52,859 nucleotides of DNA from Deltaproteobacteria bacterium (GTDB taxonomy: Bacteria > Desulfobacterota > Binatia > HRBIN30 > JACQVA1). Positions 1 through 52,859 of this stretch are shown piece after piece. The notes below the pieces were generated by a model. The model did not search any database. It saw nothing but the letters and a program-made list of their open reading frames with translations, and was not told the DNA's origin. A program made the translations under genes and the position numbers. The stretch is from the NCBI GenBank assembly GCA_016210005.1, contig JACQVA010000082.1:1-52859 (forward strand), in the 5' to 3' direction. Within the stretch, counting starts at the first letter, position 1. Every line of letters begins with the position of its first letter.

Positions 1-115
1 CATACGAGTCCTCCTTGATGAGAAAACTCCTCGACGCCCCCATTCGATATCGCTCGACTCCGCTCCTTACAGCTCATTCACCCACCCCACCGCAACGAAT
101 CGGACCTACTTCCCG

Positions 116-152
116 TTGCAGAAACGTGACGTTGAATACCCCACTTCTGCAA
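116..152. repeat. Hairpin next to octamer array (copy A)
   Basis: TTGCAGAA at 116-123 is the exact reverse complement of TTCTGCAA at 145-152, giving an 8-bp stem with a 21-base loop. The same module recurs at 819-861, each time immediately left of a plus-oriented octamer array. This points to a repeated unit rather than chance. It could be a terminus, a recombination site or a transcription terminator. There is no T-run. Confidence 0.65.
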
Positions 153-164
153 GGAAACACTGCG

Positions 165-267
165 ATCACGACAGCACGACAACACGAAAGCGGGACGAGG
201 GACCGTGTCGAACCCTTCGCCGATGGACTCCTCGATTCGTGCTTTCGCGCTGTCGTGCTTTCGTGAT
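165..267. mobile_element. Internally deleted GxxExxY cassette A (MITE-like)
   Basis: Both ends begin ATCACGA on the inward-facing strand (165 on plus, 267 on minus) and continue as tandem octamers of the CACGAAAG/CACGACAG type. Between the arrays about 35 bases resemble the start of the GxxExxY gene at 1033-1458. The rest of that gene is absent. At 103 bp this looks like a non-autonomous derivative of the 459-bp cassette at 986-1444. The mobile-element interpretation is inference. The shared ends and shared 5' coding sequence are visible. Confidence 0.55.
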
Positions 268-457
268 TCTCCGCTCCGCATCGCAACGCCCTTCAGGTGC
301 CCGGCTGCGCGTCAGGCGAGTGCTGGTGCATCCCGCCTTGGTGAAACGGGAAATCACCAGCGACCGCTGGGGTCGCTACTCGCGCCAGACCGCAGCCGAG
401 CCTGAACGGCTGGCCGGAGCGATCACCGCTCGGCTAGCGTTGGTTGCATGATCGCCT

Positions 458-664
458 TCACGGGCTGTCCGGCGCCGGGACGCAGTTCACCCTGTCCCCC
501 GTTGGTTTGCACACGAACACCCTTCTTCCCGCCCCGAAGAAGCCCCCGTTGCGCGTTACGTAGAGCGTGGAGCCATCGCCGCTGGTCGCGACGCCGCCGT
601 AGCTGCAGCCGCCCAAGACGGTGAGGCAGCCCATCAGAAGTCCAATCGTGATGATGCGTGTCAT
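458..664 (-). CDS. Small lipoprotein, function unknown
   Basis: A 68-residue protein with a hydrophobic N-terminal segment ending in a lipobox (Leu-Gly-Gly-Cys). After signal peptidase II cleavage this would leave a lipid-anchored peptide of about 50 residues. The mature part is rich in Gly and Thr and carries two further cysteines near the C-terminus that could pair. A purine-rich GGGGGA lies about seven bases before the ATG. It is isolated between repeat elements. I do not recognise a family, so only export and lipidation can be inferred. Confidence 0.65.
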   Translation of the reverse strand: MTRIITIGLLMGCLTVLGGCSYGGVATSGDGSTLYVTRNGGFFGAGRRVFVCKPTGDRVNCVPAPDSP

Positions 665-818
665 CGTTCCGTTCCCCCTTTCGGCTGTCGGTTACCTGAC
701 ATCTCCATCCTGAACCTCCGTCCCCCTCCGCTTGCACCCGGCGGCGCCCGGCCGTAGTTCACGATTCCTTCCTTACAGCGCATCTTCGTAGAGCAATGCA
801 AGGCGCCGGAACCGTGGC

Positions 819-861
819 CCGTTGCAGAAACGCGACGTTGAACACCCAACTTCTGCAACGG
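819..861. repeat. Hairpin next to octamer array (copy B)
   Basis: CCGTTGCAGAA (819-829) and TTCTGCAACGG (851-861) are exact reverse complements, an 11-bp stem. The loop is nearly identical to that of the copy at 116-152. The stem is longer here than in copy A, which has lost the outer three pairs. Compensated or conserved pairing would argue that the structure matters. Confidence 0.7.
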
Positions 862-871
862 AAGCCCTGCG

Positions 872-965
872 ATCACGACACCACGATAGGACGACAACGC
901 GAAAACACGGAGTCATGACCACCAACTCCCCGGTTCGTGCTTTCGAGCTGTCGTGTTTTCGTGAT
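872..965. mobile_element. Internally deleted GxxExxY cassette B (MITE-like)
   Basis: A 94-bp unit with inward-facing octamer arrays at both ends. Read on the minus strand, about 33 bases after the right-hand array align with the start of the GxxExxY gene, with five mismatches (all transitions) and one gap by my count. The sequence then jumps straight into the opposite array. It sits 20 bp from the full cassette, in the same orientation. Confidence 0.55.
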
Positions 966-985
966 GCTCCGGTCCGACGGAGGCG

Positions 986-1444
986 ATCACGACAGCACGA
1001 AAGGTCGACAACACGAAAACTCCCCACAGCCATCACAGCACCACTCGTTTCACAATCAGGGTCGGGGCATTGAAGTTGAGCAGGAGGCCGATGTGGAGAT
1101 GGGTGGCCTTCAGATATGACTTGAGCTGGGCGAAATGGACGTCCTCCAGCGCCTTGACGGCCTTGATCTCCAGAACGATCTCGCCCTCGACGAGCAGATC
1201 CAGTCGATGCAGCCCCACCTCCTCCCCTTCGAACGAGACGCGCACTTCGCGCTGCTGCTCGAAGCGGATGCCTCGGTGCTCGAAGGCAACCACGAGAGCA
1301 TTCTCGTAAACGCTCTCCAGAAAGCCCGGCCCCAAAGCTCTATGAACTGCCACCGCCGCGTCGAGGATTCGTCCCGACAGGGCCTCGAAGTCATGGCCAA
1401 CCGACTTCTCGGTTCGTGCTTTCGAGCTGTCGTGCTTTCGTGAT
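986..1444. mobile_element. GxxExxY cassette bounded by inverted octamer arrays
   Basis: The left end (986-1020, plus) and right end (1411-1444, minus) both start ATCACGA and run inward as imperfect tandem octamers. Nearly all the sequence between them is the GxxExxY reading frame, whose stop codon lies about 12 bases from the left array. All three left ends in this region share GCGATCACGAC. The array-gene-array organisation resembles a minimal insertion sequence. No target-site duplication was identified. Confidence 0.55.
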
Positions 1445-1458
1445 TCTCCCGTCTGCAT
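1033..1458 (-). CDS. GxxExxY family protein (PD-(D/E)XK nuclease fold)
   Basis: A 141-residue protein of the GxxExxY family (TIGR04256/PDDEXK_3). The signature is Gly45-x-x-Glu48-x-x-Tyr51. The candidate nuclease residues are Asp87 (RLDLLV) and Glu97-x-Lys99 (LEIKAV). The biochemical role of the family is not established; the fold implies metal-dependent DNA cleavage. The ATG at 1458 follows AAGGGGG with a five-base spacer. The reading frame extends upstream to 1986, but that part belongs to unrelated remnants. Residues 5 to about 18 are encoded by the octamer array itself. The N-terminus is therefore Arg/Lys/Ser-rich and translated from a repeat, with the conserved domain starting near residue 23. 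Confidence 0.88.
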   Translation of the reverse strand: MQTGESRKHDSSKARTEKSVGHDFEALSGRILDAAVAVHRALGPGFLESVYENALVVAFEHRGIRFEQQREVRVSFEGEEVGLHRLDLLVEGEIVLEIKAVKALEDVHFAQLKSYLKATHLHIGLLLNFNAPTLIVKRVVL

Positions 1459-1527
1459 CGCAACCCCCTTCACGCGCCCGCGAGAATCGCGTTGACTGTC
1501 GCCGCAGCCGCTGGTAGCCGTTGGCGT

Positions 1528-1680
1528 ATGGCACTCAAGGACTTCGCCAAGTACCTTAAGGGCAAGCCGTTGCCCGAGCTCTTGCATCGGGCGCGGAAGG
1601 AGAGCCTGAAGCGCATCCTTGCGCAAGAAGACATCGGCCGGCCGCGCCGGCCGGCGCCGAAGCGAGCCGGGGCTAAGTAG
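1528..1680 (+). pseudogene. Putative antitoxin remnant upstream of truncated vapC
   Basis: A Lys/Arg-rich reading frame of about 50 codons ends in TAG directly abutting the GTG of a truncated PIN-domain toxin. This is the usual spacing of an antitoxin gene. The sequence does not clearly match the common VapB/Phd folds and no good ribosome-binding site was found. It could be the decayed C-terminal part of an antitoxin. The assignment depends mainly on position. Confidence 0.35.
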
Positions 1681-1770
1681 GTGCTCTATATCGACACCTC
1701 GGTATTGCTCGTCTACACCCTGACGCAGGCGCCGTGCCACGGTCATCGTCGGCGCCAGCTTGCCTTGTAG
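1681..1770 (+). pseudogene. Truncated VapC-type PIN toxin
   Basis: The first 16 codons read as a typical PIN-domain start (Tyr-Ile-Asp-Thr-Ser followed by a hydrophobic strand), with the first catalytic Asp at codon 5. From about 1735 the similarity ends and a stop follows at 1770. The other acidic residues of the active site are missing, so the toxin is dead. The break coincides with the end of an HTH-like gene on the other strand. Confidence 0.6.
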
Positions 1771-1986
1771 GTAGCGGGACAGGGAGCTGGGGTGCAGCCG
1801 CTCTCCGCGGGGCGATCGCACCCGCTTCGCCATGCGGGACAGCTTCCGCGTTCGCACTTCCTGGCGGAAGCTCTCCGCCAGATCGACCCGAATGTCCGGG
1901 TCATCCGGGAACTTCTTGATGGGACCCGGATTGGCGCCCCGAGGGTCCGGGTTGCTGTGCGAGCGGCGACTCATCTCAGGCATCAA
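1735..1986 (-). pseudogene. Truncated HTH-like protein
   Basis: Reading leftward from a TTG at 1986 (AGGAGGGG about nine bases upstream) or an ATG at 1983 or 1974, the frame encodes a basic protein. It has a helix-turn-helix-like stretch (SSLSRYLQGKLAP) near residue 70. At about 1735 the frame continues into sequence antisense to the vapC remnant, then into the GxxExxY gene, without a stop. The natural C-terminus has evidently been lost. The family was not identified, and the HTH assignment is tentative. Confidence 0.4.
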
Positions 1987-2474
1987 GGGCGATATCCCCT
2001 CCTGGATCAGCGGCCCAGTCGACGAAAACGGCTGGCATGACAGCAGGTGACGAATGCTGTCTCGAACGCCGCGACAGTTAGTCCAAGCGCGCCGACCGTG
2101 TCAAGGAAAATAATTCCCCTCTCGTGGATGGGGCCGGCGTCTACTCGAAACTACCACAGCGGTGGGTGTTTCGCTCACGCTTCGTATTCGTGCCGCCTGT
2201 ACGAACCTCGCGGCTCACTTTCGTCATCGCGGAATGGCCGGGAGAAACCTTTGCCGGGATCGGCGCTGACGGAGATCAGGGTTGGTTGGGGCAGCCGCGC
2301 GCTGAGCGACCGTCTCCGGAAGTCTTGCCGTGGCGCGCAGATTCGTGTTTGCAGACGGCGCTGCCCCCTTCGCGAACGACTTCGCCGCGGCCCTGCCCTT
2401 GTCGCGCCCGGCCGCCCGGCGTATGAGCCGGTCACCATGAGCCCGCAACACCAACCGGCCGGCGGCTGAAGTTG
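1987..2474. other. Intergenic region, no gene recognised
   Basis: Both strands have open frames because of the high G+C content, but none has a ribosome-binding site plus recognisable protein features. It contains one AT-rich patch (2104-2120) and presumably the promoter of the exporter gene that follows. No clear -35/-10 pair was picked out. Confidence 0.4.
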
Positions 2475-5213
2475 ATGAGTCGCCTGTTCGCCATCCCGCT
2501 TCGGGCCCCGCGCCTGACCTTGGCGGTTATGCTCGCGCTGACGGCGTTCTTCGGCTTCTTCGCCCGCGCCATCCGGGTGGATAGCTCGATGGACGACCTG
2601 CTGCCGGCAAATGATCCGGACAAGCACTACCACGACAGCGTCAAGGCCGACTTCGGCGACGACGAGATCGCCGTCATCGGCGTGTTTGCCGACGACGTGT
2701 TCGCTCCGACTACGCTCGCCAAGATCGACACGCTATCGCAACGCTTGGCTCAGATTGAAGCGGTGCGCGAGGTCGTGAGCCTGACCACCGTCAAGGGCAT
2801 CACCATGAGCGACTCCGGCCTGAGCGCTGGCCGCCTGATGTCACAGCTGCCGCGCACGCCGGCACAGGCGGCCGAGCTGCGCGCTGCGGTGCTGGCCAAC
2901 CCGCTCTACCTCAAGAACATCGTCTCGCCCGACGGGCGCGCCGCCGGCATCACCGTGGTCTTCGAGTCGATGACCGATGAGCTGTTTCTGGCGCGCGGCA
3001 TCGAACCACAAATGCGCGCGCTGCGAGCCGAACTGCCGGGGCCCGAGCAGTTCGCTCTCACCGGTATCCCGACCATCAAAGCGAACGGGGCACGCCTGAT
3101 GGAAAGCGACACGCGCACGTTCACCGCGCTGTCGCTGCTGCTCGTGGTCGTCGTGCTCAGCTTGGCCTTTCGTACTCCGCGCGGCGTGCTCATTCCGCTG
3201 TCGACGGTGATCATCGGCGTGGTCTGGACCAGCGGCCTGATGGTGTTGCTGGGCACCTCGATCAACATGGGCACACTGGTGTTGAACCCCCTACTGATGG
3301 TGATCGGCATCGCTTCGGGAATCCATTTGATCAGCGAGTATTACGCCGAAGCGCAGCCGGGGCGCACCGCGCAAGTAGTCGTCGCCCAGACGATGGCCCG
3401 GGTACGCCTGCCGGTGGCGATTGCGGCCGCGACCACACTGATCGGCTTCGGCACGCTGGTCTTCACCCCGATTCGCGGCGTACGCGAGTTCGGTGCTTAC
3501 AGTGTCTTTGGCATCACGGTGATCGTGCTCGCGGCCTTCACGGTGGTTCCCGCGCTGTTGGTGCTCTTGCCGCTGCCACGCGCAATTCCTGCGCACCGTG
3601 AAGACGATGGCAACCGACTGGCAAGCCTGCTCCGGCGCATCGGCGCCTTCTCTGTGCGACACAGCCGCGCGGTCTTACTGGCCAACGCCATCGTCATCGG
3701 CATCAGCCTGTGGGGAATCGGCCGAATTCGGGTTGAAACCGACTACCTCGGTTTCTTCCACCCGCAGAGCCGGATCCGCACCGACAACGCTTTGATCGCC
3801 GGCCGGCTCGCCGGCACACAGCCGATCTCCGTCGTCATCGACGGCCACGCACCACAGGCAGTTACGCGCCTGGACGTGCTGGCTGCCATGCACGAGCTGC
3901 AGCAGTTCATCGAGCGACAGCCGGGGGTGGACAAGACCATGTCGGTGCTGGACTACCTGGCGCTGGTGCGCCGCGCGCTGCAAGCTGATGCGCTCACCGC
4001 CCTACCCGACTCGCAAAGCGAGGTCGATCAGATCCTGATGTTGGCCGAGGCGGACGACCTCCGGCCGGTGCTGAGTTCGGACGCGTCGCGGGCCAACATC
4101 ATAGTACGCACCAAGTTGTCAGGCTCGGCCGACGTACGTGAGTTCGTCGCGGGCGTGCGGGCGTTTGCCGCGGAGCATTTTCCCGGCCGCATCACCGTCC
4201 GCCCGACCGGCACCGCGGTGTTGCTCAACCAGTCGGCGGACGCGCTGGCGTGGGGCCAAGTCACCGGCTTGTGGCAGGAGCTGGTGGTGCTTTTTGCATT
4301 GCTGGCGTTGATGTTTCTGTCCCTGCGGGTGGGGCTTTTGGCGCTCATCCCGAATATAGTGCCGACGGTTGTCCTGTTCGGGCTGATGGGCTGGAGCGGA
4401 ATCAGCTTGAACATCTCAACCAGCATGATCGCCGCCATCGCCATCGGCGTCGCCATTGACGACACCATCCACTTGCTGAGCGCCTTCAACGAGGCGCTGC
4501 GCCGCACCGGAAGCCAGGAGCAAGCCATCATCGCAGCCATGGGCTCCGCGGGTCAGGCTGCCTTCTTCATCGCACTGGCGTTGTCGGCCGGGTTCTTCAT
4601 CGTCTGCTTGTCTAACTTCCAGCCGGTGATGCACTTCGGCCTGCTCGCCGGTGCCACCATGATCATCGCGCTCGCCGTCGAGCTGTTCTTGACGCCGGCA
4701 CTGCTGACCACGACCAAGATCATCACGCTGTGGGACTTGCTGTTTCTCAAGCTCGGTCCCGAGCCCCAGCGGCAGATCCCGCTGTTCGCCGGCTTGCGTC
4801 CGTTCCAGGCGAAACTGGTTGTGCTTATGGGACACCTAGAGTCCGCCGCGCGCGGCGCCTTCATCACTCGGCGCGGGGAGCTGAAGCCGGAGCTGTACGT
4901 ACTACTCAGCGGCTGTGCCGAGGTTCGCAGCGGAAACGACCGCCGCGTCATCCGTAGCCTTGGCCGCGGCGAGGTCATCGGCGAGATGGGGCTGGTACGC
5001 CAGCGCCCGCGCTCGGCCGACGTGGTAGTAGCCGACGACCTGGAGTACCTCGTCCTCGACCAGCGCTTCTTGCAGCGCTTGCGCCGGCGCTACCCCCGCA
5101 TTGCCGCCACCGTGTTCTTCAACCTCACCCGCATCCTCAGCGATCGGCTCGAAAACACCACCGCCGCCCTGGCGCGCAGGCCGGCCGGCAGCGCCCGCGC
5201 CGGTACGGATTGA
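2475..5213 (+). CDS. RND/MMPL exporter fused to a C-terminal cyclic-nucleotide-binding domain
   Basis: About 912 residues. The N-terminal part is a two-fold RND (MMPL/Patched-like, COG1033) transporter. It has one helix at residues 12-33, a periplasmic loop, and helices from about 218 to 366. A second helix near 397-415 is followed by another loop and a helix bundle from about 600 to 745. From about 770 to 890 there is a Crp-type cNMP-binding domain with a recognisable phosphate-binding cassette (GEMGLV followed by PRSA). RND exporters of this type move lipids or hydrophobic molecules, and hopanoid transporter HpnN is a relative. The fusion suggests cytosolic control by cAMP, c-di-GMP or a lipid-like ligand. 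A TTG precedes the chosen ATG directly. Confidence 0.85.
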   Translation: MSRLFAIPLRAPRLTLAVMLALTAFFGFFARAIRVDSSMDDLLPANDPDKHYHDSVKADFGDDEIAVIGVFADDVFAPTTLAKIDTLSQRLAQIEAVREVVSLTTVKGITMSDSGLSAGRLMSQLPRTPAQAAELRAAVLANPLYLKNIVSPDGRAAGITVVFESMTDELFLARGIEPQMRALRAELPGPEQFALTGIPTIKANGARLMESDTRTFTALSLLLVVVVLSLAFRTPRGVLIPLSTVIIGVVWTSGLMVLLGTSINMGTLVLNPLLMVIGIASGIHLISEYYAEAQPGRTAQVVVAQTMARVRLPVAIAAATTLIGFGTLVFTPIRGVREFGAYSVFGITVIVLAAFTVVPALLVLLPLPRAIPAHREDDGNRLASLLRRIGAFSVRHSRAVLLANAIVIGISLWGIGRIRVETDYLGFFHPQSRIRTDNALIAGRLAGTQPISVVIDGHAPQAVTRLDVLAAMHELQQFIERQPGVDKTMSVLDYLALVRRALQADALTALPDSQSEVDQILMLAEADDLRPVLSSDASRANIIVRTKLSGSADVREFVAGVRAFAAEHFPGRITVRPTGTAVLLNQSADALAWGQVTGLWQELVVLFALLALMFLSLRVGLLALIPNIVPTVVLFGLMGWSGISLNISTSMIAAIAIGVAIDDTIHLLSAFNEALRRTGSQEQAIIAAMGSAGQAAFFIALALSAGFFIVCLSNFQPVMHFGLLAGATMIIALAVELFLTPALLTTTKIITLWDLLFLKLGPEPQRQIPLFAGLRPFQAKLVVLMGHLESAARGAFITRRGELKPELYVLLSGCAEVRSGNDRRVIRSLGRGEVIGEMGLVRQRPRSADVVVADDLEYLVLDQRFLQRLRRRYPRIAATVFFNLTRILSDRLENTTAALARRPAGSARAGTD

Positions 5214-5244
5214 AGCCAGCCGCGCGTTGCATTGCGCCCCAATG

Positions 5245-5258
5245 TGCCATATATGGCA
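5245..5258. promoter_or_regulatory. Perfect 14-bp palindrome upstream of vapBC (operator candidate)
   Basis: TGCCATATATGGCA is its own reverse complement. It ends five bases before the antitoxin ATG. VapB antitoxins with a ribbon-helix-helix fold typically bind such palindromes, with VapC as co-repressor, over their own promoter. The centre is TA-rich and may overlap a -10 element. No Shine-Dalgarno is visible between it and the ATG, so a leaderless or near-leaderless message is possible. Confidence 0.6.
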
Positions 5259-5263
5259 ACCAC

Positions 5264-5500
5264 ATGAACCCTCCGCAGAAGACCACCGTCTATCTCGACG
5301 CCGAGGACTATCAGCGGCTCAAGACCATGGCCCGCCGTCAAGGGCGCAGGCCCGCCGAGTTGGTGCGTGAGGCGGTGGCAGTGTACGCGCGCGGCGGCGG
5401 TACCGCCGTTCCCCGCAGCCTCGGCAGCGGACGCAGCGGCAAGCGCAATCTCAGCGAGCGGGCCGAGCAGCTGCTCAAGGGCATCGGCCGCGCGCGATGA
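5264..5500 (+). CDS. Ribbon-helix-helix antitoxin (VapB-like)
   Basis: A 78-residue protein. Residues 6-12 form the predicted DNA-contacting beta strand (KTTVYLD), followed by two helices of a CopG/Arc-type ribbon-helix-helix. The basic, Gly/Ser-rich C-terminal half would wrap the toxin. The frame is open further upstream, but the ATG at 5264 puts the strand at the expected position and lies just after the palindrome. Its TGA overlaps the toxin ATG (ATGA), so the two are translationally coupled. Confidence 0.78.
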   Translation: MNPPQKTTVYLDAEDYQRLKTMARRQGRRPAELVREAVAVYARGGGTAVPRSLGSGRSGKRNLSERAEQLLKGIGRAR

Positions 5501-5910
5501 TCGTCGCCGATACCGGCGCGGTCCTGGCCCTGCTCGATGCCGACGACCGACACCACGTGACCCTACGGGAGCTGTTCGAGAAGCGGCCGTCGGCGTGGCT
5601 ACTACCGTGGGCGGTTCTGCCGGAGGTGGACTACCTGGCCCACAGCCAGCTGGGAGCGGGGGTCGCCCAAGCCTTCCTCGATGACCTGGCGGCGGGAGCG
5701 TTCATGGTCGAGTGGGGCAATGAAGCCGACCTGGATCGGGCGCAGGAGCTGAACCGGAAATACCGCGCGTTGCAGCTGGGCTTGGTTGACACCGTGGTCA
5801 TGGCGATCGCCGAGCGCCGGCAAGCAGAGGCCATCGCCACTTTGGATCTCCGCCACTTCGGCACGGTGCAGCTCCACCGCCGGTTGAAGCTCCTGCCACG
5901 GGACCTGTAG
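5497..5910 (+). CDS. PIN-domain ribonuclease toxin (VapC-like)
   Basis: A 137-residue PIN domain, the normal family length. The four acidic positions expected for Mg2+-dependent RNA cleavage are present: Asp5, Glu43, Asp98 and Asp117. It therefore looks intact, unlike the broken vapC at 1681. VapC toxins cut tRNA or rRNA and are held inactive by the antitoxin, here encoded by the overlapping upstream gene. The downstream 258 bases up to the RNase D gene contain nothing recognisable. Confidence 0.85.
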   Translation: MIVADTGAVLALLDADDRHHVTLRELFEKRPSAWLLPWAVLPEVDYLAHSQLGAGVAQAFLDDLAAGAFMVEWGNEADLDRAQELNRKYRALQLGLVDTVVMAIAERRQAEAIATLDLRHFGTVQLHRRLKLLPRDL

Positions 5911-6168
5911 GACGGATTGTCGCCAGCCCTTTGCTGCGCGCCGCAATGCCGCTCCGCCCACTACCCACCGCGGCGGGCATCACGCTCCGCGAACAGGTTC
6001 TACTCGTCGCCTCGGCCGCCCCCCGGCGGCGGGCCACCGGACTGACGAATCGCGAGGAACGACACCAGCGCGACGCGCGTCCGGCAAATTCGGCCGAACT
6101 CAGCGCCGGCCACTGGACGGAACGCAACCCGCCGTGTAAGCGTGACCAGTCATCACGGAGACCATGGC

Positions 6169-7374
6169 ATGCCTCGATCCGCACCGACGCGCGAGCGCGC
6201 ATTCGTCTTTATCGAAGAAATCGGCGCGCTGCGCGAGCTGTGCAAGCACCTAGCAGAGAGCGAACGCTTAGGCGTCGACACGGAATTCGTCGGCGAGCGC
6301 ACCTACCTGCCGCAGCTCGAACTCATCCAGGTGGCCACCGAACAGGTGTGCGCCGTGCTCGACTGCCGCTCTCTGGAGCGGCTGGATCCCTTCTTACCGC
6401 TGCTGTTCGATAAGCGCATCGAGAAGGTATTCCACGCCGGCCAGCAGGATCTCGAACTGTTCTTCCTGCTGACGCAGCAGGTACCGGCGCCGTTGTTCGA
6501 CACGCAGGTGGCGGCGGCAATGGTGGGCTATGGGGCGCAACCGGGGTATGCGCCGCTGGTGGAACGGTTGCTCGGCGTAACCGTCGAGAAGACTGAGACC
6601 TTGACCGACTGGACGCGCCGCCCGCTGAGCGCGGCGCAGCTGGCGTACGCCGCCGACGATGTCCGCTACCTGCCGCAGCTCCACGACCAGCTGCGTCAGC
6701 GCCTGCACGAGCTACAGCGCACGGCGTGGGTAAGCGAGGAATTCCGCCGTCTGGAACAGAGCGCCGCGGCCGGCCGGCTGTCGCCCCGCGAGGCCCATCT
6801 GCGCGTGCGCGGACGCGGCGCACTGCGCGGTAAGGCGCTCGCCATTTTGCGCGAATTGGCGGCCTGGCGCGAGGAAGAGGCGCGCCAGCGCAACAAACCG
6901 CGCGGCAGCTTGATGAAGGACGACCTGCTGGTGGAGCTGGCTCGCCGCGCCCCCACGACACCGGCCGCACTGCGCCAATTGCGCGGCTTGTACTCGCGCG
7001 AACTCGAGCGCAGCGGCACCGCCATCGTCGCCGCTGTCGAACGGGCCCTCGCTCTTCCAAAACATGAATGGCCCGAGTCACCTCAACGCCACGGCCACGA
7101 GAGCGCGCCGACGGGCTTGGTCGAGCTGCTGCAAGCGGTGTTGCGCAGCTGCGCCGAGCACGCCCACATCGCACCGACATTGCTGGCGACCACCGGCGAC
7201 CTGGAGCAACTTGCCATCCGCCATGGCACGCCCCCCGCGCTGGAGCTGCCAGTGCTGCAAGGCTGGCGGCGCGAGATCGCCGGCGAGCAGCTGCTACGCC
7301 TGCTCAACGGCCAGGCCACCGTCTGCGTCGAGTCGGAGACGCGCCGGCTGCGGCTCGAGCCCGTGCGCCGCTGA
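6169..7374 (+). CDS. rnd: Ribonuclease D
   Basis: A 401-residue 3'-5' exoribonuclease of the DEDD superfamily, which trims tRNA precursors and other structured RNAs. Exo I is seen at Asp37/Glu39 (VDTEF), exo II in HAGQQDLE, and exo III in YAADDVRYL. An HRDC domain follows from about residue 205. The last 100 residues are typical for long RNase D homologues. The ATG at 6169 is preceded by GGAG eight bases upstream; a GTG at 6142 is possible but lacks a site. Confidence 0.9.
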   Translation: MPRSAPTRERAFVFIEEIGALRELCKHLAESERLGVDTEFVGERTYLPQLELIQVATEQVCAVLDCRSLERLDPFLPLLFDKRIEKVFHAGQQDLELFFLLTQQVPAPLFDTQVAAAMVGYGAQPGYAPLVERLLGVTVEKTETLTDWTRRPLSAAQLAYAADDVRYLPQLHDQLRQRLHELQRTAWVSEEFRRLEQSAAAGRLSPREAHLRVRGRGALRGKALAILRELAAWREEEARQRNKPRGSLMKDDLLVELARRAPTTPAALRQLRGLYSRELERSGTAIVAAVERALALPKHEWPESPQRHGHESAPTGLVELLQAVLRSCAEHAHIAPTLLATTGDLEQLAIRHGTPPALELPVLQGWRREIAGEQLLRLLNGQATVCVESETRRLRLEPVRR

Positions 7375-7375
7375 G

Positions 7376-7500
7376 AATTTCGGACTTCGGATTGCGGCCG
7401 TGGATCGCGGATTGCGGAATGAACCGGAACGACGGCCGCAGCCGAGCGATTGCGAGCTGCTGTGCCCCCCCGTGCCTCGGTGGTTGATTCTTTGTCTTCT
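7376..7500. repeat. Short-word tandem arrays
   Basis: Two imperfect short-period arrays lie between rnd and the exported protein. 7376-7420 repeats words like ATTGCGG/ACTTCGG/ATCGCGG. 7464-7500 contains a GTGCCTCGGTGGTTGATTC-type word run. Neither codes for a plausible protein. They are of the same style as, but different in sequence from, the octamer arrays near 165-1444 and the arrays at 51931-52232. Confidence 0.5.
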
Positions 7501-7579
7501 CCAACGTCTGAGAAGCTCCGCACCGAGCGCGTGACAGCGGCACGCGGTCGCGGTATTTAGTCAGCGGGAGGACTTGCGA

Positions 7580-7942
7580 ATGCAGAGACGAACCGCTCTG
7601 ACCCGATGCGTGCTGGCGCTCTCGTTGTTGTTGGCTGTGCCGGGCGCGTACGCCCAAATGTACCAGCCCTTACCCGAGCAAGCGCCGGTGGTAGCCGACC
7701 GGGCGCCGAGTCCAGCCACCGCGTTGTTGGCCGCCGGTATCAACGTCGCCTACGTGCCCGCTCGGCTGGCGCTGAGCAGCGTCGGTATCGCCCTCAGCGG
7801 ACTAACCGGCTGGCTCACGGCCGGCAACACCGACGCCGCTGACGACGTGTGGAACGTGCTGAGCGGCTCTCCCTACCTCACCCCGAACATGTTGCGGGGG
7901 AGCGAGTCGTTCCGCTTCGGCCCATGGCACACCGGCCGCTGA
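7580..7942 (+). CDS. Exported protein of unknown function
   Basis: A 120-residue protein with a signal peptide of about 26 residues (basic start, Leu-rich core, AYA cleavage site before Gln). The mature part has a Pro/Ala-rich start, a moderately hydrophobic Gly/Ser/Ala stretch at about 48-82 that could be one amphipathic or transmembrane helix, and a Trp-containing C-terminus. GCGGGAG lies nine bases before the ATG. It stands alone between rnd and the glycine-oxidase gene. No family was recognised. Confidence 0.7.
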   Translation: MQRRTALTRCVLALSLLLAVPGAYAQMYQPLPEQAPVVADRAPSPATALLAAGINVAYVPARLALSSVGIALSGLTGWLTAGNTDAADDVWNVLSGSPYLTPNMLRGSESFRFGPWHTGR

Positions 7943-7991
7943 GAGGCCCGGCGGCCTGCTCTTCCAGCGCCGGCTGAACCGTTGATCCGTC

Positions 7992-9095
7992 ATGCCCCAG
8001 CCGGACGTGCTGATCATCGGCGGGGGCGTAATCGGCTGTGCGATTGCGTACACGCTCACGCACCAGTGCTCGCTGCGCGTGCTGCTGCTGGAGCGCGCCA
8101 CGCTCGGCAGCGGCGCAACCAACGCCGCCGCGGGCCTGCTCGCCGTCGCCAGCAGCCATGCTCCGGGTGGCGTCCTCTTCGAGCTGCGCCGGCGCAGTGC
8201 GGCACTGTTTCCCGAACTCGTCGCCCGGCTGCGAGCGGAGAGCGGGATCGACCCCGAGTACAGGCAAGGCGCACTGCTGGAGCTGGGGTTTAGCGGGCGC
8301 GAGGGCGACGAGCTGCAGCGGCTGGTCCAGCGTCGGCGGGAGCAGCAGTTCGACGCTGAGCTGCTTGATGCCGGCACGGCCCGGCAGATGGAGCCGTTGC
8401 TCTCAGAGGAAGTGCGCGTGGCGGCTCGCTTCGGGGGCGAGCATTGCATCAACAGCGAACGCCTCACCGCCGCGCTGGCAGAAGCGGCGCGACGGCGCGG
8501 CGCCGAGGTGCGACTCAACGCGCCGGTGACGGGCTTCGAAACCGCTGGCACGCGTGTGTTGCGGGTGCGCAGCGCTGACGAGTGGATCTGCCCGGGTGCG
8601 GTCGTGCTGGCTGCGGGCACGTGGTCGGTCGAGATCGCCGCCCAGCTGCGGGTGCGCGTGCCGCTGCGCCCGGCACGGGGTGAAATGCTGGCACTGCGGC
8701 CCAGCCAGCTACCGAATCACTTCGTCACTTGGGATGACGGCTATCTCATTCCGCGTGCTGACGGAGAGTTGCATGTCGGCAGCACCGTCGAGTACACCGA
8801 CTGCGTCGAAGTCACCGCGGCCGGTGCCGCTCTGCTCAAACGCCGAGCGCTGCAGATGATGCCGGCGCTGGCGGACGCACCGGTGGTGCGCCGCTGGGCG
8901 GGGCTGCGGCCCTGCCCCACCATCCGCCGGCCGATTATCGGACCCGTGCGTGGCTTTGAAAACCTCATCCTCGCCACCGGTCACCACCGCAACGGCGTCC
9001 TGCTCGCTCCCGTCACCGGCCAGCTGGTCACCGAGCTGCTAACCACTAACGCCACCAGCCTACCGCTCCAGCCTTTCTCCTATCGGCCACGGTAG
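7992..9095 (+). CDS. thiO: FAD-dependent amino acid oxidase, glycine oxidase-like (ThiO)
   Basis: A 367-residue DAO-fold flavoprotein. The N-terminal dinucleotide-binding motif is VLIIGGGVIGCAIA, followed by the family's conserved small-residue turn (GATNAAAGLLA). The C-terminus ends in a substrate/FAD contact region (ATGHHRNGVLLAP) typical of ThiO, which oxidises glycine to iminoglycine for the thiazole of thiamine. No other thiamine gene is nearby, so a different small amine or amino acid substrate is possible. The following MBL gene is 20 bases away in the same direction. Confidence 0.75.
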   Translation: MPQPDVLIIGGGVIGCAIAYTLTHQCSLRVLLLERATLGSGATNAAAGLLAVASSHAPGGVLFELRRRSAALFPELVARLRAESGIDPEYRQGALLELGFSGREGDELQRLVQRRREQQFDAELLDAGTARQMEPLLSEEVRVAARFGGEHCINSERLTAALAEAARRRGAEVRLNAPVTGFETAGTRVLRVRSADEWICPGAVVLAAGTWSVEIAAQLRVRVPLRPARGEMLALRPSQLPNHFVTWDDGYLIPRADGELHVGSTVEYTDCVEVTAAGAALLKRRALQMMPALADAPVVRRWAGLRPCPTIRRPIIGPVRGFENLILATGHHRNGVLLAPVTGQLVTELLTTNATSLPLQPFSYRPR

Positions 9096-9115
9096 CAGCG
9101 ATCGGAGCAACAGAG

Positions 9116-10060
9116 ATGACACAGGCAAGCGCGGATCGCAGTTTTGGACGGGTGACGGTTTTGCTCGGCGCCAACAACGGCAAGTATCCACACGGCAATT
9201 CTGTCTTGGTGCGGGGGCGCGACGCTCGGCTGATCATCGACCCGTCACTGGCGGTGGCGGCCCGGGCCAAGGAGCTGCGCGGCGCGGCGGAGGTCATGGT
9301 GGTTAGCCACGCGCACGAGGACCACATCGCCGGCGTCTTCGTGTTTCCTGAAGCAGAGGTCTTCGCCCATCGCGAAGATGCCATCGGCATGCGCAGCGTC
9401 GAGGGGCTGATGGCGATCTACGGCTACGGTGCCGAACTGACGCCGGGCATGCGCGACTATGTCATCGACCACTTCCACTACTGCGCACGGCCGGACACGC
9501 AGGAGTTCGACGACAGCGCGGTGTTCGAGCTCGGCGGCGTGCGGGTGCGCGCCTTTCACCTCCCCGGGCACACGCGCGGGCACTGTGCCTTTCTGATCGA
9601 GCCCGAGGGGGTGTTGTTTCTCGGCGACATCGATCTGAGCGGTTTCGGGCCGTACTACGGCGATGCCTGGTCGAGCGTGGATGATTTTGCGCGCTCACTC
9701 GAGCGCGTGCGTGCCATCGAAGCCCGCGTCTGGGTGTCGGCCCATCACGTCGGCGTCATCGAAGACCCGGCGGTGTACGAAAAGCGCCTGGCGGCGTTCA
9801 CCGCCAAGATTACCGAACGCGACCAGGCGATTGTGGAGTTCTTGCGCGAGCCCCATACACTCGCCGAGATGGTGCGCCGGCGCTTTCTCTACCCGCCGCA
9901 GGCAGAGCTTCCTTTCATCGACATGGCCGAGCAGCACACCATCGAGCAACACTTACGGCGGCTGGCCGCCGCGGGCGCCGTTGTAGAAATGGAACCGGGA
10001 GTGTTTCGGCATAGCTCCGGTGTGCCTACGCCGCCGCCGGCTCGAACAGGGCCGCGGTGA
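9116..10060 (+). CDS. Metallo-beta-lactamase-fold hydrolase
   Basis: A 314-residue MBL-fold protein. The metal motif is HAHEDH (residues about 63-68), with a further His in LPGHTRGH and an Asp in FLGDIDL. The final His region is SAHHVG. A C-terminal helical part of about 80 residues resembles the winged-helix tail of lactamase-B_2/LACTB2-like thioesterases and glyoxalase II relatives. The substrate is unknown. Its last 35 bases overlap the end of ftsY on the other strand, a convergent overlap. Confidence 0.8.
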   Translation: MTQASADRSFGRVTVLLGANNGKYPHGNSVLVRGRDARLIIDPSLAVAARAKELRGAAEVMVVSHAHEDHIAGVFVFPEAEVFAHREDAIGMRSVEGLMAIYGYGAELTPGMRDYVIDHFHYCARPDTQEFDDSAVFELGGVRVRAFHLPGHTRGHCAFLIEPEGVLFLGDIDLSGFGPYYGDAWSSVDDFARSLERVRAIEARVWVSAHHVGVIEDPAVYEKRLAAFTAKITERDQAIVEFLREPHTLAEMVRRRFLYPPQAELPFIDMAEQHTIEQHLRRLAAAGAVVEMEPGVFRHSSGVPTPPPARTGPR

Positions 10061-11072
10061 AGGCCTCGGCTTCGAACGGCCGCAGGTCATCAAGCGCTTC
10101 ACCCAGGCCGACGTAGCGAATCGGCAGCTGCAATTCGCTCTTGACCGCGAGTACCACACCGCCTTTGGCGGTGCCGTCGAGCTTGGTAAGAATAACGCCG
10201 GTGAGCGGCAGGGCCTCCTGAAACAGGCGCGTTTGGCTGAGGGCGTTCTGCCCGGTCGTGGCGTCGAGCACCAGAAACGACTCGTGCGGCGCGGCGGGAA
10301 TCTCACGGCCGATGACGCGCACGATCTTCTTCAGCTCCTCCATCAGGTTGGCTTTCACGTGCAGGCGGCCGGCGGTGTCGATGATGACGACGTCCGCGCC
10401 CCGGCTCTGCGCCGCCTTCAAGCCGTCGAACACGACGGCCGAAGGGTCGGCGCCGCTTTGGTGCTTCACCAGATCGCAGCCGGCCCGTTCTGCCCACACT
10501 TCCAGTTGCTCACTGGCGGCGGCGCGAAAAGTGTCGGCCGCCACCAGCAGCACGGAATTACCTGCGCTGCGGTAGCGGTGCGCGAGCTTGCCGATGCTGG
10601 TGGTCTTACCGACGCCATTGACGCCGGCAACGAGTATCACCAGCGGTTTGGCCGTGGGTCGCTCGGGCGGGTTATCGCCGAGGAGCGCGCGAATCTCCGC
10701 CTTGAGCGCTTCGAGCACGGCCGTCGCCGAGTCCAGCCCGGGGTGCCGGCGCAACGCGGCGATCAATCGCTGCGTGGTCGCCAGCCCGACGTCGGCCAGA
10801 ATCAGAGCCTCCTCCAAGTCGTCCAGCCACGCCGCCAACGTGCGATCGCGCCCGAGGGTCTCGCGCAAGCGGGCGCCGAGGAGCGCGCGGGTCTTGCTCA
10901 GCCCGGCGCGGAACGCCGTCCACGGGCTCGCCGGCTCAGCCGCTGCCGCCGCCGCGGGCGGCGCAGCGGGCAACGGTCTTCGCCGCCACCACGACAGCAC
11001 CGCGATCAGGAGCGAGACCAGCAACACCGCCGCGGCGGCGCCCAAGAGCAACTCTGGACTCGGCTGGTTCAC
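10026..11072 (-). CDS. ftsY: Signal recognition particle receptor FtsY
   Basis: About 348 residues. A short N-terminal transmembrane helix (residues about 8-28) is followed by an Ala/Pro linker, the four-helix N domain and the SRP GTPase domain. The P-loop is GVNGVGKTTS, followed by DTFRAAA, DTAGR and TKLDGTAKGG. FtsY docks ribosome-nascent chain-SRP complexes at the membrane. The frame stays open to 11264, but a GTG at 11072 immediately before the hydrophobic helix is the most sensible start. The site is weak, so the start is uncertain. It lies 116 bases downstream of smc. Confidence 0.92.
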   Translation of the reverse strand: MNQPSPELLLGAAAAVLLVSLLIAVLSWWRRRPLPAAPPAAAAAAEPASPWTAFRAGLSKTRALLGARLRETLGRDRTLAAWLDDLEEALILADVGLATTQRLIAALRRHPGLDSATAVLEALKAEIRALLGDNPPERPTAKPLVILVAGVNGVGKTTSIGKLAHRYRSAGNSVLLVAADTFRAAASEQLEVWAERAGCDLVKHQSGADPSAVVFDGLKAAQSRGADVVIIDTAGRLHVKANLMEELKKIVRVIGREIPAAPHESFLVLDATTGQNALSQTRLFQEALPLTGVILTKLDGTAKGGVVLAVKSELQLPIRYVGLGEALDDLRPFEAEAFTAALFEPAAA

Positions 11073-11188
11073 GCTAGCACAACTGCCGAGGCACCGGCCT
11101 GGCGGCCGCGCCGTTGCGGGGAGACGCTTGCATACTCCTGTAGTACCGCGATCGCCTGCCGCCGGCGCGAAGCCGGCGCCGGCAACCT

Positions 11189-14776
<3,588 letters not shown>

Positions 14777-14865
14777 CTCATCACCACCACCCCACGATCG
14801 AGTATTTCACAGCGTTCTTCACTGAGTCAAGAAAACAACCGGCCCGCCCACGCGAGCCCGGCCAC

Positions 14866-15480
14866 TTACTCCTGCAATTCGGTGTTCCAGTACGAGGCAT
14901 CCACGGTGGACAGGAACGGCACCCACTCCTCGTAGTGTCGCAAGCTAAAGGTCTGCATCATGAACGGCGTCCACTCCGGCCGCCGGGGCGCCCGCAGCAG
15001 ACGCATGCCAGCCTGATCCGGGGTCCGGCCCCCTTTGCGGCGATTGCAGGCATGGCAGGAGCAAACCACGTTCTCCCAGCGCGAGGTTCCCCCCTGCGAG
15101 CGCGGCACGACGTGATCGAGGTTCAACTCGGAGCGCGAAAACCTGTGGCCGCAGTACTGGCAGGTGTTGCGGTCGCGGGCATAGATGTTGAACCGGCTGA
15201 AGCGCACCTGCCGGCGCGGCAGCCGGTCGTAGGCAACCAGCAGAATCACCCGCGGCACACGAATGACGCGATCGACCATCCCGATCGTGTCGTCGTGCAC
15301 CGAGGCCGACAATTCGCTCCAGCTGTCGAAGTCGAAGGTCTGGTATTGGCCGTTCACGGCCTCGGCAACCCCCTGATAAAGCAGGGCAAATGCCCGACGA
15401 ACCGAAGTGATGTGAATCGGCAGGAAGGAGCGATTAAGAACTAGAACCTTGCTGTTAAGTACGCTGGCGGTTGCAGACAT
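14866..15480 (-). CDS. HNH endonuclease family protein
   Basis: A 204-residue protein whose C-terminal half is an HNH domain. It has CQYCGHRF, then LDHVVPRSQGG with the catalytic His, then an Asn, and CSCHACNRRKGG closing the zinc site. The N-terminal 90 residues start with a conserved LNSKVLVLNRSFLPI-like strand, seen in a widespread family of free-standing bacterial HNH proteins. The role is undefined: repair or nucleic-acid processing rather than restriction, since no methylase is nearby. Confidence 0.85.
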   Translation of the reverse strand: MSATASVLNSKVLVLNRSFLPIHITSVRRAFALLYQGVAEAVNGQYQTFDFDSWSELSASVHDDTIGMVDRVIRVPRVILLVAYDRLPRRQVRFSRFNIYARDRNTCQYCGHRFSRSELNLDHVVPRSQGGTSRWENVVCSCHACNRRKGGRTPDQAGMRLLRAPRRPEWTPFMMQTFSLRHYEEWVPFLSTVDASYWNTELQE

Positions 15481-15515
15481 TCCCGAACCATCAGAGCCGC
15501 TACGATTTGCGTGCC

Positions 15516-15544
15516 AGCGTATCTGCCGCCGGCGCAGAAGTCAA
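15516..15544 (-). promoter_or_regulatory. Putative sigma70-type promoter for the HNH gene
   Basis: On the minus strand TTGACT (15539-15544) is followed after 17 bases by TACGCT (15516-15521), about 35 bases upstream of the HNH start codon. Spacing is ideal. The -10 box matches four of six consensus positions. No transcript data are available. Confidence 0.4.
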
Positions 15545-15688
15545 CAATGTGACGGCTCATGCTAAGATCCATAGCACCTAATTTGGCAGGAACATGGGCT
15601 GCGTTACCCCTTCGGGAAAGCACTACAGACTTGCGCGCTGGTAACCTAGCCCATATGATGGCTGCGGTTGGGTTGTTGTGGAGGGGCT

Positions 15689-15832
15689 ATGGCTATCAGC
15701 TGCTTAATGCACGAGGCGCCCGGGAGCCGGGCTGAGCCGGGCATCACATCACTTCGGAAGGGCAAGCGGGAAGCCGGCCGTCAGACCGGACGACCGGTGG
15801 TGCCCACGGGCCGGCCCCGCCGACTGGCCTAA
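15689..15832 (+). CDS. 47-residue leader ORF upstream of the RNase E/G gene
   Basis: This short frame has a strong ribosome-binding site (GGAGG four bases before the ATG) and ends with TAA five bases before the GTG of the RNase gene, which has no visible site of its own. That makes translational coupling likely. The peptide is basic and rich in Arg, Gly and Pro and matches no family I know. It may be a regulatory leader, useful because RNase E-type genes usually autoregulate through their 5' leader. It could also be fortuitous. The rest of 15481-15688 shows no gene. Confidence 0.45.
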   Translation: MAISCLMHEAPGSRAEPGITSLRKGKREAGRQTGRPVVPTGRPRRLA

Positions 15833-15837
15833 CGCCC

Positions 15838-17409
15838 GTGCCACGCCAAATAGTCATCAATTCGACCCCGCAGGAAGCACGGGTCGCTCTGGTTGAGGAC
15901 TCCCGGCTGCTGGAGATCTTCATCGAGCGTACCCGCGGACGCGGCATCACCGGGAACATCTACAAGGGGCGGGTCACCCGCGTGTTACCGGGGATGCAAG
16001 CGGCGTTCGTCGACATCGGGCTTGAGAAGGCGGCCTTCTTGCGAGCGGCGGATTTCTACCCTGAAAGCAGCGAGGACGCCTTAGTCGAGTACGACGACGA
16101 CAACGGCTCGCCGAAGGCGGCCGCCCCGGCGGTGGCGGTCGCTGAATCCGGCGCGGCGCCGCAAGCCGCGCCCGTGGCCCAGCCGCCACCGCGTGCGCCG
16201 ATCGAGACGCTGCTGAAGAAGGGCCAGGAAATCATCGTTCAGGTCGCCAACGGCCCCATCGGCACCAAGGGCGCGCGGGTGACCTCGCACATCGCCATTC
16301 CCGGCCGGCACTTGGTCTACATGCCGCTGACCAATCACGTCGGCGTGTCGCGGCGCATCGAGGACCCCGAGGAGCGGGCGCGACTGAAGGCCGCAGTCGA
16401 GGAGTTGCGCCCACCCACCGCCGGGTTCATCATTCGCACGGCTTGTGAAGGGCTGAGCAAACGCGAGATGCAGGGCGACGTGCGCTTCTTGCTGCGCTTG
16501 TGGGGCCGCATCCAGAAGAAGAGCGAAAGCGGCGGCGCCCCGACTCTGCTCCACTACGACATGGATCTCATCCTGCGCTCCATCCGCGACCTCTTCACCG
16601 CCGATATTCAGCGCGTCTGCGTCGACAACAGCCGTGATCACGGGCGCATCGTCGAGTTCCTCGAAGCGGTCATGCCGCGCTTCACCGACCGCGTCGAGCT
16701 TTACACCGAGCGCGAGCCGATCTTCGACCGCTTCGGCATCGAAAACCAAGTCAATAAGGCGCTCGACCGGCGCGTGTGGCTGAAGTCGGGCGGCTACATC
16801 ATCATCGACCATACCGAGGCGCTCACCGCAATCGACGTCAACACCGGCCGCTACGTCGGCAAGACCACCCAGGAAGAGACCGTGCTCAAGACCAACCTCG
16901 AGGCCGCCAAGACGATCGTCGAGCAGCTGCGGCTGCGCAACATCGGCGGCCTGATCATCATCGACTTCATCGACATGGAGAAGCCGGTCAATCGCAAGAA
17001 GGTATACGACGCTTTGAGCGACGCCGTCCGCAAAGACAAAGCCCGTACCAACATCCTACACATCTCGGAGCTGGGCCTGGTCGAAATGACCCGCAAGCGC
17101 CGCGGCGAAAACCTGCTGCAGCTGCTGGGCGAGCCCTGTCCCATTTGTGACGGGCGCGGCTTGGTGCGCAGCGCCGAGACCGTGGCCAACGAGGTGCTGC
17201 GCCGCATCCGCCGTGAGGCCGCCGCCCACCCGCGGATCGAGCGGCTGCACCTCCGCGTGCCGGTGCGCGTGGCGCAATTCCTGACCACCACGGAGTCGGG
17301 GTCACTCCAGGCGATTGAGAACGAGTTCGGCACTAAGATCGTCATCGAAGGCGCCAGCGATCTGAGCGATCGCGCCTGCGAGGTCACCGCAGTCGAAGCC
17401 GCGGCTTAA
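15838..17409 (+). CDS. rng: Ribonuclease E/G family endoribonuclease
   Basis: 523 residues, the size of RNase G and lacking the long RNase E tail. An S1 domain occupies about residues 35-150, interrupted by an acidic then Ala/Pro-rich insert near 80-120. The catalytic Mg2+ aspartates are seen in IDVNTG and IDFIDM, and the zinc-link is CPICDGRG. The enzyme makes 5'-monophosphate-sensing cuts in mRNA and in rRNA precursors. The start is a GTG giving the canonical N-terminal strand (QIVINSTPQEARVALVED). It lies just after a small leader ORF. Confidence 0.93.
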   Translation: MPRQIVINSTPQEARVALVEDSRLLEIFIERTRGRGITGNIYKGRVTRVLPGMQAAFVDIGLEKAAFLRAADFYPESSEDALVEYDDDNGSPKAAAPAVAVAESGAAPQAAPVAQPPPRAPIETLLKKGQEIIVQVANGPIGTKGARVTSHIAIPGRHLVYMPLTNHVGVSRRIEDPEERARLKAAVEELRPPTAGFIIRTACEGLSKREMQGDVRFLLRLWGRIQKKSESGGAPTLLHYDMDLILRSIRDLFTADIQRVCVDNSRDHGRIVEFLEAVMPRFTDRVELYTEREPIFDRFGIENQVNKALDRRVWLKSGGYIIIDHTEALTAIDVNTGRYVGKTTQEETVLKTNLEAAKTIVEQLRLRNIGGLIIIDFIDMEKPVNRKKVYDALSDAVRKDKARTNILHISELGLVEMTRKRRGENLLQLLGEPCPICDGRGLVRSAETVANEVLRRIRREAAAHPRIERLHLRVPVRVAQFLTTTESGSLQAIENEFGTKIVIEGASDLSDRACEVTAVEAAA

Positions 17410-17500
17410 CGGCCCGCGGGGGGGGCTGGGAGTTAAGCCGCTAATCATGGCCTACAGGCCAATTCATTCATGGACGGAGAGTCGGGCGGCCACGCCAATA

Positions 17501-17529
17501 TTGAGAAGCCGGCGTTCGGCGAGTATATG
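17501..17529 (+). promoter_or_regulatory. Putative sigma70-type promoter for korAB
   Basis: TTGAGA (17501-17506) is followed after exactly 17 bases by TATATG (17524-17529). Transcription would start near 17536 and give a leader of about 60 bases before the korA ATG. No other strong candidate is present in the 187-base gap after the RNase gene. Confidence 0.5.
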
Positions 17530-17596
17530 TAACCGCAGCGCCGATTATGGCCGGCGCCGGCATGCCCGGCGAGCTGGGCAAGAATGAAGGAGAGAA

Positions 17597-19465
<1,869 letters not shown>

Positions 19466-19470
19466 GCACC

Positions 19471-20484
19471 ATGAGTAACCCAGCAGCTCCCAAGCTGTCA
19501 CGTAAAGACTTCGTCAGCGATCAAGACGTGCGCTGGTGCCCGGGGTGCGGCGACTACGCCATCCTGGCGCAGGTGCAGAAAGTCCTGCCCGAACTCGGTG
19601 TTCCGCGCGAGCGCTTCGTCTTCTTATCCGGGATCGGCTGCTCTAGCCGCTTCCCGTACTACATGAACACTTACGGCTTCCACACCATTCACGGCCGCGC
19701 CCCTGCAATCGCTTCGGGCCTCAAGGCCAGCCGGCCGGACCTGTCGGTGTGGATCGTCACCGGGGACGGCGACGCGCTCAGCATCGGCGGCAATCACCTC
19801 ATCCACGCGCTGCGCCGCAATCTCGACCTCAACATCCTGCTGTTCAACAACCGCATCTACGGCCTGACCAAAGGCCAGTACTCGCCGACTTCCGAGCTCG
19901 GCAAGGTCACCAAGTCGTCGCCCATGGGGTCGGTGGATCATCCGTTCAACCCCATCTCCGTGGCACTGGGTGCCGAAGGTACATTCGTGGCCCGCAGCAT
20001 CGACGTCGAGGCCAAGCACTTGCAGGACATGATTCGCCGCGCTTACGAGCACAAGGGCACGGCCTTCGTCGAGATCATGCAGAATTGCAACATCTTCAAC
20101 GACGGCGCGTTCGCCTCGCTGACCGATAAGGACACCAAGGCCGACACCCAGCTCGTGATCGAGCACGGCAAGCCGCTGATCTTCGGCAAACAACGCGACA
20201 AGGGCATCCGCCTGCGCGGGCATTCGCTCGAGGTGGTCCAGCTCGGCGCCGGCGCCACCGGCGACGACGTCATCACCTACGACGAGACCAACCCGGTGCT
20301 GGCGACGCTGCTCAGCGCGATGCGGCCGCCGCAGTTTCCCACCCCCATCGGGGTATTCCGCGCGGTGTCGCGACCGGTCTACGAAGAGGCGATGGCGCAG
20401 CAGGTACAGCAAGCCCGCCTCAAACAAGGCCCCGGAGACCTCGACGAGCTCTTCAGCCGCGGCGACTGCTGGGTGGTCAACTGA
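19471..20484 (+). CDS. korB: 2-oxoacid:ferredoxin oxidoreductase, beta subunit
   Basis: 337 residues. A WCPGCGDY motif near residue 24 is followed by the thiamine-diphosphate-binding GDGDALSIGGNH segment and NNRIYGLTKGQ. Two more cysteines (Cys52 in GIGCSS and Cys in QNCNIFND) would complete the single 4Fe-4S cluster. It carries the TPP and cluster of the KorAB complex. The gene ends 20 bases from the convergent host-attachment-like gene. The short gap holds a GC-rich near-palindrome that may serve as a shared terminator. Confidence 0.92.
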   Translation: MSNPAAPKLSRKDFVSDQDVRWCPGCGDYAILAQVQKVLPELGVPRERFVFLSGIGCSSRFPYYMNTYGFHTIHGRAPAIASGLKASRPDLSVWIVTGDGDALSIGGNHLIHALRRNLDLNILLFNNRIYGLTKGQYSPTSELGKVTKSSPMGSVDHPFNPISVALGAEGTFVARSIDVEAKHLQDMIRRAYEHKGTAFVEIMQNCNIFNDGAFASLTDKDTKADTQLVIEHGKPLIFGKQRDKGIRLRGHSLEVVQLGAGATGDDVITYDETNPVLATLLSAMRPPQFPTPIGVFRAVSRPVYEEAMAQQVQQARLKQGPGDLDELFSRGDCWVVN

Positions 20485-20503
20485 ATCGCGACGGCCGGCC
20501 GCG

Positions 20504-20947
20504 TCAGAGTACCTCCGCCAGACGCTCCGGCAGATCGCGCTGGTGCAGCTGGGTGTAATCCTTATCCAGGCTGGCGACTATGCGCTTGCTCACCGGCGCA
20601 CTGAGCACCTTGCGCAGCAGCCCCAAAAACCAGGGCGGAGCAACCAGAATCAGCCGCGCATAGGCGTTGTGCCCGTGTCCGTCGGCCAGGACCCCGGCGA
20701 GTTGTTGCGCGAAGTGCTCGGCCTCGACTTCTTTCGGCGGCGTCGGCGGCGCCATTGCCGGGCGGCTGCCCGAACCCATGCTCTGCTTCACTCGCCCGGG
20801 CTTGTCGGCCATGATCTCGAGCCCCTTCGCCCGGCTTTCCGGATGGTCGAATTCCCGCACCAGTGCCCACGGCTTCAACTTCCCGGAGGTGCTGAAGAGC
20901 CGCGCGCGGCTGGCATCGCTGATGAGGATCCAGGTCTCGTTATTCAT
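20504..20947 (-). CDS. Host attachment protein-like (PF10116/COG5622) domain
   Basis: A 147-residue protein matching the pattern of the misnamed 'protein required for attachment to host cells' family. It has an N-terminal WILISDASRARLF strand, a central low-complexity stretch (Met/Pro/Ala-rich), and a C-terminal LILVAPPWFLGLLR segment leading to a release-factor-like fold. The family is related to eRF1/baeRF domains, so translation rescue or RNA binding is more plausible than attachment. It is a single gene, convergent with korB. Confidence 0.75.
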   Translation of the reverse strand: MNNETWILISDASRARLFSTSGKLKPWALVREFDHPESRAKGLEIMADKPGRVKQSMGSGSRPAMAPPTPPKEVEAEHFAQQLAGVLADGHGHNAYARLILVAPPWFLGLLRKVLSAPVSKRIVASLDKDYTQLHQRDLPERLAEVL

Positions 20948-21042
20948 CGCTCACCCGCTTGCTTGGCCAATTACCCGATTAGCTTGCGACCATACCCGCG
21001 GCAGCTGAGTCGGTCAAAACCGCGGCCTCGTCAGATCACCGA

Positions 21043-21657
21043 TCAGCGGCTCGCCGCCGCGTCATCGGCCTTTTGAATCAACTCGATGTCGATGGTGATC
21101 TCTACGTCGTTGCCCACCGCCAGGCCGCCGCTGTCCAGCAGCTTGCTCCACGACACACCGAAGTCTTGACGATTGATCGTCGTGCGGGCCAGGCCGCCGA
21201 GCTTCACGTTGCCGAACGGGTCCTTGAACGGTTTGGGCGAGCCTTCCACGTCCAGCACCACCTCCTTGGTCACACCGCGAATGGTAAGGTCACCGGTAAT
21301 CTTGAACTTGTCGGTACCGGCGGCGGTGATCTGCTTGGACTTGAAGGTAATCGCCGGGTATTTCGCGACCTCGAAGAAGTCGGCGCCCTTGAGGTGCTCG
21401 TCGCGCTTGGCCTCGCGGGTGCTGATGCCGCCAACATCGATGCTGGCTTCGACCGACGACTTGTTCACATCGGCGTCGTTCGTCTTGGCCACGCCGCTGA
21501 CCTTGCCCATGGTGCCGCGTACCGTCGAGACCATGAGATGGCGCACGGCGAACTGGACGCTGGTGTGGGCCGAATCGATCTCCCAAGTCGAGGCCCGCCC
21601 GAGCGCGGGGAGACCGAGAGCTACAATGCCGACCGCCGCGAGCACACTTCGTCGCAT
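21043..21657 (-). CDS. YceI family periplasmic lipocalin-like protein
   Basis: 204 residues with a signal peptide (basic MRRS, hydrophobic core, cleavage after about Ala22) and a YceI barrel starting TWEIDSAHTSVQF. Members bind polyprenoid or amphiphilic ligands in the periplasm and often respond to acid or osmotic stress. Two start codons lie close together. AGGAGG at 21664-21669 is six bases from the ATG at 21657 but directly abuts the one at 21663, so 21657 is chosen. Confidence 0.9.
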   Translation of the reverse strand: MRRSVLAAVGIVALGLPALGRASTWEIDSAHTSVQFAVRHLMVSTVRGTMGKVSGVAKTNDADVNKSSVEASIDVGGISTREAKRDEHLKGADFFEVAKYPAITFKSKQITAAGTDKFKITGDLTIRGVTKEVVLDVEGSPKPFKDPFGNVKLGGLARTTINRQDFGVSWSKLLDSGGLAVGNDVEITIDIELIQKADDAAASR

Positions 21658-21706
21658 ACCCATCCTCCTGGCCGCAATCCCGCGGCCGTCCAGAAGCGTT
21701 GTCGGC

Positions 21707-21727
21707 TGTATAGCGCCAGATGGCGCT
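21707..21727 (-). promoter_or_regulatory. Dyad next to a -10-like box upstream of yceI
   Basis: On the minus strand AGCGCCA-TC-TGGCGCT (21712-21727) is a 7-bp inverted repeat with a two-base centre. It runs straight into TATACA (21707-21712), a plausible -10 box about 50 bases upstream of the start codon. A TTGCGT lies 20 bases upstream of the -10. A dyad inside an over-long spacer is the MerR-type promoter layout, but no MerR gene is nearby, so an operator is only a possibility. Confidence 0.3.
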
Positions 21728-21781
21728 GCAAAACGCAAGATGTCGCGTGTACTAACGGGAGCCAGAGCGCCGCCGACGTGC

Positions 21782-22669
21782 TCACTGCGCCGCGGCGATC
21801 GCCGGCACCGGCAGCTGCATCGTGAATATGGCGCCTTGGCCCGGTCCCGGACTTTCCGCCCAGATCTTGCCGCCGTACGCCTGCACGATGGCGCTGGCTA
21901 GGGCCAAGCTGAGGCCACTGCCGGCGCTGTGGTGCATCGTGTCGGCAATGGTGAAGGGTCGGAAAAGCTCTTGTGCTAATTCCGGCGGAAATCCCTTACC
22001 TCGATCCACGACGCTCAGCAGTGCCCGCTCTCGCGCCGGTCGGATAATGACGCGCACGCTCTTTTCCTCGGCCGAAAATTTCACCGCGTTGTCGAGCAAG
22101 ATCGACACGCAGTGCGCCACGTGCCCCTGCTCGGCTCCGACCACCACCGGGTCCGCGGGTGCAATGATCCGCAGTTGCACGGCCGCCGAAGCCAGCGCCG
22201 GCATGTCGGCCGACACTCGCCGGACCACCTCCACCAGATCGGTGTGGCCGTTCGGCTCCAACCGTTCCGCGCTGAGCCAGCGAAAGTATTCCAGACCGTG
22301 ATGGATGAAATTCTCGAAGCGCTCGTAGCCGCTGCGAACGACCTGTAGCAGTTTGACCTGGCCGGGATCGTCAGCGGCGGCATCGATCAAGTCGATCGCC
22401 GAGAGGTGCGTCAGCGGAGTCCGCAGCTCATGGCAGATGAACGCCAGGAAATCCGTCTTCAAGCGATCAAGAATGCGCAAGCGCGCGTTGGCGTCGGCCA
22501 ATTCTCGCGCCCGCCGGCGTGCCGCTTCGACCGCCCGCCGCAGCTCCTGCGTGTGATGTGCGAGCTGCGTCGTGGCGTTGTCGAGCCGGCGCTGAACATC
22601 GAGGCTGGACTGGGCCAGCGGCGCCTTCTCCGCACAGATTGTTTCGCTCGAAATTCCTTGCGCTCCCAT
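21782..22669 (-). CDS. Sensor-less histidine kinase
   Basis: 295 residues, no transmembrane helix and no recognised sensory domain. A coiled-coil N-terminus (about 20-70) leads into a HisKA dimer domain with His80 (FICHELRTPL). The HATPase domain carries an N box (LLDNAVKFS), a G1 box (DRGKGFP) and a G2 box (GSGLSLALA). It is presumably a soluble kinase that takes its signal from a partner. No response regulator is adjacent. AAGGTG seven bases before the ATG supports 22669 over a TTG at 22675. Confidence 0.85.
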   Translation of the reverse strand: MGAQGISSETICAEKAPLAQSSLDVQRRLDNATTQLAHHTQELRRAVEAARRRARELADANARLRILDRLKTDFLAFICHELRTPLTHLSAIDLIDAAADDPGQVKLLQVVRSGYERFENFIHHGLEYFRWLSAERLEPNGHTDLVEVVRRVSADMPALASAAVQLRIIAPADPVVVGAEQGHVAHCVSILLDNAVKFSAEEKSVRVIIRPARERALLSVVDRGKGFPPELAQELFRPFTIADTMHHSAGSGLSLALASAIVQAYGGKIWAESPGPGQGAIFTMQLPVPAIAAAQ

Positions 22670-22899
22670 TGCCAATCACCTTCTCCCGCTTTAGCGCACG
22701 CAGCCGGTGTGCCAACCGCGCCGGCCGCACTGCCGGACACCGCTGCGGCACGCGGACTCGCAACCGATGTTGGCGAGGCAACGGATCGAGAAGGAACGTC
22801 AGGAAAATAGCAACGAAGAACCCCCTCAACCGGGAGCGCCCGCCCTTCCCTACCAGCGCATCGTATGCGATGTAGTCCGCGCGACTCGGTGCTTCTTCA

Positions 22900-23349
22900 A
22901 TGTATGCCTTCACCGTCTCGGTCGACATCGGCGCACCCCCCGCGCGCGTCTGGCGCGCGCTGTGCGACCCCGCCGAGGTGGTGCAGTGGGATACCGGCGT
23001 GGCGGCTGCACTCGATGCACCGCCGGACTATCCCCGGCCTGGCCAGCACGTACGCTGGCGTTATACCAACGGACCGTTTCGCACCCTACACGACCGCCCA
23101 CAGGCGGTGGTGCCGGAGCGCACGCTGCGCTCCTTGCTGGGAGTTGGACCGTTTCGCTTCGACGAGACTTACACCTTGGCACCGCACCCCGGCAGCTGCC
23201 GGCTGACGGCCGCCATGCTGGTGCGCGTACCGATCCCGTTGGTCGGCGTAGTGGTCGAGCACTGCTACCTCGGCCCGCGCACGCAGGCCACGGTGGCGGC
23301 GTCCCTGGAAGCCATCAAACATCACTGCGAACGAAGCGCGTGTTGTTGA
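22900..23349 (+). CDS. SRPBCC (START-like) superfamily protein
   Basis: 149 residues. The N-terminus (VSVDIGAPPARVWRALCDPAEVVQWD) is typical of polyketide-cyclase/AHSA1-type SRPBCC proteins, which form a deep hydrophobic cavity. The C-terminal long helix (TVAASLEAIKHHCE) fits the fold. The ligand is unknown. It is divergent from the histidine kinase, with 230 bases between them and no recognisable promoter. Confidence 0.7.
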   Translation: MYAFTVSVDIGAPPARVWRALCDPAEVVQWDTGVAAALDAPPDYPRPGQHVRWRYTNGPFRTLHDRPQAVVPERTLRSLLGVGPFRFDETYTLAPHPGSCRLTAAMLVRVPIPLVGVVVEHCYLGPRTQATVAASLEAIKHHCERSACC

Positions 23350-23403
23350 ACCCGGGCGGGCAGTCCCTGATCGACGCGGTCTACGCGAGCCTCGGGGGAT
23401 CGG

Positions 23404-25071
23404 CTAGCGCCACGAGTCGGCGAGCACCGCGAAGGCGTGACGCAAGCTGCTAGCCCATCCCAGTCCAAGCTGCCCATCGAACGAATTGGCCGCCCCAGCC
23501 AAGCCAACGGCGGTTGGGGTGCGGGTCGGCCGCCGGGTGGAGGTCGGGGTTGGAGTCGGGGGACGGGTCGAGGTGCGAGTCGCACGCCGCGTGGCGGTGC
23601 GCGTCGGGGTCTGGGTCGACACCCACGCGCCCGCCGGGGTCGCGGTAGCGGTAGGCCTGCGGGTAGCCGTGCGGGTCGGAGTGCGGGTCGGAACGCGAGT
23701 CCACGTCCGGGTCGGAGTGGCGGTGCGGGCTGCCGCCGTCTGGGTCCGGGTAGCGGTGCGGGTCGGGGCGATGGTGTAGGTGCCGGTAGGGGTCGGTGTC
23801 GCAGTCGGGACCGGCCGGGTGGCGGTCGCAGTGAGCGCGGCGCCTTGCGGATAGATGAAGTTGACGGCGTCAACCTCGTCCGTGCCGAGCGCGGCGCAAC
23901 GGCCGTCGAAGTGCGCGCTCGGCGCCATAGTCGAAGCGCTATCAGTGGCGTGTCCGAGACCGATCGCGTGCCCGATTTCGTGGGTGGCGACCTCGGCGAG
24001 ATTGCAGCTGTTCCAGAACGAGCAGTTTTCCCAGCCGTTGTTGAATGTAACCTTGCCCATAACGATGCGGCGGAAGGTGGTGCCGTTGACGATGCGAGTT
24101 TCTGCCGAGGTGGCGCAGTAGCTGCCGATGGCCAGAACCCCGCCACAATTCGTCGGGTCAGTAACGTCGCCAAAGGGATCGTTGAAAATCAGGCGGCTGC
24201 CGCCGGTGCAACCACTGAACGGCACCGGGTCGGTCACGCCGCCGTCGCTGATCCGCAGTGTGGTATTCGGTACATTCGACCACGCCGCCATCGCCTGATT
24301 CATGGCGTAGCGCGAATCCACCGCGCCGATCTTGCTGTCTCCCGTCCAGTCGATCAAGAACGGAACGGCCTGACCGGCATCGGCTTCGAACCAGCGCGAA
24401 GGCGAGCCCAAGTAGGTGAAAGCGGCGAACTGCGCCTGGCCTTTGGCCTGACTCAGTTCACCGGGCCGGATCACGACCGGCGGCCCGTAAGTATCCGCTC
24501 CGAGCGCCGGCGCCGATTCGCGCACTCGCTGAACGAACTCATCGAGATTGAAGTTCTCCGGCGCCGGATCGGTGACCACGCGGCCGCCCGTGCGCGGCAT
24601 CACCGCTACGCCCTCACCGAGGGACCGGGTCAGCATGCGAGCATGCTTGCCGAGGCGCATGGTGTACTTGCCCATGGCCATCGCCGTCGTCCGCAGGGTG
24701 CCGTCGCGGTTCTGGCTTAAGAACACCAGGACGCGCTCGCCCAGTGAGTATTGCGCACTGCCGAAGACTCGCTCGACGGCGCCCGGCAGCTCTCCGCCGA
24801 TTTCACGCAGGACAATCTCACCCTCAGGCAGGTTGCCGGCGATGACTTCTGTAGGAGCAATCCGAATGTAGGTATGAATCGCGCCGCTGGTCTCCTCCAT
24901 GCGCGCTTCGATAGCGGTAACCGAGCCCGTCACCACTGCCACCGACTGAGCCGCCAGCTCCTGTTCGTTCATCATCACGAAGGTGGTGGCCCGAGCGCGC
25001 TGGCCAAAGGCCAGAACGAGCGCGAGCACCAGCGAACCGTTGAGCGCAGCCTTGAAAGTCCGTAAGCACAT
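23404..25071 (-). CDS. Secreted matrixin-type metalloprotease with Pro-Thr-Arg repeat tail
   Basis: 555 residues. A signal peptide (cleavage after about residue 28) is followed by a propeptide-like domain and a matrixin catalytic domain. The domain has the zinc motif HEIGHAIGLGH (His364, Glu365, His368, His374) and a Met-turn-like STMAPS. Residues about 420-525 are a degenerate Thr-Pro-Thr-Arg repeat encoded by a GC-rich tandem repeat. The last 30 residues contain no hydrophobic sorting helix. The tail is probably a flexible, possibly glycosylated linker. The mature enzyme would act outside the cell. The target is unknown. Confidence 0.85.
   Translation of the reverse strand: MCLRTFKAALNGSLVLALVLAFGQRARATTFVMMNEQELAAQSVAVVTGSVTAIEARMEETSGAIHTYIRIAPTEVIAGNLPEGEIVLREIGGELPGAVERVFGSAQYSLGERVLVFLSQNRDGTLRTTAMAMGKYTMRLGKHARMLTRSLGEGVAVMPRTGGRVVTDPAPENFNLDEFVQRVRESAPALGADTYGPPVVIRPGELSQAKGQAQFAAFTYLGSPSRWFEADAGQAVPFLIDWTGDSKIGAVDSRYAMNQAMAAWSNVPNTTLRISDGGVTDPVPFSGCTGGSRLIFNDPFGDVTDPTNCGGVLAIGSYCATSAETRIVNGTTFRRIVMGKVTFNNGWENCSFWNSCNLAEVATHEIGHAIGLGHATDSASTMAPSAHFDGRCAALGTDEVDAVNFIYPQGAALTATATRPVPTATPTPTGTYTIAPTRTATRTQTAAARTATPTRTWTRVPTRTPTRTATRRPTATATPAGAWVSTQTPTRTATRRATRTSTRPPTPTPTSTRRPTRTPTAVGLAGAANSFDGQLGLGWASSLRHAFAVLADSWR
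23490..23830 (-). repeat. Degenerate tandem repeat coding the Pro-Thr-Arg tail
   Basis: Inside the matrixin gene, imperfect units of 6-12 bases alternating CCGAC, CCGCAC and CGGC words encode Thr-Pro, Thr-Arg and Thr-Ala dipeptides. Such tracts expand and contract by slippage, so tail length may vary between strains. They also open long frames on the opposite strand that should not be read as genes. Confidence 0.75.
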
Positions 25072-25284
25072 GGTGACAGGTGCTAGTGCCAGCCCTGTGC
25101 CACGGGTTTGCCGGCCAACAACTCTTTTCGGATCAAGCAGTTACGCGATCGCAGCGAAAACAACTACGGCGGGAAAATGGCGTTCGCCGCCAAGGCGACG
25201 AAAGCGCACCAATCTCCATGTCGCCAGCAGTGCGTGGCGCTGGCGAGAGCGCTCAAGCGGCTCGCATAGCAGAAGGAAAAGGGC

Positions 25285-26556
25285 TCAGTCGGCGCCGCCG
25301 GCACCCAGCACTTCGACTTGAAACCCGGCCGCGCGCCAGGCTGCGCGATCGAGGTGGCCGTGGGTATCGAGCACCAGCGGTCGCGCCACTAGGCTCGCCA
25401 CCTGCGCCGGCCGCAACCGGCGATAGGCCGTGTGCGGGGCCAGCAGCAGCACCAGATGCGCGTCCTGCAAACAAGACGTGAGTGCGGCCTCGTCACGCCG
25501 GTCGCCGGCGTGCGGATCATGCTCCGCAACGACAACCCCGCCGAGCTCTCGTAGCAGATCGCGCACCCGGATCGCGGGCGATTCGCGCACATCACCGACG
25601 TCGCCCTTGTAGGCCAATCCCAGCAACGCGATCTTCGGCCGTACCACGCCCGCAACCAACCGCCGCACCCGTTCTACGACCAGCGACGGCACCTGGTCGT
25701 TGATCTCGCGGGCGGCGCGAATCAGTTTGGTGCGGGCGGGAAAGCGTTCAACCAGAAACCACGGGTCAACCCCGATACAATGGCCGCCGACTCCGGGGCC
25801 GGGGCGGTGCAAGTGGACGCGCGGGTGGTGGTTGGCCAGCTCGACGACGCGGCCGGCGTCAACGCCGAGCTCCTCGGCCATACGCGCCAGCTCGTTGGCC
25901 AGGGCGATGTTGACGTCACGATAAGTGTTCTCCATCAACTTCACGAGTTCGGCGGTGGTGGCATCGGTACAAATGATCTCGCCCTCGACGAAGCTGCGAT
26001 ACAACTCAGCCGCCCGCTCGGCCGAGCGCGGCGTCAAGCCGCCGACGATCCGCGCGTTGGCGATCAGTTCCTTCAAGATGTTTCCCGGGATAACCCGTTC
26101 CGGGCAGTAGGCGACGTCAACGTCGCGGCCGGCAACCAGCCCGCCACGTTCGATGGCGGCTGCCAGTACGCCGCGCGTCGTCCCCGGCGGGGAAGTCGAT
26201 TCCAGCAACACCAGGTTGCCGGCTTGTAGGCACGGCACGATCGCCGCCGCCGCCGTCCGCACCGCTTCCAGATCAGCTCGCGGCAGAGCGCCCTCGCGAA
26301 TCAACGGAGTCGGCACCGCGATCACGAAGACGTCCGCCGCTGCCGGCTGCACGGCCGGGCGCAGATTGCCCGACCGCAGCGCAGCACGCACCACGGTGGC
26401 CAGGCCCGGCTCATCGAGGTGGGGTTCACCGGCGGCCAAGCGCGCCACCACGCGCGCATCGGTATCGACACCGACCACGCGATACCCGGCGGCCGCCAGC
26501 ATCGCGGCCGTGGGCAGCCCAACGTAACCCAGCCCGAGTACACAAACGGTCTTCAT
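25285..26556 (-). CDS. wecC: UDP-N-acetyl-D-mannosamine dehydrogenase
   Basis: 423 residues of the UDP-glucose/GDP-mannose dehydrogenase family. The NAD-binding motif is GLGYVGLP, and the catalytic cysteine lies in GVGGHCIGVDPWFL. It oxidises UDP-ManNAc to UDP-ManNAcA for surface polysaccharides. The start codon overlaps the wecB stop (ATGA), so the two are coupled and should act in sequence. The following 210 bases before the matrixin gene hold nothing recognisable. Confidence 0.92.
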   Translation of the reverse strand: MKTVCVLGLGYVGLPTAAMLAAAGYRVVGVDTDARVVARLAAGEPHLDEPGLATVVRAALRSGNLRPAVQPAAADVFVIAVPTPLIREGALPRADLEAVRTAAAAIVPCLQAGNLVLLESTSPPGTTRGVLAAAIERGGLVAGRDVDVAYCPERVIPGNILKELIANARIVGGLTPRSAERAAELYRSFVEGEIICTDATTAELVKLMENTYRDVNIALANELARMAEELGVDAGRVVELANHHPRVHLHRPGPGVGGHCIGVDPWFLVERFPARTKLIRAAREINDQVPSLVVERVRRLVAGVVRPKIALLGLAYKGDVGDVRESPAIRVRDLLRELGGVVVAEHDPHAGDRRDEAALTSCLQDAHLVLLLAPHTAYRRLRPAQVASLVARPLVLDTHGHLDRAAWRAAGFQVEVLGAGGAD

Positions 26557-27698
26557 GGCTCCGCCGTGCCCGCTTCGCCGAAGAACGCCTGCACCACCGC
26601 CGCGATGCGCTCGGCGGCGCGCCCATCGCCGTAGGGGTTGCCGCCCGGCGCCTGCCAGCGGCCCGCGGCCTGCTCCGCCAGCGCGCGGGTGACTTCGTCG
26701 ACAATCCGCACCGGATCGGTCCCCACCAACCGCGCCACGCCGGCGGCAATGCCTTCGGGCCGCTCGGTCTTCTCGCGCATCACCAACACCGGCTTGCCCA
26801 GCGCCGCGGCCTCTTCCTGGATTCCCCCCGAGTCGGTAAGCAGCACTTCGGCCCGCTGCATCAGCGCCACGAACGGCAGGTATTCCAGCGGTTCGCTCAA
26901 GACGATGCCCGGCACCGCCGCCAGCAAGCGCTGCACCGGCTCACGCACATGCGGGTTCAAGTGCACCGGATAGACGAGCGCGACGTCGCGGTGTTGCGCC
27001 ACAACCGCACGCAGGGCCTCGCAGATGTTGTGCATGCCGGCGCCGAAGCTCTCGCGCCGGTGCCCGGTGACGAGAATCAGGCGGCGTCCGGCACTGGCGC
27101 ACTCGATCGCGTCAGGGATACACCCGTCCAGCTCACCACTGCGCAAGCGGCGTGTAACCGCCAGCAAGGCGTCGATGCCGGTATTACCGGTTACGCTGAT
27201 GCGCTGCGGCGCAATGCCTTCGGCCAGCAGGTTGTCGCGCGCGCCGGGCGTGGGAGCGAAGTGCAGGTCCGCCAGCGCGGCGGTCAGGCGCCGATTCACC
27301 TCCTCCGGAAAAGGGCTCCAGCGATCGCCGGTACGCAAGCCGGCCTCGACGTGGGCGACCGGCACTCGCTGATAGAAGGCCGCCAGGGCCGCGGCCATCG
27401 TCGTCGTCGTATCGCCCTGGACGACGAGCAGCTGCGGGCGCTCCGCCGCCAGCACCGGGCGCAGTCCAGTCAGTACCGCACCGGTGAGATCCCCGAGTGA
27501 TTGCCCCGCCTGCATCAGGTTGAGGTCGTGGTCAGGCCGGATGCCGAACACGCGCAGCACCTGATCGAGCATTTCGCGATGCTGCGCGGTGACACACACC
27601 CGCACCTCGCCGGCTGCCCGCAGCGCGTCGATCACGGGCGCCAGTTTGATCGCCTCCGGCCGGGTGCCGAACACCACGAGAATCCGCGCTTGCGCCAT
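26553..27698 (-). CDS. wecB: UDP-N-acetylglucosamine 2-epimerase
   Basis: 381 residues of the non-hydrolysing epimerase family, converting UDP-GlcNAc to UDP-ManNAc. It starts with the conserved GTRPEAIKLAPV strand. It also has QGDTTT, HVEAGLRTGD, GHRRESFG and TDSGGIQEEA. Its start overlaps the stop of the sulfatase-like gene (TGATG), so three genes form one coupled operon. Confidence 0.94.
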   Translation of the reverse strand: MAQARILVVFGTRPEAIKLAPVIDALRAAGEVRVCVTAQHREMLDQVLRVFGIRPDHDLNLMQAGQSLGDLTGAVLTGLRPVLAAERPQLLVVQGDTTTTMAAALAAFYQRVPVAHVEAGLRTGDRWSPFPEEVNRRLTAALADLHFAPTPGARDNLLAEGIAPQRISVTGNTGIDALLAVTRRLRSGELDGCIPDAIECASAGRRLILVTGHRRESFGAGMHNICEALRAVVAQHRDVALVYPVHLNPHVREPVQRLLAAVPGIVLSEPLEYLPFVALMQRAEVLLTDSGGIQEEAAALGKPVLVMREKTERPEGIAAGVARLVGTDPVRIVDEVTRALAEQAAGRWQAPGGNPYGDGRAAERIAAVVQAFFGEAGTAEP

Positions 27699-29062
27699 CA
27701 GCCTTCTCCCCTTGCAGTGAACTCACGCAGGCGCTGGCGCAACCGCGCGGCGATCTGCGGCTGCGCCGCCAACAGGTTTTGCGTCTCCCCCGGGTCGTTG
27801 GCCAGATCGTATAACTCCTCGCGCAGGAAGAGCGCGGGCAGCGCCGCCGGCACCGGCGGCGGTGCCTTGGTATCGAGCAGCGCTGAGGGTTCACTGCGAA
27901 TGAGCTTCCACGAGCCGCTACGAACCGCCCGAGCCACGAAGCCGAGGCGCACCTGCTGCCCCTCAAACGGTACCGCAGTGCTCAGCACCGCGGTCGCGGG
28001 CAGGTAGGTTTCCGCATAGCTGTCGCCGGCAACATAATCAGGCGCCAGCGCGTCGCGCCCGCTCAACCCGGCCGGCGCCCCGACCCCGAGCCGAGCCAGG
28101 ATCGTCGGCAGCACGTCTGCCGTCTGCACCGCGGCGGCAACCCGTTGCCCGGAATGGAAGCGCCCGGGAAATCGCATCACCCACGGCAGCCGCAGCCCGG
28201 GTTCGTAGACGTTCGCGCCGTGGCCGACGAAGAAGTGCTCGCGCAGGTCTTGCCCGTGCGAGCCAAGGACAACGACGAGCGTGTCATCGCTCCAACCGCG
28301 TTCATCCAGGCTGTCGATCAAGTGGCCGATTTCGCGGTCCACGCGCACCACGTGTTCGGGGTACTGGCGCACCAGCGTCTCGCGTTCGATCTCGGCGGCA
28401 CGCAGCTGGTCGCGCTGCTCCTGGGCGCCGAAGTAATGCACCCACAGCAGGAAGCGCCGCCGGCCGTGGCGCTTGAGCCAGCCGATCGCCGCATCGGTGA
28501 CCGCCTCGTCGGTGCGCCGGCTGTCGGCCGTGGCCTTGCGCGCGTGGTAGTTGCGCGCCGCGTCGGCATCATCAAAGCTCTCAGAGGGCAGGCGCGGGAT
28601 TCTGGCCTTGGGGTACTCCATCGGTGCATTGTAGCGGTCCTCGTAATAGCCGAAGCCGCGCGCCAGACCGGTGGTGTGATCGGCGGGATAGGCGCCGACA
28701 ACCGCCGCGGTTGTCCAGCCGGCGTCTTGCAGCCGCTGCGCTAAGGTTTCAAACCGCTCGGAGAGGCGCTGCTCGGGTAGACGCAATTGATGCCGGTTGG
28801 CGCCGACTCCGGTCATGATCGTGGCCAGGGCCGGCGTCGTCCATGGCACATCGGTGGTGGCGTGTTGGAAAAGCACGCCGTTAGCCGCGAGCCAGTCGAG
28901 GTTGGGAACCGGGACCGCGCCGCCGTAACACGACAGCCGGTCCGGCCGCAGCCCATCGACCGTAATCAGCAACACGTTCGGACCCGGCGCCGGCCAGGCC
29001 AACCACGCCAACACTGCTGACAGCGCCAGCGCCGTGATCACCCCACTCTTCGCGGTTCTCAT
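27698..29062 (-). CDS. Sulfatase/alkaline-phosphatase superfamily protein with Thr at the nucleophile position
   Basis: 454 residues. An N-terminal hydrophobic anchor or signal (about 8-24) is followed by the superfamily core: Asp36 in the metal-site strand (ITVDGLRPD), and SHGQDLREH for the second metal site. At the position of the sulfatase Cys/Ser (C/S-x-P-x-R) it has Thr75-Thr76-Pro77-Ala78. Formylglycine cannot form there. Thr is the nucleophile in phosphoethanolamine/phosphoglycerol transferases and some phosphodiesterases. It heads the wecBC operon, so polysaccharide modification is my inference. Confidence 0.78.
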   Translation of the reverse strand: MRTAKSGVITALALSAVLAWLAWPAPGPNVLLITVDGLRPDRLSCYGGAVPVPNLDWLAANGVLFQHATTDVPWTTPALATIMTGVGANRHQLRLPEQRLSERFETLAQRLQDAGWTTAAVVGAYPADHTTGLARGFGYYEDRYNAPMEYPKARIPRLPSESFDDADAARNYHARKATADSRRTDEAVTDAAIGWLKRHGRRRFLLWVHYFGAQEQRDQLRAAEIERETLVRQYPEHVVRVDREIGHLIDSLDERGWSDDTLVVVLGSHGQDLREHFFVGHGANVYEPGLRLPWVMRFPGRFHSGQRVAAAVQTADVLPTILARLGVGAPAGLSGRDALAPDYVAGDSYAETYLPATAVLSTAVPFEGQQVRLGFVARAVRSGSWKLIRSEPSALLDTKAPPPVPAALPALFLREELYDLANDPGETQNLLAAQPQIAARLRQRLREFTARGEG

Positions 29063-29239
29063 CCCTACCAGCCGCCCACGGCTCTACACAGGCCCGCCGG
29101 GCCGGTCAACGGTCATGCGTCTTGCTGGTGCACGCTTGCCAGTCAGTGATTTGTCACCGAAGTGCCACTTGGTGGTGCCAGAAACCCACGCGCCCCTCAC
29201 CCCAACCATGGCCTACCCTGGCTGAAAGACATGCGGGGA

Positions 29240-29417
29240 GAGCGACGACGCTGCATACGTGGAATCGCTTGATGCTCACGCATCCGCACTTGCACCTGCT
29301 GGTGAGCGCGGGCGGGATCGCTGCGGATGGGCGGTGGGTGGCGTTGTGGGCGGCGGCAAAGAAGCACTGGAACGTGCGCGTCGAGCCGCCCTATCAACAG
29401 GGCATGGCGCTGGTGCT
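29240..29417 (+). pseudogene. IS91-family transposase fragment
   Basis: About 60 codons match the central part of IS91-type HUH transposases. They cover the conserved HPHLHLLVSAGG metal-binding His motif, the GRWV segment, and WNVRVEPPYQQG, which in intact elements leads into the YLARY active-site region. Both ends are missing. The similarity stops near 29417, exactly where a remnant on the other strand begins. The 180 bases from 29063 to 29240 contain nothing recognised. Confidence 0.7.
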
Positions 29418-29700
29418 CTACCAAGACACCACGGGAAGCAGTTGGACTTCACGCTTTCGACCCGTGAGCGAGTCCTGGAACTTCTTCGTCGCCGATAGGG
29501 TTGATGAACCCGTGGCGAGGATCTTCAGATGTGGAAAGGCATCGGCCCCGATCTTCAGCAGCCGGCTCGGATCAGGCAGCTGATGCACCTCGTCGAAGAC
29601 GACGGTGCCCTCGCTGGCCGACGCTTAGACTCCGGGTCACGCAGCAGTTCCGCAACGCTCGGGAGATCGCACTTGAGGTACCGCGCCGCAGGGCTGCACC
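29418..29700 (-). pseudogene. Frameshifted AAA ATPase (AAA_14/DUF4143-type) remnant
   Basis: On the minus strand two frames together give a recognisable piece of an AAA_14 ATP-binding protein. There is an RYLKCDLPSVAELLRDPES segment, then after a frameshift near 29625 the Walker B region TVVFDEVHQLPDPSRLLK and sensor-like LKILATGSS, followed by GRKREVQLLPV. Walker A and the DUF4143 C-terminal domain are missing. Such ATPases are commonly mobile accessory genes. Confidence 0.6.
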
Positions 29701-29754
29701 GTTACGCACAAATAGCGACGCGGCCCGACGTTCTGGAACCGGCTGCCAAATCAA

Positions 29755-31218
29755 CTAATGCGCCGCCGCCAGCGCTTTGCGCCAGCGCTGAAAGCGGCTG
29801 TCGCGCGCGTCCGCGCTCAGGCGCGGCTCAAAGCGGCCGCCGCAGCGCCAGCGGTCGCGTAGCTCGTAGAGGTCTTGCCAGACACCCACGGCCAGCCCGG
29901 CGAGGTAGGCCGCTCCCAACGCCGTGGCCTGTACCACTGCCGGACGCTCGACTGGTATGCCGAGTGTGTCGGCCAGCGCCTGCAGCAGAAAGTCGTTCGC
30001 CGCCGCGCCGCCGTCGGCGCGCAGTACCTGCGGCGGTGGCGTCGCCGCATCTTCGAGCAAAGTTTCGATCACTTCTCGGCTGCGGTAGGCAATGCCTTCC
30101 AACATCGCCCGCACCACGTGCGCACGGGTGCTGGCCCGCGACAAGCCCCCGATCACGGCGCGCGCGCTCGCATCCATGTAGGGCGTACCCAAGCCTTGAA
30201 AGGCCGGCACTGCCCACACCCCGCCGCTGTCGGGAACACTGGCGGCCACCGCCGCGCTGTCGGCGGGATCCGCAATGATGCCAAGCCCGTCGCGCAGCCA
30301 CTGGAGCGCAGCCCCCGCCGTAATCGCCGTCCCTTCCAAACAGTACGGCCGCTGGCCGGCTCGCCCGCACAGCACCAGCGGATAGGCCCCACGCTGCGAC
30401 AGCACCGGAAAATCGCCGACGTGCACGTCCACCATCGCTGAGGTGCCGTAGGTGATCTTGATACTACCCGCTTCGAGGTTGAGTTCGCCGAACATGGCCG
30501 CCTGCTGATCCCCGGCGATTCCCGCAATCGGCACCGCGGACGGCAGCACCGCTACGGCAGCGGTGGCGTGCAGCTGGCTGGAGAAATGGATCTGCGGCAG
30601 CATGCGCGCAGAGATCTGCAGCGCAGCCAGCACCGACTCATCCCAAGCACCGAGCGCGAAGTCGTACAGGCCGGTGCACGAGGCGTTCGAGTGATCGGTG
30701 ACATGGGCCGCGCCGCCGCTCAGCTGCCACACCAGCCAGCTGTCAATCGTGCCGAAGCACAGCTCACCCGCCTCCGCCCAGGCGAAGCCGTCGGGGATGT
30801 GGCGTAACACCCACTCCAGCTTGGTCGCCGAAGCCATGGTGTTAGAGTAGATGCCCTGGTCGAGCAGCTCGTCCACCCGCTGGCTGGTCCGCCCGTCTTG
30901 CCAGACGATCGCCGGGTACACCGGCCGGCCGCTGCCGCGCTCCCAGACCACGGTGGTAGATCGCTGATTCGCCACCCCGACGGCGGCGAGTTTCGCCGCC
31001 GCCGCCGGACCCGCTTGCTGCAAGGCCGCGGCGATCACCGTTTGCACGGTGCGCCAAATCAGCTCGGGATCGTGCTCGACCAGCCCGGGCTGCGGGTAGC
31101 TCGGCAGCACCTCGCGATAAGCCGAGCCGAGCAACTCGCTGCGGTCGTTGAACAGCAACGCGCGCACGCCGGTGGTACCGGCATCAACAGCGAGCAGGGT
31201 GGCGTTGGCGGCGCTCAT
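29755..31218 (-). CDS. glpK: Glycerol kinase (FGGY family)
   Basis: 487 residues. DAGTTGVRALLF begins the actin-like ATPase fold. ANQRSTTVVWERGSGRP, IVWQDGRT and the FGGY C-terminal signature region (RADGGAAANDFLLQ) fit glycerol kinase, which makes sn-glycerol 3-phosphate. The ATG at 31218 follows GGAG. The frame remains open further upstream into clpS sequence, which is spurious. No glpF or glpD is adjacent. Divergent from clpS by 90 bases. Confidence 0.88.
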   Translation of the reverse strand: MSAANATLLAVDAGTTGVRALLFNDRSELLGSAYREVLPSYPQPGLVEHDPELIWRTVQTVIAAALQQAGPAAAAKLAAVGVANQRSTTVVWERGSGRPVYPAIVWQDGRTSQRVDELLDQGIYSNTMASATKLEWVLRHIPDGFAWAEAGELCFGTIDSWLVWQLSGGAAHVTDHSNASCTGLYDFALGAWDESVLAALQISARMLPQIHFSSQLHATAAVAVLPSAVPIAGIAGDQQAAMFGELNLEAGSIKITYGTSAMVDVHVGDFPVLSQRGAYPLVLCGRAGQRPYCLEGTAITAGAALQWLRDGLGIIADPADSAAVAASVPDSGGVWAVPAFQGLGTPYMDASARAVIGGLSRASTRAHVVRAMLEGIAYRSREVIETLLEDAATPPPQVLRADGGAAANDFLLQALADTLGIPVERPAVVQATALGAAYLAGLAVGVWQDLYELRDRWRCGGRFEPRLSADARDSRFQRWRKALAAAH

Positions 31219-31308
31219 CGTGGCTCCGCACCATAGCCTGACCACCGGCGCCGCGAAAGCGCCCGGCGCATCTTGCTCGCGCGCATCGCCGGCACTAACA
31301 TTGGCGCC

Positions 31309-31623
31309 ATGGCGCGGCGGGACACCGAGTCCGACACCGGGGTCGTCACCGAAACCGAGAGGAAGGTCGACGAGCCTCGCTTGTATAAAGTGCTGCTGCA
31401 CAACGACGACTTCACCACCATGGAGTTCGTCGTACAGGTGCTCCAGCTGATGTTCCACAAGCCGCTGCCGGAGGCGACCCAGATCATGCTGCACGTACAC
31501 CGCCAGGGCATCGGGCTCTGCGGCACGTACAGTTACGAGGTGGCCGAGACCAAGGTCGCCGAAGTCTTGGCTTTGGCCCGGGCGCACGAATACCCACTAC
31601 AGTGCAGCATGGAGCCGGCATAG
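31309..31623 (+). CDS. clpS: ATP-dependent Clp protease adaptor ClpS
   Basis: 104 residues. An unstructured N-terminal tail of about 25 residues precedes the adaptor core LYKVLLHNDDFTTMEFVV, with the acidic N-degron pocket residues present. It delivers N-end-rule substrates to ClpA. The ATG at 31309 gives the usual tail length. clpA starts 18 bases downstream. Confidence 0.94.
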   Translation: MARRDTESDTGVVTETERKVDEPRLYKVLLHNDDFTTMEFVVQVLQLMFHKPLPEATQIMLHVHRQGIGLCGTYSYEVAETKVAEVLALARAHEYPLQCSMEPA

Positions 31624-31641
31624 GGGAAAGGGGCGCACGCG

Positions 31642-33903
31642 ATGATCAGCCGCGAACTGCAAGCCACGCTGGCGCTGGCATTGATGGAAGCCAAGCAGCG
31701 CCGCCACGAGTACCTCAGCCTCGAGCACGTGCTTTATGCCCTGCTCCACGAGCACGACTGTGCCGAAGTCATCCGCCATTGCGGCGGTGACCTGGCGGCG
31801 ATCAAGCGTGACCTCGAAGCCTTCTGGGCCACCCACGTGCGCCCCTTGCCCGAGAGCGAGCCGGCCGACCCGCAGCAGACGCTGAGCTTCCAGCGCGTGG
31901 TGCAGCGCGCCGCCATGCACGTGCAAGCCGCCGGCAAACGCGAGATCGACGGCCGCACCGTGCTGGTGGCGATGATGCGCGAACCGGAGTCACAAGCGGT
32001 GTATTGCTTGCAACGCCAAGGCATCACACGGCTGGACATCCTCAATTACATTTCCCACGGGATCTCGAAGTTGGGTCAAGAAGCCGACCCCGCAGAAGAG
32101 CACGACCCGGAGGCGGAGCAACCCGAGGCCGGCCCGGCACGCGACCCGCTGGCGTTGTTCACTGTGAACCTGGTGCAAAAAGCGCGCGAGGGTAAGATCG
32201 ACCCGCTCATCGGCCGCGCCAGCGAGCTCGAGCGCACCATCCACGTGCTCTGCCGGCGGCGCAAGAACAACCCCGTCTACGTCGGCGATGCCGGGGTCGG
32301 CAAGACCGCCTTGGTCGAGGGGCTGGCGTTGCGCATCGCCGCCAGCCAGGTGCCGGAGCCGTTGAAGACCGCGGCGATCTACTCGCTCGATATGGGCGCG
32401 CTGCTGGCGGGAACCAAGTTCCGCGGCCAGTTCGAGGAGCGCCTCAAGGGCGTGCTGACAGCGCTCAAGCGCCAACCCCAGGCGATCCTGTTCGTCGATG
32501 AGATCCACACCCTCGTCGGCGCCGGCGCCACCAGCGGCGGCTCGATGGATGCCTCCAACATGCTCAAACCCGCGCTCAGTGCGGGCGAGCTGCGCTGCAT
32601 CGGCGCCACTACTTACCAGGAGTTCAAGAATCATTTCGAGAAAGACCGCGCGCTCGCCCGCCGCTTCCAGCGCATCGATGTCGCCGAGCCCAGCGTCGAG
32701 GACACCGGCAGGATCCTCGAAGGCCTGCAGCCGCACTACGAGCAGCACCACGGCGTCCGCTACACCGCGGAGGCCATCCGCGCCGCGGCCGAATTGTCGG
32801 CGCGCTACATCAACGACCGCTTTCTACCCGACAAAGCCATCGACGTCATCGACGAGGTCGGTGCGGCCATGAAGATACTGCCACCGGCGGCGCGACCCGA
32901 CTCAATCACACGCGAAGACATCGAGGCCACAGTCGCCCGCATGGCCAAGATTCCGCCCAAGACGGTCAGCGTCGACGTGCGCGAGCAGTTGCAGCACCTC
33001 GAACGCGACTTGAAGCTGAGCGTCTTCGGGCAAGACGCTGCAATCGGCGCGCTGGCCAGCGCCATCAAGCTGTCGCGCTCCGGGCTGGGCCACCCCGAAA
33101 AACCCGTGGGCAGCTTCCTGTTCTCGGGTCCGACCGGCGTGGGCAAGACCGAGGTCGCCCGCCAACTCGCCCGCGTCCTGGCGGTCGAGTTCATCCGCTT
33201 CGACATGAGCGAGTATATGGAGAAACACACCGTGTCACGGCTGATCGGCGCCCCGCCGGGCTACGTCGGCTTCGATCAGGGCGGCCTGCTCACTGACGCC
33301 GTTCACCGCACCCCGTACGCCGTCCTGTTGCTCGACGAGATCGAGAAGGCGCACCCGGATCTGTTCAACATCCTGTTGCAGGTGATGGATCACGCCACGC
33401 TCACCGACCACAACGGCCGCAAGGCCGACTTCCGCAACGTGATTCTGATCATGACCACCAACGCCGGCGCCCAGGAGATCAGCGCCACGCCGGTGGGCTT
33501 CGGCACCCGCAGCAACGCCGGCAAGGACAAGCAGGTGCTCGAGCGCCTCTTCAGCCCCGAGTTTCGCAACCGCCTCGATGCCATGATCACCTTCAGCTCG
33601 CTCGACGCCGAAGCGGTCGCCCGCGTGGTGGACAAGTTCCTGATCGAACTGGACATGCAGCTCAACGGCCGCAACGTGTTCCTGCAAGTCAGCGAGCAGG
33701 CCCGCGCCTGGCTGGCGCGCCGCGGCTACGATGCCCTCTTCGGCGCGCGTCCGATGGCGCGCTTGATTCAAACCGAAATCAAGCGCCCGCTGGCGGACGA
33801 GATCCTCTTCGGCCGGCTGCAAAACGGCGGCACCGTCGAAATCGACGCCGGCGGCGACGGCTTGACCTTCCACTACCCGGCACCAGTAGCAGTGCCGGCG
33901 TAG
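31642..33903 (+). CDS. clpA: ATP-dependent Clp protease ATP-binding subunit ClpA
   Basis: 753 residues, full length. The Clp-N domain (1-145) and an acidic linker precede AAA-1 (Walker [14 protein letters not shown], Walker [15 protein letters not shown]) and AAA-2 (Walker [14 protein letters not shown], Walker [14 protein letters not shown]), followed by a D2-small domain. With ClpP it unfolds and degrades proteins and takes substrates from ClpS. The stop is five bases from the end of the convergent acyl-CoA dehydrogenase. Confidence 0.95.
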
Positions 33904-33908
33904 CGCGC

Positions 33909-35030
33909 TCACAGCGGCGCGGCGGCGATGAGCGCGCCCAGCTGCGCCAGCTGCGGCGTGGCGGCGCCCAGGGTGTACTCGATCTGCTTCAGCCACAGGA
34001 AGTAGCGGTGCATCGGATAATCAACGTCGATGCTGATGCCGCCGTGAACGTGCAAACCGGCGTGCCCGATGCGGCTGCCGCCCTCGGCCGCCCAGTACTT
34101 GGCCGTGGCGATCTCCTTGGCCGAGGGCATCTCGTCCGCCAGGCGCGTGGCCGCCTGCCACATGGTGAGGTTGACGGCTTCGTTGTCGATATAGGCGTCG
34201 GCCATGCGCTGGCCCACCGCCTGAAACATCGCGATCGGCTTGTCGAACTGCTTGCGGTTCGAGGCATACTGCGCCGTTAGCAGCAGCGCCTCCTGGCAAG
34301 CGCCTGAGGCAATCGCGCAGAGTCCGGCGGTGGTGCGGTCGACGATCCAGTCGAGGATTGCGGCCCCCTGCCCTATCGAACCTAGCACGCTCTCCCGCCC
34401 GACCTTCACAGCCGACAGCTCCAAGCGAGAGTGTGCCTCCCAGTTCATCGTCTCCTGGCGCGCCAGCGTAACCCCCGCGGCCTGCGGGTCGACGATGAAC
34501 ACCGCGATCTCACCGCCCGCAGTGCGCGCCGGCACCAGCACCGCCGCCGCCTGCTGCGCCAGCGGCACCGCCACCTTGACGCCGGTAAGCCGCCAGTGGT
34601 CGCCCTCCGCCGTGGCGACCGTGGCCGGGCTGCGGCTGTCGGCGGTTACCTCACTCAGCGCCGCCGTCAGCAGTGTGCTGCCGGCAACAACTCCCGGCAG
34701 ATAGCGCCGCTGCTGTTCACTCGACCCGAAGCGCGCCAGCGGCATTGCCGCCGAGACCAGCGCGGGCAACAGCGGCAGCATGACGACCCGGCGGCCTTGC
34801 TGCTCCAGCAGCAGACAGCTTTCGACGAATCCCCCGCCGCTACCGCCGGCCGCCTCCGGCAGTGCCGCCCCGAGCAAGCCGGCCTTCGCCAGCTCCGCCC
34901 ACAGCTCGCCGTCATAACCCGCGCCGCTGGCTTCGATCGCTTTCAAGCGCTCCGGCGCGCAGCGGTCGCCGATGATTTGCGCCGCCAGGGCACTGAGAGC
35001 ACGTTGTTCTTCCGTCAGCGAGAAATCCAT
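33909..35030 (-). CDS. Acyl-CoA dehydrogenase, probable non-catalytic partner subunit
   Basis: 373 residues of the acyl-CoA dehydrogenase fold (ACAD N, M and C domains). It includes the HVHGGISIDVDYPMHRYF segment. At the position where isovaleryl-CoA-dehydrogenase-like enzymes carry the catalytic Glu, the sequence is DRTTAGL, with no Glu. Together with its neighbour it resembles the FadE28/FadE29-type heterotetramers used on steroid or polycyclic acyl-CoAs. Start 32 bases after the neighbour's stop. Confidence 0.85.
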   Translation of the reverse strand: MDFSLTEEQRALSALAAQIIGDRCAPERLKAIEASGAGYDGELWAELAKAGLLGAALPEAAGGSGGGFVESCLLLEQQGRRVVMLPLLPALVSAAMPLARFGSSEQQRRYLPGVVAGSTLLTAALSEVTADSRSPATVATAEGDHWRLTGVKVAVPLAQQAAAVLVPARTAGGEIAVFIVDPQAAGVTLARQETMNWEAHSRLELSAVKVGRESVLGSIGQGAAILDWIVDRTTAGLCAIASGACQEALLLTAQYASNRKQFDKPIAMFQAVGQRMADAYIDNEAVNLTMWQAATRLADEMPSAKEIATAKYWAAEGGSRIGHAGLHVHGGISIDVDYPMHRYFLWLKQIEYTLGAATPQLAQLGALIAAAPL

Positions 35031-35062
35031 TGCCGTCTCCCGAGCACAGAGGGTGTGGCGCC

Positions 35063-36244
35063 CTAGAATCTCGGCTGCACCGGCATGCCCAAACCGAAGA
35101 GCGCGATCAGGTCGCGCTGCAGCTCGTTGGTGCCGCCGCCGAAGGTGAGGATGTGAATGCCGCGCAGAAAGGCGCCGATGTAACCGTTGAGCACGGCTTC
35201 CGGCGAGCCCGGACGCAACGTGGCGGTGGCGCCGAGGACCTCGAGCAGCAGCCGGCAGGCTTCGAGGTAGAACTCGGTGCCGAACACCTTGATCGTCGAA
35301 GCGTGCGCCGGGTTGAGCGGCTGTTGCTGCTCAGCGCCCCAGGCAACCTTGAAGTTCATCAGCCGCAAGAACTCCAGCCGGGCATGGATGCGGGCGAAGT
35401 TGAGCTGGACCCACGGCTGATCAATCACGCGCCGCCCGTCGGCCAGCCGGGTTTGCTTGGCCCAGCGCACCACGTCCTCGAAGCGGCCTTCAATCAGACC
35501 CGAGCTGCACAGGGTGACGCGCTCGTGATTGAGCTGGTTGGTGATCAGCTTCCAGCCGCCGTTGAGCTTGCCGACGAGGTTGGCGGCGGGGACGCGGACG
35601 TCGTCGTAGAAGGTCTGGTTGGTGTTCATGTTGCCCATGTTCTTGATCGGCACCACGCGCACGCCCGGAGCCTCCCTGGGCACGATGATGATGGAAATGC
35701 CCCTGTGTTTGGGCGCTTCGGGATCGGTGCGGACGGCCAGCCAGATGTAATCGGCGTCGGTGGCCAGGCTGGTGAAGACCTTCTGGCCGTTGATGACGAA
35801 ATGGTCGCCGTCTCGCACGGCGCGGGTCTTGAGCGCGGCCAGGTCGGTGCCGGCGTCCGGCTCGGTGTAACCGATGGCGAAGTGGATCTCGCCCTTGAGG
35901 ATTCGCGGCAGGTAGAACTGCTTCTGCTCCATCGAGCCGAACTGCATAATGGTCGGCGCCACCGAGTTGATCGTCAGCATCGGTACCGGTGCGCCGGCGC
36001 GCATGGACTCGTCGAAGAAGATGAACTGCTCGATCGGAGTCATGCCGCGGCCGCCGTACTCGGTCGGCCAGCCGATGCCGAGCCAGCCGTCTTCGCCCAT
36101 CTGGCGCACGATCTTGCGCGCCGTCGGGCCCACGCCCTCGCCGCGACTGATCTCGACCAGAACCTCGGGCGTAAGCAGGTGCTTGTAATACGCCCGCAAT
36201 TCCTGGCGCAGGGCTTCGTGCTGCGGGCTGTAGGCCAACTTCAT
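35063..36244 (-). CDS. Acyl-CoA dehydrogenase, probable catalytic partner subunit
   Basis: 393 residues. FAD/substrate motifs include GYTEPDAGTDLAAL, and the C-terminal IHILTFGGGTNELQRD. The Gly-rich GGGTNE replaces the usual catalytic YEGT Glu. Glu241 (NHERVTL) is at the alternative, isovaleryl-type position. It is first in a two-gene operon with the partner at 33909-35030. The true substrate is unknown. Confidence 0.87.
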   Translation of the reverse strand: MKLAYSPQHEALRQELRAYYKHLLTPEVLVEISRGEGVGPTARKIVRQMGEDGWLGIGWPTEYGGRGMTPIEQFIFFDESMRAGAPVPMLTINSVAPTIMQFGSMEQKQFYLPRILKGEIHFAIGYTEPDAGTDLAALKTRAVRDGDHFVINGQKVFTSLATDADYIWLAVRTDPEAPKHRGISIIIVPREAPGVRVVPIKNMGNMNTNQTFYDDVRVPAANLVGKLNGGWKLITNQLNHERVTLCSSGLIEGRFEDVVRWAKQTRLADGRRVIDQPWVQLNFARIHARLEFLRLMNFKVAWGAEQQQPLNPAHASTIKVFGTEFYLEACRLLLEVLGATATLRPGSPEAVLNGYIGAFLRGIHILTFGGGTNELQRDLIALFGLGMPVQPRF

Positions 36245-36310
36245 GCAAACCTCCCAGAGCTTGACACAACCGATGGATATCGAGTCACAGAGGCGATTGC
36301 GGGCCGTCTG

Positions 36311-37396
36311 TCAGCGGCCGCACTGACCGCGCTGGCGCAAGAAGTGATCCGCCAACACCAGGCACGCCATCGCCTCCACCACCGGCACCGCACGCGGCAG
36401 TACGCAGGGGTCGTGACGGCCTTGCGCCGCCAGTGTGACGGTACGGCCGGCGCGATCGACGGTCTGCTGCGGCAGTCGAATCGTAGCGGTCGGCTTGAAC
36501 GCTACGCGCAGTACAATGTCCTCGCCGTTGCTGATGCCGCCCTGGATGCCGCCGGAGCGATTGCTGGTGGTGCGCACTCGGCCGTCCGCGACGGTAAACG
36601 GGTCGTTGTGTTGGCTGCCGGTAAGCTGGGTACTACCGGCAAACCCGCTGCCGATCTCGAAGCCCTTGGCCGCCGGCAGCGACAGCATGGCACGCGCCAG
36701 GTCGGCTTCAAGCTTGTCGAATACCGGCTCGCCGAGCCCGGCAGGAACACGGCGGCAGACGCACTCGACAATGCCGCCGAGGGAATCACCGGCCCGGCGT
36801 GCCTCGTCGATACGGGCGATCATGGCGGCCGCCGCTTGCGGCTCGGGGCAACGCACCATGTTGGCTTCCACCGCAGCCCGAGTCACCAGCGCCGAATCAA
36901 TCTCGGCGGCAATGCTGTGCACCTGGGTTACGTAGGCGAGCACTTCGACGTTGGCCGCGCCCGCCAACAGCTTGCGGGCAATTGCCCCGGCAGCCACGCG
37001 GCCGACGGTCTCCCGTGCCGAGGCGCGGCCGCCGCCCTGCCAATTGCGGATGCCGTACTTGGCTTCGTAAGTGTAGTCGGCATGCGACGGGCGATAGGTA
37101 TCCTTGAATTCCTCGTAGGCTCGGGGCCGGGCATCCTGGTTGCGCACCAAGATGGCAATCGGCGTTCCCAAGGTCTGCCCGTCGAAGACGCCGGACAGGA
37201 TCTCAGCACGGTCCGGCTCGTCGCGCGGCGTGGTGATCGAGCTTTGCCCCGGCCGGCGCCGGTCGAGGTCGTGCTGAATCTCTTCCACGCTCAGGGCCAA
37301 GCGCGGCGGGCAGCCGTCGACCACCACGCCAACACCGCCGCCGTGCGATTCACCGAAGGTCGTGATGCGAAACAGCTGTCCGAACGTCGAGCCCAT
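36311..37396 (-). CDS. aroC: Chorismate synthase
   Basis: 361 residues. All three chorismate synthase signatures are present: [14 protein letters not shown] at the N-terminus, the central [18 protein letters not shown], and [17 protein letters not shown] near the C-terminus. It converts EPSP to chorismate with reduced FMN. Downstream of ettA by 45 bases on the same strand. The long open frame on the opposite strand is antisense only. Confidence 0.96.
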
Positions 37397-37441
37397 CGCG
37401 GCCTACTTTAGGCCAGCGGGCGCGATGCGACAAGCGCCGGC

Positions 37442-39124
<1,683 letters not shown>

Positions 39125-39193
39125 ACGTGTGTCGAGGTTCCTTTCGCGGGTTGCGTCGAAGGTAGAGGCGCCCAGACGGCTGCACCTCCGCGC

Positions 39194-40225
39194 TTACGGG
39201 CGCAGAGCGATCTTGATCACGCCGTTGCGGCGGTCGCGAAAGAGGTCGTAAGCGGCCACCGTTTCGGACAGCTTCATGTGATGGGTGAACAACGGCCGCA
39301 GGTCGACTTTGCGGTAACGCGTCAGGTCCATCAGCCGCCGCAAGCGGTCGGAGCCACCCGGGCACAGCGTCGTCACGAAGCGCCGATGCAAGAACGCGCC
39401 GTCAGTCGGAAGCGAAACGGTTGGGAAGGCGCCGTAAACGCCGACACTCGAGACCACGCCGCCGAAGCGGGTGACGCGAAAAGCGTTTTCGAGCGTGACT
39501 TGGCTGCCCAAGGCCTCGACCGCAACATCGACGCCCTTGCCACCGCTCAGCCGCATGATCTCGTCGGCCGCGGCGGCCGGTGCCACCACCACGTCGGCTC
39601 CCAGTTGCTTGGCGACGGCGACCCGTTCTGCAATCGCTTCCACCGCGATGATGAAGCCGGCGCCGCGCGCACGCGCGGCCGCGGTCACGCACAAGCCCAC
39701 CGGTCCCTGCGCAAACACCGCCACGCTGTCGCCGAATCGCAGCCCGGCGTTCTCGATGGCGGCGAACCCGGTCGACATGATGTCGGTGGCAAACAGCGCC
39801 CCTTCGTCGTCGAGGTCGTCGGGCACCTTGGCCATGTTCAAGGCCGCGCTGTTGACCAAGTAGTACTCGCCTTGGCAGCCGAAGAGGAGATTGAGCGGCG
39901 CATTGTAATTTTCGCAGACCTGCTGGTTGCCCTCCTGGCAGCGGGCACAGACGCCGCAGCCGTACAGGCACGAGGCGATGACACGGTCGCCGATGCTGAA
40001 GCCGGTAACGCCCTCGCCGGCATCAACCAGCTCGGCCACGGCCTCGTGCCCCATCGGCATGCCCGGCGGAATCGGTAGCTCGTCGACCAGGTGAATGTCG
40101 CTGCCGCAGATGGTCGACAAGCGCGTCTTGAGTAGCGCCTGGCCGGGCCCCGGGGTCGGGATCGGCATCCGCTGCATCGCCACCTGTTTGGTATCGGCCT
40201 TCACGCACACCAAGTTATCTGCCAT
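39194..40225 (-). CDS. Zinc-dependent alcohol dehydrogenase (MDR family)
   Basis: 343 residues. A GroES-like domain carries CGSDIH, GHEAVAEL and a structural-zinc loop of cysteines (CLYGCGVCARCQEGNQQVC). A Rossmann domain follows (FAQGPVGLCVTAAARARGA). It oxidises an alcohol with NAD(P)+, possibly a secondary or branched one. GGAGG seven bases before the ATG at 40225 fixes the start. It is the last gene of a same-strand run of five. Confidence 0.88.
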   Translation of the reverse strand: MADNLVCVKADTKQVAMQRMPIPTPGPGQALLKTRLSTICGSDIHLVDELPIPPGMPMGHEAVAELVDAGEGVTGFSIGDRVIASCLYGCGVCARCQEGNQQVCENYNAPLNLLFGCQGEYYLVNSAALNMAKVPDDLDDEGALFATDIMSTGFAAIENAGLRFGDSVAVFAQGPVGLCVTAAARARGAGFIIAVEAIAERVAVAKQLGADVVVAPAAAADEIMRLSGGKGVDVAVEALGSQVTLENAFRVTRFGGVVSSVGVYGAFPTVSLPTDGAFLHRRFVTTLCPGGSDRLRRLMDLTRYRKVDLRPLFTHHMKLSETVAAYDLFRDRRNGVIKIALRP

Positions 40226-40257
40226 TGCTGTTCCTCCCTGCTGAATAGGCTTGTCGC

Positions 40258-41280
40258 TCAGGCGTAGAACGCCTCGGCGATGCGCTGGTTGTAGGCCAGG
40301 ACCTTGTCCGGCCCGAGCCCATAGAACGGCACGCACAAGGTGAACGAATCCGCCGCGGCGCCGATGCGTTCGAGGCGCGGACGGATGTCGTCGATGCCGC
40401 CGGTGAGGGCGAAGTGGTCCACCATCTCGTCGGGACAGGAACGCAGCATCGCTGCTTGATCCTTGGCGGCGGCGGCCCGGCCGATCGCCCGCGCTGCATC
40501 GCCGAAGCCGCACGCGGCGAAATAGCGTTCATACTGCGTGAACGAGGCGTAGAAGGCGACGCTGGCGCGCGCGTCAGCGAGACACTCGCGCTTATCCGGC
40601 CCCGGCGCCACGAACAGCCAGATGTTCAAGTCGAACTCGGCGCGCTCGCGCCCGGCGCGGCTCAGCCCCTGCGCCACCGCGGGCGCGACGCGGTCGAGAA
40701 TCCAGCGCTCACACCATATGGGATGGCCCGGCAAACCGTCGGCCAGTTCCCCGGCCAGGCGGCAGGCCGCCTCGTACACCGCCGGGATGTAGACTGGGAT
40801 GTCGCTGCGAACGGGCGGCGTCAACGGCTGGAAGCGGTCGAGATTCAGCTGGTAGTACTCGCCCTCCCACTTGCCCAGCTCGCCGGTGTAGCCCTGCCGG
40901 ATGATCCAGCGGATGACCTGCACGGCCTCGCGCAGGTGCGGAATCGGTTTGCCGTAGTGGACGCCGTGCCAGTCTTCGTTCCACCAGCGCACGGTCGGCC
41001 CGATGCCGAGGACGCAGCGCCCGCCGCTGATGAGGTCGAGGTCGAGGGCGGAGCAAGCGGTTTCCAAGGGGCTGCGCGAGAAGGCGTGCACCACCCCGGT
41101 GCCGAGCTTGACGCGTGAGGTGACCGCGGCGGCGGTCCCCAAGGGAATGAATCCCGGGCTCCACAACTGCGGCGCCCAGATTCCCTCGAGCCCGAGATCC
41201 TCGCACTGCCGCGCCGCCATGCTCAAGATCGCCGCGGGCATCGGCGCCAGCAAGCCCCAGTATCGATGCTTCCTCGGCAT
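40258..41280 (-). CDS. Luciferase-like (LLM class) F420/FMN-dependent oxidoreductase
   Basis: 340 residues forming a TIM barrel of the bacterial luciferase-like superfamily. It opens WGLLAPMPAAILSMAARQCEDLG, followed by TSRVKLGTGVVHAFSRSP. Actinobacterial and binatotal relatives use F420 and act on alcohols, ketones or hydrocarbons. 32 bases upstream of the alcohol dehydrogenase, so likely cotranscribed. The cofactor cannot be decided from sequence alone. Confidence 0.82.
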   Translation of the reverse strand: MPRKHRYWGLLAPMPAAILSMAARQCEDLGLEGIWAPQLWSPGFIPLGTAAAVTSRVKLGTGVVHAFSRSPLETACSALDLDLISGGRCVLGIGPTVRWWNEDWHGVHYGKPIPHLREAVQVIRWIIRQGYTGELGKWEGEYYQLNLDRFQPLTPPVRSDIPVYIPAVYEAACRLAGELADGLPGHPIWCERWILDRVAPAVAQGLSRAGRERAEFDLNIWLFVAPGPDKRECLADARASVAFYASFTQYERYFAACGFGDAARAIGRAAAAKDQAAMLRSCPDEMVDHFALTGGIDDIRPRLERIGAAADSFTLCVPFYGLGPDKVLAYNQRIAEAFYA

Positions 41281-41400
41281 GATTGCAGTCCTTTCCTTCT
41301 ATACGGCGCGCCCGCGCCAGCGGGCTCAAGCGTGGCCGCAGCCGGCGCCGCGCGCTGTAGCACGCTTTCGATCTTGACAACAGATCGCCCTTCCTCGGCA

Positions 41401-42924
41401 TCACCTTGGAGCCCGTGCGCTCACGGCCCCACCTGCGGCTGCCAGCGAGGCGCGATACTGCGGCGGCAGGCGCCCGATGCGGTAGCGGCCGGCGGCGAAC
41501 TTACCGCGCACGTAAACGCCCGCCGACGCCGCCAGCCGCTTGAGGTACTTGGGCTCCTGCACTAGCAGCCGCACCAGACCCCAGAGGACGTCGGGGCGGC
41601 TGTAAAAGATGCGGTAGAGATGATCAAAATAGGTTTCGAGGACCTCTTCGCTCAAGCCGCGCGGGATGAACAGGAAGTTCATCGCGTTCATCTCTTCCCA
41701 ATCTTCGTCGAACCTCCCGTGCTCGCGAATCGTCGGGTACGCCGGCGTGCCCGGGTAAGGCGTGAACTTGGTGATCTGACAGAGATCGAGTTCGACCTCT
41801 TTGAGGAAGGCCGCATCTTCGGCCAGGCTATCGAGCCCCTCACTCAGGTGGCCAACCATCAGGTAGCCCTTGGTGCGAATGCCGGCCGCTCGCGTCAGGC
41901 GCAGCGTCTCGCGCATCTTCGGGATGCGGACCTCGCGCTTCACCACGTCGAGCACGCGCTGCGAGCCCGACTCGATCCCGTAAGCAATCTGCCAGCAGCC
42001 CGCGCGCTTCATTAGCCTCAGCGTTGCCAAGTCGAGCAGATTGGGGTGGCTGTTGCAGCTCCAGGAAAACTCGAAGCCGTGATCGAGGAACGCCTGGCAC
42101 AGCTCCACCACGCGCTGCTTGCGCACGGTGAAGAGGTCGTCGAGGAAGATGATGTGACGCACACCGAGCCCAACCAGGTCTCGGCACAAGCCGGCGACGT
42201 AATCCACGCCGTGCATGCGGCCCTTCTTGCCCGAGGTCGAGCGGTCGCAAAACGCGCACGAGAACGGGCAGCCGCGCGAGGTAATCAGAGTCGCCACCGG
42301 CGTGCGCGGGTAACTGAACAGCGACGGCTGGAAGCGGTGCGGAAAGTCCGGCAGCAGATCCCACGCCGGCGCAGGTAAGGCATCGAGGTCATCGAGGTAG
42401 GGCGCGCGCGCATTGGCGCGAATCTGGCCGTCGCACCGATAGACCAGACCCGGCACCTGGTCGACCGCTTGCCCGCGATCGAGGCGGGCGAGCAACTCGA
42501 AGAGCGCCACCTCGCCCTCGCCCACCACACCGAAATCAATGGCGGGAAAGGCTGCCAGCGTGCGCTCGGGAATGGCGCTGACGTGCGCGCCGCCGAGAAT
42601 CGAAATCGCGCTGGGGACAAGCTGCTTGACCTGTTCGGCAATGCGAGCGGCGTTGGTCACGGAGATGGTCGTCGCCGACAGCCCCAAGTAGTCCGGCCGC
42701 AGCGCCGCGATCTCTCGGGCCACGTCCTGCGGCGATCGTCCCTGTTCCTTGGCGTCGATCAAGTGAGCGCGGTAGCCGTGCGTGCGCGCCACCGCGGCGA
42801 GAATCAACACGCCCATGCCGGGGATGGTCTCCTCGCCCTCGCGCAGCCGATCCATGCTGCGGTCCCAAAAGACATACGGTGGCTCGCACAGGACCAGTGT
42901 CTTCGGCCTTGCGCCCGCGCCCAT
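41401..42924 (-). CDS. B12-binding-domain radical SAM protein
   Basis: About 507 residues. The N-terminal domain (residues about 5-145) is a BchE-like cobalamin-binding domain (LILAAVARTHGYRAHLIDAK, and GGAHVSAIP). The radical SAM core has CPFSCAFC at about 225, and a C-terminal helical region. Such enzymes methylate or rearrange unactivated carbons (BchE, HpnJ and P-methyltransferases are relatives). The ATG at 42924 is chosen; a GTG at 42984 would add 20 residues. Neither has a strong site. The following LLM gene is 120 bases away. Confidence 0.85.
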   Translation of the reverse strand: MGAGARPKTLVLCEPPYVFWDRSMDRLREGEETIPGMGVLILAAVARTHGYRAHLIDAKEQGRSPQDVAREIAALRPDYLGLSATTISVTNAARIAEQVKQLVPSAISILGGAHVSAIPERTLAAFPAIDFGVVGEGEVALFELLARLDRGQAVDQVPGLVYRCDGQIRANARAPYLDDLDALPAPAWDLLPDFPHRFQPSLFSYPRTPVATLITSRGCPFSCAFCDRSTSGKKGRMHGVDYVAGLCRDLVGLGVRHIIFLDDLFTVRKQRVVELCQAFLDHGFEFSWSCNSHPNLLDLATLRLMKRAGCWQIAYGIESGSQRVLDVVKREVRIPKMRETLRLTRAAGIRTKGYLMVGHLSEGLDSLAEDAAFLKEVELDLCQITKFTPYPGTPAYPTIREHGRFDEDWEEMNAMNFLFIPRGLSEEVLETYFDHLYRIFYSRPDVLWGLVRLLVQEPKYLKRLAASAGVYVRGKFAAGRYRIGRLPPQYRASLAAAGGAVSARAPR

Positions 42925-43015
42925 GTGAGCGACGTTAGCCCAGAGCCCAGCGCAGCAGCAAGAGGGTGGCGCAATCTCATCCACCCGCCACCGTCGCCCG
43001 ACCGCGCCGGGTACT

Positions 43016-44161
43016 TCAAGCCAGGGCGCGGGCGACGATCAGCTTCTGAATCTGGGTGGTGCCACCGCCGATGGCAAACAGCTTGGCATCGCGGTACCAA
43101 CGTTCGGCCGGAAACTCGCGGGTGTAGCCGTAGCCGCCGAGCAACTGCACCGCGTTCGAGGTGACACGCTGCACCGCCTCGGCGCTGAAGATCTTGGTGA
43201 TCGCGGCGGCGACGCCGGCGTCGGCGCCGGCTGCCAGCTGGCGCAATAGATCGCGCGTCAGCGACTTGGTGGCTTGCAGGTCGACGGTCATCTCCGCCAG
43301 CAGCTGCTGCACCATCTGGAACTCGATCAGCGCCTGGCCGAACTGCCGCCGCTCGCGGCAATAACGCACGGCCTGTTCGAGCGCGGCCTCGCACAGAGCG
43401 CCGCACACCACCCCGACCAGCGCTCGCTCGAAGGCGAACAGCTGCATTACCTGCTTGAACCCTTCGCCTTCGCCGCCCAAGAGGTTGGCGGCCGGTACTC
43501 GACAGTCCCGGAAGCTGATCTCAGCCGTGGGCGAGCAGCGGTTGCCGCACTTCTCCAACGGGCGTGAAGCGGAAAAACCCGGCGTGCAGGTCTCGACGAT
43601 GAGCGTGCTCAGGCCCTTGGCGCCGGCACCGCCGGTGCGCACCAGACACACCAACACCTCGGCCACGGAGCCGTTGGTGATGAACACCTTGCCGCCGTTA
43701 ACCAGAAAGCAGTCACCCGCCCGCACCGCCGCCGTTCGCAGGGCCGCCACGTCGGAGCCGGCCTCGGGTTCGGTGATGGCGATGCCGGCGAGCGCTTCGG
43801 CCGTGACCAGCCGTGGCAGATAGCGCGCCTTCTGCTCCGGGCGGCCATAGGCATCGATCCAGTGCACGGCCAACACGTGCCCCGAGGTCGAGGTGTAGGT
43901 GCCGGTGCAAACCTTACCGATCTCCTCCGCCACAATCGCGGCCCCGATGAAGTCGCGCTGGCCGCCGCCGAACTCTTCGCCGGCAATCAGCCCCAGTAGC
44001 CCGTGCTGGCCGAGCACCTTGACCACCTCGGCCGGGAAGCGCTGCTCGCGGTCGAGCGCGGCGGCAATCGGCGCCAGGTGCTCCGCCACCAGCGCCCGCG
44101 CCGTCGCGCGGATCATCCGATGCTCGTCGGTCTCGGCATAATCAATCGCTTGGAACTTCAT
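43016..44161 (-). CDS. Acyl-CoA dehydrogenase family protein
   Basis: 381 residues. It has ACAD motifs (GIAITEPEAGSDVAAL; GGYGYTREFPAERWYRDAK). In the C-terminal loop the usual IYEGT Glu is replaced (IGGGTTQ). Glu245 in FAFERALVG is at the isovaleryl-type catalytic position. The ATG at 44161 (MKFQ) gives the family's normal N-terminus. It lies between two radical SAM genes, 23 and 31-91 bases away, so its substrate may be a pathway intermediate rather than a fatty acid. Confidence 0.88.
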   Translation of the reverse strand: MKFQAIDYAETDEHRMIRATARALVAEHLAPIAAALDREQRFPAEVVKVLGQHGLLGLIAGEEFGGGQRDFIGAAIVAEEIGKVCTGTYTSTSGHVLAVHWIDAYGRPEQKARYLPRLVTAEALAGIAITEPEAGSDVAALRTAAVRAGDCFLVNGGKVFITNGSVAEVLVCLVRTGGAGAKGLSTLIVETCTPGFSASRPLEKCGNRCSPTAEISFRDCRVPAANLLGGEGEGFKQVMQLFAFERALVGVVCGALCEAALEQAVRYCRERRQFGQALIEFQMVQQLLAEMTVDLQATKSLTRDLLRQLAAGADAGVAAAITKIFSAEAVQRVTSNAVQLLGGYGYTREFPAERWYRDAKLFAIGGGTTQIQKLIVARALA

Positions 44162-44184
44162 CGCGGCCTGAACGTCCCGGCGAA

Positions 44185-45222
44185 TCAATTGAACATCAGC
44201 TCAGGGGAGTCGGGGTTCAACCAGCACTTCGGATCGGAGGCGGTGACGTCGCCGCTGTAGGTTTGCGCCGTCGAGCGGCAACCGAAGCAGACGTCGCTGT
44301 GCTGGCAGGTGCCGCAGGCGCCCTGCACCTCGAAGTCGTACAGCAACGCACGCTTGTGGCGGTGGAAGATGTCCACCAGCCGCTCCTCAAAGACGTTGCC
44401 GTAGCGGGTCTCGCGAAAGAACGCGCATGGCATGACATGGCCCTCGAAGGTCACAAACAGTGTAGTCTTGCAGAAGAACTTGGAGCACTCCATGGTGCCG
44501 ATCTGCAGCCACTCGCGGCCGCGCAGCTTGGCGCGGTGCTCGGCCACGCGTTTGAGGTCGGCCTTGGTCGGCTCCAGATGCTTATTGCCGTCGCCGAAGC
44601 CGTAGGGCTTGAACGGCAACAGGTTGATCCAACCGACGCCGCGCTCGTGGAACCAATCCAGAGTCTGCTCGGCGGTTTTCACCGATTCGCTGGTCAGGCA
44701 CAGGCAGGCTACGACGCTGGCGTTAGGAAAGCCGGCATCGAGAAGGTTCTGGTATCCCTGCAACTTGAGCGGCAATGTGTCGGCGCGATGATGGACCTTG
44801 GCGTAGATCTCGGGATCGATGCTGTCGATGTGAATCCCCACCATGTGGAGGTAGCCACGGCGATGCAGGTCGGCGAGCAATTGCGCCTTGGGTTTGGAGA
44901 TGATCGAGCTGGTGACCGCGAAGGCATGCAGCTGCATCTCCCCGCCAATCCACTCCATGATCGCCTGGAAGTCCGGATGCAGCAGCGGATCACCGCCGGG
45001 CAAGGTGACGTGGCGAACGCCGAGGCTGGCGGCGTCGGTAATCACTTCCTTGATCTTCGCCGCCGGCATGTGGGAGCGATTGGTCACAACCGACGACGAG
45101 AAGCAATACGAACACGAGCCGCCGCAGGCGTCGGTGACCTCCAGGTTCAACACCAGCGGCCGCAGCTTAGCCGCGGCGCGCCGGATACCGGCCGACATCT
45201 GGAGTTCAAGGAATGGGTCCAT
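44185..45222 (-). CDS. Radical SAM/SPASM domain protein
   Basis: 345 residues. The S-adenosylmethionine cluster motif is Cys33-x3-Cys37-x2-Cys40. A C-terminal SPASM domain with CxxC-type ligands (CAFF, CGTC, CFGC, ending DPKCW) would hold one or two auxiliary 4Fe-4S clusters. SPASM enzymes usually mature peptides or modify nucleoside/cofactor precursors. No precursor peptide was recognised nearby. GAGGAG five bases before the ATG supports 45222. It is the promoter-proximal gene of the run. Confidence 0.88.
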   Translation of the reverse strand: MDPFLELQMSAGIRRAAAKLRPLVLNLEVTDACGGSCSYCFSSSVVTNRSHMPAAKIKEVITDAASLGVRHVTLPGGDPLLHPDFQAIMEWIGGEMQLHAFAVTSSIISKPKAQLLADLHRRGYLHMVGIHIDSIDPEIYAKVHHRADTLPLKLQGYQNLLDAGFPNASVVACLCLTSESVKTAEQTLDWFHERGVGWINLLPFKPYGFGDGNKHLEPTKADLKRVAEHRAKLRGREWLQIGTMECSKFFCKTTLFVTFEGHVMPCAFFRETRYGNVFEERLVDIFHRHKRALLYDFEVQGACGTCQHSDVCFGCRSTAQTYSGDVTASDPKCWLNPDSPELMFN

Positions 45223-45385
45223 GCGGGCTCCTCTAGTGCGAACCGACTGCCGCGAGGGCATCGCCGCGCCCCGCGGCTCAACCTGCCAACCGGGGTCAGC
45301 CTACCAACACATTGCCAATTCTGTCCAGCCTTTTGCACGCCCGCCTTCGCCGGTCCCCCTTGCTGCGCGCCGGACAAGGTGATTA

Positions 45386-46585
45386 GTGAGCGCCGCCGTG
45401 GGTGATGCAAGCGGGAGAGTCCCGCAACTCGATATCCTGCGCGGAGTCGCGATCTTGCTCGTGCTCGGGCGCCACCTCGAGTTGGCTGCGCCGAGCGTGG
45501 CCGCACCGGTGCGACTGCTCTGCGGGGCGTGGCATCGGATCGGCTGGACCGGCGTGGATCTGTTCTTCGTGCTGAGCGGATTCTTGGTCTCGGGGCTGCT
45601 CTTCACCGAGTTCCAACGCCACGGCAGCGTGCAGATCGGGCGCTTCTTGCTGCGCCGCGGTTTCAAGATCTACCCGCCGTTCTACGTTCTGCTGCTGGCG
45701 ACCGCGTTACTGTGGAGCCGCTGGCCAAGCTTGGCGGCGCCGCTGCCGGCTGACTTCGTCTTCGTGCGTGGGTGGTTGTACGAGGCCCTCTACCTCCAGA
45801 ACTACGGCCCGGCGATTTGGGGCCACACCTGGTCGCTGGCGATCGAGGAGCACTTCTATTTCCTGTTGGCAGCAGTCGTCGGTCTAAGCTTACGGTGGAG
45901 TCGTGGCGGGAGCCGTAATCCGTTCCGAGTCATCGTGCCACTGGCACTCGCCGTCGCCGTGGCTGCGCTTGGATTAAGGATCGCCACCAGCCTGCACAGC
46001 GCCTACACGCACAAGACGCATCTGTACCCGACGCATCTGCGGCTCGATTCACTGCTGTGGGGCGTGCTGCTGAGTTACGCTTACCACTTCGAGCGGGAGA
46101 AGCTCTTGCGCTTCGCCGCGCGCTGGCGGCGGCTCATGGTGTTGGGGGCGCTGATCTTCGTCGCCCCGGCATTGGTGTGGTCGCTGCCGTCCTCGCCGTT
46201 TCTGGCCACCGTCGGGTTGACGACGATTGCGCTCGGGTTCGCTGCCGCCTTGCTCGTGCTCATACACACCGGCGCGCGGCAACCAAGCGGGGCCGCGGCG
46301 TCTCGGCTCAGCGCCGCGCTGGCTCAGATCGGCGTCTACTCGTACTCCATCTACCTGTGGCACCTGCCGGTGCAGTGGTGGTTGCCCGAGCTGATGCGGC
46401 GTCACGGCGTGCTAGCTCAGGCATCCCCGACCATCGCCTACCTCGCCGTGTCGGTGTTGTACCTGGGCGCCAGCATCGCGGGCGGCATAGCCATGGCCCG
46501 CATCGTCGAGCGCCCCTCCTTGCGTTTGCGCGATCGACTGTTGCCGTCGCGCGCCGGCGCGCTGGCCACTGGCTCGACAGCTTGA
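45386..46585 (+). CDS. Acyltransferase 3 family membrane protein
   Basis: 399 residues with about ten hydrophobic helices, typical of the family that O-acylates surface sugars. The N-terminus carries LDILRGVAILLVLGRH (catalytic His-like RxH region) followed by TGVDLFFVLSGFLVS. The start is a GTG. Divergent from the radical SAM operon with a 163-base intergenic region. The M32 gene starts 32 bases downstream of its end. Confidence 0.88.
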   Translation: MSAAVGDASGRVPQLDILRGVAILLVLGRHLELAAPSVAAPVRLLCGAWHRIGWTGVDLFFVLSGFLVSGLLFTEFQRHGSVQIGRFLLRRGFKIYPPFYVLLLATALLWSRWPSLAAPLPADFVFVRGWLYEALYLQNYGPAIWGHTWSLAIEEHFYFLLAAVVGLSLRWSRGGSRNPFRVIVPLALAVAVAALGLRIATSLHSAYTHKTHLYPTHLRLDSLLWGVLLSYAYHFEREKLLRFAARWRRLMVLGALIFVAPALVWSLPSSPFLATVGLTTIALGFAAALLVLIHTGARQPSGAAASRLSAALAQIGVYSYSIYLWHLPVQWWLPELMRRHGVLAQASPTIAYLAVSVLYLGASIAGGIAMARIVERPSLRLRDRLLPSRAGALATGSTA

Positions 46586-46617
46586 CAAGTACCGCTGCTG
46601 TCAGCTTCACCGCTGCC

Positions 46618-48117
46618 ATGGCTGAACCGTTTGCCGAGCTCATCAACCATCTGCGTGAGGTCCACGACCTCAAAGGTGCCCTCTCGCTGTTGCACTGGGA
46701 TCAAGAGACGCAGCTACCCTCGGGCGCGACCGCCGGCCGCGCACGCCAGATCGGCGCGCTCGCTGCCGTCGTCCACCAGCGCGAAACCGAGCCGCGCTTC
46801 TTGGAGCTGGTCGATGCCCTCGCCGCCCAACTCGATCAGCTCGAGTTCGGCCAGCAAGTCGACGTGCGCGAAACCAAGTGGCGCATCGATCGCAAGCGGC
46901 GGCTGGACACGGCTTTGGTGCGGGAGCGGGCCACGCTGCGCAGTGAAGCGCACGCTGTCTGGGTGAACGCCCGCAGCAACAATGACTTCACAGCCCTGCG
47001 GCCGTACCTCGACCGATTGATCGCGATCGAGCGGCGCGTCGCCGCCGCCATCGACTCCGGGAGGCCGGCCTACGATGTGCTCCTCGAAGGCTTCGAGCCC
47101 GGCGCCAGCAGCGCACTACTGGCGCAAGTCTTCAACACTCTGCGCGACGGCTTGCTGCCGCTGATCGCTCGGCTCAACCAGCGCTGCGAGCGCCGCCCGG
47201 TTGACGGCCGCGGGTTATGCGGCGCCTTCGGGTTGTCGGCACAGCGGCGCTTCAACCGCATGGTAGCCGAGCGCATCGGCTTCGACTTCGCCCGCGGCCG
47301 CCTCGACGAGTCCGCCCACCCGTTCACCACCGAGGTTGGTGACGACGTGCGCATCACCACGCGCCTAAGCAAGAGCGACCTGCGCTACGGGCTGTTCTCG
47401 ACCCTGCACGAAGTCGGGCACGCGCTCTACGAGCAAGGTCTCGATGCGACCGCGCGCGGCACTCCGCGCGCCACTGCCTGCTCGATGGGTATGCATGAGT
47501 CGCAATCGCGGCTGTGGGAGAACCTGGTCGGGCGCAGCGAGGCCTTCTGGCGCTGGTTGCTGCCGTTGGCGGTGCAGGCTTTTCCCGAGCTGCGCCCGCG
47601 CCGACCGCGCGCGGTACTGCTGGCGGCTAACGAGGCCCGGCCGTCGTTGATTCGCACCGAGGCCGACGAGCTGACTTACAACCTACACATCATCCTACGC
47701 TTCGAGTTGGAGCAGGCGCTGATTGCCGGCGAGCTTGCAGCCGCCGACCTGCCGGCGGCCTGGGAAGAGAAGATGCGTCACTTCCTCGGTGTCACGCCGG
47801 CAAGCGATCGCGACGGTGTCTTGCAGGACGTGCACTGGGCCGAGGGGCTGTTCGGGTATTTTCCGACCTATGCGCTCGGCAACCTGTACGCAGCGCAGCT
47901 ATACGAGGCCGCCCAGCGCGACTTCGGCCGGTTGGAGGAAGGCTTTGCCGCCGGCGATTTCGGCACCCTACGCACATGGCTGGGCGAACGGGTACAGCGG
48001 CATGGTCAAAGCTGGCGCGCCCCCGAACTGGTCCGGCGCGTCACCGGCAGCGCGCCCGAGGCGCGGCCGTTGCTGGCGCACCTGACTCGCAAGCTCGAGT
48101 GGCTCGAGGCCAACTGA
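46618..48117 (+). CDS. M32 family carboxypeptidase (Taq type)
   Basis: 499 residues, a full-length M32 metallocarboxypeptidase. The zinc motif is His264-Glu265-x-x-His268 in LHEVGHALYEQG, followed by the conserved MHESQSRLWEN. It removes C-terminal residues with broad specificity in the cytosol. The ATG at 46618 gives the expected N-terminus (MAEPFAELINHLREVHDL). A longer upstream frame overlaps the acyltransferase and is not real. Confidence 0.93.
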   Translation: MAEPFAELINHLREVHDLKGALSLLHWDQETQLPSGATAGRARQIGALAAVVHQRETEPRFLELVDALAAQLDQLEFGQQVDVRETKWRIDRKRRLDTALVRERATLRSEAHAVWVNARSNNDFTALRPYLDRLIAIERRVAAAIDSGRPAYDVLLEGFEPGASSALLAQVFNTLRDGLLPLIARLNQRCERRPVDGRGLCGAFGLSAQRRFNRMVAERIGFDFARGRLDESAHPFTTEVGDDVRITTRLSKSDLRYGLFSTLHEVGHALYEQGLDATARGTPRATACSMGMHESQSRLWENLVGRSEAFWRWLLPLAVQAFPELRPRRPRAVLLAANEARPSLIRTEADELTYNLHIILRFELEQALIAGELAAADLPAAWEEKMRHFLGVTPASDRDGVLQDVHWAEGLFGYFPTYALGNLYAAQLYEAAQRDFGRLEEGFAAGDFGTLRTWLGERVQRHGQSWRAPELVRRVTGSAPEARPLLAHLTRKLEWLEAN

Positions 48118-48213
48118 AGGCCTGCGGCCAGCCGGCCGGGTGAGCGGCGCTGCTCGCCCGTGCCGTTGCTTTCCGCTTTCTGCTTGCAGGTGTGCTATGA
48201 GGCCGCGGAGCCG

Positions 48214-49278
48214 ATGCAGAACGCCGACCTGATCGTCGAGTCCGAGGTGGCGCCGCCGCACAGTCTGGCCGCGGACCGGCACTTCATGCATGCGGTGCAG
48301 CGCGCCTCGCGCACGCGCAACGCCGTGCTGCGGGTCTACACCGTTCCCGGCGACGTGCTGGCACTAGGCCGTTATCATCTGGCTCCCGACACCGGCCCGC
48401 GGGATGTCCGCTTGTTGCGCCGGCTCACCGGTGGCCGCGCCCTGCCCTTCGGCGAGGGTTTCATCGGTGTTTCGTTGGTGCTGCCGCACCGCTCGGCGCT
48501 CTTTTCCAGCGAGCCTTTTGCGCTGGCGCCGTATCAGGTGATGAACCGCTACGTGCGCGGTATACTTGAAGCCTGCAAGCTCGTGCACATTCCCGCCTTC
48601 TACCCTGGGCGCGATTTCGTGACCGTCGACGGGCGCATTCTCGGCATGGTCTCCTTCGAGACCGACGAGCACGGCGCGCTGCTGTTCGAGGCGCTGCTGG
48701 CCAACACCCGCGACTTCAGTCTGCTGCCGCAAATGCTCGAAGTGGTTGACCGCGCCGGGGTGATCAAGGCGGAGATGCTCACTCCCGACAGCACCACCTG
48801 CCTGGCCCGCGAACTGGGCAGCCGGCTGAGCGTCGTCGAGGTCGCCGAGATGTTGCAGCGCGGCTACGAAAAACAATTCGCCCTCACGCTCGCCCCGCAT
48901 CGGCTGAACCCGCTCGAGGTGCAGGCCATCGAGGCGCTGGCGGCGCGCGAATTCGAGCCCGAGGCCTGGCTGCAACAACGCCACCCGCGGCCCGACCTCG
49001 ACCACGCGGTGTCGGCGTGGGTACAACTGGGCGTGTTCGAAGCCCACTTCTCGCTTGAACAGGACCGCTTCATCAAGGAGGTTCAGTTCAACGGCGACTT
49101 CATCGCCAACTCGCCGTCGCTAGCGCGTCTCGAACACGAGTTGCGATTGTGCCCAGCAGAGTGGCGAGCCATCGATGCCGTCGCCTCCGAGATCTTCGCC
49201 AACCCGGAGCACTTCATCCTCGGCATCGGTAAAGCCCGCGCCATTGCCGACACCATCATGCGGGGGCTGTCCGCGTAG
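48214..49278 (+). CDS. Lipoate-protein ligase-fold (BPL/LPL) protein, divergent
   Basis: 354 residues with a BPL/LPL catalytic domain. The lipoyl pocket motif RRLTGGR (residues 69-75) deviates from the usual RRxSGGG. The position of the catalytic Lys (G-K-K/R-I-x-G) reads GRILG, with Arg141 instead of Lys. The C-terminal 140 residues contain an accessory-like domain (Ala/Glu-rich). It may be an octanoyl/lipoyl transferase variant or an inactive paralogue. Start at the ATG 48214; a GTG at 48160 is also open. Confidence 0.75.
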   Translation: MQNADLIVESEVAPPHSLAADRHFMHAVQRASRTRNAVLRVYTVPGDVLALGRYHLAPDTGPRDVRLLRRLTGGRALPFGEGFIGVSLVLPHRSALFSSEPFALAPYQVMNRYVRGILEACKLVHIPAFYPGRDFVTVDGRILGMVSFETDEHGALLFEALLANTRDFSLLPQMLEVVDRAGVIKAEMLTPDSTTCLARELGSRLSVVEVAEMLQRGYEKQFALTLAPHRLNPLEVQAIEALAAREFEPEAWLQQRHPRPDLDHAVSAWVQLGVFEAHFSLEQDRFIKEVQFNGDFIANSPSLARLEHELRLCPAEWRAIDAVASEIFANPEHFILGIGKARAIADTIMRGLSA

Positions 49279-49289
49279 CGCGGCGGCGC

Positions 49290-50342
49290 TCACGGCTCGG
49301 CGAGCAGGCCATCGACCGGTTCGTCGGGCGGGATCGTGCCGGCAAAAGCCGCTGCGGCCTCGGCGCGCAGGCGCTCGGCATCGCCCTCATAGCGGGGCGA
49401 GAAGTGGAAGACCTCGAGGCGCTTAACTCGCGCCAGCCGCGCCAGCGTGCCGGCCTGGCGCGCGGTCATGTGGTAGCGGCGTGCCGCCTGCTCGCGATCC
49501 TCGTCAACGAAAAGGGATTCGCAAAAGAAGATGTCCGCGCCCGCTGCCAGTGCAGCGATGCGCGTGGCATTGTCCTGACTGAACACGGTATCGGTGACAT
49601 AGGCGATCGCTTGCCCCGGGGTATCGACGATCAGCCGGTCGCGCAGCTCGGCCAGCGAGAACGAGCGCTGTTGCGCCGTGCCGTTCTCACGCCAGTGCGC
49701 CACGATCGCGGTCTGCTCCGGAGCACCACGCCGCAGCGCGTCCTTGAGCGCCGCCAGCCACGGACCCGGCGGAATCCCCAGCCTCTCCAGCTCTTCGGTG
49801 CGCAAGTTGAGATGACGGTTCTCGAGCAGCGCAAACCCGAGACACGGGATCCGGTGATCGAGCAGCACACCCGAGACGCTGAATTGCGGTTCCTGCAGCA
49901 GGACCGCCGGCCCGCTCGGCAACGCCCGCTCGCCCTCGGCGGCGGGCTCGAACGCGCTTGCGGCCGGCAGGCGTACCCAGCGCAGGCGTTGATCCAGCCC
50001 GACCTCGTTGACCGTCAGCACGAACTCGTAGTTGTCGACCAGGTTCCAAGTATAGCCGGCCAGTTTACCGCGCACGTTGGCGATGATGCCCGGGGGCCCG
50101 AACAGCTCGAGCCGGATCGGGCGGGCCAAAAACAAGCGCAGCAGATGGTCGAAGCCGATGAAGTGATCGATGTGCGTGTGCGAGACGAACACGTGGGTGA
50201 CGCGCAGCAGGTCGCCCGCCGGTACGCGCTCGATGCGGCCGAGATCGAAAAGCAGGGCGCGCCCGCGCCAGCGCTGGTGGATATACAGGCCGGGGTCGCC
50301 GAACGGCCCGTTGACCAGCCGGGGAACGAATGCGGTCTTCAC
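49290..50342 (-). CDS. Ribonuclease Z-like MBL-fold nuclease
   Basis: 350 residues. The metal motif is SHTHIDHFIGFDHLL. The C-terminal region has CESLFVDED, an HMTARQAG segment and HFSPRYEGD, all typical of RNase Z, which trims tRNA 3' trailers. The GTG at 50342 gives the standard start (FVPRLVNGPFGDPGLY). It converges with the lipoate-ligase-like gene (12 bases between stops) and is divergent from the M24 gene. Confidence 0.85.
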   Translation of the reverse strand: MKTAFVPRLVNGPFGDPGLYIHQRWRGRALLFDLGRIERVPAGDLLRVTHVFVSHTHIDHFIGFDHLLRLFLARPIRLELFGPPGIIANVRGKLAGYTWNLVDNYEFVLTVNEVGLDQRLRWVRLPAASAFEPAAEGERALPSGPAVLLQEPQFSVSGVLLDHRIPCLGFALLENRHLNLRTEELERLGIPPGPWLAALKDALRRGAPEQTAIVAHWRENGTAQQRSFSLAELRDRLIVDTPGQAIAYVTDTVFSQDNATRIAALAAGADIFFCESLFVDEDREQAARRYHMTARQAGTLARLARVKRLEVFHFSPRYEGDAERLRAEAAAAFAGTIPPDEPVDGLLAEP

Positions 50343-50446
50343 GCCGCCATCATACGGCAGCGCGCCGCCGGCGCAAACCTCGTAGCGCCAAATCAGCACG
50401 GCGGTGCCGATTGACTCGCCCACCGGCGGCCGATAAGCCGCGATCT

Positions 50447-51655
50447 ATGGCAAGCTCGATTGCAGCCATCCAAGCGGCTCTGCACGCGCAGTCAGACGCG
50501 GCCGGGATTGATGCTTGGCTGTTCTACGATTTTCGCGGCAGCGATGCCCTTGCCTATCGCGTACTCGGTCTACCGCAGGCGGAACTCACGCGGCGCTGGT
50601 TCTACCTAGTGCCGGCCAGCGGTCATCCGCGGGCGCTGGTATCGGCGGTCGAGCCCGAGGCGTTGGCAGACCTGCCGGGCGAGCGGATCGTCTATCGCAC
50701 GTGGCAGGATCTCCACGACGGCCTGCGCGGCTTGCTGCGCGGCTGTCGCCGAGTGGCGATGCAGTATTCGCCGAACAATGCCATTCCGTACGTCAGCCGG
50801 GTCGATGCCGGCACCGTCGAGCTGGTCCGCAGCTGCGGCGTGGAGTTGGTCTCCTCGGCCGACCTCATGCAGCGCTGCGAGGCGGTATGGAGCCCGGCGC
50901 AATACGCCAGCCACTGCCGCGCCGCCCGCGGGTTGCGCCAAACGGTCGATGACACCTTCGCCCACATCGCCGCCGCCATCAACGCCGGCACCCAGTCGAC
51001 CGAGCTGGGCGCGCAAGCATTCATGCTCGATTCTTTTGCTCGCGCAGGCCTGCTCACGAGCAAGCCCCCAATCGTCGCGGTCGACAGCCATAGCGCTAAC
51101 CCTCACTACCAACCCGAGCCCGCCACCAACGCGGCTATTCGGCGCGGTAGCTTTGTGTTAATCGACCTCTGGGCAAAGGAGCCAGGCGGGGTGTACGCAG
51201 ACATCACATGGACCGGCTATGCGGGCGAGAGCGTGCCGGATGAATATGCCAACGTGTTCGCGGTGGTGCGCGCGGCCCGCGATGCCGCCGTCATGCTGGT
51301 AAGTGAGGCAGCGCGCTCGCAGCGCTCACTCTGCGGCGCAGATGTCGATGAAGCGGCCCGCTCGGTCATTCGCCGCGCCGGCTACGGCGACTACTTCGTC
51401 CATCGCACCGGGCATTCGATCGGCGTCGAGGTCCACGGCAACGGCGCCAACATCGACGGCTTCGAGAGCCCCGATCACCGCCGCCTGATTCCCGGCACCT
51501 GCTTCTCGATCGAGCCGGGAATCTACCTGCCGGGGCGGTTCGGCGTGCGCAGCGAAGTGGACGTATACCTCTCCGAGCGCGACGCCGAGGTTACCGGCAT
51601 GCCGGCGCAAACCGCCGTTGTGCCGCTACTCGCTCCGAAGATGAGGGTCGCATGA
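50447..51655 (+). CDS. M24 family metallopeptidase (Xaa-Pro peptidase-like)
   Basis: 402 residues. A creatinase-N domain precedes the pita-bread domain with the five metal ligands: two Asp (VLIDLW, YADITW), His (TGHSIGVEVHG), Glu (SIEPGIYLP) and Glu (VRSEVDVYL). The ATG at 50447 fits the N-terminal fold. Its stop overlaps the start of the following lipoprotein (ATGA). Confidence 0.87.
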   Translation: MASSIAAIQAALHAQSDAAGIDAWLFYDFRGSDALAYRVLGLPQAELTRRWFYLVPASGHPRALVSAVEPEALADLPGERIVYRTWQDLHDGLRGLLRGCRRVAMQYSPNNAIPYVSRVDAGTVELVRSCGVELVSSADLMQRCEAVWSPAQYASHCRAARGLRQTVDDTFAHIAAAINAGTQSTELGAQAFMLDSFARAGLLTSKPPIVAVDSHSANPHYQPEPATNAAIRRGSFVLIDLWAKEPGGVYADITWTGYAGESVPDEYANVFAVVRAARDAAVMLVSEAARSQRSLCGADVDEAARSVIRRAGYGDYFVHRTGHSIGVEVHGNGANIDGFESPDHRRLIPGTCFSIEPGIYLPGRFGVRSEVDVYLSERDAEVTGMPAQTAVVPLLAPKMRVA

Positions 51656-51834
51656 ACGTAGCTCGCCAGCACGCAAATTTCTGGGAACGCATCGCTGCCG
51701 GAGCCGCCGTCCTCGTGCTGCTCAGTTGCCTCGGAGTGCTTTTCACCTCGTGTGGTGGTGACGATCTGGTCTTACCGGGCTCGGGCGTCGTGCTGCCGAC
51801 GGCGACAGAGGCTGAGCCAACGGCGACGCCGTGA
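51652..51834 (+). CDS. Very small lipoprotein with Pro-Thr tail
   Basis: 60 residues. A signal sequence with a hydrophobic core ends in a lipobox-like FTSC, giving a mature lipopeptide of about 28 residues that ends in Pro/Thr/Ala/Glu. The tail has the same style as the matrixin linker at 23490-23830. It is translationally coupled to the M24 peptidase gene by ATGA, so the two may be functionally linked. No family was recognised. A fortuitous frame is possible. Confidence 0.5.
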   Translation: MNVARQHANFWERIAAGAAVLVLLSCLGVLFTSCGGDDLVLPGSGVVLPTATEAEPTATP

Positions 51835-51930
51835 AGAGCGACATCCTCATTGAACCCTTCCCTTCCCTGCCCCGACCTGAGACTCGCCCGGGTTATGAAC
51901 GCGGCACCCGTGCCACGTCTTGTACGACGA

Positions 51931-52232
51931 ATTGAGCGGATTGAGCGGACTCGGATCGCCTCGAAGCCTTCTCCGGCCCGTGAAATGCTTTCCATCCGCT
52001 TAATCCGTTGTCAGAAGAGTCCGAGCTTTCGGTGGGTTCGGTGGCAGGGGTCTCGACTCCGCGCCTCCGCGTCTCCGCGGCTCCGCGTGAGTGAACGCCG
52101 AGGGTCTCCGTGTTGGAGAAAAGCCAGACCGAGAGCCGGCCCCTCATTGTCGAAGCGTTACATCGTCGCGGGCAAGACGCGAACCGCGAAACCCTACTCA
52201 CCACAGAGGCCGCCGAGGGCCGCAGAGGCTGA
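51931..52232. repeat. Cluster of short-word (9-10 bp) arrays
   Basis: Four adjacent arrays of different words are seen. They are ATTGAGCGG-type (51931-51954), TTCGGTGGG/TTCGGTGGC (52026-52048), CTCCGCGTC/CTCCGCGGC (52057-52090) and CCACAGAGG/CCGCAGAGG-type (52198-52232). They are spaced by unique DNA. None codes for a convincing protein. The 600-base stretch from 51835 to about 52366 contains nothing else. Confidence 0.6.
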
Positions 52233-52366
52233 CAGGGCTCCGCTTCTCCGCCGATCTTCCCGTTCTCTGCCCGCGCCGTACTGGAGGGAGCCAGCCCCTC
52301 GGTGCCGGGGCGCAGTGGCGCCACGGCTGCTGACCATGGTGGTGTAGGCCCTTCGACGCAGCCTAG

Positions 52367-52622
52367 CGCGGGCATCTTGCCTGCGGTCTTTCCTCCCGGT
52401 GGTGCAGGCATCTTGCCTGCGGTTCCTGACCCACCGAAGCCCAAGCTGCTCAGTCCCTCGGTGGCGCAGGCATCTTGCCTGCGGTCCCTGACCCACCCAA
52501 ACCCAAGCTGCTCGATCAAGTGCGCGACGCCATCCGCCAGTGGCGCAGGTATCCCTGCCTGCGGTCCTTGAGTCTTCCGCACCGAGGCCTGCCTGCCGAA
52601 GCCCCGGCGCAGGCAGGAGGCA
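52367..52622. repeat. Palindromic repeat family GCAGGCATCTTGCCTGC
   Basis: Perfect or near copies of this palindromic word lie at about 52368-52384, 52404-52420, 52466-52482 and 52545-52562. An extended stem (GCCTGCCTGC with GCAGGCAGGAGGC) sits at 52586-52622. Between copies 2 and 3, and again after copy 3, a 25-base unit (with AAGCTGCTC) is tandemly duplicated with a spacing of about 62 bases. The duplicated unit is part of the integrase fragment that follows. Confidence 0.7.
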
Positions 52623-52760
52623 TACGTGCATTGGATCGAGCGCTACATCTTCTTCCACCACAAGCGCCACCCCGCGGAGATGGGCAAGCAGGAGATCACG
52701 CAGTTCCTTACCGCGCTGGCCGTCGACCGACACGTCAGCGCCTCGACGCAGAACCAGGCC
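52493..52760 (+). pseudogene. Disrupted integron-type integrase N-terminus
   Basis: PKLLDQVRDAIRQ (52499-52540) and EAYVHWIERYIFFHHKRHP followed by ASTQNQA (52617-52760) together match the SAM-like N-terminal domain of integron/phage tyrosine recombinases. The two pieces are separated by about 76 bases of the palindromic repeat, where only 20-30 bases would be expected. They lie in different frames, so the gene is interrupted. The catalytic C-terminal domain is absent. Confidence 0.6.
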
Positions 52761-52771
52761 CCGATGCCGCG

Positions 52772-52852
52772 CCGGTGCGCACCTGCCCCAACTGCGGCGG
52801 GCCGCTGCAAGTGCTGGAACTCCTGCCCCCGCCCGCCGTGATGGTCCACTGA
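52772..52852 (+). pseudogene. Zinc-finger-like C-terminal fragment
   Basis: Directly after the integrase fragment another frame encodes a short CPNCGG zinc-knuckle piece ending in a Pro-rich stretch and TGA at 52852. It resembles the C-terminus of some transposases. It is joined to the integrase piece without its own start. Which family it derives from could not be determined. Confidence 0.35.
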
Positions 52853-52859
52853 GTCTGGC

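Follow-up and report, generated by a model that had tools for sequence, protein, structure and literature searches.

The stretch of DNA analysed here (the window, 52,859 nucleotides) raises the question of what a gene of GxxExxY, a named protein family without established function, has to do with the arrays of short repeats that face each other on its two sides. Three inward-facing array pairs, reported in a preliminary description of the window, are indeed present: a gene-bearing pair of 459 bp (986-1444) and two gene-less inverted pairs, to which no strand is assigned, of 94 bp (872-965) and 103 bp (165-267), the last with a single-stranded DNA (ssDNA) hairpin folding z of -5.5. The left terminal array of the gene-bearing pair (986-1017, plus strand) consists of the four octamers ATCACGAC, AGCACGAA, AGGTCGAC and AACACGAA, and the right terminal array (1413-1444, minus strand) reads, on that strand, ATCACGAA, AGCACGAC, AGCTCGAA and AGCACGAA. 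As had also been described, ATCACGA forms the outer edge of all six arrays, and GCGATCACGAC is the left end of all three pairs. The arm-versus-arm alignment score of the gene-enclosing pair is 19.5, compared with a maximum of 13.0 in 940 shuffles pooled over 47 loci.

The enclosed gene (1033-1401, minus strand, with the stop codon at 1033-1035 and the HMM match at 1039-1380) belongs to the GxxExxY/PDDEXK_3 family, passing the curated cut-offs of both PF13366 (131.9 bits against 22, E = 1.9e-38) and TIGR04256 (136.8 bits against 35, E = 4.1e-40). The claim that the 459-bp pair encloses a complete gene agrees with these matches but not with the position of the start codon. By reading, the ATG start of Planctomycetota homologs aligns with GTT (1399-1401) and the nearest in-frame ATG (1456-1458) lies outside the array, so that the frame is open through the right array. 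GxxExxY genes were found in 26 of 148 genomes of the window's class and in 139 of 294 genomes drawn from the phylum to which G149, a Pirellulales genome, belongs (Planctomycetota). A search of viral contigs gave 22 pattern matches and no relatives, and a phage search matched one halovirus, in two records. In the available parts of PMC8934634 and PMC12085832 the family is named once each, in one as a reverse-transcriptase neighbour and in the other in a viral gene table.

The predicted structure of the window protein has a mean pLDDT of 88, with values below 50 for residues 1-14, whose codons lie in the array and in the sequence that follows it. Its best solved fold match is SSO0001, which we take to be a Cas4 nuclease (Foldseek E = 2e-4; Z = 10.3, rmsd 2.9, 97 residues aligned), and D63, E73, K75 and Q87 are invariant in 20/20 aligned GxxExxY proteins, the first three being presumably the PD-(D/E)XK active-site residues. 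The motif pattern of Cas4/RecB-family nucleases, D, ExK and Q..Y, is also that of GxxExxY, which differs from them in being a stand-alone domain of about 120 residues with no solved relative by sequence. Lower fold matches include alkaline and lambda exonucleases, MGME1, restriction enzymes and Holliday-junction resolvases. In the Z-scored comparison, which is a re-examination of Foldseek's own match list, only 4 of 1000 chains reach Z ≥ 8, and only two matches, both to SSO0001, have a Foldseek E ≤ 0.001, so these lower matches may reflect a common arrangement only. A sequence search for solved relatives of the protein found none, and no Cas4 model was among its Pfam or NCBIfam matches up to E 0.001, the likeness to Cas4 being one of fold only. 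The model thus points to a Cas4/RecB-like PD-(D/E)XK fold for GxxExxY, and a common fold does not prove a common function.

The two shorter pairs had been described as keeping the start of the gene after the right array. By reading, with the gene-bearing copy as reference, about 30 nt past the right array are retained clearly in 872-965 and more weakly in 165-267. The pairs also have sequence in common outside the arrays. The left outer flank of the 103-bp pair (64-164, plus strand) recurs next to the 94-bp pair (770-871, plus strand; 73% identity over 100 nt) and beside a copy on contig C250 of the same genome (84% over 98 nt), and the right outer flank following position 267 (268-303, plus strand) is 83% identical over 36 nt to that following 1444 (1445-1480, plus strand). 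The local copies are therefore at least partly a segmental duplication, and three independent insertions are ruled out by these common outer flanks. From its sequence, the window locus looks like a duplicated segment whose elements lost their interior by internal deletion in place. The suggested relationship of an autonomous element to MITEs accordingly finds support in gene-less derivatives that, by reading, occur elsewhere, in genome G131 and on C250, rather than in the three local pairs.

To find out how far the association extends, we aligned, for each locus, the 220 nt upstream of the gene with the reverse complement of the 220 nt downstream, and compared the score with shuffles. GxxExxY genes do not generally lack flanking arrays, a prospect raised with the preliminary description: inverted arrays above the shuffle threshold were found at 90 of the 111 loci scored. 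The window's class contributes 39 of 47 full or nearly full loci (60 TIGR04256 rows minus 13 partial matches). Planctomycetota, Armatimonadota, Verrucomicrobiota, Bacteroidota and plasmid records contribute 24 of 35, a sample made up of 28 rows minus four partial ones, three further loci (nine minus five repeats and minus L145, which is cut by a contig end) and eight plasmid hits, of which only four pass (Sphingomonas, Gemmatirosa, Bacteroides and Bernardetia). A further sample from the phylum of G149, comprising the best matches of a longer list, new loci only, gave 27 of 29 with the threshold of 12 taken over. As controls we used ribosomal S15 and the ParE toxin family, drawn from 20 genomes that carry GxxExxY. 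Flanking arrays were present at 0/17 S15 loci and at 0/29 scorable ParE loci (30 were used, as for TIGR02436 below, with one of each having too short a flank), so flanks of this kind are not a general feature of small genes in these genomes.

We also applied a stricter null, in which the upstream flank of one GxxExxY locus is paired with the downstream flank of another, and which runs high because many mismatched flanks are themselves arrays of like units. For the window's class, 5% of 2162 such pairings score above 14.0 and 1% above 20.0, and the 99% points for the samples of 47, 35 and 29 loci are 20.0, 16.5 and 23.0, respectively. The 95% point is exceeded by 38/47, 24/35 and 22/29 loci, and the 99% point by 25/47, 20/35 and 11/29. 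The low last figure, from the Planctomycetota sample, arises because the units there are alike; 31% of its mismatched flank pairs also score above 12.

Among the array arms no longer than 70 nt, 64 out of 78 have a best period of 8 or 9. A CRCRRA core occurs at least once in 75, and at least twice in 65, of the 90 loci with arrays, and the upstream arm ends a median of 36.5 nt before the HMM match. A significant pair is absent at 21/111 loci, five of which form one divergent group (L062-L065 and L087, about 88-92 bits to TIGR04256) that also makes up five of the eight misses in the window's class. By reading, L063, L064 and L087 have the start of the same downstream gene in common, as if domesticated. 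At another locus (G150:C176:36950-38477) two tandem GxxExxY genes, about 1.2 kb apart, have identical first 25 residues, and only one of them scores as flanked by arrays.

The unit of the array tracks the protein. Among named genomes, a pattern scan placed the nearest homologs of the window protein in Planctomycetota, two of them 67 and 71% identical over the best segment and a third 75% identical but cut at 61 residues, and these closest homologs carry the window octamer or its CGCGAAAG variant. In homologs at 53-57% identity the unit has changed to CACGGAAG, CCAGGAAC or GCAGGAAG types. We quantified this by permuting arrays among loci within each group (5000 permutations), the groups being the window's class and the named phyla. 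The group difference is assumed for phyla other than Planctomycetota, and for Planctomycetota it rests on 293 further genomes from the phylum of G149, none of them among those of the window's class, with 135 rows unlisted. For the 14 different-group pairs with at least 60% protein identity, mean array similarity is 12.17 versus 6.08 expected, and for the 110 pairs at 50-60% identity it is 6.87 versus 5.65, with 0/5000 permutations as high in either case. Between 40 and 50% identity there is no signal of co-variation (4739/5000 permutations equal or exceed the observed value). Taken over all different-group pairs, array and protein similarity show no significant rank correlation (rho 0.039, equalled or exceeded in 514/2000 permutations); some arms in that analysis belonged to a neighbouring pair (L183, L198). 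The co-variation is thus confined to pairs above 50% identity. A single unit for all GxxExxY genes of a genome is ruled out by the window's own genome, which holds CACGAAAG, CGCAGATGA, CATGAAGG and GGCGCAAGAG types.

The search for other copies proposed in the preliminary description yielded related array pairs elsewhere in the genome, on contigs C250, C182 and C73, and in G001, which belongs to the same family and another genus. The pairs are therefore not limited to this one locus; such a limitation had been named as the finding that would speak against mobility. The C182 and C73 copies have unrelated flanks, as do, by reading, those of G001, and two C250 copies retain the 3' end of the gene, with matches reaching window position 1064, 32 nt into the gene. 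As to whether copies interrupt genes, six of eight array-only copies lie in some frame that is open anyway. Inverted pairs dispersed outside the gene locus can form hairpins, with ssDNA folding z from -1.7 to -7.6 for six array pairs. In G001, seven CACGAAA-type array pairs (L304-L310) were observed, and none of the four GxxExxY genes of that genome has this unit.

We compared 31 outer ends from this genome and G001, in which 32 nt recur, consisting of four octamers near ATCACGAA-ANCACGAA-AGNTCGAA-ANCACGAA. Agreement reaches 1.00 inside these ends and at most 0.65 at any of 16 positions outside, as in terminal inverted repeats with a sharp boundary. Conserved end-to-end boundaries, which the preliminary description had suggested looking for, are thus seen in these ends, with part of the agreement built in, because selection of the ends required CACGA as an anchor in the outer unit plus two or more additional CGA units; 10 of the 31 stem from the duplicated loci of the window and C250.

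Empty sites, also suggested for search, were found at four host junctions, where a GxxExxY element is present in one genome and absent in another. The first junction lies between a histidine kinase and a response regulator (family f5; Pfam HisKA, HATPase_c, Response_reg), and eight copies of it are readable. It is empty in G122, in which the kinase frame runs into the regulator gene. It holds gene-less CGCAAAG-type pairs in G121 and G132, CACGRAGG-type GxxExxY elements in G124 and G128, a CGCAAAG-type GxxExxY element with further gene-less pairs in G126, a GTTCAA-type pair in G133 and a TIGR02436 gene in the second G132 copy. Uncounted at this site are the second copy on C161 of G132 and G133 C250, both at contig ends, and G140, which has unrelated sequence after the kinase. 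Of the seven kinase frames checked, five end immediately ahead of the insert. The inserts of G121, G132 and G126 may descend from one old insertion, and the site is therefore best read as showing at least three kinds of insert, not eight events. At L147 (G124:C224) the kinase frame, which contains N's in the kinase part, passes through the array into the GxxExxY frame, possibly as a natural fusion.

The second junction, in genus g63, lies between an xth-like gene (PF03372, exonuclease/endonuclease family, by reading) and an amidohydrolase gene (PF04909), and contains GxxExxY elements in G126, G127 and G129; in G128 there is only a short hairpin, which lacks arrays of this kind. G131, from another genus, has behind a gene of the same type the gene-less pair mentioned above, which by reading retains the start of the GxxExxY gene. 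Between fabD and fabG, there are 464 nt with an element in Sphingomonas parapaucimobilis YK209, on plasmid NZ_CP155749.1, and 32 nt in S. paeninsulae, in which fabG is unannotated and its start was placed by alignment; in the latter (L243, NZ_CP032828.1), the fabG frame appears shifted near its start, after 1263. Between radA and the gene of an FAD protein, there are 478 nt with an element in Bacteroides finegoldii and 13 nt in Parabacteroides distasonis. A different inserted gene occupies this junction in Phocaeicola massiliensis (L341, OY726023.1, about 1590-2250), so the site takes unlike inserts. At the four junctions the inserts are located at the 3' end of the gene upstream of them, in most cases directly behind its stop codon, and a target-site duplication could not be defined, the compared flanks being too diverged.

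These results bear on an alternative explanation, in which the arrays are operators or terminators by which an ordinary gene regulates itself, and the local repeats are segmental duplications. The common outer flanks of the window's three pairs and the median of 36.5 nt between the upstream arm and the HMM match would be in keeping with it. However, arrays stand on both sides of the gene, gene-less arrays occur in unrelated flanks (the C182, C73 and G001 copies), and at the empty sites the arrays are absent together with the gene, which makes this explanation very improbable.

A second protein family is found in the same architecture. Four-helix-bundle genes of TIGR02436, which we take to be the family of the S23p protein of rRNA intervening sequences (IVSs), lie within inverted arrays at 24 of the 29 loci that could be scored among L091-L120. 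The best period of these arrays is 7 or 14 in 17 of 22 arms, and CRCRRA is present in 0/24. The Coxiella 23S rRNA IVS is described, in the consulted sections of PMC4990558, as bearing tandem heptamers immediately ahead of its S23p ORF, and inverted repeats and mobility are discussed there for such IVSs. These heptamers fit the heptamer-period arrays of the TIGR02436 loci, which suggests that the array-flanked loci are free-standing relatives of the 23S rRNA IVSs, and as such they may bridge GxxExxY elements and IVSs.

The same comparison could be taken to mean that the GxxExxY element acts as RNA, its arrays forming an RNA hairpin, the insert being tolerated in transcripts or cut from them, and the ORF acting on RNA. 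Besides the Coxiella IVS with its S23p ORF and upstream heptamers (PMC4990558, as far as the accessible text goes), the location of the insertions between co-directional genes would fit such an element. On the other hand, the best fold matches of GxxExxY are DNA nucleases, with SSO0001 first, a scan of the whole window gives no Rfam match at gathering score, and DNA elements would be expected to leave just such array-only copies and empty sites. We consider an RNA element quite unlikely.

The four-helix-bundle loci also speak for another alternative, namely that arrays and ORF are both passengers, moved in trans by some other enzyme (a transposase, a reverse transcriptase or the recombination machinery), with GxxExxY only binding or protecting the arrays. 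Since four-helix-bundle genes occur in the same architecture with another repeat type (24/29 scorable loci), the ORF may not be the moving enzyme, and the G001 array pairs without a cognate GxxExxY gene point the same way. Against this, unit and GxxExxY sequence co-vary above 50% identity across the sampled groups, the repeat type differs by protein family (CRCRRA at least once in 75/90 versus 0/24), and the catalytic residues are invariant in 20/20 proteins. A passenger role is in our view unlikely, but the four-helix-bundle elements, whose like architecture comes with no known nuclease, and G001, whose arrays of the window's type have no matching gene, are the strongest objections to the reading we prefer, and leave room for a shared host mechanism with the ORF as an accessory.

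The reading we prefer, and consider probable with some reserve, is that 986-1444 is a copy of a widespread family of small mobile elements, each composed of a GxxExxY gene and lineage-specific arrays that its nuclease would cleave, in a manner resembling REPIN/RAYT. The observations behind it are the association of gene and arrays and its reach, the 32-nt ends of this genome and G001, the co-variation above 50% identity, the presence or absence at host junctions and the internally deleted derivatives. Each element would comprise a GxxExxY gene between inverted arrays of about three to four units of 8-10 nt, the unit sequence being particular to each protein lineage, and gene-less inverted array pairs would be its non-autonomous derivatives. 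The nuclease would recognise its own array, most likely folded into a hairpin or with its paired ends exposed in single-stranded form, and would cut it, while joining would be left to host replication or repair. The element would in this way work like REPIN/RAYT with a Cas4-like PD-(D/E)XK nuclease in place of the transposase.

REPIN/RAYT (TnpA-REP) systems are similar in having short, hairpin-capable extragenic repeats in inverted pairs, a cognate gene near the repeat and co-evolution of protein and repeat, as described in the available portions of PMC3116915 and PMC8266576. They differ in their HUH transposase, where the GxxExxY element has a PD-(D/E)XK protein of Cas4-like fold, and in their REP palindromes, where it has arrays of 8-10 nt units at its ends. 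No HUH (Y1) transposase was found as the gene enclosed by the arrays, which matches only PF13366 in Pfam and TIGR04256 in NCBIfam, and the end consensus begins with ATCACGA; REPIN/RAYT ends are GTAG/CGTC-tagged REP palindromes. The 23S rRNA IVSs with an S23p ORF resemble the element in their small ORF and the tandem short repeats, heptamers, upstream of it (PMC4990558, from the part available). In contrast, the GxxExxY element is intergenic, encodes a nuclease and has a period mostly of 8-9 rather than 7. A location in 23S rRNA is not indicated in the window by any Rfam match at gathering score, and the ORF of the window element is a PF13366 protein, not an S23p four-helix bundle.

In a comparison with insertion sequences and MITEs by transposase class, the enclosed gene, to which the comparison was limited, encodes a PD-(D/E)XK protein. 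The MITE BrickBuilt of Porphyromonas gingivalis is also intergenic, with inverted ends and tandem repeats inside a miniature element, but its units measure 23 nt and it is described as having a limited range of hosts (PMC4596501, in the sections seen); the GxxExxY element, for its part, has no known link to a transposase. The TAACTGA heptamer repeats of Beggiatoaceae, Cyanobacteria and Bacteroidetes are likewise short-period, intergenic, patchy and seemingly horizontal, with no evident mechanism, but are described as direct repeats, mostly upstream of genes (PMC4679880, available in part). The main text of PMC4679880 makes no use of the words endonuclease, transposase, S23 or four helix.

Since the defining tests of both REPIN/RAYT and rRNA IVSs fail, we rate the kind of element as new. 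Among the titles and abstract openings listed in searches of an open-licence literature library, which leaves out preprints and most subscription journals, none describes GxxExxY with inverted arrays, and the element family is apparently undescribed. If the array is the substrate of GxxExxY, a single protein and a single short DNA would suffice for a direct test of the family's function. The proposal, if true, would also supply the mechanism that descriptions of intergenic short-period repeats have lacked, and a link to the long-standing question of how S23p-encoding rRNA intervening sequences have spread. On a wider view, which we hold tentatively and with slightly more doubt than conviction, GxxExxY proteins could be the enzymes of a separate class of bacterial mobile elements, in which a lone Cas4-like nuclease would read a lineage-specific 8-9 nt code at the element's own ends and spread both the element and gene-less array pairs, with S23p/four-helix-bundle elements, rRNA IVSs among them, as a parallel 7-nt class, the two jointly explaining many scattered repeats; many of the short-period CRCRRA-type and heptamer repeats of environmental genomes would then be accounted for.

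Other parts of the window also have copies on further contigs of the genome. A locus on C250 (G000:C250:7788-8023), beside arrays, matches window positions 455-691 at 90% and by reading holds a small lipoprotein-like ORF. Positions 1506-1688 have an 89% identical copy on another contig (G000:C244:3542-3724), and 1492-1700 contains, by reading only, remains that resemble the start of an antitoxin/PIN-toxin gene. Further along, 2472-5213 on the plus strand encodes a transporter of the MMPL family, 913 residues long, that carries a cyclic-nucleotide-binding domain close to the C-terminus; a 76% copy is present on contig C57.
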